Shown one piece after another: positions 1 through 64,000 of a stretch of 64,000 nucleotides of DNA. The stretch's first letter is position 1. Every line of letters begins with the position of its first letter. Position numbers and translations under genes: made by a program. Under the pieces are notes generated by a model that was given only the letters and a program-made list of their open reading frames with translations, did not search any database and was not told where the DNA came from. This DNA comes from Pseudomonas palmensis (GTDB lineage: Bacteria > Pseudomonadota > Gammaproteobacteria > Pseudomonadales > Pseudomonadaceae). The stretch spans positions 1-64,000 of the forward strand of contig NZ_JAFKEC010000004.1 in the NCBI RefSeq assembly GCF_017848315.1. The letters run 5' to 3'.

Positions 1-32
1 TTTATGGTCCGGGTCGGCGGCGGGGCTTTGCT

Positions 33-54
33 GGAGCCGGCCTTGCCGGCGAAG
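33..54. repeat. REP-type palindrome
   Basis: Single copy of the palindrome family that recurs in this window, core GCCGGCCTTGCCGGCGAA. It sits upstream of the proA promoter region, probably just behind the end of the preceding gene outside the window. Such elements are typical intergenic repeats of the P. putida group. Confidence 0.75.
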
Positions 55-132
55 GGACGCGCTACGGTACATCTTCATACACTGTTTTCGACCATCCGCC
101 TGACACCGCTGGGCGTATACCTGCATGACAGT

Positions 133-138
133 TATAAT
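133..138 (+). promoter_or_regulatory. candidate -10 element for the proA operon
   Basis: A perfect TATAAT lies 36 bases before the proA start codon. No convincing -35 hexamer is seen at the usual spacing, so the assignment rests on the -10 and its position only. Confidence 0.4.
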
Positions 139-173
139 CAGCCGATTTTCCCCTCCGCCAAGACACTGAGCCC

Positions 174-1445
174 ATGACTGAGTCCGTTCTTGACTACATG
201 ACCCGCCTGGGTCGCGCCGCCCGTGAGGCCGCGCGCGTGATTGCCCGCGCCAGCACCGCGCAGAAGAACCGCGCCCTGCACGCTGCCGCCAATGCCCTGG
301 ACGCCGCCCGCGCCGAGCTGGGTGCCGCCAACGAACTGGACCTGGCTGCCGGTCGCGCCAATGGTCTGGAGCCGGCCATGCTCGAGCGCCTGGCGCTGAC
401 CCCGGCCCGCATCGACGGCATGATCGTCGGCCTGCGCCAGGTGGCCAGCCTGCCGGACCCGGTCGGTGCCATCCGCGACATGAGCTATCGCCCCTCCGGC
501 ATCCAGGTCGGCAAGATGCGCGTACCGCTGGGCGTCATCGGCATCATCTACGAGTCGCGCCCCAACGTGACCATCGACGCTGCCAGCCTGTGCCTGAAGT
601 CGGGCAACGCCACCATCCTGCGTGGCGGCTCCGAAGCCATTCATTCCAACCGTGCCATTGCCGCCTGCATCCAGCGCGGCCTGGCCGAGGCCGACCTGCC
701 CGCGGCGGTGGTGCAGGTGGTCGAGGTCACCGACCGCGAGGCGGTGGGCGCGCTGATCAGCATGCCCGAGTACGTCGACGTGATCGTGCCCCGTGGCGGC
801 AAGGGCCTGATCGAACGGGTCAGCCGCGACGCACGGGTGCCGGTGATCAAGCACCTGGACGGCATCTGCCACGTGTACGTGGCCGAGCACGCCGAGCTGG
901 ACAAGGCCCAACGCATCGCCTTCAACGCCAAGACCTATCGCTACGGCATCTGCGGCGCCATGGAAACCCTGCTGGTCGACCAGTCGGTCGCCGCGGCGTT
1001 CCTGCCGGCGATGGCCAGCCAGTTTCGCGACAAGGGCGTGGAGCTGCGGGGCTGCGAGCGCACCCGGCAGATCATCGAGGCACTGCCGGCCAGCGAAGAC
1101 GACTGGAGCACCGAGTACCTGGCGGCGATTCTGTCGATTCGCGTGGTCGATGGCCTGGATGCGGCCATCGAGCACATCAACCACTATGGTTCGCACCATA
1201 CCGATTCGATCGTCACCGAACACCAGGGTCAGGCCCGGCGCTTTACCGCCGAGGTCGACTCCTCGTCGGTGATGATCAACACCCCGACCTGCTTTGCCGA
1301 CGGCTTCGAGTACGGCCTGGGGGCCGAGATCGGCATTTCCACCGACAAGCTGCATGCACGCGGCCCGGTCGGCCTGGAAGGGCTGACCTGCGAGAAGTAC
1401 GTGGTGATCGGTGACGGCCAGCTGCGCGGTCAGGAGTCGTTCTGA
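174..1445 (+). CDS. proA: gamma-glutamyl phosphate reductase
   Basis: Second enzyme of proline synthesis: NADPH-dependent reduction of L-glutamyl-5-phosphate to glutamate semialdehyde in the cytoplasm. The 423-residue protein is close to the family length of about 417. It shows the aldehyde-dehydrogenase-like fold motifs: [12 protein letters not shown] at residues 144-155, PRGGKGLI near 207, [10 protein letters not shown] near 226-235, and the catalytic cysteine in [10 protein letters not shown] (Cys260). The ATG start follows a TATAAT-like box. The next gene, nadD, begins 2 bases after the stop, so the two are probably cotranscribed. Confidence 0.97.
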
Positions 1446-1447
1446 CC

Positions 1448-2134
1448 TTGGCCGAGCACAGCCCGCTCGCCGTTGCTGCCACGCCGTCGCCCGCCCGGCG
1501 CATCGGCGTGCTCGGCGGCACGTTCGATCCGGTGCACATCGGTCACCTGCGCAGTGCGCTGGAGGTGGCCGAGGTGCTGACGCTGGACGAACTGCGCCTG
1601 ATGCCCAATGCGCGCCCGCCGCACCGCGACATCCCGCAGGTGTCGGCGCAGGATCGCCTGGCCATGGTCGAGCGCGCGGTCGAGGGCGTGCCCCTGCTGA
1701 GCGTCGATGCGCGTGAGCTGGCCCGGGACAAGCCGTCCTACACCATCGATACGCTGGAGCTGATGCGCGCCGAAATGGCCGCTGACGACCAGTTGTTCCT
1801 GCTGCTGGGCTGGGACGCATTCTGCGGCCTGCCGAGCTGGCATCGCTGGGAAGAGTTGTTGCAACACTGTCATATCCTGGTGCTTCAGCGCCCGGATGCC
1901 GACGTCGAGTCGCCGGATGCCCTGCGCAACCTGCTGGCCGCACGTTCGGTGAGTGACCCGCAAGCCCTGCAGGGGCCGGCCGGGCACATAGCATTCGTCT
2001 GGCAGACACCCTTGTCGGTGTCGGCCACGCAGATCCGACAGCTGCTGGCCAGCGGCAAGTCGGTGCGGTTTCTGGTGCCGGACGCAGTACTGGCCTATAT
2101 CGATGCGCACGGCCTGTACCGTGTGCCGAACTGA
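1448..2134 (+). CDS. nadD: nicotinate-nucleotide adenylyltransferase
   Basis: Transfers AMP from ATP to nicotinate mononucleotide, forming deamido-NAD in NAD synthesis. The 228-residue protein carries the nucleotidyltransferase signature [11 protein letters not shown] at residues 23-33 and the C-terminal ATP-binding motif SATQIR in the last 35 residues. The frame opens with TTG 2 bases after the proA stop. A later start is possible because the first 17 residues precede the conserved RRIGVLGG core, so the exact N-terminus is uncertain. It lies between proA and rsfS, as in other pseudomonads. Confidence 0.95.
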
Positions 2135-2178
2135 GTGCGCCAACGGCGCCTCATACCTACGAGTTGAATGAGTTTTAT

Positions 2179-2604
2179 ATGAGCAAGCAAGAAATGATTA
2201 AAGGCGAAGAGCTGGTCAAGGTCGCGGTAGCTGCCCTTGAAGACGTCAAGGCCCAGGACGTCCTGGTCATCGACGTTCGCGACAAGCAGAGCATCACCGA
2301 CTACATGATCATCGCCACCGGTACCTCCAACCGCCAGATCAGCGCGATGCTGGACAAGGTCCGCCAGATGGTCAAGGAGAAGGGCGTTCGTCCGCTGGGC
2401 GAAGAAGGCAAGGGCGACAGCGACTGGGTGCTGCTGGACCTGGACGACGTCATCGTGCACATGATGACCGCCTCGGCCCGTCAGTTCTACGACCTGGAGC
2501 GCCTGTGGAAAGGTGCCGAGCAGAGCCGTGCCGCCGATGGCAAGCACCACAGCCCGGAGCACACCCACGAGCACTTCGCCAAGCTCAACAAAGACCAGGA
2601 ATAA
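2179..2604 (+). CDS. rsfS: ribosome silencing factor RsfS
   Basis: RsfS (YbeB, Iojap/DUF143 family) binds ribosomal protein L14 and blocks subunit joining when nutrients are short. I chose the ATG giving MSKQEMIKGEELVK. An in-frame TTG 15 bases upstream is a less likely start. The 141-residue product has the family core, including SITDYMIIATGTSNRQ and DSDWVLLDLDDVIVHMM. It is longer than the E. coli protein (about 105 residues) because of a His-rich C-terminal tail (HHSPEHTHEHF). It is followed at 9 bases by rlmH, a pairing conserved across proteobacteria. Confidence 0.95.
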   Translation: MSKQEMIKGEELVKVAVAALEDVKAQDVLVIDVRDKQSITDYMIIATGTSNRQISAMLDKVRQMVKEKGVRPLGEEGKGDSDWVLLDLDDVIVHMMTASARQFYDLERLWKGAEQSRAADGKHHSPEHTHEHFAKLNKDQE

Positions 2605-2613
2605 GGTAGCCCC

Positions 2614-3081
2614 GTGCGTCTGCGTCTGATCGCGGTCGGCTCGCGCATGCCCAAATGGGTCGAGGACGGCTGGCATGAATATGCCAAGCGCCTGCCGTCG
2701 GAGCTGTCCCTGGAGCTGGTGGAGATACCGCTCAACACGCGCGGCAAGAATGCCGACGTTGCCCGCCTGATCCGTCAGGAGGGCGAGGCCATGCTGGCCA
2801 AGGTCCAGCCGGGCGAGCGTATCGTCACCCTCGAGGTGCACGGCAAGCCGTGGAGCACCGAACAGCTGGCGGTCGAACTGGACCGCTGGCGCCTCGACTC
2901 GCGTACCGTCAACTTCATGGTCGGCGGCCCCGAAGGGCTGGCGCCGGAAGTCTGTGCGCGGGCCGAGCAGCGCTGGTCGCTGTCGCCGCTGACCTTGCCG
3001 CACCCGTTGGTAAGGATACTGATCGGCGAACAGCTGTACCGCGCCTGGACCGTGTTGTCCGGGCACCCTTACCACAAATAG
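2614..3081 (+). CDS. rlmH: 23S rRNA pseudouridine1915-N3-methyltransferase
   Basis: SPOUT-class SAM methyltransferase that methylates pseudouridine 1915 in helix 69 of 23S rRNA on the assembled 70S ribosome. Its 155 residues equal the family length. The SAM-binding knot motif GGPEG is at residues 104-108, and the C-terminal [18 protein letters not shown] and terminal GHPYHK are characteristic. Translation starts at GTG. It is coupled in order with rsfS upstream and mrdA downstream (15-base gap). Confidence 0.97.
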
Positions 3082-3096
3082 TCGTAAGCCTTTTCA

Positions 3097-5049
3097 ATGT
3101 CGCAGCCGATTCGCCTCAAGGACCACGAGAAAGACGCCCGCCTGGTGCGTAGCCGCGTCGTGGTCGGCGCAGTCGCGATCGTGCTGCTGATTTGCGTGCT
3201 GATCGCCCGGCTGTACTACCTGCAGGTCATTCAGTACGACTACCACTCCACGCTGTCGGAGAACAACCGGGTGCATGTGCAGCCGATCCCGCCGACACGC
3301 GGGCTGATCTTCGACCGCAACGGGGTGATCGTCGCCGACAACCGGCCAAGCTTCAGCCTGACCATGACCCGCGAGCGTTCCGGTGACTGGCAGCAGGTAC
3401 TCGATTCCATTGTCGAGGTGCTGGAGCTGACCGAGGACGACCGGGCACTGTTCGAAAAACGCATGCGCCAGGGGCGTCGGCCCTTCGAGCCGGTACCGAT
3501 CCTGTTCGAGCTGACCGAAGAGCAGATCGCCCGGATAGCGGTGAACCAGTTCCGTCTGCCGGGTGTGGAGGTGGCGGCGCAGCTGGTACGCCATTACCCG
3601 CAGGGTGCGCACTTTGCGCATTCGGTCGGCTATGTGGGGCGCATCAACGAAAAAGAGCTCAAGTCCCTCGACCCGGTCAACTACAGTGGCACCCACCATA
3701 TCGGCAAGACCGGTATCGAGCGCTTCTACGAAGCCGAGCTGCATGGCCAGGTCGGCTACGAAGAGGTCGAGACCAACGCCCGTGGCCGGGTGCTGCGGGT
3801 GCTCAAGCGTACCGATCCGATCCCCGGCAAGGACATCGTCCTGAGCCTGGACATCAAGCTGCAGGAAGCTGCCGAAGCGGCGCTGGGCGGTCGTCGTGGC
3901 GCGATCGTGGCGCTCGACCCGAACACAGGTGAAGTGCTGGCGATGGTCAGTCAGCCGAGCTTCGACCCCAACCCCTTCGTCACCGGCATCAGCTTCAAGG
4001 CCTATGCCGAGCTGCGCGACTCGATCGACCGCCCGCTGTTCAACCGCGTACTGCGCGGCCTGTACCCGCCGGGGTCGACGATCAAGCCGGCAGTGGCCAT
4101 CGTCGGCCTGGACACCGGCGCGGTCACGGCCACCTCGCGGGTGTTCGACCCGGGCTACTACCAACTGCCCAACTATGACCACAAGTACCGCAACTGGAAC
4201 CGCACCGGCGATGGCTGGGTCGACCTCGACACGGCGATCATGCGTTCCAACGACACCTATTTCTACGACCTGGCGCACAAGGTCGGCATCGACCGGCTTT
4301 CGGCCTACATGAACCGCTTCGGCATCGGCCAGAAGGTCGCGCTGGACATGTTCGAGGAATCCTCCGGGCTGATGCCGTCGCGTGACTGGAAGCGCGCGAC
4401 CCGGCGCCAGGCGTGGTTCCCCGGCGAGACACTGATCCTCGGCATCGGCCAGGGCTACATGCAGGCCACGCCGCTGCAACTGGCCCAGGCCACCGCGCTG
4501 ATCGCCAGCAAGGGCAAGTGGAACCGCCCGCACCTGGCCAAGACCGTCGAGGGCGTGCGGCCGGTGGACGAGAACCCGATGGAAGACATCGTGCTGCGTG
4601 ACAAGGCCGACTGGAACAGGGTCACCCACGGCATGGAGATGGTGATGCACGGTGCCCGTGGTACCGCGCGCAAGGCCGCCATCGGCGCGCAGTACCGCAT
4701 CGCCGGCAAGAGTGGTACCGCGCAGGTGGTCGCGATCAAGCAGGGCGAGAAGTATGACCGCAACAAGGTGCAGGAGCGTCACCGCGACCACGCCCTGTTC
4801 GTGTCCTTCGCCCCGGCCGAAAACCCGAAGATCGTGGTGTCGGTGATGGTCGAGAACGGCGAGTCCGGCTCCGGCGTGGCCGCCCCCGTGGTGCGCCAGG
4901 TGATGGACGCCTGGCTGCTCGACCAGAACGGTCGCCTCAAGCCTGAATACGCCAACCCCGCGGGCGCCCCGACCAATGTGTCGGTGACCACCCCGGCCGC
5001 CCCGCCAGCCAACCCTACAACCGCGCAGGAAACGGCCCGTGAAGAGTAA
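3097..5049 (+). CDS. mrdA: penicillin-binding protein 2 (elongasome transpeptidase)
   Basis: Inner-membrane DD-transpeptidase that cross-links peptidoglycan during cell elongation together with RodA. One membrane segment is seen near residues 20-45, followed by the pedestal domain and then the transpeptidase domain. The catalytic motifs are intact: STIK at 327-330 with nucleophile Ser327, SND at 384-386, and KSGT at 538-541. The protein is 650 residues, slightly longer than the E. coli enzyme (633), with an Ala/Pro/Thr-rich C-terminal tail. The end overlaps the rodA start by 11 bases, which suggests translational coupling. Confidence 0.97.
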   Translation: MSQPIRLKDHEKDARLVRSRVVVGAVAIVLLICVLIARLYYLQVIQYDYHSTLSENNRVHVQPIPPTRGLIFDRNGVIVADNRPSFSLTMTRERSGDWQQVLDSIVEVLELTEDDRALFEKRMRQGRRPFEPVPILFELTEEQIARIAVNQFRLPGVEVAAQLVRHYPQGAHFAHSVGYVGRINEKELKSLDPVNYSGTHHIGKTGIERFYEAELHGQVGYEEVETNARGRVLRVLKRTDPIPGKDIVLSLDIKLQEAAEAALGGRRGAIVALDPNTGEVLAMVSQPSFDPNPFVTGISFKAYAELRDSIDRPLFNRVLRGLYPPGSTIKPAVAIVGLDTGAVTATSRVFDPGYYQLPNYDHKYRNWNRTGDGWVDLDTAIMRSNDTYFYDLAHKVGIDRLSAYMNRFGIGQKVALDMFEESSGLMPSRDWKRATRRQAWFPGETLILGIGQGYMQATPLQLAQATALIASKGKWNRPHLAKTVEGVRPVDENPMEDIVLRDKADWNRVTHGMEMVMHGARGTARKAAIGAQYRIAGKSGTAQVVAIKQGEKYDRNKVQERHRDHALFVSFAPAENPKIVVSVMVENGESGSGVAAPVVRQVMDAWLLDQNGRLKPEYANPAGAPTNVSVTTPAAPPANPTTAQETAREE

Positions 5050-6184
5050 TTTCGATCGCATGCTCTCCAGCGAGGACGTGATGCGCCGCCGCGCCAGCTT
5101 CCTGCAGCGCATCCACGTCGACGGCCCGCTGCTGGTGCTGCTGCTGACCCTGGCCGCCGGCAGCCTGTTCGTGCTGTATTCGGCCAGCGGCAAGAACTGG
5201 GACATGCTGCTCAAGCAGGCGTCCTCGTTCGGCCTGGGCCTGGTGTCGATGTTCGTCATCGCCCAGCTGGAGCCACGCTTCATGGCGCGCTGGGTGCCAC
5301 TGGCGTACGTCGGCGGGGTGATCCTGCTGGTGGTGGTGGACGTGATGGGCCACAACGCCATGGGCGCCACGCGCTGGATCAACATCCCCGGGGTGATCCG
5401 CTTCCAGCCGTCGGAGTTCATGAAGATCATCATGCCGGCGACCATCGCCTGGTACCTGGCCAAGCGCACCCTGCCGCCGCACCTCAAGCACGTGATGATC
5501 AGCCTGATCCTGATCGGTGTGCCGTTCATTCTCATCGTGCGCCAGCCCGACCTGGGCACCGCGTTGCTGATCCTGGCCTCGGGCGCGTTCGTGCTGTTCA
5601 TGGGCGGGCTGCGCTGGCGCTGGATCCTCAGCGTGCTGGCGGCGGCAGTGCCGGTGGCGGTGGCGATGTGGTTCTTCGTCATGCACGACTACCAGAAGCA
5701 GCGCGTGCTGACCTTCCTCGACCCGGAAAGCGACCCGTTGGGCACCGGCTGGAACATCATCCAGTCCAAGGCGGCGATCGGCTCGGGTGGGGTATTCGGC
5801 AAGGGTTGGCTGCTCGGCACCCAGTCGCACCTGGACTTTCTGCCCGAGAGCCACACCGACTTCATCATCGCCGTGCTCGGCGAGGAATTCGGCCTGGTGG
5901 GCATCTGCGCGCTGCTGCTGATCTACCTGCTGCTGATCGGTCGCGGCCTGGTGATCACGGCCCAGGCGCAGACGCTGTACGGCAAGCTGCTGGCCGGCAG
6001 CCTGACCATGACCTTCTTCGTATACGTGTTCGTCAATATCGGTATGGTGAGCGGCCTGTTGCCCGTGGTGGGCGTGCCGCTGCCCTTCATCAGCTATGGC
6101 GGAACTTCGCTCGTGACGCTGCTGTCAGCGTTTGGGGTTTTGATGTCGATCCACACGCACCGCAAATGGATCGCGCAGGTTTGA
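5039..6184 (+). CDS. rodA: peptidoglycan glycosyltransferase RodA (SEDS family)
   Basis: Multi-pass SEDS membrane protein that polymerises lipid II into glycan strands and works as a pair with PBP2. The 381-residue sequence contains about ten hydrophobic segments and the SEDS signatures GATRWINIPGVIRFQPSEFMK, trimmed here to its key part RFQPSE, plus PESHTDFI and PFISYGGTSL. The GTG start lies inside the mrdA end. An ATG 21 bases downstream is an alternative that would remove the overlap. Family length is about 370. Confidence 0.97.
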   Translation: MKSNFDRMLSSEDVMRRRASFLQRIHVDGPLLVLLLTLAAGSLFVLYSASGKNWDMLLKQASSFGLGLVSMFVIAQLEPRFMARWVPLAYVGGVILLVVVDVMGHNAMGATRWINIPGVIRFQPSEFMKIIMPATIAWYLAKRTLPPHLKHVMISLILIGVPFILIVRQPDLGTALLILASGAFVLFMGGLRWRWILSVLAAAVPVAVAMWFFVMHDYQKQRVLTFLDPESDPLGTGWNIIQSKAAIGSGGVFGKGWLLGTQSHLDFLPESHTDFIIAVLGEEFGLVGICALLLIYLLLIGRGLVITAQAQTLYGKLLAGSLTMTFFVYVFVNIGMVSGLLPVVGVPLPFISYGGTSLVTLLSAFGVLMSIHTHRKWIAQV

Positions 6185-6201
6185 ATAAGGTGAACAATTC
6201 A

Positions 6202-7212
6202 ATGCAAGCAATGCGTGGCTGGGTGGCTCGCTGTGCCCCCTGGGTCGGGCTGTTGGGGCTGCTGGCCCCAGGTCAGCAGGCGAGTGCCGCCGATTATGAC
6301 GGCTCGCCCCAGGTGGCCGAGTTCGTCGGCGAGATGACCCGCGACTACGGCTTTGCCGGCGAGCAACTGATGGCGGTGTTTCGCGAGGCGCAGCGCAAGC
6401 AGTCGATCCTGGATGCGATCTCGCGCCCGGCCGAGCGGGTCAAGCCGTGGAAGGAATACCGGCCGATGTTCATCACCGACGCGCGTATCGCCCGCGGTGT
6501 GGACTTCTGGCGCCAGCACGAGGCCACCCTGGCGCGCGCCGAAAAGGAATACGGCGTGCCTGCCCAGGTGATCGTGGCGATCATCGGCGTGGAGACCTTC
6601 TTTGGCCGCAACACCGGCAATTACCGGGTGATCGACGCGCTGTCGACCCTGGGCTTCGATTACCCGCCGCGGGCCGAGTTCTTCCGCAAGGAGCTGCGCG
6701 AGTTCCTGCTGCTGGCCCGCGAAGAGCAGGTCGACCCGCTGACCCTCAAGGGCTCGTACGCCGGCGCCATGGGCCTGCCGCAGTTCATGCCCAGCAGCTT
6801 TCGCGCCTATGCCGTGGACTTCGACGGCGACGGCCACATCAATATCTGGACCAACCCGGACGATGCCATCGGCAGCGTGGCCAGCTACTTCAAGCGCCAT
6901 GGCTGGGTGGCCGGCGAGGGCGTGGTCAGCCGCGCCCAGGTGCGTGGCGAACGTGTCGACGAGGGCCTGAGCCCGGGTATCGAGGCGGTCAAGACCGTCG
7001 CGCAGTTGCGGGCACTGGGCTGGTCGAGTCATGATGCGCTGCGCGATGATCTGCCGGTCACCGCCTTCCGGCTCGAAGGCGACAACGGCCCGGAATACTG
7101 GCTGGGCCTGAAGAATTTCTACGCGATCACTCGCTACAACCGCAGCGTGATGTACGCCATGGCGGTACATCAACTCTCGGATCAGCTGGTCCAGGCAAGG
7201 GGCGCCAGGTAA
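6202..7212 (+). CDS. mltB: membrane-bound lytic murein transglycosylase B
   Basis: MltB-family enzyme cleaving the MurNAc-GlcNAc bond with formation of 1,6-anhydroMurNAc in the periplasm. I chose the ATG at 6202, preceded by AAGG 11 bases upstream, giving 336 residues. The open frame extends upstream into rodA but without homology. A signal-peptide-like stretch ends near residue 30 (QQASAADY). The catalytic Glu131 is in IIGVETFFGRNTG, and YAGAMGLPQFMPSS and DGDGHINIW follow, as expected. No lipobox cysteine is visible, so it may be a soluble periplasmic or signal-anchored form. The stop codon overlaps the rlpA start by one base. Confidence 0.93.
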   Translation: MQAMRGWVARCAPWVGLLGLLAPGQQASAADYDGSPQVAEFVGEMTRDYGFAGEQLMAVFREAQRKQSILDAISRPAERVKPWKEYRPMFITDARIARGVDFWRQHEATLARAEKEYGVPAQVIVAIIGVETFFGRNTGNYRVIDALSTLGFDYPPRAEFFRKELREFLLLAREEQVDPLTLKGSYAGAMGLPQFMPSSFRAYAVDFDGDGHINIWTNPDDAIGSVASYFKRHGWVAGEGVVSRAQVRGERVDEGLSPGIEAVKTVAQLRALGWSSHDALRDDLPVTAFRLEGDNGPEYWLGLKNFYAITRYNRSVMYAMAVHQLSDQLVQARGAR

Positions 7213-8213
7213 TGCGCGTACTGTTTACTGACACATCTCTCAAACTGATCGGTTGCGCGGCCCTGGGCCTGTTGCTGGTCAGCTGCTCCTCCAGCCGCCC
7301 GACGCCGCAAGGTGGCAGCAACGTGGTTCGCGCCAAGCCGGGCCTGGACATCAACCGGGCCCACAAGGACGGCGCGCCGTGGTGGGACGTGGATGTCTCG
7401 AAGATCCCCGACGCCACCCCAACGGTGCACACCGGCAACTACAAGGCCAACCCCTACACGGTGCTGGGCAAGACCTACTTCCCGATCCAGGACTCGCGCA
7501 ACTACCGCGCCGAGGGCACGGCGTCGTGGTACGGCACCAAGTTCCACGGGCAGAACACCGCCAATGGCGAGGTGTACGACCTGTACGGCATGAGTGCGGC
7601 GCACAAGACCCTGCCACTGCCGGCCTACGTCAAGGTGACCAACCTGGACAACCAGCGCAGCGTGATCCTGCGGGTCAACGACCGTGGTCCGTTCTATTCG
7701 GACCGCATCATCGACCTGTCCTACGCCGCGGCCAAGAAGCTCGGCTACGCCGAAACCGGTACCGCCCGGGTGCGCGTCGAGGGCATCGACCCGCAGCAAT
7801 GGTGGGCCCAGCGTGGTCAGCAGGCGCCGATGGTGCTCAACCAGCCCCAGGTGGCCCAGACCCAGCCGCTGCCGGCCAGTACCGGCACCGTCGAGCAATG
7901 GACCCCGCCGCCGCAGCAGCACGCCGCGGCCGTGGTGCCGGTGCAGGTTGCCAACAACGGCAGCGGGCCGGCCAGCAATGGTCTTTACTTGCAGGTCGGC
8001 GCGTTCGCCAACCCGGATGCGGCCGAACTGCTGCGCTCCAAGCTCAGCGGCATGGTCAGCGCGCCGGTGTTCATCAGTTCCATCGTGCGCAACCAGCAGA
8101 CCCTGCACCGCGTGCGCCTGGGGCCGATCAACAGCCAGGGCGAGGCCCAGCAGATGCAGGACAGCGTGCGCCTGGCCAACCTGGGGCAACCCAAAGTCGT
8201 CACGGCAGACTGA
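7212..8213 (+). CDS. rlpA: septal-ring lytic transglycosylase lipoprotein RlpA
   Basis: Outer-membrane lipoprotein that in P. aeruginosa cleaves denuded glycan strands and helps daughter-cell separation. The N-terminus has a lipoprotein signal with lipobox LLVSC (Cys25). The double-psi beta-barrel domain spans about residues 98-175, with the conserved His131 and Asp157 (AAHKTLPL and VNDRGPF). A Gln/Pro-rich linker leads to a C-terminal SPOR domain from about residue 260 (YLQVGAFANPDAAELLRSKL), which binds denuded peptidoglycan. Length is 333 residues. It is read directly from the mltB stop. Confidence 0.95.
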   Translation: MRVLFTDTSLKLIGCAALGLLLVSCSSSRPTPQGGSNVVRAKPGLDINRAHKDGAPWWDVDVSKIPDATPTVHTGNYKANPYTVLGKTYFPIQDSRNYRAEGTASWYGTKFHGQNTANGEVYDLYGMSAAHKTLPLPAYVKVTNLDNQRSVILRVNDRGPFYSDRIIDLSYAAAKKLGYAETGTARVRVEGIDPQQWWAQRGQQAPMVLNQPQVAQTQPLPASTGTVEQWTPPPQQHAAAVVPVQVANNGSGPASNGLYLQVGAFANPDAAELLRSKLSGMVSAPVFISSIVRNQQTLHRVRLGPINSQGEAQQMQDSVRLANLGQPKVVTAD

Positions 8214-8260
8214 TCGGGGGGACTGATCGGTTTGTCATGCAGTCGGGCAGAGCAGCCATG

Positions 8261-8266
8261 TACAAT
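8261..8266 (+). promoter_or_regulatory. candidate -10 element upstream of dacA
   Basis: TACAAT lies 82 bases before the dacA start in the 135-base rlpA-dacA gap. The best -35-like hexamer (TTGTCA at 8232) is 23 bases upstream, further than usual, so this is a weak promoter call. Confidence 0.25.
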
Positions 8267-8348
8267 GGCCGTTTTGCTCGCCAGGCCCAGCGCCTGGAAT
8301 ACGTTTTGCCCGCGAGGGCATGAGCCCAATAGCCATTTCGAGAGACGG

Positions 8349-9509
8349 ATGAACATAACCAGCTTTGCCAAACGCCTTTGCCTGCTTGTACCGCTGATGA
8401 TCGCTCCTGCCGCTTTCGCGGCAGAGCAGATGATGCCGTCGCCGCCGCAACTGGCAGCCAAGTCCTACGTGCTCATGGAAGCCTCCAGCGGCAACATCCT
8501 GGTCGAGAACAATGGCGACCAGCGCCTGCCTCCGGCGAGCCTGACCAAGCTGATGACCGCCTACATCGCCACCCTGGACATCCGTCGCGGGCAGATCGGC
8601 GAGAACGATCCGGTCACCGTCAGCGAAAACGCCTGGCGTACCGGCGGCTCGCGCATGTTCATCAAGGTCGGCACCCAGGTCAGCGTCAGCGACCTGCTGC
8701 ACGGCATCATCATCCAGTCCGGCAACGACGCCAGCGTCGCCCTGGCCGAGCACATCGCCGGCAGTGAGGACGCCTTCGCCGACATGATGAACAAGACTGC
8801 CACCGACCTGGGCATGAGCAACAGCCACTTCATGAACCCCACCGGCCTGCCGAACCCCGAGCACTACTCCTCGGCGCACGACATGGCGGTGCTGGCACGG
8901 GCGATCATCCACGAGGATCCGGCGCACTACGCGATCTACTCGCAGAAGGAATTCTTCTGGAACAACATCAAGCAGCCCAACCGCAACCTGCTGCTGTGGC
9001 GCGACAAGACCGTCGACGGCCTGAAGACCGGCCACACCGACGAGGCGGGCTACTGCATGGTGTCCTCGGCAGTACGTGACGGCATGCGCCTGATCGCCGT
9101 GGTGTTCGGTACCAACAGCGAGCAATCGCGCGCTGCCGAAACCCAGAAGCTGCTGACCTACGGTTTCCGCTTCTTCGAGACCCAGACCTTCTACCAGAAG
9201 GGCACCGAACTGGCCCAGGCGCCGGTGTGGAAGGGCAAGACAGCCCAGGTCAAGGCAGGTCTTGCCGAAGACCTGAGCATGACTTTGCCTAAAGGCCAAT
9301 TGAAGAAGCTGGCTGCAAGCATGACCATGAACCCGCAACTGACCGCGCCCATCGCCAAAGGTGACGTGATCGGTAAAGTGGAAGTCAAACTGGATGACAA
9401 TGTGGTACACAGCGCCGACCTGATCGCGCTGGACGACGTGGAGGAAGGTGGTTTCCTGCGTCGTGCGTGGGATAGCATTCGGCTATTCTTCTACGGGCTG
9501 TTCAACTGA
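8349..9509 (+). CDS. dacA: D-alanyl-D-alanine carboxypeptidase (PBP5/6)
   Basis: Low-molecular-weight PBP that trims the terminal D-Ala from peptidoglycan pentapeptides at the outer face of the inner membrane. The ATG start follows AGAGACGG and gives 386 residues. The signal peptide is cleaved near PAAFA-AEQ (residue 25). Active-site motifs are SLTK (64-67), SGN (124-126) and KTG (226-228). A C-terminal PBP5_C beta domain and a terminal amphipathic anchor (RRAWDSIRLFFYGLFN) complete the family pattern. An intrinsic terminator follows directly. Confidence 0.97.
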   Translation: MNITSFAKRLCLLVPLMIAPAAFAAEQMMPSPPQLAAKSYVLMEASSGNILVENNGDQRLPPASLTKLMTAYIATLDIRRGQIGENDPVTVSENAWRTGGSRMFIKVGTQVSVSDLLHGIIIQSGNDASVALAEHIAGSEDAFADMMNKTATDLGMSNSHFMNPTGLPNPEHYSSAHDMAVLARAIIHEDPAHYAIYSQKEFFWNNIKQPNRNLLLWRDKTVDGLKTGHTDEAGYCMVSSAVRDGMRLIAVVFGTNSEQSRAAETQKLLTYGFRFFETQTFYQKGTELAQAPVWKGKTAQVKAGLAEDLSMTLPKGQLKKLAASMTMNPQLTAPIAKGDVIGKVEVKLDDNVVHSADLIALDDVEEGGFLRRAWDSIRLFFYGLFN

Positions 9510-9523
9510 TATCGTGACCTGCC

Positions 9524-9557
9524 ATGCCCCCGCACACTCACGCGGGGGCATTGTTGT
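9524..9557 (+). terminator. rho-independent terminator after dacA
   Basis: Perfect 10-bp stem ATGCCCCCGC / GCGGGGGCAT with a short loop, followed by TGTTGTTG. It is 14 bases after the dacA stop and separates the cell-wall genes from ybeD-lipB-lipA. Confidence 0.75.
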
Positions 9558-9585
9558 TGCCACGGCTTACGAGGCCGTTACTGCC

Positions 9586-9861
9586 ATGACCGAACCAGAC
9601 GTCAAGTCGCACAAGATCGAATTCCCCTGCGCCGATTACCCGATCAAGATAATCGGCGACACCGTGGTCCATTTCAGGGACACGGTGATCGAGATTCTCA
9701 AGAAATACGCCGAGGTCGACCTCAAGACCCTGGCCGAGCGCCAGAGCAAGGAAGGCAAGTACACCACGGTGCAGCTGCACATCATTGCCACCAGTGAAGA
9801 CCAGTTGCAGAACATCAACAGTGCCCTGCGCGCGACCGGAATCGTGAAAATGGTGCTCTGA
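9586..9861 (+). CDS. ybeD: DUF493 family protein YbeD
   Basis: Small conserved protein (91 residues; E. coli YbeD is 87) with an ACT-like fold in known structures. Its biochemical role is not established, though the gene lies next to lipB in most gammaproteobacteria. I start at the ATG giving [19 protein letters not shown]. The conserved core IKIIGDTV and the C-terminal [13 protein letters not shown] are present. Its stop overlaps the lipB start by one base, indicating coupled translation. Confidence 0.93.
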
Positions 9862-10508
9862 TGTCGGCCAGCCTCGGCTTTCGCGACCTCGGCCTGCTGC
9901 CTTACACGGCCGTGCTCGAGGCCATGCGTCGGTTCACCGACCAGCGTGGCCCGGGCACGGCCGATGAAGTGTGGCTGGTTGAACACCCGCCGGTGTTCAC
10001 CCAGGGCCAGGCCGGCAAGGCCGAGCACCTGCTGCTGCCGGGAGATATCCCGGTGGTGCAGACCGACCGCGGTGGCCAGGTGACCTACCATGGACCGGGT
10101 CAGCTAGTGGCCTACCTGTTGCTCGATGTACGCCGCCTGGGCTTTGGCGTGCGTGACCTGGTCAGCCGCATGGAGCGCTGCCTGATCGAGCTGCTGGGCA
10201 GTTATGGCGTCGAGGCGGCGGCCAAGCCCGACGCGCCTGGCGTCTACGTCGACGGGGCGAAGATCGCCTCCCTCGGCTTGCGCATTCGCAATGGCTGTTC
10301 TTTTCATGGCCTTGCCTTGAACGTGGACATGGACCTTGCGCCATTCCGCCGGATTAACCCCTGCGGGTATGCGGGGCTGGCCATGACCCAGCTGCGCGAT
10401 CAGGCAGGCCCGATCGAACTCACCGAGGTAAGGGCAAGGCTGCGCGGGCAGCTGGTCAAGCACCTCGACTATGCTGAGCAGACGACCCTTGCGGGCGGAA
10501 TCGACTGA
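9861..10508 (+). CDS. lipB: lipoyl(octanoyl) transferase
   Basis: Moves the octanoyl group from acyl carrier protein to the lipoyl domains of 2-oxoacid dehydrogenases and GcvH, the first step of endogenous lipoate synthesis. The 215 residues include [16 protein letters not shown] (70-85), the catalytic lysine in [11 protein letters not shown] (Lys134) and the catalytic cysteine in [13 protein letters not shown] (Cys168). It is coupled to ybeD and followed 2 bases later by lipA, which completes the pathway. Confidence 0.97.
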
Positions 10509-10510
10509 AT

Positions 10511-11533
10511 ATGAATACTGTTGTGCAAGAACCGCAGCAAACCCTTATTCCCACTCAGGACGTCAGCGCGCGCCCGGCCCCACGGCCCAAGGTCGAAGCT
10601 GGCGTCAAGCTGCGTGGCGCCGAAAAGGTTGCACGTATCCCGGTCAAGATCATCCCGACCGAGGAACTGCCGAAAAAACCTGACTGGATCCGCGTGCGCA
10701 TCCCGGTGTCGCCGGAAGTCGACCGCATCAAGCAGCTGCTGCGCAAGCACAAGCTGCACAGCGTGTGCGAAGAGGCTTCCTGCCCGAACCTGGGCGAGTG
10801 CTTCTCGGGTGGCACCGCCACCTTCATGATCATGGGTGACATCTGCACCCGTCGCTGCCCGTTCTGCGACGTCGGCCACGGCCGGCCCAAAGCGCTGGAT
10901 GTCGACGAGCCGATGAACCTGGCCGTGGCCATCGCCGACCTGCGCCTGAAGTATGTGGTGATCACCTCGGTGGACCGCGACGACCTGCGTGACGGCGGTG
11001 CCCAGCACTTTGCCGACTGCCTGCGCGAGATCCGCAAGCTGTCGCCGGGCGTGCAGCTGGAAACCCTGGTGCCGGACTACCGCGGACGCATGGACGTGGC
11101 ACTGGCGATCACGGCGCAAGAGCCGCCGGATGTGTTCAACCACAACCTGGAAACCGTGCCGCGCCTGTACAAGGCCGCGCGTCCGGGTTCGGACTACCAG
11201 TGGTCGCTGACCCTGCTGCAGAAGTTCAAGGAGCTGGTGCCGCACGTACCGACCAAGTCCGGCCTGATGCTGGGCCTGGGCGAGACCGACGAGGAAGTGA
11301 TCGAGGTTATGCATCGCATGCGCGAGCACAACATCGACATGCTGACCCTGGGCCAGTACCTGCAGCCATCGCGCAGCCACTTGCCGGTGCAGCGCTTCGT
11401 GCACCCGGACACCTTCGCCTGGTTCGCCGAGGAAGGCTACAAGATGGGCTTCAAGAACGTCGCCTCGGGCCCGCTGGTGCGTTCGTCGTACCATGCCGAC
11501 CAACAGGCGCACGAGGCCAAGATCAAGCTGTGA
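10511..11533 (+). CDS. lipA: lipoyl synthase (radical SAM)
   Basis: Radical-SAM enzyme that inserts two sulfurs into protein-bound octanoyl groups to make lipoyl cofactor. The 340-residue protein has both cluster-binding motifs: the auxiliary CX4CX5C (Cys86, Cys91, Cys97) and the radical-SAM CX3CX2C (Cys112, Cys116, Cys119). The C-terminal [13 protein letters not shown] contains the conserved serine that ligates the auxiliary cluster. The roughly 20 extra residues compared with E. coli are at the N-terminus. It is the last gene of the + strand run and ends at a strong terminator. Confidence 0.98.
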
Positions 11534-11552
11534 CCGGCGTGTGACTGGCTGA

Positions 11553-11592
11553 AAAAAGGCCCCCGTACCAGCGATGGTACGGGGGCCTTTTT
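11553..11592. terminator. strong, possibly bidirectional terminator after lipA
   Basis: A 13-bp stem GGCCCCCGTACCA / TGGTACGGGGGCC with loop GCGA is flanked by A6 on the left and T5 on the right. It can therefore terminate both the lipA operon and transcripts arriving from the - strand gene on the right. It lies 20 bases after the lipA stop. Confidence 0.9.
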
Positions 11593-11611
11593 GTTGATGG
11601 CTTCACTGGCT

Positions 11612-11665
11612 TCTTCGCCGGCAAGGCCGGCTCCTACAGGCTGTGGGAGCCGGCCCTGCCGTCGC
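11612..11665. repeat. inverted pair of REP elements
   Basis: A REP unit (TTCGCCGGCAAGGCCGGC then TCCTACAGG) is followed in inverted orientation by GGGAGCCGGCCCTGCCG. Together they make a BIME-like pair between the lipA terminator and the convergent transglycosylase gene. Confidence 0.8.
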
Positions 11666-11669
11666 GCTG

Positions 11670-12986
11670 TCAGCGCTTGCGCAGGCTTTCCAGCAACTTG
11701 TGCGTCGGGTAGCCATCGGCCGGCCAGCCCTGCGCCTGCTGCGCACTGCGGATGGCCTTGCGCGTGTTGGCGCCGATGATCCCGTCTGCGGTGCCCGCGT
11801 CATAATTGTTGGCGCTGAGCAGTTGCTGCAGCTCGATCCGCTCGCTGCGGCTCAGCGGCAGGTCATCCTTTGGCCACGACCCGCGAATGAAGCCCGAGTT
11901 GTCGAAGCGTTCCGCCAGCAGGCTTACGGCCAGCGCATAGGACGACGAGTTGTTGTACTTGAGGATCGCGCGGAAATTGTCCAGCACCAGGAATGCCGGG
12001 CCACGGGCGCCCGCCGGCAGCAGCAGGGCGGCCGACAGCTGTTCGGTACCAGCCGGGGCACGGGCACCGGCTGGCAGGGTCACACCCAGTTGCTGCCACT
12101 CCGCCACGCTCTTGCGCAGGCTGCCATCGGCCAGCCAGTAGTCGAAGCTGCCTGGCACCTGGACTTCGAAGCCCCAGGGCTCGCCACGTTTCCAGCCGGA
12201 GCTTTGCAGGTAGTGCGCGGTGGAGGCCAGCGCATCGGCCGAGCTCTTCCAGATGTCGCGGCGACCGTCGCCGTCGAAGTCCACGGCGTGGGTGTTGTAG
12301 GTGGTCGGGATGAACTGGGTCTGGCCCATTGCGCCGGCCCACGAACCCAGCATGGCCTCGGGCTGGATATCGCCGTTCTGCAGGATCTGCAGGGCCGCGA
12401 TCAGCTGCGCCTGGGCAAATGCCGGGCGGCGTCCTTCATAGGCCAGGGTGGCCAGGGAGCGGATCACCGACTTGCTGCCCTGGAACTGGCCGAAGTTGCT
12501 CTCCATGCCCCATACCGACACCAGTACGCTGCGGTCCACGCCATAGCGTTGCTCCAGCTGGCTGAGCAGGACGGCATGCTGGTCGAGCAGCTTCTTGCCG
12601 TTGCGAACGCGCAGGGGCGACAGCGCGCCCTCGAGGTATTCCCACACCGGCCGGGTGAATTCGGGTTGGCTGCGGTCGGCCTTGATCACGTCCATGTCGG
12701 GGGTGATGCCGATGAACGCGCGGTCGAAGGTGGCCGGGGTGATGCCGGCCTGCAGGGCCTGCTGACGAAAGCCGGCTTGCCATTGGGCAAAGGTCTGCAG
12801 GGGCTGGATTTCCGGGCTGGCGTCGGTGTTCGGGGTGGGCAGGGTGACCACCGGGGCAGGTTGCGCGGGAGCCAGGGGCAGGGTGTCGGCGACGGTAGGT
12901 TGCTCGGCACAGGCGACGAGCAGGATAAGGCTGGAAGCTGCGGTCAGCTGGCGAAGTTGCCGGCGACGGGAGGGGCATAAGGGCAT
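11670..12986 (-). CDS. MltB-type lytic murein transglycosylase lipoprotein with peptidoglycan-binding domain
   Basis: A second MltB-family enzyme in the window. I start at the ATG giving MPLCPSRRRQLRQL (438 residues). An ATG 42 bases upstream is possible but would bury the lipoprotein signal. The lipobox is ILLVAC, about 27 residues in. The catalytic region SVWGMESNFGQFQGSK holds the conserved Glu, followed by WAGAMGQTQFIPTTY and DGDGRRDIW. The last 60 residues form a PG_binding_1 domain (RIELQQLLSANNYDAGTADG). This architecture matches the soluble/membrane SltB-type enzymes of pseudomonads. Confidence 0.93.
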   Translation of the reverse strand: MPLCPSRRRQLRQLTAASSLILLVACAEQPTVADTLPLAPAQPAPVVTLPTPNTDASPEIQPLQTFAQWQAGFRQQALQAGITPATFDRAFIGITPDMDVIKADRSQPEFTRPVWEYLEGALSPLRVRNGKKLLDQHAVLLSQLEQRYGVDRSVLVSVWGMESNFGQFQGSKSVIRSLATLAYEGRRPAFAQAQLIAALQILQNGDIQPEAMLGSWAGAMGQTQFIPTTYNTHAVDFDGDGRRDIWKSSADALASTAHYLQSSGWKRGEPWGFEVQVPGSFDYWLADGSLRKSVAEWQQLGVTLPAGARAPAGTEQLSAALLLPAGARGPAFLVLDNFRAILKYNNSSSYALAVSLLAERFDNSGFIRGSWPKDDLPLSRSERIELQQLLSANNYDAGTADGIIGANTRKAIRSAQQAQGWPADGYPTHKLLESLRKR

Positions 12987-13047
12987 GCATGGGTCCAGGT
13001 ATTTCAGGTCAGGTGACGACCATATCATGCCTGTGGGTTTCTTGCTT

Positions 13048-13212
13048 TCATGCGGCCAAAAAGTGAGAAGCCTCCCAATCTCTCGATTGGAAGGCTTCGC
13101 GGCGGTAGCTGCCTTTGCCTTTGCCGGCGGGTTCCTGACGGCTGCGGAACAAGGGCTGGGCGATGATCGATTTGGCCTTGTTGGGCCGGTGCTTTGCGGG
13201 CTTTTTGCTCAT
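13048..13212 (-). CDS. arfA: alternative ribosome-rescue factor A
   Basis: A 54-codon gene, recognised by the C-terminal-half motif KGKGSYRRE (residues 31-39), AQPLFRSRQ (18-26) and DWEAS (45-49), all matching ArfA. ArfA recruits RF2 to ribosomes stalled on mRNA without a stop codon and backs up trans-translation. ATG is preceded by AGGA at good spacing. E. coli ArfA has 72 residues. Here the protein ends earlier, at HFLAA. The last third of the coding region contains an intrinsic-terminator hairpin ahead of the stop, so the normal transcript may be non-stop. Function is inferred from family resemblance. Confidence 0.85.
   Translation of the reverse strand: MSKKPAKHRPNKAKSIIAQPLFRSRQEPAGKGKGSYRREAFQSRDWEASHFLAA
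13058..13098 (-). terminator. intragenic terminator / RNase III-type hairpin inside arfA
   Basis: On the arfA sense strand a 14-bp stem (GAAGCCTTCCAATC / GATTGGGAGGCTTC, one G-U pair) with a GAGA tetraloop covers codons 39-49. It is followed after 4 bases by TTTTT at codons 51-52. The stop codon lies beyond it. In E. coli, a hairpin at the same place yields truncated, tmRNA-tagged ArfA. Confidence 0.8.
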
Positions 13213-13274
13213 GGCAGAGGTCCTGCTCAGATGGGTGTGGGCGCAATATAGGCGCTGAACCCCTCGCAGGCAAG

Positions 13275-13310
13275 GGCAGAGCCGGCATTGCCGGCGATGG
13301 GCTGCGCAGC
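13275..13310. repeat. degenerate REP-type palindrome
   Basis: GCCGGCATTGCCGGCGATGG resembles the REP core with substitutions. It lies between the arfA and holA genes. It is weaker than the other copies. Confidence 0.5.
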
Positions 13311-13352
13311 GGCCCCCCAGAAGCTTCGGCGGTGCTGACCGTCAGTTGGGGG

Positions 13353-14390
13353 TTACTCGGCAGGCAATGCCAGCCGCTGCCCCGCCATCAACAGCGACAG
13401 CCGCGACAGGCTCACCCAGGGCGAGCCCTGGGCCTGGCCCTTTATCTGCGCATCGATGCGCTGGGCATCCTGCAGCAGCTGCGCCCAGCGTTGCGCCGAG
13501 TAACGCTGCAGGGCCTTGCTCATCAACGGCTTGCGCTTGTCCCACACTGGCGGGCGAGCCTGGCTGAACGCCTTGTCCAGCGGCACGCCCTGGGCGAACT
13601 GCTGGGCCAGGCCGGCCAGTACACGCAGCTCGCGCGCCAGTGCCCAGAGGATCACCGGTGGCTCGACCCCTTCGCCGCGCAGCCCCTCGAGCATGCGCAG
13701 TGCATGCGCGGCCTCGCCGTTGAGGATCGCATCGACCAGGCCAAACACGTCGAAACGTGCACTGTCGGCCACTGCTGCCTGCACGGTTTCCACGGTGATC
13801 GTGTTGCCGTCGGCCAGCAGCTTGAGCTTTTCGATCTCCTGCGCTGCGGCCAGCAGGTTGCCTTCGACCCGTGCGGCGATCAGCTCTACCGCATCACGCT
13901 GGGCCGAGAGCCCGGCCTGGGCCAGGCGCTGGTTGATCCATTGCGGCAGCTGTTGGGTGTCGACCGGCCAGATCTGCACGAACTGCACCTGCTGGCCTTC
14001 GATCAGGGCCTTGCCCCACTTGGTCTTCTGCGCGCTGCCATCAAGTTTGGGCAGACTGACCAGCAGCAGGGTGTCGTCGGCCGGGCGCGCACAGTATTCG
14101 ATCAGTGCCGCCGCGCCCTTGTCGCCGGGCTTGCCCGATGGCAGGCGCAGCTCCAGCACACGCTTTTGCGCGAACAGCGACAGGCTGGCACCGGCCTGCA
14201 GCAGGGTGCCCCAGTCGAAGTTGGCATCGGCGCTGAACACCTGGCGTTCGTCGAACCCTTGCTGGCGAGCCGCCAGGCGCACCGCATCGGCGGCTTCCTG
14301 GCACAGCAACGGGTCGTCGCCACTGATCACGTAGACCGGTGCGAGGTTGCCTTGCAGGTGTTTGGGCAGTTGGGCAGGTGTGAGCTTCAT
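13353..14390 (-). CDS. holA: DNA polymerase III delta subunit
   Basis: Delta subunit of the clamp loader; it opens the beta sliding clamp. The 345 residues are close to the E. coli length (343). The N-terminus MKLTPAQLPKHLQGNLAPVY and the following ISGDDPLLCQEAADAVR are typical of the family, as is the LLLVSLPKLDGSAQKTKWGK segment, quoted here only in part as SLPKLD. It follows lptE at 39 bases on the same strand. leuS-lptE-holA is a conserved operon order in gammaproteobacteria. Confidence 0.95.
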   Translation of the reverse strand: MKLTPAQLPKHLQGNLAPVYVISGDDPLLCQEAADAVRLAARQQGFDERQVFSADANFDWGTLLQAGASLSLFAQKRVLELRLPSGKPGDKGAAALIEYCARPADDTLLLVSLPKLDGSAQKTKWGKALIEGQQVQFVQIWPVDTQQLPQWINQRLAQAGLSAQRDAVELIAARVEGNLLAAAQEIEKLKLLADGNTITVETVQAAVADSARFDVFGLVDAILNGEAAHALRMLEGLRGEGVEPPVILWALARELRVLAGLAQQFAQGVPLDKAFSQARPPVWDKRKPLMSKALQRYSAQRWAQLLQDAQRIDAQIKGQAQGSPWVSLSRLSLLMAGQRLALPAE

Positions 14391-14429
14391 AGGGCAGATA
14401 GACGGGGCGCCGAAGCGCCCCGTTCAGGC

Positions 14430-15035
14430 TCAGTTGGCCGGCAGTTCCAGCGGCGATTGCTGGGGGGTTGCATCCTGGGCACGACGTGCAGCTTCAAGCG
14501 CCTGGGCTTCGGCCTTGGCCCGCTCATCGGCCTGCTGTTGCAGGCTTTCGAGCTGCTCGGGGGTCAGTTGCTGCAGGCGCAGCACCATGCGCTGTACCAG
14601 CTCGCGACGAATCTCGTCACGGATCTGGCCGGCTTCCTGATCGGAACCGGTCAGGTTGTTGCTGTCGTGCACGTAGACCTTCTGCACTTCGATCTTGTCG
14701 TTCAGCAGGCTCAGGTTGTCCAGGCCCTTGATTTCGTAGCTAAGCTCGGTGGTCAGCTCGTACTCCACCGAACGGCCGGCGCCGGCATAGCTGGCCGCGC
14801 GCTGGTTTTCCTGTTCGTTGGTCAGGATCAGCTTGTACGGCGCACCTGTGTGCACGTTGACGCCGCTGGTTTGCAGTACCTGGCGCAGCTGGGTCACGGT
14901 TTCGCCATAGGCGTTGCGCGCGCTCAGGTCGATTTCCTTGAGGCTCAGCTCGGTGACACCGGTGCCGCGCAGCTGGAAACCGCAGGCGCTGAGCAGGACC
15001 GCCAGGCCCATCACCAGCAGATTGCGTTTGATCAT
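14430..15035 (-). CDS. lptE: LPS-assembly lipoprotein LptE
   Basis: Outer-membrane lipoprotein that plugs the LptD barrel and helps insert LPS. The 201-residue protein starts with a lipoprotein signal and lipobox LLSAC (Cys18), followed by GFQLRGTGVTEL, the usual family opening. The remaining sequence has the mixed alpha/beta LptE fold length and an Ala/Gln-rich C-terminal tail. It sits between leuS (58 bases upstream) and holA. Confidence 0.95.
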   Translation of the reverse strand: MIKRNLLVMGLAVLLSACGFQLRGTGVTELSLKEIDLSARNAYGETVTQLRQVLQTSGVNVHTGAPYKLILTNEQENQRAASYAGAGRSVEYELTTELSYEIKGLDNLSLLNDKIEVQKVYVHDSNNLTGSDQEAGQIRDEIRRELVQRMVLRLQQLTPEQLESLQQQADERAKAEAQALEAARRAQDATPQQSPLELPAN

Positions 15036-15093
15036 CTTGTTGCTCCCTTGAACCTTGTAGGCGGTGCGGGCGCCATCAAGGCGCCCGTTGCTC

Positions 15094-17772
<2,679 letters not shown>

Positions 17773-17937
17773 TCAAGAGTGAACGCCGTAGCATACATGA
17801 CCCCCGTCCATCGTGGGAAACCCTGATTGCACCGGATCGGCCGGCGTTCCGTTGGTCGCGGCAACGGGCTGGTTTTGGGAGTGCCGCTAAGCTGACGTGT
17901 GGGGGGAGATGAATCTTATCTTCAATGAGGTGAACGG

Positions 17938-18255
17938 ATGGGAGAGTCGCAGCTGGAACCACTGAAGCCGGAGATTTACGAGCGGTTGCTCGATCGCCTG
18001 GGGCTTGCCCTGGATGTCGCCCGTACGGCCGCTCGATTGCGTGATGAAATGCCTGCCGAACTGGAACTGCGTGGCCTGAGCCGCGCCGAATTCGACGTGA
18101 TCAGGGCCTATCTGGCGTCGTTGCCGGAGGGTGCGCCGGGTCGTGCCGAAGCGATGCAGCAAGCGCAGCCGCCGTCCAGGGCCAAGGTCGTCTGGCTCAA
18201 GCAGGCGGCGCGTTCCACCCACACGGCAAAGCCCGGAAAGCTGCACTGCAAATAG
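17938..18255 (+). CDS. conserved hypothetical protein, unknown function
   Basis: A 105-residue protein not assigned to a family I can name. It starts with ATG after a clear GAGG at 7-base spacing. The first 60 residues look like a compact helical domain (IYERLLDRLGLALDVARTAARLRDE and LSRAEFDVIRAYLASLP). The tail is basic and low-complexity, ending HTAKPGKLHCK. No signal peptide or membrane segment is visible. It is transcribed divergently from leuS and ends before a strong terminator, so it forms its own unit. Codon use looks like that of its neighbours. Confidence 0.75.
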   Translation: MGESQLEPLKPEIYERLLDRLGLALDVARTAARLRDEMPAELELRGLSRAEFDVIRAYLASLPEGAPGRAEAMQQAQPPSRAKVVWLKQAARSTHTAKPGKLHCK

Positions 18256-18322
18256 ATAGGCAGTTGCCGGGCACAATCAGGCGCAGGCGGAGTGCGCCAC
18301 TGGCACCATGATTCCCATTGAT

Positions 18323-18360
18323 CGGCGCCTGGCGGCATTGTTGCCAGGCGCCGTTTGTCT
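18323..18360 (+). terminator. rho-independent terminator after the unknown small gene
   Basis: An 11-bp perfect stem CGGCGCCTGGC / GCCAGGCGCCG is followed by TTTGTCT. It lies 68 bases downstream of the small gene and just before the YdcF-like gene. Confidence 0.7.
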
Positions 18361-18389
18361 GTAGCCTTGGGCATCCATGGAGGTGCCTG

Positions 18390-19151
18390 ATGCCATTTCG
18401 CTATTTCATCAAACAACTGATTCTGCCGCCCGGCGTGCTGCTGTTGCTGCTGCTGGCAGCGTGGTGGCTGCGCCGGTCCTGGCCGCGTACCTCGCTGTTG
18501 TGTTTCATCGCCGGCCTGGGCGGGCTGTGGCTGATGAGCCTGCCGGTGGTGGTGGAGTTCGCGGCGCGCCAGCTGGAGCGTGTGCCGCCGCTTGCGCCGC
18601 AGCATTGGCAGGCGCTGGCCGGCCAGGCCGACGCGATCGTGGTGCTGGGCGCCGGGCGCGAGCGCGGTGATCCGGCCTGGGGTGGCGCCGACCAGCCCAC
18701 CGGCGTGGCACTGGAGCGCATGCGCTACGCGGCGCAACTGGCCAAGGCCAGCGGCCTGCCGCTGTTGACCAGCGGTGGGCTGCACTACGGTACGCCGCCG
18801 AGCGAGGCGCGATTGATGGCCGATTCGTTGCAGCGCGATTTCGACGTGCCGGTACGCTGGCTCGAAGAGCAGAGCCGTACCACCTGGGAGAACGCCCAGA
18901 TGAGCGCCGCGCTGCTGTTGCCGCAGGGGGTGAAGCGTGTGGTGGTGGTCACCCAGGCCTGGCACATGCCGCGCTCAGTGTGGAGTTTCGAACAGGCGGG
19001 GTTCGACGTGGTGGCGGCGCCGGTTGGCTATCTGGGGCATGCCTATGCACGCCCGTTCGGCGGCTGGATGCCCGAGAGCCGCGCCATGTGGCAGAGCGGC
19101 CAACTGCTCAACGAAGCAGTCGGCCTGCTGGGTTATCGCCTGTTCTACTAG
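18390..19151 (+). CDS. YdcF/ElyC-like DUF218 membrane protein
   Basis: DUF218 proteins of the ElyC/SanA/YdcF type are inner-membrane proteins linked to envelope integrity. The chemical role is unresolved. I start at ATG 18390, which has GGAGGTG upstream, giving 253 residues. Two N-terminal hydrophobic segments (about residues 10-30 and 36-60) precede the DUF218 domain, which opens with ADAIVVLGAGRERGD. Its core contains LLTSGGLHYG, EEQSRTTWENA and VVVVTQAWHMPRSVWSFEQ, given here in short pieces. The stop codon overlaps the convergent lnt stop by 3 bases. Confidence 0.9.
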   Translation: MPFRYFIKQLILPPGVLLLLLLAAWWLRRSWPRTSLLCFIAGLGGLWLMSLPVVVEFAARQLERVPPLAPQHWQALAGQADAIVVLGAGRERGDPAWGGADQPTGVALERMRYAAQLAKASGLPLLTSGGLHYGTPPSEARLMADSLQRDFDVPVRWLEEQSRTTWENAQMSAALLLPQGVKRVVVVTQAWHMPRSVWSFEQAGFDVVAAPVGYLGHAYARPFGGWMPESRAMWQSGQLLNEAVGLLGYRLFY

Positions 19152-20665
19152 ACCGTCTTGGCAATGCGGCTGGCCAGCAGGGCCCAGCCGAACAGGCCCA
19201 GGCACAGGAGGGTCAGCGGCCAGGAGCGCCAGTGCAGGTAGGGCGTGAGTTTCTGCATCGGCACCACTTCACCGTAGAGGATGCCGCGTTCGAACTGCGG
19301 AATCTGCGCGGTGATCTTGCCGAACGGGTCGATCAGGCCGGTGACGCCGTTGTTGGTGGCGCGGATCATCCAGCGCCCGGCTTCCAGCGCGCGCATCTGC
19401 GCCATCTGCAGGTGCTGGATGGGGCCGATCGACTTGCCGAACCAGGTGTCGTTGCTGATGGTCAGCAGGATGTCGCTCTTGGCGGCAAGGCTGGCGGCCA
19501 GTTCCGGGTAGACCACTTCGTAGCAGATCATCGGCGCCAGGTGGTAGCCCTTGGCCTGCAGCATTGCCTGGTCTTCGGGGCCGCGGGCGAAGTCCGACAT
19601 CGGCAGGTCGAAGAAGGCGATCAGGCCACGCAGCATGTCCTGCAGGGGCACGTACTCGCCAAAGGGCACCAGCTTCTGCTTGAGGTAGGTGCCGTCACCC
19701 TCGCCGACCACGGTGATGCCGTTGTAGTAGCGTCGCTGCTGGTGCACCACCTCACGTACCGGCACACCCGTGATCAGCGCCGAATGCCGGTCAGTGGCGA
19801 AGCTGCCCATCATGTCCAGGTAGCCCTGGGCCTGCTCCTTGAGCACCGGCACTGCGGTTTCGGGCCACACGATCAGGTCCACGGGCCGGGAACTGAAGCT
19901 CATGTCGCGGTACAGCGCCAGTTGCCGGTTGAGCTGCTCGGGGTCCCACTTCAGTTCCTGCTCGATGTTGCCCTGGATTGCCGCGACCTTCAGCGGCTCG
20001 CCCGAAGGCACGGTCCAGGCATGGCCCTTGAGCGCCAGGCCGATGATCCACGGGGCGAACAGCAGCAGCGCGCCGATGGCCATGAAGCCCTTGCGCTCGC
20101 GCAGGCGATGCAGGTTGCACAGCAGGGCGGCGGTCAGGGCCACGGTGAAGGACACCAGCCACATGCCGCCCAGCGGGGCCAGGCCCGCCAGCGGACCGTC
20201 CAGCTGACTGTAGCCGGCATAGAGCCACGGGAAACCGGTGAGAAACCAGCCGCGGAACGCCTCCTGGCCCACCCACAGGGCGGCAAAGCACAGGGCGTCG
20301 GCCAGCGGTGCTTCAGGGCGGCGCAGCCAGCGCGCCCACAGCCAGGCCGGCAGGGCGAAAAACCACGCGATGGCGGCGAAGAACAGCAGCATCAGGCCGC
20401 CGGCCAGCAGCGCCGAGGCGCCGCCGTAGTCGTGGATGCTGACGTAGATCCACCAGGTGCCAGCACCGAACAGGCCGAAGCCGTAGCACCAGCCGCGCCA
20501 CAGCGCCTGGCGCGGGCTCAGCTCGCGCAGGCCGAGGTAGAACAGCGCCAGCGACAGCAGCGACAGCGACCAGATGTCGAATGGGGCCAGGCTCAGCGGG
20601 GTGAGGGCGCCGGCCGCCACGGCCAGCAGGTTACCGGGCCAGCCGGGGCGGGTGATCCAGCGCAT
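19148..20665 (-). CDS. lnt: apolipoprotein N-acyltransferase
   Basis: Integral inner-membrane enzyme that adds the third acyl chain to lipoproteins, the last maturation step before Lol export. The 505-residue protein (E. coli 512) has about six N-terminal membrane segments, then the periplasmic nitrilase domain with the catalytic triad: Glu269 in IVWPETAVP, Lys331 in LKQKLVPFGEY and Cys381 in PMICYEVVYPEL. It follows corC by 8 bases in the conserved ybeY-corC-lnt order. Confidence 0.97.
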   Translation of the reverse strand: MRWITRPGWPGNLLAVAAGALTPLSLAPFDIWSLSLLSLALFYLGLRELSPRQALWRGWCYGFGLFGAGTWWIYVSIHDYGGASALLAGGLMLLFFAAIAWFFALPAWLWARWLRRPEAPLADALCFAALWVGQEAFRGWFLTGFPWLYAGYSQLDGPLAGLAPLGGMWLVSFTVALTAALLCNLHRLRERKGFMAIGALLLFAPWIIGLALKGHAWTVPSGEPLKVAAIQGNIEQELKWDPEQLNRQLALYRDMSFSSRPVDLIVWPETAVPVLKEQAQGYLDMMGSFATDRHSALITGVPVREVVHQQRRYYNGITVVGEGDGTYLKQKLVPFGEYVPLQDMLRGLIAFFDLPMSDFARGPEDQAMLQAKGYHLAPMICYEVVYPELAASLAAKSDILLTISNDTWFGKSIGPIQHLQMAQMRALEAGRWMIRATNNGVTGLIDPFGKITAQIPQFERGILYGEVVPMQKLTPYLHWRSWPLTLLCLGLFGWALLASRIAKTV

Positions 20666-20673
20666 GGTTGTCC

Positions 20674-21513
20674 TTAACGGGTGATGGGGGTCAGGCGCAG
20701 CAGGTGAATCCGGCGGCTGTCGGCATTGAGGATGCGAAAGCGGTACGGGCCGATCTCGGTGGTTTCGTTGCGCTTGGGCAGGTGGCCGAAGGCGCTCATG
20801 ACCAGGCCGCCGACGGTGTCGAACTCGTCGTCGGAGAACTCGCTGTCGAAGAACGCATTGAAGTTCTCGATCGGCGTCAGGGCCTTGATCAGGAAGTCGC
20901 CGCTGGGCAGCGGCTTGATGTAGCTGTCTTCCTCGACGTCATGCTCGTCCTCGATGTCGCCGACGATCTGCTCCAGCACGTCCTCGATGGTCACCAGGCC
21001 CGCCACGCCGCCGTATTCGTCGATGACGATGGCCATGTGGTTGTGGTTGGCGCGAAACTCGCGCAGCAGCACGTTCAGGCGCTTGGACTCGGGCACGAAG
21101 GTGGCCGGGCGCAGCAGGTCCTTGATATTGAAGCTGTCGCCGTTCTCCTTGAGGATCAGCGGCAACAGGTCCTTGGCCAGCAATACGCCAAGCACGTCGT
21201 CGTGGCTCTCGCCGACCACCGGGTAGCGCGAATGCGCGGCGTCGATCACTGCCGGCAGGAACTCGCGCGGGGTCTGCGACGCCTTGATGCTGATCATCTG
21301 CGAGCGCGGCACCATGATGTCGCGCACCTGCAGGTCGGCGACCTGGATCGCACCTTCGACGATGGTCAGGGCCTCGCTGTCGAGCAGCTTGTTCTGGTGC
21401 GCTTCGCGCAGCAGCTCGAGGAGCTCCTGGCGGTTTTTCGGCTCATGGGCAAAAGCCTGGGTCAGTTTGCCCAGCCAGGACTTTTGCCCGTTGCTCGATC
21501 GATCTTCGCTCAT
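20674..21513 (-). CDS. corC: CorC/HlyC-type CBS-domain protein
   Basis: Cytoplasmic CBS-pair protein associated with magnesium and cobalt efflux. 279 residues. The first CBS domain is near residues 65-125 (VRDIMVPRSQMISI). The second is near 130-190, ending GLVTIEDVLEQIVGDIEDE. A C-terminal CorC_HlyC (transporter-associated) domain follows, ending with RIHLLRLTPITR. The gene lies between ybeY (5 bases upstream) and lnt (8 bases downstream), the usual order in pseudomonads. It lacks membrane segments. Confidence 0.95.
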   Translation of the reverse strand: MSEDRSSNGQKSWLGKLTQAFAHEPKNRQELLELLREAHQNKLLDSEALTIVEGAIQVADLQVRDIMVPRSQMISIKASQTPREFLPAVIDAAHSRYPVVGESHDDVLGVLLAKDLLPLILKENGDSFNIKDLLRPATFVPESKRLNVLLREFRANHNHMAIVIDEYGGVAGLVTIEDVLEQIVGDIEDEHDVEEDSYIKPLPSGDFLIKALTPIENFNAFFDSEFSDDEFDTVGGLVMSAFGHLPKRNETTEIGPYRFRILNADSRRIHLLRLTPITR

Positions 21514-21518
21514 GGCGG

Positions 21519-22013
21519 TTACTCGTGATCCTTGCAGATATCAGTGTGGGGTGCGTCGTGTTCGTCGTCGGCGTACGGGTCGGGGTGACCCAGTTCGGCA
21601 AGCAACGTTCGTTCCAGTGCTTCCATTTCCTCGGCCTCATCGTCGTCGATGTGGTCGTAGCCCAGCAGGTGCAGGCAACCGTGGATGACCAGGTGGGCCC
21701 AGTGGGCTTCGAGGGCTTTGCCCTGCTCGGCGGCCTCGCGCTCCACCACCGCCACGCAGATCACCAGGTCGCCCAGCAGCGGGATGTCGAGCAGGTCGTC
21801 GGGCACATCGGCCGGGAAGGACAGCACGTTGGTGGCGTAGTCCTTGTGCCGCCAGGTGTGGTTCAGCTCGCGACCTTCGGCTTCGTCGACCAGGCGGATG
21901 GTCAGTTCAGAATCGGCACTGCGCTGGCGCAGGGCCAGGGCGCACCATTGGCGGAACTGTTCTTCACTCGGGGCGCTTGCCTGGGTGGCCAGTTGCAGAT
22001 CGAGCTCAAGCAT
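21519..22013 (-). CDS. ybeY: endoribonuclease YbeY (rRNA maturation factor)
   Basis: Zinc-dependent single-strand RNase involved in 16S rRNA 3'-end processing and 70S quality control. I start at [11 protein letters not shown] (164 residues), because the longer open frame only reads phoH antisense codons. The zinc motif [11 protein letters not shown] is at 111-121 with ligands His111, His115 and His121. [13 protein letters not shown] is also conserved. The tail is acidic ([15 protein letters not shown]). The start overlaps the phoH end by 8 bases. Confidence 0.97.
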
Positions 22014-23007
22014 CGTGCGGTTTGCCTTCGGTCGGGCCCGCCTGTGCATTCTCGAAGCGCTCGTAGGCTTCGACGATGCGCTGGACCAACGGGTGGCGCA
22101 CAACGTCCTTGGGCTGGAAATGGGTGAAGCTGATGCCCGGCACGTCCTTGAGCACGCTGATGACGTGGGCCAGGCCCGACTTGGTGCCGCGCGGCAGGTC
22201 GACCTGGGTGATGTCACCGGTGATCACGGCAGTGGAACCGAAGCCGATACGGGTGAGGAACATCTTCATCTGCTCGACGGTGGTGTTCTGGCTCTCGTCG
22301 AGGATGATGAAGCTGTTGTTCAGGGTGCGGCCGCGCATGTAGGCCAGCGGAGCGATCTCGATCACCTGGCGTTCGATCAGCTTGGCCACGTGTTCGAAGC
22401 CGAGCATCTCGTACAGGGCGTCGTACAGCGGGCGCAGGTACGGGTCGATCTTCTGGGCCAGGTCGCCGGGCAGGAAGCCGAGCTTCTCACCGGCCTCGAC
22501 TGCCGGGCGTACCAGCAAGATGCGACGTACCTGTTCACGCTCCAGCGCGTCGACCGCGCAGGCCACGGCCAGGTAGGTCTTGCCGGTACCGGCAGGGCCG
22601 ATACCGAAGTTGATGTCGTTGCCGAGGATTTCCTTCACGTAGCGCTGCTGGTTGAGCCCGCGTGGGCGAATCATGCCCTTGCGCGTGCGCAGCGAAACGC
22701 TGACTTCGTTGACTGCCGGGTTCTCCAGCGCTTCAACGGCCGATTCCTGCAGGAACAGGTGGACCATTTCCGGGGACAGCTCGGTGGCCTTGGTCTCGCG
22801 GTAGAGACGGCGCAGCAGCTGCTCGGCAGAGGAGGTCAGTTTGGGTTCGCCGATCAGTTCGAACTGATTGCCGCGGTTGCGGATCTCGATGGCCAGGCGC
22901 TGTTCGATCAGGCGCAGGTGCTCGTCGAACTGCCCGCACAGGTTGGCGAAGCGATGAGCCTCGAAGGGCTCGAGGATGAAGCGATGAGGTTCTATGGGTG
23001 CGTTCAA
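22006..23007 (-). CDS. phoH: PhoH-like ATPase (YbeZ)
   Basis: P-loop ATPase of the YbeZ/PhoH group, a partner of YbeY in RNA metabolism. 333 residues. The Walker A motif GPAGTGKT is at 137-144 and the Walker B-like stretch [12 protein letters not shown] is about 90 residues later. The N-terminal 100 residues carry a KH-like RNA-binding segment as in the family. It is the first gene of the tightly packed phoH-ybeY-corC-lnt run and lies 122 bases downstream of miaB. Confidence 0.95.
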
Positions 23008-23129
23008 GGTCGTTTTTAGCCGCCCTACGGCAATTTGGATGAATTCAAGGATAACCCCACCCGCGCTACGGTGAAAGCGCTGAAACGATCAAGGGTCGCC
23101 GGGCCGCTCGTCGGGCCCGGCGCAGGCCC

Positions 23130-24458
23130 TTATTGCACCAGCGAACCGAACAGCGAATGTGGTCGTGCATCGTCGATATGGATGTCGACGAACTGGCCGA
23201 TCAGCGTGGGATTGTCGCAGCGGAAGTTGACGATACGGTTATTCTCCGTGCGCCCCTGCAACTGCCCCGGGTCGCGTCGCGAATAGTCGGTTACCAGGAT
23301 GCGCTGCAGGGTGCCGACCATCTGTCGGCTGATCTCGAAGCCCTGGTGGTCCAGGCGGTGCTGCAGTGCAGCCAGGCGTTCCTTCTTCAGCGCCTCGGGG
23401 GTGTCGTCCGGCAGGTCGGAGGCCGGAGTGCCCGGACGCGGGCTGTAGATGAACGAGTAGGAGAAGTCGAAGCCGACCTCGGCCACCAGCTTCATGGTGT
23501 TCTCGAAGTCTTTCTCGGTTTCGCCGGGGAAGCCGATGATGAAGTCGGAACTGATGCAGATGCCCGGTACCGCCGCCTTGAGCTTGCGCAGCTTGGACTT
23601 GTACTCCAGCACCGTGTGCCCGCGCTTCATCGCCGCCAGCACACGGTCCGAGCCCGACTGCACCGGCAGGTGCAGGTGCTTGACCAGCTCCGGCACCTCG
23701 GCGTGCGCCTGGATCAGGCTGTCGGAGAACTCCAGCGGGTGCGAGGTGGTGTAGCGGATGCGGTCGATGCCGTCGACGGCCGCCACCACCCGGATCAGCT
23801 CGGCGAGATCGGCCACGCGACCGTCGTGGGTCTGGCCCCGATAGCCGTTGACGTTCTGGCCCAGCAGGGTGACTTCACGCACGCCGTTCTCGGCCAGGTG
23901 GATGATCTCGGCCAGCACGTCGTCGAACGGGCGGCTGACCTCTTCGCCGCGGGTATAGGGCACCACGCAGAAGGTACAGTACTTGCTGCAGCCTTCCATC
24001 ACCGACACGTAGGCGGTGGGGCCGTCGATACGCGGTTCGGGCAGGTGGTCGAACTTCTCGATCTCGGGGAACGACACGTCGACTTGCGGCAGGCGCGTGG
24101 TGCGCGCCGCGTCGATCATCTCGGGCAGGCGGTGCAGGGTCTGCGGGCCGAACACCACGTCGACATAGGGCGCGCGCTTGCGGATCGAATCACCTTCCTG
24201 GCTGGCCACGCAACCGCCCACGGCGATCACCATGTCGGGCTTGGCGTCCTTGAGCTCGCGCCAGCGGCCGAGCTGGGAGTAGACGCGGTCCTGGGCCCGT
24301 TCGCGGATCGAGCAGGTGTTGAGCAGGATGACGTCGGCGTCTTCGGCCCGCTCGGTCACCTCCAGCGCTTGATGTTCACCCAGCAGGTCGACCATGCGCG
24401 AGCTGTCATACTCGTTCATCTGGCAGCCATGGGTTTCGATATAGAGCTTCTTGGCCAT
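23130..24458 (-). CDS. miaB: tRNA-2-methylthio-N6-isopentenyladenosine37 methylthiotransferase
   Basis: Radical-SAM methylthiotransferase that converts i6A37 to ms2i6A37 in tRNAs. 442 residues. The auxiliary cluster cysteines of the UPF0004 domain are Cys12, Cys49 and Cys83, and the radical-SAM CX3CX2C is Cys157, Cys161, Cys164 (GCSKYCTFC). A C-terminal TRAM domain is visible in the last 65 residues ([20 protein letters not shown] region). It is the first gene of the miaB-phoH-ybeY-corC-lnt group. Confidence 0.97.
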
Positions 24459-24587
24459 GCGTGATCATCAGGTGATTCAAAGAACCGCGCATTATAGGGC
24501 GCGTGGTCGAGGGTTCCTAGCGCTGTCGTTCGGGCGGCTATGTTATAGTTTGCGGCTTATTTCCCCCTGTGACTGTTCCAGCCCCCA

Positions 24588-24914
24588 ATGACCAAACGCG
24601 AAGCTCCCATCTACAAAGTCATCTTTCTCAACCAGGGCCAGGTGTTCGAGATGTACGCCAAACAGATCTACCAGAGTGACCTGTGGGGTTTTCTGGAGAT
24701 CGAGGAATTCGTGTTTGGCGAGCGCACTCAGGTCGTGGTCGACCCGAGCGAGGAGAAGCTCAAGGCTCAGTTCGAGGGTGTGGTGCGCAGCTTCGTGCCC
24801 ATGCATTCGATCGTGCGCATCGACGAGGTCGAGCGCCTGGGCACGCCGAAGGTCAGTGAAGCCCGTGGCGTCAGCAACGTGATGCCGTTCCCGATGCCGA
24901 TGCCCGAGAAGTAA
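24588..24914 (+). CDS. DUF1820 family protein
   Basis: A 108-residue protein with the full DUF1820 core: YKVIFLNQGQVFEMYAKQIYQ region near residues 9-30 and EEFVFGERTQVVVDPSEEKL near 40-60 (quoted in part). Function is unknown; the family is widespread in gammaproteobacteria. The fold appears mostly beta with an end rich in Met/Pro (MPFPMPMPEK). It is transcribed divergently from miaB. A TATAGT box about 45 bases upstream is a possible -10. Confidence 0.88.
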   Translation: MTKREAPIYKVIFLNQGQVFEMYAKQIYQSDLWGFLEIEEFVFGERTQVVVDPSEEKLKAQFEGVVRSFVPMHSIVRIDEVERLGTPKVSEARGVSNVMPFPMPMPEK

Positions 24915-24922
24915 CGGCTGCG

Positions 24923-25471
24923 TTACGGAAGGGGTGCGAAGGGGGTGCGACCGTCGACGGTCTGCAGCTCCAGCAGGTACTTGCGAAAGATCTGGCCGAG
25001 TACCTGTGTGGCCATCTCCAGTTCGTCGCGCTGCATTTTTGCCGACACTTCGTCGGCCATGTCCAGCGCGTCTTCAGCGCCGTTCACCGCGGCCATCTTC
25101 AGCACGATATAGGCCTGCACGTTGTTGGCAGCGACGCCTTCGCCGCGAAAGAACATGCTGCCCAGGCGATATTGCGCTTCGGCGTGGCCTTGCAGCGAGG
25201 CCTGCTCGAAATAGTTGAGTGCCTTGTTCAGGTCTTGCGGGGCGTTCTTGCCGTCGTAATAGAACTCGCCCAGCTCGTACTGCGCCTGTGCGTCGCCGGA
25301 CTGCGCGGCCTGCTGGCAGCTGGCCAGGGCCTGTTGCAGTTCGTCGGCAGGCGTATTGAGGGTGCAGCGGCCTGCTGCCGGGATCAGCAACGAGTTACCG
25401 CCTGCGGTGGCCAGCAGGGGCTGAAGTAGCAACAGGCAGCCCAGTGCGAGGGCGCGGCCGGCGCGGTTCAT
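24923..25471 (-). CDS. Sel1-repeat (tetratricopeptide-like) periplasmic protein
   Basis: I start at the ATG giving MNRAGRALALGCLLLLQPLL, preceded by AGAGGTAAG. The product has 182 residues with a signal peptide cleaved near ATAGG. Two to three Sel1-like repeats follow: GDAQAQYELGEFYYDG, GHAEAQYRLGSMFFRGEG, and a weaker third ending in NVQAYIVLKMAAVNG. Sel1 repeats mediate protein interactions; no partner can be named from the context. The stop is 8 bases from the convergent DUF1820 stop. Confidence 0.85.
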   Translation of the reverse strand: MNRAGRALALGCLLLLQPLLATAGGNSLLIPAAGRCTLNTPADELQQALASCQQAAQSGDAQAQYELGEFYYDGKNAPQDLNKALNYFEQASLQGHAEAQYRLGSMFFRGEGVAANNVQAYIVLKMAAVNGAEDALDMADEVSAKMQRDELEMATQVLGQIFRKYLLELQTVDGRTPFAPLP

Positions 25472-25614
25472 GGTGATCGACTTACCTCTGCAAAGCTGCG
25501 GCCAATGTGTCTGGTGGCACATTATGGGATAAGCAGCGCCCACCTTACAAAGTCTTTACTCGATTTTCTGCCGAGGGAGGAAGGCGGGGAGGCTTGCGGT
25601 GGCTGTTCTGGCGT

Positions 25615-25690
25615 CTTTGCCGGCCAGGCCGGCCCGTGCAGTTTGCATGAGATTGCATGCAACCTGCAGGGGCCGGCCTGGCCGGCGAAG
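25615..25690. repeat. inverted pair of REP elements
   Basis: Two units in opposite orientation, TTTGCCGGCCAGGCCGGCC and GGCCGGCCTGGCCGGCGAAG, separated by about 35 bases that include GCATGAGATTGCATGC. The second unit ends 5 bases from the hemL stop codon. Confidence 0.8.
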
Positions 25691-25695
25691 CGGTT

Positions 25696-26976
25696 TCACA
25701 GCTTGGCGAAGGCCCGCTCGGCGGCATCCAGGGTGATCTTCAGCTCGGTCTCGCCGTGGGCGATGGAGGTGAAGCCGGCTTCGAATGCGCTCGGCGCCAG
25801 GTACACGCCGCCTTCGAGCATCAGGTGGAAGAAGCGCTTGAAGCGCTCGGCATCGCTGGCCATCACGTCGTCGAAGGTGACGATGTCGTCGGCGCCGCTG
25901 AAGTACAGGCCGAACATGCCACCGGCCTGGGTGGTGACGAACGGCACGCTGGCCGCATCGGCGCGCTGCTGCAGGCCATCGAGCAGGCGGCTGGTGAAGG
26001 CGCTCAGCTCGTCATGGAAGCCCGGACGGCTGATCAGCTTGAGGGTGGTCAGGCCCGCGGCCATGGCCAGCGGGTTGCCCGACAGGGTGCCGGCCTGGTA
26101 CACCGGGCCCAGCGGCGCGATCTGTTCCATGATGTGGCGCTTGCCGCCGAAGCAGCCCACCGGCATGCCGCCACCGACGATCTTGCCGAAGGTCGACAGG
26201 TCCGGGGTCACCCCGTAGTGCGCCTGGGCGCCGCCCAGGGCCACGCGGAAACCGGTCATCACTTCGTCGAAGATCAGCACCACGCCGTGCTGGTCGCACA
26301 GGCTGCGCAGGCCTTCGAGGAAGCCCGGCGCCGGTGGCACGCAGTTCATGTTGCCGGCCACCGGCTCGACGATGATGCACGCCACGTCCTGGCCGACTTC
26401 ACCGAGCATCTTCGCTACCGCGTCGATATCGTTGAACGGCAGGGTCAGGGTGTGCTTGGCGAACGCCGCCGGCACGCCGGCCGAGCTTGGTACGCCCTGG
26501 GTCAGCAGCCCGGAGCCGGCCTTGACCAGCAGGCTGTCGGAGTGGCCGTGGTAGCAGCCTTCGAACTTGATGATGCTGTCGCGACCGGTGAAGCCACGGG
26601 CCAGGCGGATCGCGCTCATGGTCGCTTCGGTGCCGGAGCTGACCATGCGCACCATTTCCATCGACGGCACGATCGAGCAGACCAGGTCGGCCATCTCGGT
26701 TTCCATCGCGGTCGGGGCACCATAGGACAGGCCGTGGGCCAGTTGCTTGCGCACCGACTCCAGCACGTCCGGGTGGCTGTGGCCGAGAATCATCGGGCCC
26801 CACGAGCCGACGTAGTCGACATAACGCTTGTCGTCTTCGTCAGTGACATAGGCGCCTTCGGCGTGCTTGAAGAACAGCGGCGTGCCGCCCACGCTCTTGA
26901 ACGCACGCACGGGCGAGTTCACGCCACCGGGGATGTGCTTCTGGGCATTGGCAAACAGGGTTTCGGAACGAGACAT
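25696..26976 (-). CDS. hemL: glutamate-1-semialdehyde 2,1-aminomutase
   Basis: PLP enzyme that converts glutamate-1-semialdehyde to 5-aminolevulinate in the C5 pathway of tetrapyrrole synthesis. The 426 residues equal the E. coli length. The PLP-binding lysine is Lys265 in [27 protein letters not shown] and the aspartate in [11 protein letters not shown] are the expected cofactor contacts. It lies 11 bases downstream of thiE on the same strand, so thiD, thiE and hemL may form one transcript. Confidence 0.97.
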
Positions 26977-26987
26977 GTCGGGCTCTC

Positions 26988-27614
26988 TCAGGCAGATGCG
27001 AACAGGGCGTTGAAGGCGCGGGCGCGGCGAGTGACCTCGGCCGTGCTGTCGGCGCCGAACAGGCCGTGAATCACCGCCAGCAGGTCGGCGCCATGGGCGA
27101 CCAGCGGTGCGGCGTTGTCCAGGGTGATGCCGCCGATCACGGCAATCGGCAATTTGATGCGGCCACGGGCGTCCTCCAGCAGCTGCACGTTGCAGGCCGG
27201 GGCGCCGGGTTTGGTGACCGAGTTGAAGAAGCGGCCGAAGGCGACATAGTCGGCGCCTTCGCGGGCCGCCTGCTCGGCCAGGTCCAGCTGGGCGTGACAG
27301 GTGGAGCCGATGATCGCGCTGCGCCCCAGCAGGGTGCGCGCCGGGGTCAGCGGGCCGTCGGTCTGGCCCAGGTGCACGCCGACGTCCAGGCGCGCGGCCA
27401 GCTCGGCATCGTCATTGATGATCAGGCGGGTGTTGTAGCGCTCGCACAGGGCCTTGAGCGCTTCGGCCTCGCCCAGGCGACGTGCGTGGTCCTGGCTCTT
27501 GTCGCGGTATTGCAGCAGGGTCACGCCACCTTCGAGGGCCGCTTCGACGTAGGCAAGAAAGCGGCCAGCCAACAGTTGGCTGTCGGTGATGGCATACAAA
27601 CCACGTAACTTCAT
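26988..27614 (-). CDS. thiE: thiamine-phosphate synthase
   Basis: Joins HMP pyrophosphate and HET phosphate (thiazole phosphate) to make thiamine phosphate. 208 residues (E. coli 211), a TIM-barrel with [10 protein letters not shown] near residue 35, [21 protein letters not shown] near 64-85 (quoted in part as INDDAELA), IGSTCHA, and VAFGRFFNS. The phosphate-binding end reads IAVIGGI. It lies 23 bases after thiD, so the two thiamine steps are encoded together. Confidence 0.96.
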
Positions 27615-27637
27615 CGTGCAGGCCTCGGGGCGGTCGG

Positions 27638-28435
27638 TCAGGAACAGAAATCCAGGGGCAGGCGGCGTGGCACGTACTGGCCCTGGCCGAGTTTTTCGGC
27701 GTCACGCAGGGTGCGCCAGGTGTAGTCCAGCGCCGAGCGTACCGCGCTGTGCAACTGTTCGCCCAGGGCCAGGCGTCCGGCCAGGGCGCTGGCCAGGGTG
27801 CAGCCCGAGCCATGGTAGTCGCCCGGCAGGCGCTGGCAGGTCCAGGTGTGGTGCTCGCCGTCGCGGCTGTACAGGCGGTTGTGAATTTCGTGTTCGTCGC
27901 CGTGGCCGCCGGTGATCAGCAGGTGCTTGACGAATGGCAGCAGTTTTTCGGCGCATTCATCGGCACTGCCTTCGGGCAGCTCGGCCAGGATGCGGGCCTC
28001 GGGCAGGTTGGGCGTGGCAATCGTGGCCAGCGGCAGCAGCCGTTCGCGCATGGCGTAGCCGACCTCGTCCTTGCCCAGGCGACCACCGCCACCGGCGCGC
28101 AGCACCGGGTCGCACACCAGCGGCAGGTGCGGGTGGGCGCTGAGCAGTTCGACGATGGTGTCGACCATGGCCAGCGAGCCAAGCATGCCAAGCTTCACCG
28201 CCGCGACGGTCGAGTCGGTCAGCACGGCATTGGCCTGGGCCAGCACCCACTCGCGGTCGAGCACGCGGAAGTCACTGACATTGACGGTATTCTGCACGGT
28301 CAGGGCGGTGACGGCCGGGGCGGCGTGACAACCTTGAGCGATCAGGGCTTCGATATCTGCCTGCAAGCCGGCGCCGCCACTGGGGTCGTGGCCGGAGAGA
28401 CAGAGGACAACGGGGCGGGAGCTGTAGGTATTCAT
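27638..28435 (-). CDS. thiD: hydroxymethylpyrimidine/phosphomethylpyrimidine kinase
   Basis: Phosphorylates HMP and HMP-phosphate to supply the pyrimidine half of thiamine. I start at [20 protein letters not shown] (265 residues, E. coli 266). A longer in-frame start 21 bases upstream is not supported. The ribokinase-like fold is evident from [16 protein letters not shown] and the C-terminal anion hole region [14 protein letters not shown]. No TPP riboswitch was recognised in the 243 bases upstream. Confidence 0.96.
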
Positions 28436-28678
28436 GGTGCGCGAGCTTACCACCAAACGCTTTTGGCGGGTCTTCCAGGCAGGTGGTGTTTTTGATCGAC
28501 AGGTCAGATTGCATCTCTGATATAGGCTGAAAGCCGCGAGATAGAGCCTCTGAATTGAATTGAAACAACACCGCTGGAAGCGCCGGGAACCTATGCTAGA
28601 GTGCTCGCCAATCGATAACAGGTACTGTCGGATTTCGTCGCCTCAAACGGACAGGAGGCCAACGCGACGCGACTGCAC

Positions 28679-30685
28679 ATGCCACGCCGGGGCTGTATGC
28701 GTAATTTGCTGACTTTCTTGCTGTGCTGTTTGCCACTGTTGGCCAGCGCTGCCGATTTCGACGACACCACCCGGCAGTTGCCGCTGGGCCGCCTGATGCA
28801 GGTGTATGAAGACCCCGATGGCAGCGCCAGCATCGCCCAGGTGAGCTCGCCGGACTTCGCCAGCCGGTTCGAGCCGCACCAGGCCGACGTGCTCAACGCC
28901 GGCTATTCGACCTCGGTCTTCTGGATCAGGCTCGACCTGCGCTACACCGCCACGGCCCAGGCCGCGCCACGTCACTGGTTGCTGGAACTGGCCTACCCGC
29001 CACTCGATTACCTGGAGCTCTACCTGCCCGATGCCGCCGGGCACTACTACCTGGCGCAGCGCACCGGGGATGCCTTGCCCTACGCCAGCCGCCAGATCCG
29101 CCAGAACAACTACCTGTTCAATCTGCCGTTCGCCCCCGGCCAGGCGACCACTTTGTACCTGCGCCTGCACAGCGAGGGTTCGGTACAGGCGCCGCTGACG
29201 TTGTGGTCGAGCGATGCGTACCTGGAGGCGCAGCCCACGCGGCTGTATGTGCTGGGGCTGATCTACGGCGTGCTGCTGGGGATGCTGGTGTACAACCTGT
29301 TCATCTTCATCAGTGTGCGCGACAGGAGCTACCTCTACTACATCCTCTACATCGCCTCGTTCGGCCTGTACCAGGTCTCGGTCAATGGCGCCGGGGTGGC
29401 GTACTTCTGGCCGGACCACCCGTGGTGGGCCAACGCCGCCACCCCGTTGTTCATCGGCGCCGCGGGCCTGTTCGGTTGCCAGTTCGCGCGCAGTTTCCTG
29501 CAGATGGCCAGCCACAGCCGCGCCTTCGACCGCTTCCTGCAGGGGCTGATGGCCTGTTCGGTGCTGGTGATGGTGATGTCGCTGGCGCAGGACTACGGGA
29601 TCGCCCTGCGCCTGGCTACCGCGCTGGCGCTGCTGTTCACGGTGAGCATCTTCGCCGCCGGGCTGTTCGCCTGGTGGCGCGGCATGCGCGTGGCACGCTA
29701 CTTCATCATCGCCTGGTCGGCCTTTTTGCTCGGCGGGCTGGTCAACACCCTGATGGTGCTGGGCTACCTGCCCAATGTGTTCCTGACCATGTATGCCAGC
29801 CAGATCGGTTCGGCGCTGGAGGTGGGGCTGCTGTCGCTGGCCCTGGCCGACCGCATCAACAGCATGCGCGAAGAACAGGCGCGCACGCTGCGCGAGGCCG
29901 GGCTGACCCTGGAGCAGGCCAACCTGCAGCTGGCGCGCAGCAATCGCCTCAAGGACGAGTTCCTGGCCACCGTCACCCATGAGCTGCGCACCCCCATGAA
30001 CGGTGTGATCGGCTCGCTGGAACTGATGCAGATGGCCACCAGCGAGCAGGAGCGTACCCCCTACCAGCACACCGCCAACGCTGCCGCGCAGAACATGATG
30101 CGCATGGTCGACGACATCCTGATTCTCACCGAGCTCAAGGCCGGTCGCCTGCAGGTGCAGACCGAGCTGTTCAGCGTGCATGGGTTGCTTCACGAACTGC
30201 GCGTGCGCTTTCTGCCCAAGGCCCAGGAAAAGGGCCTGTTCTTCAACCTGGACCCGGGCATGGATCTGCCGGACGTGATCCACGGCGACCGGCGCAAGCT
30301 GGCCATGTGCCTGAGTTACCTGCTCGACAACGGGCTCAAGTTCACCCATCGCGGCGGCGTGCTGCTCAAGGTGCGGGCCACGCCCATGGGCGTCGATCAG
30401 ACGAGCCTGACCTTCAGTGTGCGCGACAGCGGTATCGGCTTTCACTGCCTGGACGAGGCAGCGCCCTACCAGCGTTTCTTCCAGGTTGATGGGTCGATGA
30501 CCCGCGAGTACGGCGGCCTGGGCATTGGCCTGTCGATCTGCCGCAAGCTGGCGCTGTTGATCGATGCACAGCTGAGCCATCAGTCGAGCCCGGGCGAGGG
30601 CAGTTGCTTCGAACTGACCCTGACGGCCCGGGTGCCCACCGGCTTTTCCGGGGCGCCCAGATCGGGGCAAATCGCGGCTGATTAG
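28679..30685 (+). CDS. membrane sensor histidine kinase with 7TMR-DISM input module
   Basis: Orphan sensor kinase of 668 residues. A signal peptide (LLTFLLCCLPLLASAA) leads to a periplasmic 7TMR-DISMED2 beta-sandwich domain (about residues 45-185). Seven membrane segments follow (about 188-395), then a short coiled coil, a HisKA domain with His434 in VTHELRTPMNGV, and a HATPase_c domain with NGLKF, DSGIGF and GGLGIGLSIC motifs. There is no receiver domain and no response regulator next door. ATG 28697 is an alternative start that places the signal peptide first. Confidence 0.92.
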   Translation: MPRRGCMRNLLTFLLCCLPLLASAADFDDTTRQLPLGRLMQVYEDPDGSASIAQVSSPDFASRFEPHQADVLNAGYSTSVFWIRLDLRYTATAQAAPRHWLLELAYPPLDYLELYLPDAAGHYYLAQRTGDALPYASRQIRQNNYLFNLPFAPGQATTLYLRLHSEGSVQAPLTLWSSDAYLEAQPTRLYVLGLIYGVLLGMLVYNLFIFISVRDRSYLYYILYIASFGLYQVSVNGAGVAYFWPDHPWWANAATPLFIGAAGLFGCQFARSFLQMASHSRAFDRFLQGLMACSVLVMVMSLAQDYGIALRLATALALLFTVSIFAAGLFAWWRGMRVARYFIIAWSAFLLGGLVNTLMVLGYLPNVFLTMYASQIGSALEVGLLSLALADRINSMREEQARTLREAGLTLEQANLQLARSNRLKDEFLATVTHELRTPMNGVIGSLELMQMATSEQERTPYQHTANAAAQNMMRMVDDILILTELKAGRLQVQTELFSVHGLLHELRVRFLPKAQEKGLFFNLDPGMDLPDVIHGDRRKLAMCLSYLLDNGLKFTHRGGVLLKVRATPMGVDQTSLTFSVRDSGIGFHCLDEAAPYQRFFQVDGSMTREYGGLGIGLSICRKLALLIDAQLSHQSSPGEGSCFELTLTARVPTGFSGAPRSGQIAAD

Positions 30686-30759
30686 GCGTTTTTGTCACTT
30701 TGAGCCGGGGGCGGGGCGTGATTCACTGGGGTCACGTCCGGATCTGCCAGGAGCCCCCG

Positions 30760-32412
30760 ATGAACCTGCACCAGTACGCCGAAACCCACGAAGTCACCAA
30801 CCAGCCGCCCAGCCTCGACGGCGCCAATCTGTATCGCCTCGACCTGCCGCTGCAGCAATGGTCGCGCCATTACGGCGCGGGCTGGGCCGAGTCGCGCATC
30901 GATGCCTACGGCGCGCTGGCCGGTGGGCCGCTGATGGCCGCAGGCTTTCTGGCCAACCAGAACAAGCCGCAGTTCAGCAGCCATGACCGTTATGGGCATC
31001 GGATCGATCTGGTGGAGTTTCACCCGGCCTACCATGAGCTGATGCGGACTGCCATCGAGCATGGCCTGCCCTCGCTGCCTTGGGCCGAGCCGCGTGCCGG
31101 CGCGCATGTCGCCCGTGCCTCGATGACCTACCTGCACAGCCAGGCCGAAGCCGGTAGCGGCTGCCCGCTGACCATGACCTTTGCCGCGGTGCCGGCGCTC
31201 AGGCTGCAACCGGACCTGGCCGAGTACTGGGTACCCAAGGTGCTGGCCACCGCCTACGACCCGCGCAATGTCGGCGACCGGCACAAGGTGGGGGTTACGC
31301 TGGGCATGGCCATGACCGAGAAGCAGGGCGGTACCGATGTGCGTGCCAATACCACCCGGACCTACCCGGTGGGCGCGCCGGGGCCGGGCCAGGCCTACGA
31401 GCTGGTGGGCCACAAGTGGTTCTGTTCGGCACCGATGTGCGACGCGTTCCTGACCCTGGCACAGACCGACAAGGGCCTGAGCTGCTTTTTGCTGCCGCGC
31501 CATCGCCCGGACGACACGCGCAACCAGTTCTATATCCAGCGCCTGAAGAACAAGCTGGGCAACTGTTCGAACGCGTCCAGCGAGGTGGAGTTTCGCGGCG
31601 CCCTGGCCTGGATGATCGGCGAGGAAGGCCGTGGCGTGCCAACCATCATCGAGATGGTGGCCATGACCCGATTCGACTGCATGGTCGGCTCCAGCGCGCT
31701 TATGCGCCAGGCCCTGACCCAGGCCGCGCACCACTGCGCCCACCGCACGGTCGGGGGCCGGGTGCTGGCCGAGCAGCCATTGATGCAGAATGTGCTCGCC
31801 GACCTGGCCCTGGAAAGCGAGGCGGCGCTGGCCCTGAGCCTGCGCATGGGGCATGCGCTGGACCAGCCCGACGACCCGCACCAGGCGCGCTTTGCGCGGC
31901 TGATGACGGCGGTGGGCAAGTACTGGATCTGCAAGCGCGCGCCGGCCATGATCAACGAGGCCGCCGAATGCATGGGCGGCGCCGGTTACGTGGAAGAGAG
32001 CATCCTGCCCCGGCTGTACCGCGAGGCCCCGGTCAACTCGACCTGGGAAGGCTCGGGCAACGTGCAGTGCCTGGACGTGTTGCGTGCCCTTTCCAAGGAG
32101 CCCGGTGTACTGGACACGCTGTTCGCGGAGCTGGGCGATGGCCATGGCGACCCGCGTCTGGCCGCACACATCGGCAACCTCAAGTCGGCCTTCGCCGATA
32201 CCGGCGACATCCAGTACCGCGCCCGCCAGCTCACCGAGGACATCGCCCTGGCGGTGCAGGCCAAGCTGTTGCTGGAGGCCGGCAACGCGGCGGTCAGTGA
32301 CGCCTTCATCGGCAGCCGGCTGTCCGGCAGCGGCCGGGTCTACGGCACGTTGCCGCGCGGGGCGGACGTGGCGGCGCTGGTGCAGCGGGCCACACCGAAC
32401 TGGCCGCTCTAA
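30760..32412 (+). CDS. aidB: AidB-like acyl-CoA dehydrogenase
   Basis: Flavoprotein of the AidB branch of the acyl-CoA dehydrogenase superfamily; E. coli AidB binds DNA and is induced by alkylation. I chose ATG 30760 with AGGAG 7 bases upstream, giving 550 residues (E. coli 541). Segments shared with AidB are NQPPSLDGANLYRLD, MTEKQGGTDVRANTTR, LVGHKWFCSAP, MTRFDCMVGSSALMRQA, CMGGAGYVEES and NSTWEGSGNVQCLDVLR. Its true substrate is unknown, and no ada or alkB gene is adjacent. Confidence 0.9.
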   Translation: MNLHQYAETHEVTNQPPSLDGANLYRLDLPLQQWSRHYGAGWAESRIDAYGALAGGPLMAAGFLANQNKPQFSSHDRYGHRIDLVEFHPAYHELMRTAIEHGLPSLPWAEPRAGAHVARASMTYLHSQAEAGSGCPLTMTFAAVPALRLQPDLAEYWVPKVLATAYDPRNVGDRHKVGVTLGMAMTEKQGGTDVRANTTRTYPVGAPGPGQAYELVGHKWFCSAPMCDAFLTLAQTDKGLSCFLLPRHRPDDTRNQFYIQRLKNKLGNCSNASSEVEFRGALAWMIGEEGRGVPTIIEMVAMTRFDCMVGSSALMRQALTQAAHHCAHRTVGGRVLAEQPLMQNVLADLALESEAALALSLRMGHALDQPDDPHQARFARLMTAVGKYWICKRAPAMINEAAECMGGAGYVEESILPRLYREAPVNSTWEGSGNVQCLDVLRALSKEPGVLDTLFAELGDGHGDPRLAAHIGNLKSAFADTGDIQYRARQLTEDIALAVQAKLLLEAGNAAVSDAFIGSRLSGSGRVYGTLPRGADVAALVQRATPNWPL

Positions 32413-32481
32413 CGTGCGTGCCTTTGCCGGCGGATATAGGCAAGATGGGCCCATGCATGTCAGACAGACAGGAAGTACATT

Positions 32482-33954
32482 GTGAGCCGTACCGATGAAA
32501 CCTTCGTTGTCGTGGAAACCGCCGAGCAAGCCGTCGACCAGTTGGCCGCCTTGCACGAATCCGCCACCGCCGCACTGAGCCAGGCGCTCAAGCGCTACCT
32601 CAAGGACCGCACCGAGCCCAATGCGGCCGAGCGCGCACAGTTTCGTTACCCCGAACTGCGCCTGACCTACCAGTATCAGGGTGACGTACCGGTGATCACC
32701 CGGGCCTACGCCAAGGTTCAGTTGCCGGGCACCTACAGCATCACCGTGACTCAGCCGGCCGCGTTTCGCGGCTACCTGCTGGAGCAGCTCGGGCCCTTGA
32801 TGCGCGACTTTACCGTGACGGTCGAAGTGGGCCTGAGCGAGCAGAACATTCCCTACCCCTATGTGGTCGAGCAGGGCGATGAACTGGCCGGCACCGGCAT
32901 CACCGCTGCGGCGCTGGCGCGGGTGTTCCCCAGCACCGACCTGTCGGCGGCCACCGACGGCATCGCCGACGGGCTGTATGACTGGGCCAACGTCGACCCG
33001 CTGCCGCTGGCGCTGTTCGACGCGGCGCGGGTCGATTTCTCGCTGCGCCGGCTGGTGCATTACACCGGCAGCGACTGGCGGCATGTGCAGCCATGGATCC
33101 TGCTCACCAACTACCACCGCTATGTCGACCAGTTCATCACCCACGGCCTGGAGCAACTGCGCCAAGACCCGCGCTTCGTGCGCATGGTGCTGCCGGGCAA
33201 CGTGGTGATCGAAAAGGCCATGGACAATGGCGAGGCCCAGGCGCTGGTGGCCGGGGTGGTGTGGCACCGCTACCAGATGCCGGCGTATCACCTGATTGCT
33301 GCCGACGGCCATGGCATCACCCTGGTCAATATCGGCGTGGGCCCGTCCAACGCCAAGAACATCACCGACCATCTGGCGGTGCTGCGCCCGCACTGCTGGC
33401 TGATGATCGGCCACTGCGGCGGCCTGCGCCAATCCCAGACCATCGGCGACTACGTGCTGGCCCACGCCTACATGCGCCGCGACGGTATCCTGGACCGTGT
33501 GCTGCCGCCCAATATCCCGATCCCGGCCCTGGCCGAGGTGCAGTTGGCGTTGCAGGAAGCGGCGGCGCAGGTGACCGGCGAACGTGGCGACGAGCTGAAA
33601 AAGCGCCTGCGCACCGGCACCGTGCTGACCTACGACGACCGCAACTGGGAGCTGCGCTGGGCCCAGGAGCGCCCGTTGATCAACCTGTCGCGGGCCGTGG
33701 CAGTGGACATGGAAAGCGGCACCATCGCCGCCCAGGGCTACCGCCTGCGCGTGCCCTACGGCACCTTGCTGTGCGTGTCCGACAAGCCGCTGCACAGCGA
33801 GATCAAGCTGCCGGGGGCGGCCAACGCCTTCTACAACCGGGCGGTCAGCCAGCACCTGAAGATAGGTATTGCGGCGCTCGACCTGCTGCGCACCGAACTG
33901 AACTCGCTGCACTCGCGTAAACTGCGCAGTTTCGACGAGCCGCCGTTCCGCTGA
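32482..33954 (+). CDS. amn: AMP nucleosidase
   Basis: Hydrolyses AMP to adenine and ribose 5-phosphate, tuning adenylate pools. The 490-residue protein (E. coli 484) has an N-terminal Amn-specific domain (to about residue 180) and a C-terminal nucleoside-phosphorylase-like domain with VNIGVGPSNAKNITDHLAVL (partly quoted) and VDMESGTIAAQGYRLRVPYG. The GTG start follows CAGGAAG. It is 69 bases downstream of aidB, possibly an independent unit. rluE begins 6 bases later. Confidence 0.96.
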   Translation: MSRTDETFVVVETAEQAVDQLAALHESATAALSQALKRYLKDRTEPNAAERAQFRYPELRLTYQYQGDVPVITRAYAKVQLPGTYSITVTQPAAFRGYLLEQLGPLMRDFTVTVEVGLSEQNIPYPYVVEQGDELAGTGITAAALARVFPSTDLSAATDGIADGLYDWANVDPLPLALFDAARVDFSLRRLVHYTGSDWRHVQPWILLTNYHRYVDQFITHGLEQLRQDPRFVRMVLPGNVVIEKAMDNGEAQALVAGVVWHRYQMPAYHLIAADGHGITLVNIGVGPSNAKNITDHLAVLRPHCWLMIGHCGGLRQSQTIGDYVLAHAYMRRDGILDRVLPPNIPIPALAEVQLALQEAAAQVTGERGDELKKRLRTGTVLTYDDRNWELRWAQERPLINLSRAVAVDMESGTIAAQGYRLRVPYGTLLCVSDKPLHSEIKLPGAANAFYNRAVSQHLKIGIAALDLLRTELNSLHSRKLRSFDEPPFR

Positions 33955-33960
33955 GGCCCC

Positions 33961-34590
33961 ATGCCGTTACCCCCCCGTTCCAAGCCGCGGCCCGCCGCGG
34001 CCAAACCCGCCGGCCCGCGTCGCCAGGCCAAGGCGCCGCCGGCCGCGCCGCGCCTGCTCCTGTTCAACAAGCCCTTCGACGTGCTGACCCAGTTCAGCGA
34101 CGGCGAGGGCCGCGCCACCCTCAAGGACTTCATCGATGTACCGGGCGTATACCCGGCCGGGCGTCTGGACCGCGACAGCGAAGGGTTGTTGCTGCTGACC
34201 AATGACGGCCAGTTGCAGGCGCGCATTGCCGACCCCAGGCACAAGTTGCCCAAGACGTACTGGGTACAGGTGGAGGGCGAGCCGACCGAGGAGCAGCTGC
34301 AGCGCTTGCGCGAGGGTGTGCAACTGAATGACGGCATGACCTTGCCGGCCCAGGCGCGTCATCTGGAAGAGCCGCAACTGTGGCCGCGCAACCCGCCGGT
34401 ACGCTTTCGCAAGAGCGTGCCGACCGCCTGGCTGGAGTTGGTGATCAAGGAAGGGCGCAACCGCCAGGTGCGACGCATGACCGCGGCGGTAGGCTTGCCG
34501 ACCCTGCGCCTGGTGCGCGTGCGGATCGGCGACTGGAGCCTGGATGGGCTGGACCAGGGCTGCTGGCGCGAGGTGCCGGCGCGGCGCTAG
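33961..34590 (+). CDS. rluE: 23S rRNA pseudouridine2457 synthase
   Basis: RsuA-family pseudouridine synthase most like RluE, which modifies U2457 of 23S rRNA. 209 residues (E. coli 217). The catalytic aspartate is Asp70 in [39 protein letters not shown] and [12 protein letters not shown] follow the RluE pattern closely. The first 30 residues are a basic Pro/Ala-rich extension. The stop overlaps the convergent DUF2788 gene by 4 bases. Confidence 0.93.
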
Positions 34591-34790
34591 ACGCCTTCGA
34601 TGAAGCCGATGACCACGCTCTTGATGACGAAGGCGAGAATGCCCAGGCCCAGCACGAAAAACAGGATGAAGGTGCCGAACTTGCCAGCCTTGGATTTTTT
34701 CGCCAGGTCCCAGACGATGAAACCCATGAAACCAATCAGGATGGTGACCAGGATGGTCATCATCCATTCTTCGAACAACGCAGGATCCAT
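34587..34790 (-). CDS. DUF2788 small membrane protein
   Basis: A 67-residue protein with two membrane segments (about 9-30 and 40-62) separated by a basic loop (KKSKAGKFG). It opens with [11 protein letters not shown], the usual start of DUF2788 proteins. Function unknown. It lies 55 bases downstream of an Lrp-type regulator on the same strand, and its end overlaps rluE by 4 bases. Confidence 0.85.
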
Positions 34791-34845
34791 CGATCTTCTC
34801 CGCCAGGTTGAAGCGCGCGATTATACGCCCGGCCCGCAGCGCTGA

Positions 34846-35322
34846 CTAACGCAGGTGCGTAAGGGGCAGCTCGGTGCTGGCCAGCACCTGGTTGAGCACG
34901 AAGCTCGAACGCACGCTGGTGACGCCTTCGATGCGGGTCAGGTGGCCGAGCAGCAGCTTCTGGTAGTGGTCCATGTCTGGCACCACTACCTTGAGCTGGT
35001 AGTCGGCATCCATGCCGGTGACCAGGCTGCACTCCAGCACCTGGGGCAGGCTGCGGATGGCGGCCTCGAAGGTTTCGAAGCGCTCGGGGGTGTGTCGGTC
35101 CATGCCGATCAGCACGTAGGCGGTGAGGCTCAGGCCCAGCTTCTTGCGGTCGAGCAGGGCGACCTGGCGCGAGATGTAGCCATCGTCCTCCAGTTGCTTG
35201 ACCCGCCGCGAGCAGGGCGAGGGCGACAGGCCGATCCGTTCGGCCAGTTCCTGGTTGGAGATGCGCGCATCGCGCTGCAGTTCGGCAAGAATGCTCAGGT
35301 CGTATCGGTCGAGCTTGCTCAT
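34846..35322 (-). CDS. Lrp/AsnC family transcriptional regulator
   Basis: 158 residues: an N-terminal winged HTH (KLDRYDLSILAELQRDARISN to QLEDDGYISRQVALL) and a C-terminal RAM/ACT-like ligand domain (SLTAYVLIGMD to SSFVLNQV). Such regulators sense amino acids and often control adjacent amino-acid genes, but no such gene is next to it here. The upstream region holds repeated TTGCGCAA/TTGAGCAA sites suited to autoregulation. A small membrane protein gene follows on the same strand. Confidence 0.93.
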   Translation of the reverse strand: MSKLDRYDLSILAELQRDARISNQELAERIGLSPSPCSRRVKQLEDDGYISRQVALLDRKKLGLSLTAYVLIGMDRHTPERFETFEAAIRSLPQVLECSLVTGMDADYQLKVVVPDMDHYQKLLLGHLTRIEGVTSVRSSFVLNQVLASTELPLTHLR

Positions 35323-35375
35323 GAATGAAGCCTTTTCTGTTTCGATTGCTGCGGATTATCAATCCTTAGTTAAAA

Positions 35376-35412
35376 ATTGCGCAAGTAATGTTTTGTTGAG
35401 CAATTTTCGCAA
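35376..35412. promoter_or_regulatory. candidate Lrp-type operator, phased TTGCGCAA / TTGAGCAA sites
   Basis: The palindrome TTGCGCAA (35377-35384) is followed by TTGAGCAATTTTCGCAA (35396-35412), so similar half-sites are spaced about two helical turns apart in an AT-rich stretch. It lies 54-90 bases upstream of the Lrp-type gene. Regulatory role is inferred only. Confidence 0.35.
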
Positions 35413-35439
35413 TCCTCTGTCGCAGCGCTTGCCTATGAT

Positions 35440-35636
35440 GGTCAACAGAATCACTGCCCGGACACATGTCCACAGCGGCGGCCCCAATCAGGGGCGCTGC
35501 GGCCAGCAACCCCACCGGGTTGTGCTCGGCCCCCGGGCTGCACACTGTTCACAAGACAGCGTGAGGTGAGCCGGCGTCACAAGCGCCGAGCACGGACGAA
35601 AATCTCGAAGGGTGGCCTCAGGGTCACCCTTTTTTA
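35440..35636 (+). ncRNA. candidate structured small RNA or leader RNA
   Basis: The 400-base gap between the Lrp-type gene and the next + strand gene has a compact set of predicted stems. GGAC/GTCC is at 35460-35471. CAGC plus GCCCC (35473-35485) pair with GGGGC plus GCTG (35491-35499). A long-range 9-bp perfect helix joins GTGCTCGGC (35522-35530) and GCCGAGCAC (35585-35593). An intrinsic terminator follows at 35609. A TATGAT box at 35434 could start it, though no good -35 is seen. It does not match any ncRNA that I recognise. It could instead be the 5' leader of the gene at 35723. Confidence 0.42.
35609..35635 (+). terminator. intrinsic terminator upstream of the DUF6515-like gene
   Basis: A 10-bp stem AAGGGTGGCC / GGTCACCCTT (one G-U pair) with loop TCAG is followed by a T run (TTTTT). 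No protein gene ends just before it on this strand, so it must end a non-coding transcript or act as an attenuator. Confidence 0.8.
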
Positions 35637-35722
35637 ATGTCCGCAATTTCATCTGGCGCCTGCTGGCGCGTGGCAGGCGGCCTGATAGAGTAGGCCATGA
35701 ATGCCAGCGGGAGAGAAACAGC

Positions 35723-36520
35723 ATGAAGTCGCGCATCTGGCAGTTGACAGGTGTTGGTCTGCTTTGCCTGAGCCTGGGCGCACAGGCCCAGGACGAGCGT
35801 CGCGGACCACAGCAGGACCCCAATGGCGGCGAGCGCCCGCCTGCGTCCTCGCCGCTCAACGCGCGCCCGGACGAGGTCCGCCAGACCCAGCCGCCACGCC
35901 AGGGGTACTATCAGGACGTGCCGCGGCGCAATGACGCCAATCAGCACTGGCAGGCCGGCGGGCCGGGGCAGCGCCCTGGCGAAGGGCACGGCAATGGCTG
36001 GGGCCCCGGGCCTCAGTATCGGCCGGGGCACACCATAGACCGCTTCCCGGAACCGTACCGGCGCGTGCCGTATCGTGGCAGTGACTACTACTATTCCGGT
36101 GGCTACTGGTATCGCCCGCAGGGGCCGCATTACGTGGTGGTGGCGCCGCCTTACGGGGTACGGGTGAACTACCTGCCCGACTATGCGCGGCAGGTGTGGG
36201 TGGGCAGTGCGCTGTTCTTTCTGGCTGCAGGCACCTATTACCAGTACCTGGACGACAGCCGCGACTATGTGGTGGTAAGCCCGCCGGTGGCTGCGGCGCC
36301 GGCGCAACCGGGCAATAGCTATGACGTGATTGCCTACCCGGCCAACGGGCAGTCGCCACAGCAGGTCGATCAGGACCGCTACCAGTGTCACCGCTGGGCG
36401 GTGCAGCAGACCGGGTTCGACCCGGCATCGGCGACCTACGCGCCTGCGGCGCAGGTGACGGACACCTATCGACGGGCGCTGGGGGCGTGTTTGAGCGGGC
36501 GCGGTTACAGCGTCAACTGA
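35723..36520 (+). CDS. secreted DUF6515-like protein
   Basis: 265 residues starting with MKSRIWQLTGVGLLCLSLGA, a clear signal peptide (cleavage near GAQAQ). The start has GGGAGAG upstream. The mature N-terminus is a low-complexity Pro/Gln/Gly/Arg stretch to about residue 120. A Tyr-rich core follows (GSDYYYSGGYWYRPQGPHYVVVAPPYGVRV, quoted only as YYYSGGYWYRP), then a hydrophobic segment VWVGSALFFLAAGTYYQYL and a C-terminal domain with YQCHRWAVQQTGFDP. I place it with DUF6515 proteins by this pattern; function unknown, probably envelope associated. Confidence 0.78.
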   Translation: MKSRIWQLTGVGLLCLSLGAQAQDERRGPQQDPNGGERPPASSPLNARPDEVRQTQPPRQGYYQDVPRRNDANQHWQAGGPGQRPGEGHGNGWGPGPQYRPGHTIDRFPEPYRRVPYRGSDYYYSGGYWYRPQGPHYVVVAPPYGVRVNYLPDYARQVWVGSALFFLAAGTYYQYLDDSRDYVVVSPPVAAAPAQPGNSYDVIAYPANGQSPQQVDQDRYQCHRWAVQQTGFDPASATYAPAAQVTDTYRRALGACLSGRGYSVN

Positions 36521-36529
36521 AGCGCAACA

Positions 36530-36599
36530 GCTTCGCCGGCAAGGCCGGCTCCTACACGCACAGCGTGAATCCCGTAGGCGCCGGCCTTGCCGGCGAAGG
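36530..36599. repeat. inverted pair of REP elements
   Basis: TTCGCCGGCAAGGCCGGCTCCTAC and its inverted partner GTAGGCGCCGGCCTTGCCGGCGAAG, here named by their cores CGGCAAGGCCGG and CCGGCCTTGCCGG, are separated by about 20 bases. The pair lies between two convergent genes. Confidence 0.85.
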
Positions 36600-36609
36600 G
36601 GCTGCTGTG

Positions 36610-37482
36610 TCACTCCACCGGGTCGGCATGCACCAGCACTTCGGCCTTGGGGTACTCCCGGCGGATCGCCGCCGCTGCCGCATCGCACAGCACGTGGGCC
36701 TCGGTCAGCGTCAAGGTGCCCGGCAGCTCCAGGTCCACCTGCACGAACCAGCGGTTGCCCGACACCCGGGTGCGCAGGTCATGCGCGCCCTGCACGCCAG
36801 GCACCGCGCACACCAGTGTCATCATCTGCTCGCTCACCTCGCCGGGCAGCTCCTTGTCCATCAGGATGGCCGAGCTTTCACGGGCGATCTGCAAGGCACT
36901 CCATAGAATGTACAGCGCGATGCCCAGGCCAAAGTACGCATCCACCTGTGGCCAGCCGAACCGCGCCAGCACCAGCGCGACCAGGATGCTGGCATTGAGC
37001 AGCAGGTCGGAGCGGTAGTGCAGCGAGTCGGCGCGCACGGCGGTCGAGCCGGTGAGGCGCACCACCCTGGCCTGCACCATCAGCAAGGTGACGGTCAGCC
37101 CCAGCGACAGCAGCATCACGACAATGCCCACCGTGGCATCACCCAGCGGCGTGGGATTTTTCAGGCGTTCGACCGCCTGTACGCCGATCAGTACCGCACT
37201 CCCCCCGATGAACAGTGCCTGGGCCATGCCGGCCATTGCCTCGGCCTTGCCGTGCCCGTAGCGATGATCGTCATCGGCCGGGCGCAGGGCATAGCGCACC
37301 GCCAGCAGGTTGAGGAACGAGGCCACGCCGTCGAGCATCGAGTCGGTCAGGCCGGCCAGCAGGCTGACCGAGCCGCTGAGCCACCAGGCCACCGCCTTGC
37401 TCACGATCAGGATGCTGGCGACCCCGAGCGAGGCATTGGTCGCCAGGCGCAGCAGGCGGGCGTGTTCGGCGCTGGTGTTCAT
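36610..37482 (-). CDS. fieF: cation diffusion facilitator (FieF-type metal exporter)
   Basis: Proton-driven exporter of divalent metals (Zn, Fe, Cd) in the inner membrane. 290 residues with six membrane segments. The metal site residues are Asp47 and Asp51 in TM2 (LTDSMLDGV) and His155 and Asp159 in TM5 (LHYRSDLLLN). The regulatory loop site DDDHRYGHGK holds His73 and His77. The C-terminal domain has the ferredoxin-like fold ending with KAEVLVHADPVE. The FieF specificity is a family-level guess. Confidence 0.92.
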   Translation of the reverse strand: MNTSAEHARLLRLATNASLGVASILIVSKAVAWWLSGSVSLLAGLTDSMLDGVASFLNLLAVRYALRPADDDHRYGHGKAEAMAGMAQALFIGGSAVLIGVQAVERLKNPTPLGDATVGIVVMLLSLGLTVTLLMVQARVVRLTGSTAVRADSLHYRSDLLLNASILVALVLARFGWPQVDAYFGLGIALYILWSALQIARESSAILMDKELPGEVSEQMMTLVCAVPGVQGAHDLRTRVSGNRWFVQVDLELPGTLTLTEAHVLCDAAAAAIRREYPKAEVLVHADPVE

Positions 37483-37503
37483 CGGTCGTCCTTGTGCGGG
37501 CGG

Positions 37504-37923
37504 TCAGGCGGCGGGCTTGAGGCCGTACATCGCTAGTTGTTCAACGCTGCCCTTGTGCTGGATCAGGCGCGGGTCGTTCAGCGGCAGGCGCTGGCCCAGC
37601 TCGCTCTCCAGGATGGCCTGCAGGCGCACCTTGTCGACCTTGCCATCGGCAGCGATGGCCTTGTTCAGCGTGTGCGGGTCGACCTGGGCGGTCTTGCCGC
37701 CGGGCAGGTAGATGGCACCGGTGGCAAAGTCGACGCCGAAGGCGATCAGCCCGGGGATCACGTAGAACAGGATACCGATGGCATCCAGCGCCACGATCAC
37801 CGGGTCGACCTTGCCTTCGATCTGGCCGCGACGGTCGGGGAAGAACAGGGTGCCGCAAGCCGTCAGCTGGGTCAGCAGGGCAGCAACCACGGCACCGCCG
37901 ATAAGGCGTGAAGGAATACGCAT
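37504..37923 (-). CDS. YceK/YidQ-like (DUF1375) lipoprotein
   Basis: A 139-residue lipoprotein starting at MRIPSRLIGGAVV with lipobox LTAC (Cys23). Mature part: GTLFFPDRRGQIEGKVDPV, a hydrophobic stretch LDAIGILFYVIPGLIAFGVDFATGAIYLP (long form not quoted in full) and a short alpha-helical tail. The FVIPG...DFATGAIYLP pattern resembles small YceK/YidQ lipoproteins. Function unknown. It is divergent from hrpB and 21 bases downstream of the CDF gene on the same strand. Confidence 0.75.
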   Translation of the reverse strand: MRIPSRLIGGAVVAALLTQLTACGTLFFPDRRGQIEGKVDPVIVALDAIGILFYVIPGLIAFGVDFATGAIYLPGGKTAQVDPHTLNKAIAADGKVDKVRLQAILESELGQRLPLNDPRLIQHKGSVEQLAMYGLKPAA

Positions 37924-38041
37924 GTGAATCTCCGCAAAGTAGGCCGCACCGCTACCGGCGAAATGCCGGAGGGTGCAGCTAAGACCATGATAAGGCAGGC
38001 TCGGTTCGCCGTTATACTCGGCCGATTGTTCGAGGGCTACC

Positions 38042-40567
38042 ATGAATTCATTACCGATCGATGCCGTGCTGCCGGCCTTGCGCACCGCTTTACAGCAGCG
38101 CCACGAAGCCGTGCTCGAGGCACCGCCGGGCGCCGGCAAGACCACCCGCGTGCCACTGGCCCTGCTCGATGAGCCGTGGCTGGCCGGCCAGCGCATCCTG
38201 ATGCTCGAACCGCGCCGGCTGGCTGCCCGCGCGGCAGCCGAACGGCTGGCCAGCGAACTGGGCGAGGCGGTGGGCGAAACCGTCGGTTACCGCATTCGCC
38301 TGGACAGCAAGGTCGGCCCGCGTACCCGCATCGAAGTGGTCACCGAAGGCATCCTCACCCGGCGCCTGCAGGACGACCCGGCGCTGGACGGGGTGGGCCT
38401 GTTGATCTTCGACGAATTTCACGAGCGCAGCCTGGATGCCGACCTGGCCCTGGCCCTGAGCCTCAACGGCCGCGAGCTGCTGCGTGATGAGCCGCCGCTG
38501 AAGATCCTGCTGATGTCCGCCACGCTGGAAGGGCAGCGCCTGTCCGCGTTGCTCGACGACGCCCCGGTAATCAGCAGCGAGGGGCGCATGTACCCGGTGC
38601 AGATGCGCTGGGGGCGGCCGTTCCAGCCCGGCGAGTTCGTCGAGCCGCGGGTGGTCGACACGGTGTTGCAGGCGCTGGCCGACGAGCCGGGCAGCCTGCT
38701 GGTGTTCCTGCCTGGCCAGGCCGAGATCCGCCGTGTGCACCAGGCCTTGCAGGAGGCCCTGGGTGAGCGACGCGAGATCCTGCTGTGCCCGCTGCACGGT
38801 GAACTCGATCTCGCGGCCCAGCGCGCCGCCATCGAGGCGCCGGCCGCGGGCCTGCGCAAGGTGGTGCTGGCGACCAACATCGCCGAAACCAGCCTGACCA
38901 TCGACGGCGTGCGGGTGGTGATCGACGCCGGGCTGGCGCGGGTGCCGCGTTTTGACCCCGGCAGCGGCATGACCCGCCTCGATACCCAGCGCATCTCGCG
39001 CGCCAGCGCCACCCAGCGGGCCGGGCGCGCCGGACGCCTGGAACCGGGCGTGTGCTATCGGCTGTGGTCCGAGGCCCAGCATGACCAACTGGCTGCCTAC
39101 GGCAGCGCCGAGATCCTGCAGGCCGACCTTGCCGGGCTGGCCCTGCAATTGACCCGCTGGGGCGTGGCCCCGGCGCAGCTGTGCTGGCTCGACCTGCCAC
39201 CGGCGGCGGCCTATGCCCAGGCCCAGGACCTGCTGGTGCGCCTGGGGGCGCTCAGGCCGGGGCAGTTGCTGGCGCTGACCGAGCATGGTCAGGCCATGGC
39301 CGAGTTGCCGGCACATCCGCGCATCGCACACCTGCTTTTGCGCGGCCAGGACCTTGGCCTGGCACAGATGGCCTGCGATGTGGCGGCACTGCTGGGCGAG
39401 CGCGACATTCTGCGCGGGGCGGGTGCCGACCTGCACAGCCGACTGGCCCTGCTCAGTGGCGAAACCCGTGCAGCCCGAGGAGGGCAGGGCGGGGTGCAGC
39501 GGGCGCGACAACTGTCCCGTCAGTACCGCAGCTACCTGCGCGGCAAGGCCGGCGCGGCCGTGGCCGACCCCGAACATTCCCGCTGGCTCGGTGCCCTGCT
39601 GGCGCTGGCCTATCCCGACCGGGTCGCTCAGCAGCGCCGTGCCGGCGGCGCCGAGTACCGGTTGGCCAACGGGCGTGCGGCGCTGTTCGGTGAGGCCGAC
39701 GCGCTGATGAAGCAACCCTGGCTGGTGATCGCCGACCTCGGCAGCCGCCAGGGGCAGCGCGAAGAGCGCATCTACCTGGCGGCCGAATTCGACCCGGCGC
39801 TGTTCGACGACGTGCTCGCCGAGCAGGTGCGCCACGTGGATCAACTGGACTGGGACGAGCGTGAGAACGTGCTGCGTGCCGAGCGCCAGCGCAAGGTCGG
39901 CGAACTGGTGCTCAGCCGCGAGCCGCTGACCGGGCTGGGCGAGGATGCGCGTGCGCGGGCGCTGCTTGACCTGGTGCGGCGCAAGGGCCTGGAGCTGCTG
40001 CCCTGGACCCCGGAACTGCGCCAGTGGCAGGCGCGGGTGGCGCTGTTGCGCGGGCTGGATGTTGCGGCGGCAGGCCAGAGCGAATGGCCGGACCTGAGCG
40101 ACGCGGCCTTGCTGGCCAGCCTTGAGCACTGGCTGCAACCCTACCTGGGCAAGGTCACCCGGCTCAGTCATTTTGCCCAGCTCGACCTGTCGTCCATCCT
40201 GCGCAACCTGCTGCCCTGGCCGCTGCCGCAGCGCCTGGACGAATGGGCTCCGGTGCACATCGGCGTGCCCTCGGGTTCCAACATCCGCCTGGACTACAGC
40301 GAGACGCCGCCGATTCTGGCGGTGCGCTTGCAGGAACTGTTCGGCCTGGCCGAAACCCCGCGCATCGCCCAGGGCCGCCAGCAGGTGTTGCTGCACCTGC
40401 TGTCACCGGCACGGCGCCCGGTGCAGGTGACCCAGGACCTGGCCAATTTCTGGCGCAGCACCTACGCCGAAGTGAAGAAGGACCTCAAGGGCCGCTACCC
40501 CAAGCACTACTGGCCGGACGACCCGCTGGTGGCCGAAGCCACCGCGCGGGCCAAACCGCGCAAGTAG
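38042..40567 (+). CDS. hrpB: ATP-dependent helicase HrpB
   Basis: DEAH/RHA-family RNA helicase of 841 residues (E. coli 809). Walker A GAGKT is at 30-34, with DEFH at 124-127 as motif II, SATLEG as motif III, and the C-terminal helicase motifs TNIAETSLTIDGVR and QRAGRAGRLEPG present. The C-terminal HrpB-specific domain ends with WPDDPLVAEATARAKPRK. Its cellular role is not settled; in some species it processes mRNA or affects outer-membrane protein genes. It has an own promoter region shared with the divergent lipoprotein. Confidence 0.95.
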   Translation: MNSLPIDAVLPALRTALQQRHEAVLEAPPGAGKTTRVPLALLDEPWLAGQRILMLEPRRLAARAAAERLASELGEAVGETVGYRIRLDSKVGPRTRIEVVTEGILTRRLQDDPALDGVGLLIFDEFHERSLDADLALALSLNGRELLRDEPPLKILLMSATLEGQRLSALLDDAPVISSEGRMYPVQMRWGRPFQPGEFVEPRVVDTVLQALADEPGSLLVFLPGQAEIRRVHQALQEALGERREILLCPLHGELDLAAQRAAIEAPAAGLRKVVLATNIAETSLTIDGVRVVIDAGLARVPRFDPGSGMTRLDTQRISRASATQRAGRAGRLEPGVCYRLWSEAQHDQLAAYGSAEILQADLAGLALQLTRWGVAPAQLCWLDLPPAAAYAQAQDLLVRLGALRPGQLLALTEHGQAMAELPAHPRIAHLLLRGQDLGLAQMACDVAALLGERDILRGAGADLHSRLALLSGETRAARGGQGGVQRARQLSRQYRSYLRGKAGAAVADPEHSRWLGALLALAYPDRVAQQRRAGGAEYRLANGRAALFGEADALMKQPWLVIADLGSRQGQREERIYLAAEFDPALFDDVLAEQVRHVDQLDWDERENVLRAERQRKVGELVLSREPLTGLGEDARARALLDLVRRKGLELLPWTPELRQWQARVALLRGLDVAAAGQSEWPDLSDAALLASLEHWLQPYLGKVTRLSHFAQLDLSSILRNLLPWPLPQRLDEWAPVHIGVPSGSNIRLDYSETPPILAVRLQELFGLAETPRIAQGRQQVLLHLLSPARRPVQVTQDLANFWRSTYAEVKKDLKGRYPKHYWPDDPLVAEATARAKPRK

Positions 40568-40570
40568 CCG

Positions 40571-41650
40571 CTAGGGCGGCGTCGGCAACAGCAGGCGCGC
40601 GCTCAGCGGCAGGTGATCGGAAATCTGCAGGGTGTCCTGCTGCAGCACCCGGGCGCTCAGGCGCTGCAGCTTGGGGCTGTGGAACAGGTAGTCCAGGGTG
40701 CGGTCCGGGCCGTTCAGGCGCGGGTCGTTGGGGTAGTGGGTCAGCCAGGCGCTGCGCTCGGCGCCACCGGCTTCGGCGTTGCTGGGGATCATCGGATACT
40801 TGTCCCACAGCAAGTGCAGGTCGCTGTCGGCGCCATAGTGCTGGCGCTGCTCGGGGGTGAGCCGGCGGTACTGGCCCAGCGGCAGCAGGTTGAAGTCGCC
40901 ACCGATCAGCCACGGCGTGCCCTGGCTTTCCAGCTTGTCGAGCAGCGCGCCGAGCTGGCGCACCTGCTGGCGCTGGATATCGCTGCCGGGAACGAAGGGC
41001 GCCAGGTGGGTGTTGAGCACCGCCAACGAGCCGCCATCACGCAGCGGCAGGTAGCTGGCCAGCACCGCGTGTTGCGGCTGCAGCAGGCGGCTCAGGGCGT
41101 TGTCGGGGGCCGATGGCAGGGCCAGGCGTTCGGCCTGCTGGATGGGGTAGCGGCTCAGGGTCGCCAGGCCGCGGCCGACGCTGCCGAACACATGCCGGTC
41201 GGGCACGAAGTCCGCCTTCCAGTCGTAGGCCTGCACCGCACAGGGGTAGAGGTCGGCCAGACGCTCGCGCAGCAGGGCCAGCTGGTCCTGGTAGGCGCTG
41301 GCCTTGGCGTTGGTGTCCAGTTCCTGCAACAGCACGATGTCGGGGTTGTCGGCGCGGATCACCCGCGCCACCTCGTCGAGGTTGAACGCCAGGTCCTGTT
41401 CGGTAGGGCGGGTGTCACTGCCCCGGCCTTCGTCATACCAGAACACGTAGCCCTTGCCGGCCAGGTACTGGATGTTCCAGCTCATGACCTTGAGCATCTG
41501 GCCCGGCACCAGCGGCGTGGCCGTGCCACGGCAGGCCACCGGCAGGGCCTCGCGCGGCTCGGGTTGCCAGCTCAGGTGACTGGCCAGCAGCCACAGCAGG
41601 GCAAGTATCAGCAGCAGGGTCAGCAGGGCATTGCGCAGTAGTCGGATCAT
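40571..41650 (-). CDS. membrane-anchored endonuclease/exonuclease/phosphatase family protein
   Basis: EEP-fold hydrolase of 359 residues (start MIRLLRNALL). One N-terminal membrane anchor (residues 8-28, LLTLLLILALLWLLASHLS in part) precedes the catalytic domain: MSWNIQYL, LLQELDTN, LAVLNTHLAPF, GGDFNLLP, and RTLDYLFHSP and SDHLPLSARL at the end. These match the Asn, Glu, Asp-His catalytic set of the family. Substrate unknown; periplasmic nuclease or sphingomyelinase-like phosphodiesterase are both possible. It is 64 bases from the yciC-like gene and convergent with hrpB. Confidence 0.87.
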   Translation of the reverse strand: MIRLLRNALLTLLLILALLWLLASHLSWQPEPREALPVACRGTATPLVPGQMLKVMSWNIQYLAGKGYVFWYDEGRGSDTRPTEQDLAFNLDEVARVIRADNPDIVLLQELDTNAKASAYQDQLALLRERLADLYPCAVQAYDWKADFVPDRHVFGSVGRGLATLSRYPIQQAERLALPSAPDNALSRLLQPQHAVLASYLPLRDGGSLAVLNTHLAPFVPGSDIQRQQVRQLGALLDKLESQGTPWLIGGDFNLLPLGQYRRLTPEQRQHYGADSDLHLLWDKYPMIPSNAEAGGAERSAWLTHYPNDPRLNGPDRTLDYLFHSPKLQRLSARVLQQDTLQISDHLPLSARLLLPTPP

Positions 41651-41713
41651 CGGCTCGGCTTGGCGTCGCAGGTGAACCCGCAGCATACCCGAGCCGTTCG
41701 TCGCCTGCTTGGT

Positions 41714-42388
41714 TCAGCTCGGGTCGCGGGCCAGCGGCGGCTCGGTGACCAGCATGAACATGCGAAAGCTCACCAGGGTGCTGAACAGGGTGAGGAAGCC
41801 GTTGAAGCTGCCCACCAGCAGTTCCAGCCACAGCTCGGGCTCTTCGCCGATCAGGCTGCGGGTCAGCGCATCGATCAGCCATAACGGGATCATGGCCACG
41901 ATCATGCACACCAGGATCTGCCAGAAGTGGCCCTTGCACAGCTCGAAGCTCTGACGCATGGCCGGCAGCGGTTGCAGGCCGCGCAGCACCAGCAGGTACT
42001 CGGCGAACACCAGGTTGACCATCACCCAGATGCCCGGAAGGATGAACAGCGCGCAGCCGGCCACGATCAGCAGCAGGCAGACGATCATCAGCAGCGCGAA
42101 CGAGGGCCACAGGCGCAGCGACATGGCCAGCAGGTCGCGCTTGCGCGGCTCTTCACCTTGGCTGCGGGCGTCCAGGTAGAGGATCAGTGCGCCGCTGTAG
42201 AGCGGGTAGAACACCAGGCCCAGCAGCATGCCGTAGGCCAGGGTACGGGTCTGGCTGCCGAACTGTGCATAGATCGCCTGGGCCAGCAGCGTTTCGATGA
42301 CGATCAGCGGCAGGCACAGCTTGGCGATGCTCAGCAGGTGGCGGCGGAAGAAATACAAGGAGTCTTGCAGAACGCTAAGCGGATTCAT
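41714..42388 (-). CDS. yciC: YciC family inner-membrane protein
   Basis: A 224-residue multi-pass protein of the YciC family (UPF0259). About six membrane segments: IAKLCLPLIVIETLLAQAIY, GLVFYPLYSGALILYLD, FALLMIVCLLLIVAGCALFIL and IPLWLIDAL are clear. The sequence FILPGIWVMVNLVFAEYLLVL (quoted in part as LPGIWVMVNLVFAE) is the family's most conserved stretch. Function is unknown, with links to envelope homeostasis. It precedes the EEP hydrolase on the same strand. Confidence 0.85.
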   Translation of the reverse strand: MNPLSVLQDSLYFFRRHLLSIAKLCLPLIVIETLLAQAIYAQFGSQTRTLAYGMLLGLVFYPLYSGALILYLDARSQGEEPRKRDLLAMSLRLWPSFALLMIVCLLLIVAGCALFILPGIWVMVNLVFAEYLLVLRGLQPLPAMRQSFELCKGHFWQILVCMIVAMIPLWLIDALTRSLIGEEPELWLELLVGSFNGFLTLFSTLVSFRMFMLVTEPPLARDPS

Positions 42389-42540
42389 CAGTCGATATCG
42401 CAGTGACAGAGCAGGCCGCTACTTTAGCCCAGCGGTCGAACCTGAACAAAGTTTCATGCCGCGGGCCGATTGAATCGCCCATGCTGGAACCCCATCTAGT
42501 GCTCACCTGTAATCCCCCGGCTATCCAGTGAGGTCGCCCC

Positions 42541-43296
42541 ATGAACCACGAAGAACAAACCTTGATCGACGGCCTGTTCGGCCGCCTCAAGCAAGCCGAG
42601 AGCGAAGGCGCACCGCGTGATGCCCAGGCCCAGGCGCGCATTGCCGAGCACCTGCAGCAACAGCCGTCGGCCCCTTACTACATGGCCCAGGCGATTCTGG
42701 TGCAGGAGGCCGCGCTCAAGCGCCTCGATGAACAGAACAGGCAATTGCAGGCCGATCTGAACCAGGCCCGCGCACAGGTGGCGGCCACTGCGCCGAGCAG
42801 CGGCGGCTTCCTGTCGAGCATCTTCGGCGGGGGGGCACGGCAACCCGAGCCGCAGCCGCAGCGCGCGGCCCAGCCGGCCCCGGCACCTGCCACCAGTGGT
42901 GGTGGCTGGCGTGAACCGGCCAGCGGCTTTGGCGGGCCCGGCGTGGCCCCCCAGCAGCAGGGTTCCAACGCCGCGCCCCAGGCCGCACCGGCCCGCGGCG
43001 GCGCCAGCAGCTTTCTGGGCGGTGCACTGCAGACCGCCGCCGGCGTGGCAGGTGGGGTGATGCTGGCGCAGGGCATCAGCAGCCTGTTCGGCCATCATTC
43101 GTCGCAGCCCCAGGAAGTCACCGAGATCATCAACGAAGCGCCGGCACCAGCCAGCGACAGCGGCTGGGGCGGTAACGACGAGCAGCGCCTGACCGCCGAC
43201 AACGGTGGCTACGGCAATGATCAGGGCGGCTTCATGGACACCGACTACGGTGACGATGGCGGCGGCTTTTTTTCGGACGACGATTCCTTCGTCTGA
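42541..43296 (+). CDS. DUF2076 family protein
   Basis: A 251-residue protein starting MNHEEQTLIDGLFGRLKQAE, the standard DUF2076 opening. The N-terminal third is helical (EEAALKRLDEQNRQLQADLNQARAQ is a coiled coil, quoted in part). It is followed by a Gly/Ala/Pro-rich linker and a short hydrophobic segment (GGVMLAQGISSLFG). The acidic Gly/Asp-rich tail ends DDGGGFFSDDDSFV. Function unknown. It has an ATG start directly after GAGGTCGCCCC. Confidence 0.85.
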   Translation: MNHEEQTLIDGLFGRLKQAESEGAPRDAQAQARIAEHLQQQPSAPYYMAQAILVQEAALKRLDEQNRQLQADLNQARAQVAATAPSSGGFLSSIFGGGARQPEPQPQRAAQPAPAPATSGGGWREPASGFGGPGVAPQQQGSNAAPQAAPARGGASSFLGGALQTAAGVAGGVMLAQGISSLFGHHSSQPQEVTEIINEAPAPASDSGWGGNDEQRLTADNGGYGNDQGGFMDTDYGDDGGGFFSDDDSFV

Positions 43297-43392
43297 GCCG
43301 CGCACATACCCGTACTGCCGTCAGGCTGGCATACTGGGCGCCGAAACGGCCCCGGTATGCGGGGCCGGCCCCTGGCGTGACGAGGAAGTGCG

Positions 43393-43872
43393 GTGAAGAA
43401 GATTGCGGTGTTCGCCGATGTCCAGAACCTCTACTACACCGTGCGCCAGGCCTATGGTTGTCATTTCAACTACGCCGCCTTCTGGGCGCACGTCAGCCAG
43501 GACGGCGAGATCGTCGAGGCGGTGGCCTATGCCATCGACCGCGGCGACAGCAAGCAGCAGCAGTTTCAGCAGATCCTGCGCAACCTCGGTTTCACGGTCA
43601 AACTCAAACCCTATATCCAGCGCAGCGACGGCTCGGCCAAGGGCGACTGGGACGTGGGCATCACCCTGGACGTGATCGACGCCGCCTCGCGGGTCGACGA
43701 AGTGGTGCTGGCCTCCGGCGATGGCGATTTCGACCTGCTGCTGGAACGGGTGATCAACCGTCATGGCGCCGAAGCGGTGGCCTATGGCGTACCGGGGCTC
43801 ACCGCCAACTCGCTGATTCGCGCCGCCACCCGCTATGTGCCCATCGAAGGCGCACTCCTGCTCAAGCACTGA
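43393..43872 (+). CDS. NYN-domain (LabA/DUF88-like) putative ribonuclease
   Basis: 159 residues, almost entirely one NYN domain of the PIN-like fold. Predicted metal-binding acids are Asp9 (FADVQNL), Asp85 and Asp87 (KGDWDVGI) and Asp110/Asp112 (ASGDGDFDLLL). The GTG start follows GAGGAAG. NYN proteins are metal-dependent RNases in known cases. It is followed 18 bases later by a DnaQ-like exonuclease gene on the same strand, a possible nuclease pair. Target unknown. Confidence 0.88.
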   Translation: MKKIAVFADVQNLYYTVRQAYGCHFNYAAFWAHVSQDGEIVEAVAYAIDRGDSKQQQFQQILRNLGFTVKLKPYIQRSDGSAKGDWDVGITLDVIDAASRVDEVVLASGDGDFDLLLERVINRHGAEAVAYGVPGLTANSLIRAATRYVPIEGALLLKH

Positions 43873-43890
43873 GAGCTACCCGAGGTTTTT

Positions 43891-44496
43891 GTGGAACGTA
43901 TTGCGGTCATCGACTTTGAAACCACCGGCATCTCGCCGGGTGCCTACTGCCGCGCCACGGAAGTGGCGGTGGTGATGCTCGAACGCGGGCGCATCGTCGA
44001 TCGCTACCAGAGCCTGATGAATGCCGGCGTGCCGGTACCGGCCTTTGTCGCCGGGTTGACCGGCATCACTACCGCCATGCTGCGCAGTGCGCCGGCCAAT
44101 GCGCAGGTGATGAACGAGGTGGCCGAGTTCGTCGGCAGCACGCCCTTGCTGGCGCACAACGCCTCGTTCGACCAGAAGTTCTGGGACTACGAACTGAGCC
44201 TGATCGGACGCTCGCGGGTGCAGTCGTTCGCCTGTTCGATGCTGCTCTCGCGGCGCCTGCTGCCGGCTGCGCCGAACCACAAGCTCGGCACCCTGACGCG
44301 CTGGGCCGGGCTGCCCGACACCGGCACCGCTCACCGGGCCATGGCCGATGCCGAGATGGCCGCCAACCTGGCCCAGCACCTGGCCGGCGAACTGCGCCAG
44401 CGCCACGGTATCAGCGAGGTAACGCACCCGCTGTTCTGCAGCCTGCAGAAGGTTCCGGCAGCCAAGGTTGCCGAAACCCTCAAGCGCTACCGCTAG
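43891..44496 (+). CDS. DnaQ-like 3'-5' exonuclease (DEDDh)
   Basis: A 201-residue stand-alone exonuclease domain. The DEDDh residues are Asp8 and Glu10 (IDFETTG), Asp94 (HNASFDQKFW), His148 and Asp153 (AHRAMADAEMA). No polymerase or GIY-YIG domain is attached. The GTG start follows CGAGG. It resembles the proofreading-type exonucleases annotated next to NYN genes in pseudomonads. Substrate (DNA or RNA) cannot be told. The stop overlaps the convergent Lrp-type gene by 4 bases. Confidence 0.9.
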   Translation: MERIAVIDFETTGISPGAYCRATEVAVVMLERGRIVDRYQSLMNAGVPVPAFVAGLTGITTAMLRSAPANAQVMNEVAEFVGSTPLLAHNASFDQKFWDYELSLIGRSRVQSFACSMLLSRRLLPAAPNHKLGTLTRWAGLPDTGTAHRAMADAEMAANLAQHLAGELRQRHGISEVTHPLFCSLQKVPAAKVAETLKRYR

Positions 44497-44951
44497 GCTT
44501 TCTTGCCGTTGCTGTCGAGCTGGCCGAGCGGCACCCGTCGCTCTACCGCGCTGGACAGGATGATCGAGGTCTTGCTGAACCCGAACTGCGCCACGTGGTT
44601 GATCAGCTCTTCGAGTTCCGGCATCGAGCCGACCGCCGCCTGCATGATCACGCACGGATCACCGGTGACCCGGTGGCACTCGGTGATCTGCGGGATACGC
44701 GCCAGGTCCTCATAGGTCTGCTGGTTGCCGTGGCTGGCCAGGCGCAGCTCGATCACGCACTGGATCGGCAAGCCGATCCGGCTCATGTCGACCTTGGCCT
44801 GGTAGCCGGTGATGACCCCGCTGGCCTCGAGCTTGGCCACTCGCTCGGCCACTGCCGGGGCCGACAGGTTGACCTTGCGCGCCAGTTCGGCGAAGGAGGC
44901 GCGGCCGTTGTCGAGCAAGGCGGCGAGGAGCATGCGATCGTACTTGTCCAT
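44493..44951 (-). CDS. Lrp/AsnC family transcriptional regulator
   Basis: 152 residues. HTH domain in the first 60 residues (MDKYDRMLLAALLDNGRASF, AVAERVAKLEASGVI) and a RAM ligand domain after it (IQCVIELRLASHG to GFSKTSIILSSAVE). It is divergent from an EamA-family exporter 152 bases away. This arrangement usually means the regulator controls the exporter, here perhaps an amino acid efflux pump. A GTAA-N7-TTAC dyad in the gap fits an Lrp site. Confidence 0.93.
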   Translation of the reverse strand: MDKYDRMLLAALLDNGRASFAELARKVNLSAPAVAERVAKLEASGVITGYQAKVDMSRIGLPIQCVIELRLASHGNQQTYEDLARIPQITECHRVTGDPCVIMQAAVGSMPELEELINHVAQFGFSKTSIILSSAVERRVPLGQLDSNGKKA

Positions 44952-45038
44952 GGGGCGTGGGTACCAGGTGTTGAAACGATGGCGAAACGGGCAAACATCC
45001 GTTTTTTCGAAAGTCTGGTGGCCGTATAAACAGGGTTT

Positions 45039-45053
45039 GTAACTTAAAATTAC
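45039..45053. promoter_or_regulatory. candidate Lrp-type dyad between divergent regulator and exporter
   Basis: GTAACTTAAAATTAC is a 15-base AT-rich dyad (GTAA-N7-TTAC). It lies 51-65 bases before the exporter start and 88 bases before the regulator start, where an Lrp-family regulator would be expected to bind. Confidence 0.35.
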
Positions 45054-45103
45054 CCGTTTGGCTTTCTAAACTACAGCTCCAAAACCCTGATTTCGAGCCT
45101 CCC

Positions 45104-46036
45104 ATGCCTGCCTCCCGTCGCTTTCCGCTGGTGCTGATCGGTGCCTTCCTGGCCTTGTACCTGGTGTGGGGGTCGACCTATCTGGTGATCCGCATCGGTA
45201 TCGAGTCGTGGCCACCGCTGCTGATGGCCGGGGTGCGCTTTCTGATTGCCGGCAGCCTGCTGTATGGCTTTCTGCGCTGGCGCGGGGTGCCGGCGCCCAG
45301 CTGGGCGCAATGGAAGGCCGCCGGGGCCATCGGCATATTGCTGCTCAGTTGCGGCAACGGCGGCGTGACCCTGGCCGAACATGCGGGCGTGGCGTCCGGG
45401 GTCGCAGCCCTGGCGGTGGCGACCGTGCCGCTGTTCACCCTGGTGTTCGGGCGATTTTTCGGGCACCGCAACACGCGTCTGGAATGGGCCGGTATCGGCC
45501 TTGGCCTGGCCGGCATCGGCCTGCTCAACCTGGGCTCCAACCTGCAGGCCAGCCCGCTGGGCGCGGCGCTGATCCTGTTTGCTGCAGCGTCCTGGGCCTT
45601 CGGTTCGGTGTGGAGCAAGAGCCTGCCGCTGCCGGCCGGGCCGATGGCCAGTGCCGCCGAAATGCTGGTGGGCAGCGCGGCGCTGCTGCTGGGCAGCGCG
45701 CTCAGCGGTGAACGCATGACCCAGATGCCGACCGCTGCCGGCTGGGGGGCGTTGCTCTACCTGGTGTTCTTCGGTTCGATCCTGGCCTTCAGTGCCTACA
45801 TGTACCTGCTCAAGCATGTGCGCCCGGCGGCGGCCACCAGCTATGCCTACGTCAACCCGGCGGTGGCGGTGCTGCTGGGCATCCTGTTCGCTGGCGAGCA
45901 GATCGGCGTGGAGGAGTGCGTGGCGATGGCGGTGATCATCGGCGCGGTGGTGTTGATCGGCGTTCCGCAATGGCGCAAGGTGCCGGCCAGCGTAGCCACC
46001 CCGGCTGACGCCTTGAGGGGTGAGTTGTCCAAGTGA
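45104..46036 (+). CDS. yedA: EamA/DMT-family transporter (YedA-like)
   Basis: 310 residues with ten membrane segments in two EamA repeats. The first repeat begins LYLVWGSTYLVIRIGIESWPP (quoted in part: LVWGSTYL), and the second follows AAASWAFGSVWSKSLPL near residue 165. SYAYVNPAVAVLLGILFAGE is the typical second-repeat end. YedA-type members export small metabolites or amino acids. It is divergent from an Lrp-type regulator, which supports an amino-acid export role. The last base pair of its stop overlaps the next gene's start (GTGA). Confidence 0.9.
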   Translation: MPASRRFPLVLIGAFLALYLVWGSTYLVIRIGIESWPPLLMAGVRFLIAGSLLYGFLRWRGVPAPSWAQWKAAGAIGILLLSCGNGGVTLAEHAGVASGVAALAVATVPLFTLVFGRFFGHRNTRLEWAGIGLGLAGIGLLNLGSNLQASPLGAALILFAAASWAFGSVWSKSLPLPAGPMASAAEMLVGSAALLLGSALSGERMTQMPTAAGWGALLYLVFFGSILAFSAYMYLLKHVRPAAATSYAYVNPAVAVLLGILFAGEQIGVEECVAMAVIIGAVVLIGVPQWRKVPASVATPADALRGELSK

Positions 46037-46887
46037 AGCGTCGTATTGCCATGGCAGGCTTGTTGGTTGGGATGCTGTCCGGTTGTGATGAACAGGAAGT
46101 CGGCCTGGAGTTTCAGGTATCGGTTATCGACAATTACGCCCACGGCCATGCAGACCGGTATTACGCCGAAGCGGTCCGTAACCTGCTGGCCGAACAGCAG
46201 ATCGACCTGGCCCGAGTGGAAATGTGGGCCGATGACGAGACTCCTTGGGTGGTGAACCTGCGCATGCCAGGCGACGTATTGACCCCGGCGCGGCGTGAGA
46301 CTCTGCAGGCAACGGTCGACGCCGTGCTGGCTGCGCGCCAGGCAGTCACCGGCAACGTCACCCTGACCCTGGCGGATCAACCTGACCAGCCGATCGCGTT
46401 GCGGTTGGCCTTCCCCAACGATGTCGCGATCAAGAGCCATCCTACGCTCAGCGAAGCGATGCGCTCGCTGATCGAGAACACGGCGCGTGGCGAGGTCGAT
46501 TGCCGGGTCCCGGTGAGGCTCAGGGCCAACCTGCCCTTCGAGGTGCTCGACTACAGTCAGGGCGTGATGACGCTGCGCACCCCGGACCAGAAGCTCAGGC
46601 GCACGCCGGTTCGCCTGGAATTCGCTGATGGCGGGTTGCGTAGTCAGGTAGCGCGCGGCCAGGTAGCCGTCAGCTTCAGCCGCGAGAAGGACCGCGACCA
46701 CATGATCTTCGAACTGGGGTCGCTGGGCATGCACAGCTGGACGCCGATGTCGGCGCGCGATTCGAGCCTGAACGAGATCTACGGCCTGTGCCGTTCGCGC
46801 GCCAGCCAGCTGGGCAGGCCGCTGTCGCTGTTTGTCGGCAATGGCCTGGATCGCCTGACGTACGTGTACCTGCCGCCTGTGGATTGA
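46033..46887 (+). CDS. hypothetical lipoprotein, unknown family
   Basis: 284 residues, GTG start overlapping the yedA-like stop, so coupled to it. N-terminus MKRRIAMAGLLVGMLSGC is a lipoprotein signal with lipobox LSGC (Cys18). The rest is soluble with no repeats. Its C-terminal half has FELGSLGMHSWTPMSARDSS and IYGLCRSRASQL. No family I can name. The clean frame, the coupling and normal codon use support a real gene. Confidence 0.8.
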   Translation: MKRRIAMAGLLVGMLSGCDEQEVGLEFQVSVIDNYAHGHADRYYAEAVRNLLAEQQIDLARVEMWADDETPWVVNLRMPGDVLTPARRETLQATVDAVLAARQAVTGNVTLTLADQPDQPIALRLAFPNDVAIKSHPTLSEAMRSLIENTARGEVDCRVPVRLRANLPFEVLDYSQGVMTLRTPDQKLRRTPVRLEFADGGLRSQVARGQVAVSFSREKDRDHMIFELGSLGMHSWTPMSARDSSLNEIYGLCRSRASQLGRPLSLFVGNGLDRLTYVYLPPVD

Positions 46888-46953
46888 AGCTCGGTGAACC
46901 CGCGCGAACAGGGTAAACTTGCGCCATTGCTGAATTCCCCAGACGGTATTGCC

Positions 46954-48285
46954 ATGACATTCGCCAAACTTGGCCTGATTGAACCCTTGCTGCGCGCGCT
47001 CGAGCACCTCAAGTACACCACCCCGACACCGGTGCAGGCGGCGGCCATCCCGGCCGTGCTGGCCGGCCGCGACCTGATGGCGGCGGCGCAGACCGGCACC
47101 GGCAAGACTGCCGGCTTCGCCCTGCCACTGCTGCAGCGCCTGGTGATGGAAGGCGAGAAGGTCGCCAGCAACTCGGTACGAGCGCTGGTGCTGGTGCCGA
47201 CCCGCGAGCTGGCCGAACAGGTGCACGCCAATATCGTCGAGTACGCCGAACACCTGCCGCTGCGCACCTACGCGGTGTACGGCGGGGTGAGCATCAACCC
47301 GCAGATGATGAAACTGCGCAAGGGCATCGACCTGCTGGTGGCCACGCCCGGGCGCCTGCTCGACCTGTTCCGCCAGAACGCGGTCAAGTTCAACCAGTTG
47401 CAGGCGCTGGTGCTCGATGAAGCCGACCGCATGCTCGACCTGGGCTTTGCCGAAGAGCTGCGCTCGATCTACGCGGCGTTGCCGGTCAAGCGCCAGACGC
47501 TGCTGTTTTCCGCAACCTTCTCCGACGAGATCCGCCTGATGGCCGGGCAGATGCTCGATGACCCGCTCAGCGTCGAGGTCAGCCCGCGCAACGTGGCGGC
47601 CAGCAGCGTCAAGCAGTGGGTCGTGCCTGTGGACAAGAAGCGCAAGCCCGAGCTGTTCATGCACCTGCTGCGCAAGCAGCGCTGGAAGCAGGTGCTGGTG
47701 TTCGCCAAGACCCGCAACGGTGTGGATGCGCTGGTTGAGCGCCTGCAGGCGCAGGGCGTGAACGCCGACGGCATCCATGGCGATCGCCCGCAGGCCACGC
47801 GCCAGCGTGCGCTGGACAGCTTCAAGGCGCGCGAGATCCAGATCCTGGTGGCCACCGATGTGGCGGCGCGCGGGCTGGATATCGACGACTTGCCGCTGGT
47901 GGTCAACTTCGATTTGCCGATCGTGGCCGAGGACTACATTCACCGTATCGGGCGTACCGGGCGTGCGGGCAATACCGGCGAAGCCATTTCGCTGGTGTGT
48001 GCCGACGAGGTGAACATGCTGTCGGCCATCGAGATGCTCACGCGCAAGACCTTGCCGCGCCATGAAGAGCCGGATTTCGTGCCGGAGCACCGGGTGCCGG
48101 AAACCGACGCCAGCGGGCAGGTGGTGAAGAAGCCGAAGAAACCGAAGAAGCCCAAGCAGGGCAGCGGCAAGGGCAGCCTGGGGCGCTGGACCGACAGCGG
48201 GGATACCCCCGCAGCCGCGCCGCAGGTCAAGCCGGTGCGCAAGGTGCCGACGTTCAATACCGGGCCGCGCAAGCGCAAGCCTTAA
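46954..48285 (+). CDS. rhlE: DEAD-box RNA helicase RhlE
   Basis: ATP-dependent RNA helicase (443 residues; E. coli RhlE 454) implicated in ribosome maturation and RNA decay. I start at MTFAKLGLIEPLL; an upstream in-frame start is not supported by homology. Q motif GLIEPLLRAL/PTPVQ, Walker A AQTGTGKT at 45-52, DEAD at 155-158, SATFS, and HRIGRTGRAG are present. The tail is basic and low-complexity (KKPKKPKKPKQGSG), as in RhlE proteins of pseudomonads. Confidence 0.94.
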   Translation: MTFAKLGLIEPLLRALEHLKYTTPTPVQAAAIPAVLAGRDLMAAAQTGTGKTAGFALPLLQRLVMEGEKVASNSVRALVLVPTRELAEQVHANIVEYAEHLPLRTYAVYGGVSINPQMMKLRKGIDLLVATPGRLLDLFRQNAVKFNQLQALVLDEADRMLDLGFAEELRSIYAALPVKRQTLLFSATFSDEIRLMAGQMLDDPLSVEVSPRNVAASSVKQWVVPVDKKRKPELFMHLLRKQRWKQVLVFAKTRNGVDALVERLQAQGVNADGIHGDRPQATRQRALDSFKAREIQILVATDVAARGLDIDDLPLVVNFDLPIVAEDYIHRIGRTGRAGNTGEAISLVCADEVNMLSAIEMLTRKTLPRHEEPDFVPEHRVPETDASGQVVKKPKKPKKPKQGSGKGSLGRWTDSGDTPAAAPQVKPVRKVPTFNTGPRKRKP

Positions 48286-48310
48286 TTGGGCACGGGCTGC
48301 GCTGCAGCCC

Positions 48311-48378
48311 TTTCGCCGGCAAGGCCGGCTCCTACAAGGGCTGTGCGTACCCTATAGGCGCCGGCCTCACCGGCGCAG
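48311..48378. repeat. inverted pair of REP elements overlapping a gene end
   Basis: TTCGCCGGCAAGGCCGGC with TCCTAC, then the inverted GCGCCGGCCTCACCGGCG. The second unit contains the stop codon of the flavoprotein gene on the - strand (48367-48369), so the last codons of that gene are REP-derived. Confidence 0.8.
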
Positions 48379-49602
48379 CCACTCCAGCACCCCCAACCCC
48401 GCCCTTCGCCCACTGGCAAAGCACGCCGTCAGCAGGTAGCCGCCGGTCGGTGCCTCCCAGTCGAGCATCTCGCCCGCACAGAACACCCCCGGCAACCGGG
48501 TCAGCATCAGGTGCCGATCCATCGCCTCGAACTTCACGCCGCCGGCGCTGCTGATCGCCTCGTCCAGCGGGCGCGGTCGTACCAGCGTGATCGGCAACGC
48601 CTTGAGCGCTGCCGCCAGGCGCGCCGGGTCGGCAAACACCTCGGGCCCGGTCAGCTCGCGCAGCAGCGCCGCCTTCACCCCGTCCAGGCCCAGCTGACCG
48701 TGCAGGTGCCTGGCCATCGAGCGCGAACCACGGGGTTTGCGCAGCGCCGCCTCGATCTTGTCCACAGGCCGGTTCGGCAGCAGGTCGAGCAGCACCGTCG
48801 CGCTACCTTCGCGGTTGATCGCTTCACGAATCTGCGCCGACCAGGCATACACCAGGCTGCCCTCGACGCCGCCCTCGGTCAGCACGAACTCGCCCAGGCG
48901 CGGCGCCTGGCCGGCAAGGCTCAGGGCGATGTTCTTCAGCGGTGCACCGGCGAACCTGCCCTTGAGCACGTCGCTCCAACCCGTTACCTCGAAGCCGCTG
49001 TTGGCTGCCTGCAACGGCGAGATATCCACACCCCGCGCCTGCAGCCAGGGCAGCCAGGCAGCGTCCGAGCCCAGCCGCGCCCAGCTGCCGCCGCCCAGCG
49101 CCAGCACCACGGCATCGGCCTGCACGCTCACCTCGCCCTGTGGACAAGTGATCCGCAGGGCGTCGTCGGCATCCCAGCCGTGCCAGCGATGCCGGGTGTG
49201 GATAACTACCCCGGCATCGCGCAGGCGCTTGAGCCAGGCGCGCAGCAGCGGGGCGGCCTTCATGTCGCGCGGAAACACCCGGCCGGATGTCCCCACGAAG
49301 GTGTCGATGCCCAGGCCGTGGATCCATGCGCGCAGCGCGTCTGCATCGAAGCCGTCGAGCAGGCGCGCGATGTCGTGTTCGCGTTCTGCATAGCGCGAGA
49401 TGAACGCGGGGTAGGCTTCGGAATGGGTGATGTTCATGCCGCCCACGCCCGCCAGCAGGAACTTGCGCCCCACCGAGGGCATGGCGTCGTACAGGTCTAC
49501 CCGCACACCAGCCTGGCTGAGGACCTCGGCGGCCATCAGCCCGGCCGGCCCGCCTCCGATAATGGCAACGTGGGGGGCGGTGGTTGGGGGAGTATCGGTC
49601 AT
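48367..49602 (-). CDS. HI0933/YhiN-type flavoprotein (PP_4765-like)
   Basis: A 411-residue FAD-binding protein. The N-terminal dinucleotide motif is HVAIIGGGPAGLMAAEVLSQAG (in part IIGGGPAGLM). GRKFLLAGVGGMNITHSEAY, FVGTSGRVFPRDMKAAPLL and LPGVFCAGEMLDWEAPTGGY (each quoted in part) are the family signatures. The family is typified by P. putida PP_4765; function unknown, possibly a reductase. The stop codon sits in a REP element. Confidence 0.92.
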   Translation of the reverse strand: MTDTPPTTAPHVAIIGGGPAGLMAAEVLSQAGVRVDLYDAMPSVGRKFLLAGVGGMNITHSEAYPAFISRYAEREHDIARLLDGFDADALRAWIHGLGIDTFVGTSGRVFPRDMKAAPLLRAWLKRLRDAGVVIHTRHRWHGWDADDALRITCPQGEVSVQADAVVLALGGGSWARLGSDAAWLPWLQARGVDISPLQAANSGFEVTGWSDVLKGRFAGAPLKNIALSLAGQAPRLGEFVLTEGGVEGSLVYAWSAQIREAINREGSATVLLDLLPNRPVDKIEAALRKPRGSRSMARHLHGQLGLDGVKAALLRELTGPEVFADPARLAAALKALPITLVRPRPLDEAISSAGGVKFEAMDRHLMLTRLPGVFCAGEMLDWEAPTGGYLLTACFASGRRAGLGVLEWLRR

Positions 49603-49753
49603 GGGCGGCTGCAGGCTGGGGATAAAAGAGCGGGCATTCTACCCGACACGGCCCCGCCCAGGCACTGTACAAAAAACGATCAGTACGGTGCAGGCCCCGT
49701 GCCACAAGGGCCGGATGGGCTTGCGCTCAGGTTATCCACAGGCAGCTCCACAG

Positions 49754-50668
49754 TCATTGTGGGTAATCGAGTACCCGTTGGGCGCTGTGGTGCAGGATGC
49801 CGTGGCGTCGGGCAAGGGCGTGGCGGTCCTTGCTGTAGCCGCCGCCGATCAGGCCGACCACCGGGATATCGCGCCCCAGGCAGTGGCGCAGCACGGCTTC
49901 GTCGCGGGCAGCGACGCCTGCGTCGGTCAGTTGCAGGTAGCCCAGCGCATCGTCCTTGTGCACGTCCACGCCGGCGTCGTACAGCACCAGGTCGGGTTGG
50001 TACAGCGGCAACAAGTAGTTCAGCGCGTCGTGCACCACCTTCAGGTAGTCGGCGTCGCCCATGCCGCGCGGCAACGGGATGTCCCAGTCGCTCTGGGCCT
50101 TGCGTGCCGGAAAGTTCTGTTCGCAGTGCAGCGACACGGTGATCGCGTCCGGGGTGTCGTGCAGGATGCGCGCGGTGCCATCGCCCTGGTGCACGTCGCA
50201 GTCGAAGATCAGCACCCGGTGCACGCGCCCGGCTTCGAGCAGGTAGCGGCTGATCACCGCCAGGTCGTTGAAGATGCAGAAGCCGGCCGGGTGATCGTAG
50301 TGGGCGTGGTGCGTGCCGCCGGCCAGGTGGCAGGCGATGCCATGCTGCAGGGCCTGTTCGGCGGCCAGCAGCGAGCCGCCGACCGCGCGCACGGTGCGCC
50401 GTGCCAGCGCTTCGCTCCAGGGCAGGCCCAGGCGACGCTGGTCTTCGCGGCTCAGGTCGCCATTCATGTAGCGCTCGATGTAGCCCCGCTCGTGGGCCAG
50501 GGCGAGGATGTCGCTGGGGCAGAGCTCGGGGCGCAGCAAGGCCGCATCGGTGGTCAGGCCGCTGTCGACCAGGTGGTCGCGCAACAGGCGGAACTTGTCC
50601 ATCGGGAAGCGGTGCCCGGCAGGAAACTCCGGGCTGTAGTCGTCGTGGTAGATCAGGGGCAGGGGCAT
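49754..50668 (-). CDS. histone-deacetylase-like (class IV) amidohydrolase
   Basis: A 304-residue HDAC-superfamily protein, start MPLPLIYHDDYSPEFPAGHR. Zinc ligands are expected from FDCDVHQGDGTARI (Asp, His) and LYDAGVDVHKDDALG (Asp), with the charge relay region THHAHYDHPAGFCIFNDLAV in part. Bacterial members deacetylate polyamines or acetylated proteins. Substrate unknown. The ATG follows no clear ribosome site; the longer upstream frame lacks homology. It is divergent from the small DMT gene. Confidence 0.9.
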   Translation of the reverse strand: MPLPLIYHDDYSPEFPAGHRFPMDKFRLLRDHLVDSGLTTDAALLRPELCPSDILALAHERGYIERYMNGDLSREDQRRLGLPWSEALARRTVRAVGGSLLAAEQALQHGIACHLAGGTHHAHYDHPAGFCIFNDLAVISRYLLEAGRVHRVLIFDCDVHQGDGTARILHDTPDAITVSLHCEQNFPARKAQSDWDIPLPRGMGDADYLKVVHDALNYLLPLYQPDLVLYDAGVDVHKDDALGYLQLTDAGVAARDEAVLRHCLGRDIPVVGLIGGGYSKDRHALARRHGILHHSAQRVLDYPQ

Positions 50669-50766
50669 GGCAGCTTCTAACCGGGGCAGGCCTCGATCTT
50701 GCCAGTTGCTGTACAGCCAGCGCCAGCGATCTACACTGCGCGCAGGTTCTCGACAGGGGTGCACCC

Positions 50767-51192
50767 ATGCTGGCTTCCTGGACGTTCTGGGCGATTCTGT
50801 CGGCGATATTCGCCGCCTTGACCGCCATATTTGCCAAGGTTGGCGTGACCGGCATCAATTCGGACTTCGCCACCCTGCTGCGCACGGTGGTGGTGCTGGT
50901 GAGCCTGGCGCTGATTCTGTTCGCCACCGGCCAGTACCAGTCACTGGGGTCGATCTCGCCGCGCAGCTACCTGTTCCTGCTGCTGTCGGGGCTGGCCACA
51001 GGCGCCTCGTGGATCTGCTACTTCCGCGCCCTGCAACTGGGGCAAGCCTCGCAGGTAGCGCCTGTGGACAAACTCAGCGTGGTGCTGGTGGCGGTGCTCG
51101 GCGTTACCCTGCTGGGCGAGCGGCTCGACCTGCGCCAGTGGGGCGGCATCAGCCTGATCACTCTGGGCGTAGTGATGCTGGCATGGCGTTAG
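50767..51192 (+). CDS. small EamA-domain (DMT) transporter
   Basis: 141 residues containing a single EamA repeat with five predicted membrane segments: LASWTFWAILSAIFAALTAI (in part), TLLRTVVVLVSLALILFATG, SYLFLLLSGLATGASWICYF (in part), DKLSVVLVAVLGVTLLGE and GGISLITLGVVMLAWR. Single-repeat members probably dimerise. Substrate unknown. Its 3' end overlaps the convergent PAP2 gene by 35 bases. Confidence 0.85.
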   Translation: MLASWTFWAILSAIFAALTAIFAKVGVTGINSDFATLLRTVVVLVSLALILFATGQYQSLGSISPRSYLFLLLSGLATGASWICYFRALQLGQASQVAPVDKLSVVLVAVLGVTLLGERLDLRQWGGISLITLGVVMLAWR

Positions 51193-52009
51193 CGCGCAGA
51201 GGTGTTGCCGGTAACTCCAGCGGTGCCTTCAGCGGTGCCTGCAGCGCGGTGCGGCCATAGAAGCACAGCGCGGTCGGCAGGCAGGTCAGCCAGACGAAGA
51301 TCCCCGCCCAGAAGGTGTGCGACATGTAGTGCCAGCCCTGCATCACGCGGGTGGTGCCGTACACCATGCCCAGCAGCACGATGAACCCCAGCAGCTTGCG
51401 TGCGTGCGCCCAGCGCCAGCGGCGGGCCACGAAGTACAGCGCCATCAGGGTGAAGCCGCTGGAGGCATGCCCGCCGGGCCAGCAGCGCCCGTCACCGGCC
51501 TTGTGCAGCAGGTCGAACTGTTGGTACCACTCCAGGCGCGGATGGGCACCGCCGTAGAATGTGGTCTCTACCGGGCAGTACACCCCTGTGTGGCTCTTGA
51601 GGTAGTGAATGATGGCGGTGCACAGTGCGAATGCCACCACCACGAACAGCAGGTCGCGCCGGTGCCGGGTGGTGAAGCGCAGCACGCCGGCAATGCGGCT
51701 GCGTTGCAGCAGCCGGGTGGCGGCGGCCTGCGGATGGCGGGCGAAAAGCGGCCACACGAAGGACAGCAGGGCGCCGATCAGTGCGGCTTCGCCTGTCCAG
51801 TTGGGCAGGATGCGGGGCCACTTGTGGGTCACTTTCTCGAACCAGGCGTCGTGCAGCAGGGTGAACTGGCCGCTGGCCGGGTCGATGAACAACTGGCTGA
51901 ACCAGCGGTCGAGGTCGGTGAGGTCGAAGGCCACGAACACGACCAGTGCCAGCAGCAGGGGCAGGCCCAGGTGGGTGAGGTAGAACGACTGGCGTGGCGA
52001 CATGCTCAT
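51158..52009 (-). CDS. PAP2-family membrane phosphatase
   Basis: 283 residues, six membrane segments. PAP2 active-site motifs: KSHTGVYCPVET (motif with Lys), RCWPGGHASSGF (PSGH-like) and TRVMQGWHYMSHTFW (SRxxxxxHxxxD-like). The family dephosphorylates lipid phosphates, including lipid A or undecaprenyl pyrophosphate in other bacteria. The start overlaps the histidine-phosphatase stop by an ATGA, so the two products are probably translated together. Confidence 0.9.
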   Translation of the reverse strand: MSMSPRQSFYLTHLGLPLLLALVVFVAFDLTDLDRWFSQLFIDPASGQFTLLHDAWFEKVTHKWPRILPNWTGEAALIGALLSFVWPLFARHPQAAATRLLQRSRIAGVLRFTTRHRRDLLFVVVAFALCTAIIHYLKSHTGVYCPVETTFYGGAHPRLEWYQQFDLLHKAGDGRCWPGGHASSGFTLMALYFVARRWRWAHARKLLGFIVLLGMVYGTTRVMQGWHYMSHTFWAGIFVWLTCLPTALCFYGRTALQAPLKAPLELPATPLRANAMPASLRPE

Positions 52010-52698
52010 TGCTCCGCCCTGGCCAGCAGCTTGCGCCATTCGGGGGCGTTCATGCGGCCGAGGATTCTCGGTTTGCCGCTGGCGCCCACCGAGACGAATA
52101 CGGCTTCGGCGTAGGCGCTGGAGCGTTCGCCACCGGGCACGTTCAACTGGCGTTCGAGCTGGTCTATGCAGCCGCTGTGGGTCACCAGCACCAGGTTGCG
52201 CTCGGCGGCCTTGCGCGCCAGGGCGTTGTCGGCGAAGCCCTTGTTGCATTGCTGCAGCCAGTCCTCACTGGCTGCCAGCTTGCCGAACATGAAGTGAGCG
52301 GTTTGCTGGGTGCGGGTCAGGGGGCTGGCCAGCATGTCGGCATGCTCCAGGCCCAGGCGCTGCAGCCCTTCGCCCACCTGCGCCGCAGCCTGGCTGCCCG
52401 CCTGGGTGATACCTTGCGGATCATCCAGGCACGGGTTGCGCGAGCGGTCGCAACGCTCGGCATGCCGCACCAGCACGATGACTTCACCTTTGGCCCAGTC
52501 GGCATACACACCGCTGTTGCGCATCTGTCTTTCGCTACCCAGGTCCACGATCGCCAACCCTCTGACCAGCCACAGGCTTGAAACGGCCAGTGCAAGCAAG
52601 GTGCACAGGCCCAGCAGGAACGTCGCCGAAGGCAGGCGTCGTCGTCGCCCCGGACGGGCTGGGGTCAAGGTCTGGTCGAGTACTGCATCATGCAACAT
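52006..52698 (-). CDS. membrane-anchored histidine phosphatase
   Basis: 230 residues, start MLHDAVLDQTLTP. One N-terminal membrane segment (about 25-48) is followed by a histidine phosphatase core: VRHAERCDRS (the RHG-type motif with the phosphorylated His), SPLTRTQQTAHFM and LVLVTHSGCIDQL. Closest in architecture to Ais/PmrG-type LPS heptose phosphatases, but that is inferred. It is coupled to the PAP2 gene. Confidence 0.88.
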   Translation of the reverse strand: MLHDAVLDQTLTPARPGRRRRLPSATFLLGLCTLLALAVSSLWLVRGLAIVDLGSERQMRNSGVYADWAKGEVIVLVRHAERCDRSRNPCLDDPQGITQAGSQAAAQVGEGLQRLGLEHADMLASPLTRTQQTAHFMFGKLAASEDWLQQCNKGFADNALARKAAERNLVLVTHSGCIDQLERQLNVPGGERSSAYAEAVFVSVGASGKPRILGRMNAPEWRKLLARAEQ

Positions 52699-52833
52699 GG
52701 GGCCGCTCCGGCTACCGCGAGAATGTCTGCACGGTAAGCAACGGCCTGTGGTGAATCGGTGAAGGCGATGTGAAAGCCTTGTGGGGCAAGGGGCAACAGC
52801 ACGTTGCAGTTTCAATTCCATGAAGTAACAAGC

Positions 52834-53110
52834 CCAATCTCGGGCCTGGTGGCACTGGATGGCGACCAGCGTGTCACCGGCCTGGAGCTGGGCGCCACCG
52901 GACGCATCACCGATGCCTGGGCGGTGTGGGCCGGCTACACCTACCTGGATGCCGAAGTGGTGAAGGCCGGTGGCAACGGCGTCAACGACGGCACCAGCCC
53001 ACGTTCATCGCGCCCGACAGCTTCAGCCTGTGGACCTCCTACAACATCGATGCACGCAGGGGCAGTCGGGGCTGGCGCCAACTACATGGGCCTGCCTACG
53101 CTGTACACTG
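52834..53110 (+). pseudogene. remnant of a TonB-dependent siderophore receptor
   Basis: A C-terminal-barrel-like piece with GLVALDGDQRVTGLELG and ITDAWAVWAGYTYLDAE in one frame, continuing as FIAPDSFSLWTSYNID in another. Around 52999-53002 a base appears to be missing (the frame changes after GTSP), and the frame shifts back near 53055. No plug domain, start or receptor C-terminus is present. It resembles the Fiu-type catecholate receptors and is truncated at both ends. Confidence 0.82.
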
Positions 53111-53135
53111 CAAGGCAATGATCACGGAGCAGGCA

Positions 53136-53705
53136 ATGACCCCGATACTTGAACTGGAGAGCGCGCGGCTGCGGCTGCGCCAGTGGCAGGACGACGACCT
53201 CGCCGAGTTCGCCGCCCTGTGTGCCGACCCACTGGTGATGCAGTACTTCCCGGCGCCGCTGAGCCGGGTCGAAAGCGCCGCACTGATTGGCCGCATCCGC
53301 GGCCATTTTGCCGAGTACGGGTTCGGCCTGTGGGCCCTGGAGCGCCAGGACAGCGGGGCGTTCATCGGCATGACCGGCTTGCTCAATGTGAGCTTCGATG
53401 CGCCGTTCACCCCGGCGGTGGAGATCGGCTGGCGCCTGGCGCGGCGCCACTGGGGCCAGGGCTTCGCCAGCGAGGCGGCCTGGACCTGCCTGCGCTGTGC
53501 GTTCGCCCAGCTGGGCCTGGACGAAGTGGTGTCGTTCACTACCCAGGGCAATCTGCCGTCGCAGAAGGTGATGCAGGCCATCGGCATGCAGCCCGATCCG
53601 CTGGGCGACTTCGAGCACCCGCGCCTCGAGCCCGGCCACCCCTTGCGCCCCCATGTGCTGTACCGGATCAACCGCGCCCAGTGGCAGGCCACCTTGCATG
53701 GCTGA
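53136..53705 (+). CDS. GNAT-family N-acetyltransferase (RimJ/RimL type)
   Basis: 189 residues. I start at ATG 53136 (MTPILELESARLRLRQW), with GGAG 8 bases upstream, rather than at 53118. Acetyltransferase_3 features are present: LRQWQDDDLAEFAAL, IGWRLARRHWGQGFASEAA (acetyl-CoA site) and VSFTTQGNLPSQKVMQAIGM. Substrate unknown. The gene lies between a receptor remnant and tesB. Confidence 0.9.
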   Translation: MTPILELESARLRLRQWQDDDLAEFAALCADPLVMQYFPAPLSRVESAALIGRIRGHFAEYGFGLWALERQDSGAFIGMTGLLNVSFDAPFTPAVEIGWRLARRHWGQGFASEAAWTCLRCAFAQLGLDEVVSFTTQGNLPSQKVMQAIGMQPDPLGDFEHPRLEPGHPLRPHVLYRINRAQWQATLHG

Positions 53706-53780
53706 ATCGCAGAACATACAGGCCGCCAATGACAAACCCTGTATTATTTGCGCCCTGGGCCTTGCTTTGGAGAATCTCGA

Positions 53781-54650
53781 ATGAGCCACGTGTTGGACGA
53801 TCTGGTCGACCTGTTGAGTCTGGAGGCGATCGAGGAAAACCTGTTCCGCGGACGCAGCCAGGACCTGGGCTTTCGTCAGCTGTACGGGGGCCAGGTACTG
53901 GGCCAGTCGCTGTCGGCGGCCAGTCAGACGGTCGAAGAGGCGCGCCACGTGCATTCGTTGCACGGCTATTTTCTGCGTCCGGGCGATGCGTCGATGCCGG
54001 TGGTGTATTCGGTGGACCGCGTGCGTGACGGCGGCAGCTTCAGCACCCGCCGGGTGACGGCGATCCAGAAGGGCCAGCCGATCTTCACCTGCAGCGCCTC
54101 GTTCCAGTACGACGAGGAAGGCTTCGAGCACCAGGGCCAGATGCCCCAGGTGGTCGGCCCCGAGAACCTGCCGTCGGAAGTGGAACTGGCCGAGCGCATG
54201 GCCGATCAGTTGCCCGAGCATATTCGCGACAAGCTGCTGTGCGCCAAGCCCATCGAAGTGCGCCCGGTGACCGAGAAGGACCCCTTCAACCCCAAGCCCG
54301 GCGACCCGGTGAAGTACGCGTGGTTTCGTGCCGACGGCAACCTGCCCGACTCCCAGGCGCTGCACAAGTACATGCTGGCATACGCCTCGGACTTCGGCCT
54401 GCTGACCACTTCGCTGATGCCCCATGGCAAGTCGGTGTGGCACCGCGACATGCAGCTGGCCAGCCTCGACCATGCGCTGTGGTTTCACGGCAACCTGCGC
54501 GCCGATGACTGGCTGCTGTACGCCATGGACAGCCCGTGGGCGGGCAATGCGCGCGGCTTTGCCCGTGGCAGCATCTTCAATCGAGCCGGGCAGCTGGTGG
54601 CCTCGTCGTGCCAGGAAGGCCTGATTCGCCATCGCAAGGACTGGGCATGA
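53781..54650 (+). CDS. tesB: acyl-CoA thioesterase II
   Basis: Hydrolyses medium- and long-chain acyl-CoA. 289 residues (E. coli TesB 286). Start MSHVLDDLVDLLSLEAIEEN after GGAGAA. Double hotdog fold with GGQVLGQSLSAA, LHGYFLRPGDASMPVVYSV (part) and DHALWFHGNLRADDWLLY (part); the catalytic Asp/Thr/Gln region GSIFNRAGQLVASSCQEGL is near the end. It overlaps the HAD gene by an ATGA. Confidence 0.94.
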   Translation: MSHVLDDLVDLLSLEAIEENLFRGRSQDLGFRQLYGGQVLGQSLSAASQTVEEARHVHSLHGYFLRPGDASMPVVYSVDRVRDGGSFSTRRVTAIQKGQPIFTCSASFQYDEEGFEHQGQMPQVVGPENLPSEVELAERMADQLPEHIRDKLLCAKPIEVRPVTEKDPFNPKPGDPVKYAWFRADGNLPDSQALHKYMLAYASDFGLLTTSLMPHGKSVWHRDMQLASLDHALWFHGNLRADDWLLYAMDSPWAGNARGFARGSIFNRAGQLVASSCQEGLIRHRKDWA

Positions 54651-55237
54651 GCCTGCGCTCGATTCGCCACTGGGTGTTCGACATGGACGGCACCCTGACC
54701 GTCGCCGTGCATGACTTTGCGGCCATTCGCGTGGCGCTGGACATCCCGGCGCAGGACGACATTCTTACCCATCTGGCGGCCCTGCCTGCGGCAGAGGCGG
54801 CGGCCAAGCATGCCTGGCTGCTGGAGCACGAGCGCGAACTGGCAGTGGCCTCGCAGGCGGCGCCGGGGGCGGTGGCGCTGGTGCGCGAGCTGGCGGCGCG
54901 GGGCTGCCGGCTGGGGATCCTGACGCGTAATGCGCGCGAGCTGGCGCATGTGACGCTGGAGGCGATCGGCCTGGCCGACTGCTTCCCGGTGCAGGACATC
55001 ATCGGCCGCGACGAGGCTCCGCCCAAGCCGCACCCGGGCGGGCTGCTGCAACTGGCCCAGGCGTGGGACGTGGCACCGGCGCAGATGGTGATGGTCGGTG
55101 ACTATCGCTTCGATCTGGACTGCGGGCGTGCGGCGGGTGCGCGCACGGTGCTGGTGAATGTGCCGCAGAACCCGTGGCCGCAGCTGGTGGATTGGCATGC
55201 GGCTGATTGTGGGGTGTTGCACGGGATGCTGGAGTAG
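54647..55237 (+). CDS. HAD-family hydrolase
   Basis: 196 residues, start MSLRSIRHWVFDMDGTLTV. HAD motif I is FDMDGTLT (nucleophile Asp, near residues 12-20); motif II LGILTRNA; motif III lysine in APPKPHPGGL; motif IV MVGDYRFDLDCGRAAGA. Substrate unknown, a phosphoglycolate-phosphatase-like domain. It overlaps tesB (ATGA). Confidence 0.92.
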   Translation: MSLRSIRHWVFDMDGTLTVAVHDFAAIRVALDIPAQDDILTHLAALPAAEAAAKHAWLLEHERELAVASQAAPGAVALVRELAARGCRLGILTRNARELAHVTLEAIGLADCFPVQDIIGRDEAPPKPHPGGLLQLAQAWDVAPAQMVMVGDYRFDLDCGRAAGARTVLVNVPQNPWPQLVDWHAADCGVLHGMLE

Positions 55238-55251
55238 GTCCGTGCTGGCCT

Positions 55252-55275
55252 CTTCGCCGGCCTTGCCGGCGAAGA
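55252..55275. repeat. REP-type palindrome
   Basis: TTCGCCGGCCTTGCCGGCGAA is a palindrome of the recurring REP core. It lies between the HAD gene and the convergent TonB-receptor gene. Confidence 0.75.
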
Positions 55276-55303
55276 AGCCCGGATCATCAACCCAGGCCTT
55301 CGA

Positions 55304-57775
55304 TCAGAACGCCCAGCGCGTAGTCAGCATCAGGTTGCGCGCTTCGCCATAGTAGGTGGTGTCGAAGTTGCCCAGCCCGGCCAGGTAGCGCTTGTCGAAC
55401 ACGTTGTTGGCGTTGAGCGTGAAGCTCAGGTGGTCGTTGTACTGGTAGCGGCCCATCAGGTCGACCAGGGTGTAGCCACCCTGCTTGATGAAGGTGTAAT
55501 CCTTCACCGTAGGGCTGTAGATCTGGCCGTAGAACGCGCTCTGCCAGTTCACCCCGCCACCCACCGTGACCTTGTCCAGCGCCCCCGGCAGGCGGTAGGT
55601 GGTGAACAGCCGCAGCAGTTGCTCAGGCTTGGTGGTGCTCATCGGCGAGCCGAAGATGCGCTGGTGGTCCTTGTCGCGAGAGCGCGCATAGGTATAGCCG
55701 GCCGACAGGTTCCAGCCCTCCTGCAGTTCGCCGGCAATCTCCAGCTCCACGCCCTCGGTGGTTGCGCCGCGGGTGGCCTTGTAGATCCCCTCGTTGGTGT
55801 TGGTGGTGCCGGTCTGCACCGCCACGTTGTCCTGCTCGATACGGAACAAGGCCAGGCTGGCATTGAGCCGCCCCTCGAAGTAGGCCGCCTTCAGCCCTGT
55901 CTCGTAGCTGTCGCCCTCCACCGGATCCAGCGGGGTGCGGTTTGCGTCCTTGTAGGTCTGTGGCTGGTAGATCGAGGTGTAGCTGGCATACACCGAGTAG
56001 GTGTCGTTGAGGTCATACACCACGCCGGCATACGGGGTCACCACGCCATGCTGCTTGTAGCCGGCCTGGTTGTCGCTGAAGTACACCGGGTTGAGGCCGT
56101 CGTAATCGTAGTTGTCGTTGTACTTGAAGGTGCTGACGCGGGTGCCGAGGATCAGCGACAGGTCGTCGGTGGGGCGCAGGCGGGTGGCGATGTACGCGCC
56201 GTTCTGGCGCTTGGTCTGCTCGTACTTGCCGTTTTTCGGGAAGTCCGGCACGCCGATCTTGCCGTTCCATTCGTAGATGTTGCCCGGTGTGCCGCCCAGG
56301 CTGGTGTCCCAGGTGGCGCCGGTCTGGCGCGAGTTGGCCGCGTTGAAACCCATCACCAGGTCGTGCTGGCGGCCCAGCAGGGTGAAGGGGCCGGACAGGT
56401 TGATGTCGGCGGTGTTCTGCACCCGGTGACCTTCCCAGCGGCCCCAGAACATGAACATGCCTTCGCCCGTGGCACGGTCGGGATTGCCGCCGCTGGCGGA
56501 GGCAAGGCGCGTGTCGTGGTCGCTCTGCAGCTGGTTGACGCTGAGCTTCAGGCTCCAGTCGTTGGCCAGCGCCTGCTCCAGCGAGGCGAAGTAGGTGCGG
56601 TTCTGGAAGTCGCGACGGCTCCAGTCGGCCCCCGGGTTGAACCGGCGCGAAAAGTCGGTGCGTCCGCCATCGGCGAAGTACACCGGGTTGCCGGTCCAGG
56701 AGGTGCCGCGCGGGGTGGTGGTCTGCTGGTCGATACCCACGGTCAGCAGGGTGTCGGGGGTGACGTCGACTTCGAGGATGCCGTAGTACACCTCTTTCTT
56801 CTGCTGGTAGTGGTCCTGGTAGCCCTTCCTGTCCTGCTGCGCGCCGACGAAGCGCCCGCGCACGCTGCCGCTGTCGTTCAGCGGGCCGGAAACATCGCCT
56901 TCGCCACGGTAGTCGTCCCAGCTGCCGGCGCTGCCCGACAGCGAGGCCTGGAACTGCGCGGTGGGTTTCTTGCGGATCAGGTTGACGGTGGCCGAAGGGT
57001 CGCCGGAGCCGGTCATCAGGCCGGTGGCCCCCTTGAGCACTTCGACGTGGTCGTAGATCGCCATGTCGACATGCGCGGTGCCTTCATCGTACACGCCGTC
57101 GTAGATGGTGTTGACGCCGTCGTACTGGAAGTTGGTGATGGCCAGGCCACGGCTGGAGAATTCGGTACGGTCGCTGTCGTAGGCCTGGGCGGAGACGCCG
57201 GGGGTGTTGCGCAGCACGTCGGTGATGCTCTGCGCGCCCTGGTCATCCATCTGCTGGCGGGTGACCACGGTGACCGATTGCGGGGTTTCGCGGATCGACA
57301 GCGGCAGCTTGGTGGCGGTGCGGGTGGCGGCGGTGGTGTAGGCGCCGGTGTTTTCGGTGGTCTCGCCAAGGGTATTGCTTTCGATGCTGGTGGCCCCCAG
57401 CTCGACGGCGCCGCCGTTGCCGGCTGGCACCAGCACGTAGCCGCCATTGGACTGGCGCTGGGCCTGCAGGCCGCTGCCCGCCAGCAGTCGCGCCAGGCCT
57501 TCATCGATGCTGTAGCTGCCCTGCAGGCCCGCCGATTGCAGGCCCTGGGTTTGCCGCGCATCGAACGACAGGGTGATGCTGGCGCGGGTGGCGAACAGGC
57601 TCAGCGCGGTGCCCAGCGGGCCTGCGGCGATCTGGAAGTGGGTGCTTGCGCTTTGTGCCAGGGCGTTTGACGGCAGCACCGCCAGCAACGGCAACGGTGC
57701 CAGCGGCAGGCTGAACAGGGCCAGGTGGACGGCGCGTAGCAGAGGGCGAGGCGCTCGCGGGCAAGGGGCGGACAT
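55304..57775 (-). CDS. TonB-dependent ferri-siderophore receptor with signalling domain
   Basis: Outer-membrane receptor of 823 residues. Signal peptide to about residue 41. An STN (secretin/TonB N-terminal) signalling domain lies at about 45-115. A TonB-dependent plug (IRETPQSVTVVTRQQMDDQ, DHVEVLKGATGLMTGSGDPSATVNLIRKKPT, both quoted in part) is followed by a barrel ending in aromatic F (MLTTRWAF). The STN domain plus the adjacent fecR and fecI genes show that it signals through FecR to the sigma factor. Siderophore identity unknown. A Fur-box-like site is 68 bases upstream. Confidence 0.93.
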   Translation of the reverse strand: MSAPCPRAPRPLLRAVHLALFSLPLAPLPLLAVLPSNALAQSASTHFQIAAGPLGTALSLFATRASITLSFDARQTQGLQSAGLQGSYSIDEGLARLLAGSGLQAQRQSNGGYVLVPAGNGGAVELGATSIESNTLGETTENTGAYTTAATRTATKLPLSIRETPQSVTVVTRQQMDDQGAQSITDVLRNTPGVSAQAYDSDRTEFSSRGLAITNFQYDGVNTIYDGVYDEGTAHVDMAIYDHVEVLKGATGLMTGSGDPSATVNLIRKKPTAQFQASLSGSAGSWDDYRGEGDVSGPLNDSGSVRGRFVGAQQDRKGYQDHYQQKKEVYYGILEVDVTPDTLLTVGIDQQTTTPRGTSWTGNPVYFADGGRTDFSRRFNPGADWSRRDFQNRTYFASLEQALANDWSLKLSVNQLQSDHDTRLASASGGNPDRATGEGMFMFWGRWEGHRVQNTADINLSGPFTLLGRQHDLVMGFNAANSRQTGATWDTSLGGTPGNIYEWNGKIGVPDFPKNGKYEQTKRQNGAYIATRLRPTDDLSLILGTRVSTFKYNDNYDYDGLNPVYFSDNQAGYKQHGVVTPYAGVVYDLNDTYSVYASYTSIYQPQTYKDANRTPLDPVEGDSYETGLKAAYFEGRLNASLALFRIEQDNVAVQTGTTNTNEGIYKATRGATTEGVELEIAGELQEGWNLSAGYTYARSRDKDHQRIFGSPMSTTKPEQLLRLFTTYRLPGALDKVTVGGGVNWQSAFYGQIYSPTVKDYTFIKQGGYTLVDLMGRYQYNDHLSFTLNANNVFDKRYLAGLGNFDTTYYGEARNLMLTTRWAF

Positions 57776-57842
57776 GCAGGTTTTCCTTCGATTGGCTGGG
57801 CAGGGGCGCGGCTTTTTTTTCCGCTTTAACTGCGTAGCCGAA

Positions 57843-57857
57843 TGAGAATGAAAATCG
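57843..57857. promoter_or_regulatory. candidate Fur box upstream of the receptor gene
   Basis: TGAGAATGAAAATCG matches the 7-1-7 Fur consensus TGATAATnATTATCA at 11 of 14 positions (counted by eye). It is 67 bases from the receptor start codon and within the short fecR-receptor gap. Confidence 0.4.
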
Positions 57858-57880
57858 GCAACCCGGTTTTCGATGTTTTT

Positions 57881-58828
57881 TCAGACCGGCTCGACGCTCA
57901 CCCAGTACCGCGTGAGGTAGCGCACCTTGACCGGCAGCGAGGTGCCCAGGTTCTGCAGGACGGTGTCGGTATCGTCAATGCGAAAGGCGCCGGACAGGCG
58001 CAGGTCGGCAATACGCTCATCGCAGCGCAGCAGGCCGGGACGGTAGCGGCGCAGCTCGCTGATGAAGTCGGCCAGGCGCCACTCGATCACGGTCAGCATG
58101 CCGTCGGTCCAGGCACCTGTGCCGGGGGCCGCGCTACCGACCGCTCCGAGCTGATGCGCGTCGAAGCTCACGCTTTGCCCGCTGTCCAGGCGCAGCACTT
58201 GCCCGGGCTGATCGGCGGGGCGGATCTCCACGGCGTGCTCCAGTACGCTGACCCGGCTCAGGCCGCCCTCGCTGTGCACGCTGAAACGGGTGCCCAGGGC
58301 GCGGATGCGGCCTTCCGGGGTTTGCACCAGGAAGGGCCGGCCAGCGGCGTCGGCGGCGGTTTGCACCATGATTTCGCCGCTGTACAGGCGCAGCAGGCGC
58401 TGCTGGCCGTCGAATTCGATATCCAGCGCGGTGTCGGTGTTGAGTTCCAGTTGACTGCCATCGGCCAGTGTCACGTGGCGGCGCTGGCCCTTGCCGGTAC
58501 GCAGCCCGGCCATCAGCTCGCGGCCCGTGTCGCTTTCGCGCACGGCCCAGCCGGTGATGCCCACGCCCATCAGCAGGGCCAGGGTCTTGAGCACGGCGCG
58601 GCGTCGTGCGCGTACACCGGCCAGGGTCGGCAGGGCCACGTCGGCGGGCAGGCGGCCAAGCTGGCGCTGCAGTTTTTCCACCCGCGCCCAGGCCTGGGCA
58701 TGGGCCTGGCTCTTGCCCAGCCAGTCCCGCCAGGCCTGCACCTGGGCCTCGCTGGGCGGCGCGGCATTGAGCTTGACGTACCAGCTGGCTGCCGCCTCCA
58801 GGGTTGAGTAGTCCAGGGGCTGGGCCAT
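57881..58828 (-). CDS. fecR: FecR-type anti-sigma factor
   Basis: 315-residue inner-membrane regulator that relays siderophore binding to the sigma factor. Cytoplasmic N-terminus with the conserved Trp pair region (AASWYVKLNAAPPSEAQVQAWRDWLG in part), membrane segment near residues 85-105 (LKTLALLMGVGITGW), then the FecR periplasmic domain (QRRHVTLADGSQLELNTDTALDI in part) and a C-terminal STN-binding region. It begins 1 base after fecI and precedes the receptor. Confidence 0.93.
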   Translation of the reverse strand: MAQPLDYSTLEAAASWYVKLNAAPPSEAQVQAWRDWLGKSQAHAQAWARVEKLQRQLGRLPADVALPTLAGVRARRRAVLKTLALLMGVGITGWAVRESDTGRELMAGLRTGKGQRRHVTLADGSQLELNTDTALDIEFDGQQRLLRLYSGEIMVQTAADAAGRPFLVQTPEGRIRALGTRFSVHSEGGLSRVSVLEHAVEIRPADQPGQVLRLDSGQSVSFDAHQLGAVGSAAPGTGAWTDGMLTVIEWRLADFISELRRYRPGLLRCDERIADLRLSGAFRIDDTDTVLQNLGTSLPVKVRYLTRYWVSVEPV

Positions 58829-58829
58829 G

Positions 58830-59330
58830 TCAGTCGTCCGTCAGCAGCAGGCAGTGGGTCATGGCGCGGATCATGTGTTTTTTCACCGTGGTCACCGACA
58901 CGCCCATGCGCTCGGCGGTGGCCACGTAGCTCAGGCCCTCGAGCTGCACCGCCAGGAAGATCTGCCGGGTGCGTTCGCCCATGCCGTCGAGCAGGGTATC
59001 GACGGCCACCAGGGTTTCGAGAATCAGCAGGCGCGTTTCGGGCGACTCGACGACGCGCTCCGGGCGGGTGGCCAGCTCGGCGAGGTAGGCCTGTTCCAGG
59101 GCCTTGCGGCGAAACTTGTCGACCATCAGCGCATGGGCGATGGCACCCAGGTAGCTGCGCGGTTCACGAATGGTCTGGGCATTGCGTGCGGTGAGCACCC
59201 GGATGAAGGTGTCCTGGGCAAGGTCTGCGGCATCGCTGGCGTTGCCCAGGCGCGCGCGCAGCCAGCTTTTCAACCAACCGTTGTGTTCGCTGTAGAGCGC
59301 GTGCAGGGCAGCGTGATCGGGTGCGGGCAT
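58830..59330 (-). CDS. fecI: ECF sigma factor, FecI type (iron starvation)
   Basis: 166 residues, start MPAPDHAALHALYSEHNGWL. Sigma region 2 (LAQDTFIRVL, SYLGAIAHALMVDKFRRKALE) and sigma region 4 (LEGLSYVATAERMGVSVTTVKKHMIRAM in part) define an ECF factor of the iron-starvation group. It opens the fecI-fecR-receptor cluster. A longer upstream frame is only a shadow of the MDR gene. A Fur-box-like site is 24-42 bases upstream. Confidence 0.93.
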   Translation of the reverse strand: MPAPDHAALHALYSEHNGWLKSWLRARLGNASDAADLAQDTFIRVLTARNAQTIREPRSYLGAIAHALMVDKFRRKALEQAYLAELATRPERVVESPETRLLILETLVAVDTLLDGMGERTRQIFLAVQLEGLSYVATAERMGVSVTTVKKHMIRAMTHCLLLTDD

Positions 59331-59353
59331 GGCGCGGAGGATACTGAGTAATT

Positions 59354-59372
59354 GATAATTAGTCGCATTATT
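59354..59372. promoter_or_regulatory. candidate Fur box upstream of fecI
   Basis: GATAATTAGTCGCATTATT agrees with the 19-bp Fur consensus GATAATGATAATCATTATC at 13 of 19 positions (by eye), with both half-sites GATAAT and CATTAT intact. Position upstream of fecI fits iron repression. Confidence 0.5.
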
Positions 59373-59471
59373 GTGGTTTGCCGGCGGATTGTGCAAGTGC
59401 TGGTGCTTGACCTGCGTCAGGCACGGGCGAAGACTGGTTGACCCTTTACAGACACGAGTGAGGCGCTTCCC

Positions 59472-60482
59472 ATGAGCCACAAGGCCATTTACGTTCAACC
59501 CGGCGGCGGATATGACAAGGTGCAGGTGGGCACGTGCGAAGCGCCGGCGCCGCAGGCGGGCGAGATCACCGTGCGCCTGCGTGCCAACTCGCTCAACTAC
59601 CACGACTTTGCCGTGGTCAGCGGCATGTGGGGGCCTGCCGAGCCGCGCATTCCGATGGCCGATGGTGCCGGTGAAGTGGTGGCCGTGGGCGCCGGGGTGA
59701 GCGAGTTCGCTGTCGGTGATGCGGTGGTCAGCACCTTCTTCCCCGACTGGCTGGATGGCGCGCCGCTGATCGAAGGCTTTGCCACGGTGCCGGGCGATGG
59801 CATCGACGGCTATGCCCGCGAGCAGGTGACGGCCCGTGCCACTTCGTTTACCCATGCGCCCAAAGGTTGGAGCCACGCCGAAGCGGCCACGCTGACCACT
59901 GCGGGCTTGACCGCCTGGCGTGCACTGATGGCCGACGACGCACTCAAGCCAGGTGACACGGTGCTGGTGCAGGGCACCGGCGGGGTGTCGATCTTCGCCT
60001 TGCAGTTCGCCAAGCTGGCGGGTGCCACGGTGATCGCCACCTCGTCCAGCGACGCCAAGCTCGAACGCCTCAAGGCCCTGGGCGCCGACCACCTGATCAA
60101 CTACCGCACCACCCCGGCCTGGGGCGAGCAGGTGCGCAGCCTGACCCACAATCGTGGTGTGGACCATGTGATCGAGGTGGGCGGCCCGGCCACGCTGGAG
60201 CAATCGATGATTGCCGCGCGCATTGGCGGGCACATCTCGTTGATCGGCATCCTCACCGGCGTGGCGGGGCAGTTGCCGCTGGTGCAGGCGCTGGTGCGCC
60301 AGTTGCGTCTGCAGGGGGTACTGGTAGGTAGCCGTGCCCAGCAGCAGGCCATGGTGCGTGCCATCGACGCCAGCGGCCTTCGCCCGGTGATCGACAAGCA
60401 CTTTGGCCTGGAGCAGATCGCCGATGCGTTCCGCTATCAGGAAACCAACCAGCATTTCGGCAAGATCGTGCTGGATATCTGA
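59472..60482 (+). CDS. zinc-independent MDR-family NAD(P)-dependent oxidoreductase
   Basis: 336 residues of the medium-chain dehydrogenase/reductase superfamily. GroES-like N-domain (LRANSLNYHDFAVVSGMWG, part) and a Rossmann domain with TVLVQGTGGVSIFALQFAKLAGA (part: GTGGVS). The structural zinc cysteines are absent, so it is a quinone-reductase-like or alcohol-dehydrogenase-like member. Substrate unknown. It ends 12 bases before a strong hairpin terminator. Confidence 0.9.
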   Translation: MSHKAIYVQPGGGYDKVQVGTCEAPAPQAGEITVRLRANSLNYHDFAVVSGMWGPAEPRIPMADGAGEVVAVGAGVSEFAVGDAVVSTFFPDWLDGAPLIEGFATVPGDGIDGYAREQVTARATSFTHAPKGWSHAEAATLTTAGLTAWRALMADDALKPGDTVLVQGTGGVSIFALQFAKLAGATVIATSSSDAKLERLKALGADHLINYRTTPAWGEQVRSLTHNRGVDHVIEVGGPATLEQSMIAARIGGHISLIGILTGVAGQLPLVQALVRQLRLQGVLVGSRAQQQAMVRAIDASGLRPVIDKHFGLEQIADAFRYQETNQHFGKIVLDI

Positions 60483-60494
60483 GGCACGCCCCGA

Positions 60495-60533
60495 CACGAC
60501 AAAGCCCGCTTCTGGCGGGCTTTGTCGTGTCTG
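60495..60533. terminator. terminator hairpin, copy 1 of a 39-base direct repeat
   Basis: 15-bp perfect stem CACGACAAAGCCCGC / GCGGGCTTTGTCGTG with a 5-base loop TTCTG, then TCTG. It can terminate the MDR gene. An identical copy lies 680 bases downstream. Confidence 0.85.
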
Positions 60534-60650
60534 ATACGAGGAAATCAGGTAAGGCGGGTAGGCAGTTTCCTCAATTGGGATGAGAGGTGTCTTGACCACT
60601 GTGGGGCTGCTGTTCACAGCGGTTCATCTGGGGTTTCCTGGCGTGCCTGA

Positions 60651-60800
60651 GTGATCAACGGTAACGGAAGCCGAGTGAAGTTCGATAACGGGAATCCGCT
60701 GGCGATGATCAACCTGCATAAGCCACATCCCGGCAACGAGCTGAAGGCTTACATCAGATGCCAGGTTATTGAACACTTGAAAGCCGGAGGGTTGATTTGA
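60651..60800 (+). pseudogene. hicA: decapitated HicA-type toxin gene
   Basis: A frame reading INGNGSRVKFDNGNPL, then INLHKPHPGNEL and ending HLKAGGLI matches the C-terminal two thirds of the longer HicA branch (GSRV...F, HRPHP pattern). A stop codon at 60648-60650 lies directly upstream of the first possible GTG. The N-terminal part is not found in the sequence before it. The stop overlaps the hicB start by TGATG, the usual hicAB coupling. Confidence 0.7.
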
Positions 60801-61141
60801 TGGGCACACTGTTGCATTACAGGGGGTATCACGGCTCCATTGAAGCCAGCCCAGAAGACAACTGTCTATACGGCAAGGTGCAGTTCATCCGGGCTCTGGT
60901 GAGCTATGAAGGAGAGACTGTGGCACAGTTGGACGCGGCATTTCGCGAGGCCGTGGATGACTATCTACACACATGTGCAACCTTGCATCAGGCTCCCGAA
61001 ACCCCATGTAAAGGCTCATTCAATGTGAGGGTTGGCCATGACCTGCATTTGGCCGCCAGCGTGGTTGCCAACCGGCAGAGTATTTCGCTCAACGACCTGA
61101 CGCGCCGGGCATTGACCGCCTACCTGAGTCACCATGAGTAG
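60800..61141 (+). CDS. hicB: HicB-type antitoxin
   Basis: 113 residues, start ATG 60800 (MGTLLHYRGYHGSIEAS) rather than the in-frame TTG at 60797. N-terminal HicB partial RNase-H fold (EDNCLYGKVQFI, EGETVAQLDAAFREAVDDYL) and C-terminal ribbon-helix-helix or HTH (RQSISLNDLTRRALTAYL). The hicA partner upstream is truncated, so the antitoxin may be an orphan regulator or a remnant. Confidence 0.9.
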   Translation: MGTLLHYRGYHGSIEASPEDNCLYGKVQFIRALVSYEGETVAQLDAAFREAVDDYLHTCATLHQAPETPCKGSFNVRVGHDLHLAASVVANRQSISLNDLTRRALTAYLSHHE

Positions 61142-61174
61142 TACGATACGCTTGCAGCGCGCCTGAATACGCGC

Positions 61175-61213
61175 CACGACAAAGCCCGCTTCTGGCGGGC
61201 TTTGTCGTGTCTG
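61175..61213. terminator. terminator hairpin, copy 2 of the 39-base direct repeat
   Basis: Identical to the hairpin at 60495-60533 over 39 bases. It is 10 bases from the stop of the convergent autotransporter gene and 33 bases past the hicB stop, so it can serve both. Confidence 0.85.
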
Positions 61214-61223
61214 GCGGTTGAGG

Positions 61224-63515
61224 TCAGAAGTCGTAGCGCACGTTGGCGGTGAAGGTGTCGGCATCGAAGCCGCTGCTGGTCAGGTAGTTGTACGACCCGC
61301 CCACGCTCCAGGCACCGACGCGGTAGGTTGCGCCCAGGCCCAGCTCGTAGCTGTCGCGGGCCGGGGTGGCGCCGCGGGTGGTGAATGGCGTGCCACCCAG
61401 CACGAAGGTGGAGGTGGTGCCGGCCTTGTCGCCGATGAAGTCATGCCAGGCCATCAGCTTGGCTTCCGGCTCCAGGCTGCCCACGCCCAGGTCGAAGGCG
61501 GCTGCCAGGCGTGCGCCCAGGCCCATCTCGCCGATTTCGTAACGCTGGCTGCCGACGTTGAGCGCCGCCGAGCTGCCTTTTTCACGGTACGAGTCGATCG
61601 AGACGTTGGCGTAGCGCGCGCCGATCTGCGGCTCGAGCACTACCTGCCGGTCGAGCTGGAAGGTGTAGCCGGCCAGCGCGTTGACGCCGAAGATCTCGCT
61701 GTCGTAGTCGGCCTTGGCGCGGCTGCCGGCGATGTAGCGTTTGGACTCGTTGTCGTTCCAGCCGTACATCACCGAAGCATCGACGAAGTAGTTGTCGTGG
61801 GTCCAGTTGCCGTACAGGGTCAGGGCATGGCCGCTGACATCGGTCTTGTTGCCCCGGTCGGATTTGACGTCGCTGGTCAGGTAGCTGTACGCCAGGCCCA
61901 CGGTGGTATCGGGGTCGAGCTTGCCGTCGGCGCCCACGGCGATGCCGTTGGTGTTGGCATCGTAACCGTCGATACCGTGGCGACGATCCTGATCGGCATC
62001 GCTGGACAGTGCCTGCACCCATACGCCAGTGCCCGACAGGCCTTCACCGGACGACAGGCCGTTGCGGGCATTGCTGGAGCGGCGGGTGACGGCGTTGCCG
62101 ACCAGGGTCTGGCTGCTGGTGGCGGCATTGATCACGCCGCGGCTGACATCCGGGGTCAGGGTTTCGGCGAGACTGGCCAGTTGCGCATCGCTGCTGGCGT
62201 TGGCGAAGGCCTGGAATACCGGATCGCTTTCGCTGAGCTGGCCCATCACGGTGTTCTTGAACGGTTGTATGGCATTGACTGCATTGCGCGAAGCACGGGC
62301 GCCGAGCAGGTTCTGCTCGATCGCTTCATCGCTGCGGGTTGCGACCAGCGCCTTCACATCCTGGCCCTCGATGCCGAAGTTTTTCACTTCGAGCAGCGCC
62401 GAGGACGAGACCACCGACAGGTTCTGCGCCTCTTCCCAGGTGCCGGAGTTCAGCAGGGTGTAGCGGGTGCCCTGGGCCGGGGTGCGGAAGTCGTCGGAGC
62501 GGGCTTGCAGCTCGATCTGGCTACCTGCGGAGAAGTAGGTGTTGCCGGTCACCTTGAGGATCGGTGAATCGGGCAGCGTCGTGTTATCCAGCAGCAGACG
62601 CAGGCGGGCGGTGTCGCTGTCGAGGTCGAGATCGCCGTCCAGCGTGGTGTGCGGCGCCAGCAGGGTCAGGGTGCCACCGTCGATGTCCACGTAGCCGGCA
62701 CGGATGGTCGAACCGCCGAAAGCCACGTCGCCTTTGACCAGCACGCCACTCAGCCCCAGCAGATCGCCTTTTACCTGGCCGCCGGACCAGTAGAAGTACG
62801 ACTGCGCGTTGCTGTCTTCGGCCAGAATCGCCGCAGTGCCGCCTTCGAGCAGGCCGGCGGTCTGGGTGATCGAAAACAGATTGCTGCCGCTCAGGTTGAC
62901 CAGATGGATGCCGATGCCATCTGCCGAAATGGTGCCGCTGTTGTTGATGTTGCTTTTGTAGGGCGGGGTGATGGACCCGCTGAAGACGGCATTCTCGACT
63001 TCGATACCGGCCGAGTCGGCGCCACGCGCGGTGATGGTGCCGCTGTTGATGATGCTCGACTGGGTGGAGGTGATCATCATGCCGTTGGCGTTCTGGCCCG
63101 TCACGGCAATGCTGCCGCTGTTGATCACATCACCGGCAATCTTGGCCAGGTACAGGTCCAGGCCCATGGCGCCTTCGCCGGTCACGTTGATGCTGCCCTG
63201 GTTGACCAGGTTGCCGCCGATGCTGGAATCGAGGGTGAGGGAAATGGCCGAGGGAATATCGGTGGCACTCGCCGCGCTGAGGTTGATCGCGCCGCTGTTG
63301 GTCAGGTTGCCCAGCACAGTGACATCGATCAGCTCGACGCCGGCGTTCTGCGATGTGCCGCTGAAGGTAGCGCTGCTGAAGGTATCGCCGGTATTGCTGT
63401 AGGCACCGGAGCGGAGGTCGTGATTCAAGTCGATAGCGGGAGAGGCATTGGCCGTGGCTGTAGCAGCGGCAATGGAAAGCGCCAGCAGTGAGCGGCGCAG
63501 CGATGCAGTATTCAA
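61224..63515 (-). CDS. autotransporter with beta-helical passenger
   Basis: Type Va autotransporter. I chose TTG 63515 with GGAAGGG 8-10 bases upstream, giving 763 residues and a clean signal peptide (MNTASLRRSLLALSIAAATA, cleaved near ATANA-S). A longer ATG frame (808 residues) would hide the signal. The passenger has right-handed-helix-type repeats: NLTNSGAINLS, NLVNQGSINVTG, VINSGSIAVTG, IINSGTITARG, INNSGTISADG (residues about 70-200). The last 260 residues form the PF03797 barrel, ending NVRYDF. No protease triad is seen; adhesion or aggregation role is inferred. Confidence 0.88.
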   Translation of the reverse strand: MNTASLRRSLLALSIAAATATANASPAIDLNHDLRSGAYSNTGDTFSSATFSGTSQNAGVELIDVTVLGNLTNSGAINLSAASATDIPSAISLTLDSSIGGNLVNQGSINVTGEGAMGLDLYLAKIAGDVINSGSIAVTGQNANGMMITSTQSSIINSGTITARGADSAGIEVENAVFSGSITPPYKSNINNSGTISADGIGIHLVNLSGSNLFSITQTAGLLEGGTAAILAEDSNAQSYFYWSGGQVKGDLLGLSGVLVKGDVAFGGSTIRAGYVDIDGGTLTLLAPHTTLDGDLDLDSDTARLRLLLDNTTLPDSPILKVTGNTYFSAGSQIELQARSDDFRTPAQGTRYTLLNSGTWEEAQNLSVVSSSALLEVKNFGIEGQDVKALVATRSDEAIEQNLLGARASRNAVNAIQPFKNTVMGQLSESDPVFQAFANASSDAQLASLAETLTPDVSRGVINAATSSQTLVGNAVTRRSSNARNGLSSGEGLSGTGVWVQALSSDADQDRRHGIDGYDANTNGIAVGADGKLDPDTTVGLAYSYLTSDVKSDRGNKTDVSGHALTLYGNWTHDNYFVDASVMYGWNDNESKRYIAGSRAKADYDSEIFGVNALAGYTFQLDRQVVLEPQIGARYANVSIDSYREKGSSAALNVGSQRYEIGEMGLGARLAAAFDLGVGSLEPEAKLMAWHDFIGDKAGTTSTFVLGGTPFTTRGATPARDSYELGLGATYRVGAWSVGGSYNYLTSSGFDADTFTANVRYDF

Positions 63516-63805
63516 GAGGGTGTCCCTTCCAGGGTCGGAAACCGACGCGGGACAACCAGCGCATGCTGCGTCTGTATCGGCCATCCCTGCCGGCTTGTCA
63601 GTGAGTGCTGAATCAAGCGCTGGGTACTGTACAGGATGGTTGTAGGACAATTCAGCAGCGAAAGCCGGTTAGGCTGCTTTTCACGAAAAAAATGTGAATC
63701 AGCCGGCATCTGTAGGAAAAACAGGCAGATTCGCGGGAATTTAATCGATCGTGTGGGGTCGACCGGTGTCGTCCTGGCGAAGGCCAGGACGTCTTGCAAC
63801 CGCAA

Positions 63806-64000
63806 TCAGGCGAAGCTGATGTTGATGCGCTGCTGGCCGTAAACGACTTTGGCGGCAGAGATCAGTTGGTGCGGGATCTCCACGAACGGAATGTCGGAGT
63901 TGGTCAGGGCGATGTCCACCAGTTGCACCATGATCGAGTTCTTGCGCACCAGGATCACGTCCGACCAGTCGGTGTTGGTCATGGCCAGCGGGATGAAGTC
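63806..64000 (-). CDS. C-terminal part of an unrecognised gene
   Basis: The frame from the window edge to the stop at 63806-63808 codes for 64 residues with no start visible inside. It contains TNTDWSDVILVRKNSIMVQL, IALTNSDIPFVEIPHQ and YGQQRINISFA. The family was not recognised. It is partial because the gene begins outside the window, and it is transcribed toward the autotransporter, 290 bases away. Confidence 0.65.
   Translation of the reverse strand, partial: DFIPLAMTNTDWSDVILVRKNSIMVQLVDIALTNSDIPFVEIPHQLISAAKVVYGQQRINISFA

Follow-up and report, generated by a model that had tools for sequence, protein, structure and literature searches.

The final two residues of ArfA, Ala-Ala, are under strong selection as amino acids across the Pseudomonadaceae, as judged from the pattern of change at their codons. 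That an in-frame terminator controls arfA is already known, whereas the conserved protein-level end is, as far as could be checked, a new part of this control; no description of it was found in the literature searched, which was accessible in part and did not extend to the primary papers on arfA truncation. The fate of full-length ArfA has so far been ascribed to a hydrophobic tail, but the end selected here is the same dipeptide by which ClpXP recognizes tmRNA-tagged proteins. Taken together, the sequence comparisons point to a model that we consider probable, in which arfA is silenced by two locks: an in-frame terminator combined with tmRNA tagging, and an encoded ssrA-like Ala-Ala degron on the readthrough product.

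The arfA locus and its in-frame hairpin

The window is the whole stretch of DNA that was analyzed, 64,000 nucleotides long. Its features relevant to arfA are as follows.

13048..13212, minus strand: arfA, 54 codons plus TGA; an open reading frame whose PF03889 match is the only one in the whole source genome
13048..13050, minus strand: TGA stop codon of arfA, proposed from the sequence to serve readthrough mRNA only
13051..13056, minus strand: codons 53-54, Ala-Ala, an ssrA-like end and predicted degron of the readthrough product; AA ends 234/261 genes
13058..13062, minus strand: T5 run downstream of the stem, codons 51-52, the predicted U-tract of an intrinsic terminator, based on sequence and TTT codon choice
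13067..13098, minus strand: stem-loop of 14 pairs including one G.U, loop GAGA at 13081-13084, codons 39-49; based on folding and on covariation in 53 stem regions
13245..13273, minus strand: promoter-like site upstream of arfA (TTGCCT, 17, TATATT); prediction only
11670..13028, minus strand: lytic murein transglycosylase gene (MltB type) downstream of arfA; TIGR02283, 393.9 bits

The protein matches the Pfam ArfA family PF03889 over residues 11-40 with a score of 34.5 bits, compared to a curated cut-off of 25.5, and matches solved ArfA chains at the sequence level (best E 1e-4). It contains the ArfA motifs AQPLFR and KGKGSY and terminates in SHFLAA-TGA. The first-pass annotation had named the gene from these two signatures and had assigned a 14-bp GNRA-capped stem to codons 39-49 and, upstream of the TGA, a T5 run to codons 51-52. 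The identification is borne out by the motifs and the profile score, and all of its coordinates are correct, with arfA on the minus strand; the fold gives 14 pairs and a GAGA loop from 13098 to 13067, after which TCAC and then TTTTT follow. A plus-strand reading of 13048-13212 was rejected; its translation is an unrelated frame, and the open reading frame runs from 13212 to 13048. An NCBIfam search gave no match for the short ArfA protein, and Rfam over the arfA locus gave a single sub-threshold match, to a plastid 3' UTR family.

The gene order on the minus strand is leuS, lptE, holA, arfA and the MltB-type transglycosylase gene, with lipA facing them; the LptE match scores below its curated cut-off. 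Among loci of at least 1300 bases, the transglycosylase gene lies on the same strand and no more than 400 bases downstream of arfA in 121 of 129. In the window, the gap between the arfA stop codon and the first ATG of the transglycosylase frame is only 19 bases. A promoter scan of 3 kb on both strands found 1 site, the one upstream of arfA, as compared to 0.2 in shuffles; a promoter-like site was not found in the arfA/transglycosylase junction (window 12992-13047). Across the genus, PF03889 is found in 386 of 398 genomes. Ten of the 12 genomes in which the match is absent have a completeness of 90% or more and a contamination of 5% or less. One Pseudomonadaceae genome, G867, carries two ArfA matches (L298 and L330), which share a strand at a distance of about 1.4 kb and both end in FLAA.

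The predicted hairpin is stable and lies within the reading frame, upstream of the stop codon, which is the layout of an arfA-type gene that yields non-stop mRNA. Its RNA fold has a z of -2.99 relative to dinucleotide shuffles, 1 of 200 of which is as low. Since a terminator scan of 3 kb returned 3 sites and shuffles gave 2.0, a terminator-like match per se is unremarkable. Synonymous resampling of codons at local usage reached a 14-pair stem in 760 of 20000 draws and an MFE as low as the native one in 778 of 5000, which indicates that the peptide EAFQSRDWEAS is itself palindrome-prone and that this one sequence stands out only moderately. Because the significance of the hairpin is modest when the protein is held fixed, weight is placed on covariation.

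Across the 261 distinct Pseudomonadaceae genes described below, the best stem length, with one mismatch allowed, is 10-18 in 258, and the stem finishes before the stop codon in 260. When 53 distinct stem regions of the same length are compared, 95.4% of cells are paired, and 30 cells have changed on both sides yet are still paired, versus a shuffled mean of 7.9; none of 500 shuffles is as high. The covariation score is 0.212, as compared to 0.137 for shuffled regions and at most 0.077 when the stem is slid. Two other counts from these 53 regions are not above shuffles, namely pairs with a double change (4, reached in 93/500) and further pair types (13, reached in 489/500). Four pairs are invariant, and the innermost pair is broken in 26 of the 53 regions. 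The pairing pattern indicates that an in-frame hairpin with covarying pairs is present across the family.

The T-run begins 4 bases past the stem. Phe at residue -4 is encoded by TTT in all 181 genes that have Phe there, whereas six window genes use TTC 60 times and TTT 9 times; this codon choice indicates selection on the T-run as DNA sequence. The run is imperfect in most relatives, with 6 T in the 12 post-stem bases in 149/261 and a longest run of 3 in 179/261. It had been suggested that truncation occurs by either a terminator or an RNase III cut. A selected T-run favors intrinsic termination, and the first half of that suggestion gains from the TTT codons while the second loses ground. 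A mechanism in which non-stop mRNA arises mainly because RNase III cleaves the stem, as it does in E. coli, with the T-run playing a minor part, would draw on the RNase III gene of the source genome and on the cleavage of the arfA stem established in E. coli, as given in the accessible text of PMC3989581. The stems nevertheless seem short for this enzyme, at 14 pairs here and 10-18 in 258/261, when compared to a threshold taken from a review. That 2026 review, in the portion available, describes the P. aeruginosa arfA hairpin as shorter than known RNase III substrates and states that data on this point have not been published (PMC13159725). The choice of TTT codons, moreover, makes sense for a T-run only. 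A main role for RNase III is thus unlikely, and intrinsic termination is the preferred candidate source of the truncated mRNA.

Selection on the Ala-Ala end in Pseudomonadaceae

A class-wide PF03889 scan was positive in 4 of 274 genomes, source genome included. Because of this low yield, one other order and the family were sampled instead, with PF03889 found in 48 of 148 genomes of the order and 66 of 79 of the family. The genus loci come from 130 of the 386 matching genomes, all of which head a list ranked by score. A further 80 loci are the best 80 of at least 398 relatives, the family search contributed 62 (L330 being a second match within one genome), and one locus each was added from the class-wide scan and from the window itself. 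Removal of 13 identical sequences reduced these 274 loci to 261 distinct Pseudomonadaceae arfA genes, a set weighted toward close relatives and high scorers, in which some genomes are perhaps present in two collections. The tree on which changes were counted was built on sequence outside the arfA tail.

An AA terminus is found in 234 of the 261 distinct genes, with LAA in 187, MAA in 20, VAA and RAA in 6 each, KAA in 4, QAA in 3, and others. The 27 remaining genes end in AC (12), VA (5), CA (3), RA (2) or, once each, GA, AV, YA, IA and TS. Of 43 long non-overlapping open reading frames in the window, none ends in AA. The first-pass annotation had held that a covarying hairpin and a conserved LAA in related genes would support its reading, and both emerged when the comparison was run. 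Among the points raised in that annotation, the one on the LAA end is the best supported. Protein records give a similar picture: 107 of the best 120 of 538 proteins nearest the window ArfA end in AA, as do 80 of 119 additional listed proteins near L268, 27 of which end in AC; some of the protein records compared in this work are fragments.

Counts of change on the tree separate the protein from the nucleotide sequence. The first Ala codon changed 7, 12 and 75 times at its three positions and the second codon 3, 3 and 31 times, whereas each of the 24 bases 3' of the stop codon changed 32 to 70 times (mean 57). These codon changes (86 and 33) translate into 13 and 4 amino-acid changes at the last two residues, as compared to 41, 44 and 54 at residues -3, -4 and -5. 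The C-terminus of the neighboring holA, which was located in 220 of the 261 taxa, underwent 41/33/64 and 30/28/49 changes at its last two codons, versus 4/6/61 and 3/3/24 for arfA in the same taxa. Synonymous change is therefore free while codon positions 1 and 2 are nearly fixed, and holA behaves differently, which argues that the end is selected mainly as protein.

Tail length changed approximately 29 times on the tree, and Ala-Ala mostly stayed beside the stop codon. Sorted by tail length in residues, AA is present in 3/3 genes at 21, 15/17 at 22, 32/36 at 23, 164/165 at 24, 1/1 at 25, 10/10 at 26, 1/3 at 28, 4/5 at 29, 2/2 at 33, 1/1 at 37 and 1/1 at 41; it is absent at 34 (0/2), 35 (0/12), 42 (0/1), 44 (0/1) and 91 (0/1). 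Within the genus, twelve distinct genes (L023, L027-L033, L035, L036, L126, L171) share 35-residue tails with a hydrophobic stretch and an RAC end.

The Ala codons could instead be kept for an outer stem of the RNA, in which GGCAGC in the codons of KGKGSY pairs with GCNGCC before the stop codon and the protein end arises incidentally. An outer stem recurs in many predicted folds, and at least five of its six positions are pairable in 202/261 genes (five in 133). The first Ala codon ends in T in 76/261, as compared to 10 GCT among 260 Ala codons of window genes, and the third base of the last Ala codon has undergone 31 changes only. All six positions, however, are pairable in only 69/261. The presence of Ala-Ala directly 5' of the stop codon in tail classes from 21 to 41 residues indicates that the dipeptide tracks the stop codon rather than the hairpin. 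It is also retained in all five genes whose Gly-Ser codons are GGA AGT, GGA AGC or GGT AGT, and, in lineages outside the family whose stop codon lies in the loop, the Ala codons vary synonymously and face GGT TCA or GGA TCA. An outer stem is thus a distinctly unlikely explanation of Ala-Ala, although part of the conservation of the Ala codons could stem from RNA pairing.

The counts at single residues also bear on whether full-length ArfA is unstable through its hydrophobic end, by aggregation or another protease, with nothing special about Ala-Ala. For E. coli ArfA, the literature ascribes instability to a hydrophobic end, according to the accessible texts of PMC8012679, PMC10107115 and PMC11721466, and the P. 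aeruginosa ArfA end is described as hydrophobic in the available portion of PMC13159725; some relatives have a hydrophobic end without AA. General hydrophobicity, however, would not fix Ala at the last two residues (13 and 4 changes versus 41 to 54 at -3 to -5), and tails such as APPKLAA, GPEKRAA and APERRAA end in AA despite a non-hydrophobic sequence. Hydrophobicity by itself is quite unlikely to account for the end.

Stop codon usage is likewise uneven. The arfA genes end in TGA (216), TAA (41) or TAG (4 of 261), whereas holA uses TAG in 59 of 220 of the same taxa, and the base 3' of the arfA stop codon is A in 205/261, with 32 changes only. ArfA acts with RF2, which reads TGA and TAA. The near absence of TAG and the constancy of the following base would suit selection of the end and stop codon for efficient or RF2-dependent termination rather than proteolysis. 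Several Ala-Ala loci outside the family nevertheless use TAG, no part for Ala-Ala in termination came up in the literature consulted, and the Ala-Ala pattern closely fits recognition by ClpX as described in the accessible text of PMC7652416. Selection for termination is therefore a very improbable cause, and selection on the protein end for proteolysis remains the preferred reading.

A predicted degron on the readthrough product

The source genome contains genes for SspB, ClpX, SmpB, RNase III and tmRNA, and its tmRNA tag is ANDENYEGYALAA. FLAA had been likened to the ALAA end of the Pseudomonas tmRNA tag, a likeness that holds for the genome's own tag, which ends in YALAA. According to the accessible text of PMC7652416, ClpXP recognition of the ssrA degron depends chiefly on the Ala-Ala-COO- terminus, the Leu before it contributes modestly, and other proteins ending in Ala-Ala are ClpXP substrates. 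The window ArfA has this C-terminal Ala-Ala-COO-, its own end being LAA, and its tail sequence is without the SspB-binding part of the ssrA tag. The order of conservation in the family, with Ala-Ala far above the residue that precedes it, is the pattern that recognition by ClpX would be expected to select.

These comparisons allow a more detailed version of the two-lock model. In a considerable fraction of transcripts, RNA polymerase would halt around codons 51-53, and as long as trans-translation functions, the product of the stop-less mRNA would be tagged and broken down, as happens in E. coli. The selection acting on the end of the readthrough product would imply that readthrough is frequent enough for the last codons to be exposed to it, and the need of the downstream mltB-type gene perhaps explains why readthrough occurs. 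The FLAA end of the full-length protein would then be bound by ClpX. Truncated, untagged ArfA, made when trans-translation is overwhelmed, would be the sole form that escapes both locks. If the model is correct, the instability of full-length ArfA becomes a precise two-residue hypothesis, and both mRNA forms would feed the same protease, such that truncated and full-length ArfA alike would likely be destroyed unless tmRNA fails.

Outside Pseudomonadaceae, 49 ArfA loci were compared, 48 from one order plus L221; they are non-independent because few families are represented. A stem before the stop codon is found in 27 of the 49, of which 1 ends in AA. A loop containing the stop codon was assigned in 16, of which 13 end in AA (one of these, L296, rests on 5 pairs only), and the 6 loci of unclear stem layout include 1 AA end. 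The stop codon lies inside the hairpin loop in L285, L289, L290, L292, L281, L283, L294, L295, L286-L288, L244, L280 and L293. An mRNA ending past such a hairpin would retain its stop codon. In this layout, the Ala codons are synonymously variable and are located within the loop or next to it. The protein of L286, a stop-in-loop locus, is identical to a Psychrobium record, and 111 of the best 120 of 609 proteins near Psychrobium ArfA (Colwellia, Paraglaciecola and others) end in AA.

A broader role for the encoded Ala-Ala is conceivable, but doubtful. It would be an ssrA-mimic degron and a second, general layer of control over ribosome rescue, by which any ArfA translated from an mRNA with a stop codon is destroyed, and would serve as the main control in stop-in-loop relatives. 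The tail probes the mRNA channel, and its degron would possibly be shielded on a stalled ribosome, such that ArfA lives only in use.

Comparison with known systems

The in-frame hairpin had been presented as an arrangement known for E. coli arfA, and the literature, in its accessible portions, agrees (PMC8012679, PMC3989581, PMC10107115). There, the arfA mRNA is truncated in frame and its product is removed via tmRNA tagging, and full-length ArfA is unstable owing to its C-terminus (PMC8012679, PMC3989581, PMC10107115, PMC11721466; accessible portions). The window gene resembles E. coli arfA (yhdL) in its protein family, in its in-frame hairpin before the stop codon and in a full-length product that is expected to be unstable. 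It differs in its shorter stem, in being without the long hydrophobic extension, and in having 6 residues (SHFLAA) past the stem region that include the family-conserved, ssrA-like Ala-Ala. B. subtilis brfA, as described in the available text of PMC6881298, likewise combines an in-frame intrinsic terminator, non-stop mRNA and tmRNA-dependent removal, but encodes an unrelated protein. The ssrA tag itself shares the C-terminal Ala-Ala preceded by Leu, as in the YALAA of the source genome; unlike that tag, the predicted ArfA degron is encoded by the gene rather than added, and it does not include the SspB-binding part.

Another described case is P. aeruginosa PA3990 (ArfA), for which the 2026 review reports a predicted hairpin and a hydrophobic C-terminus; the accessible portion of its account of P. 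aeruginosa ArfA does not name the Ala-Ala end (PMC13159725). A database ArfA named as P. aeruginosa (P0175) ends in SFVMAA. To the description of PA3990, the present analysis adds the selection on Ala-Ala and the codon bias of the T-run.
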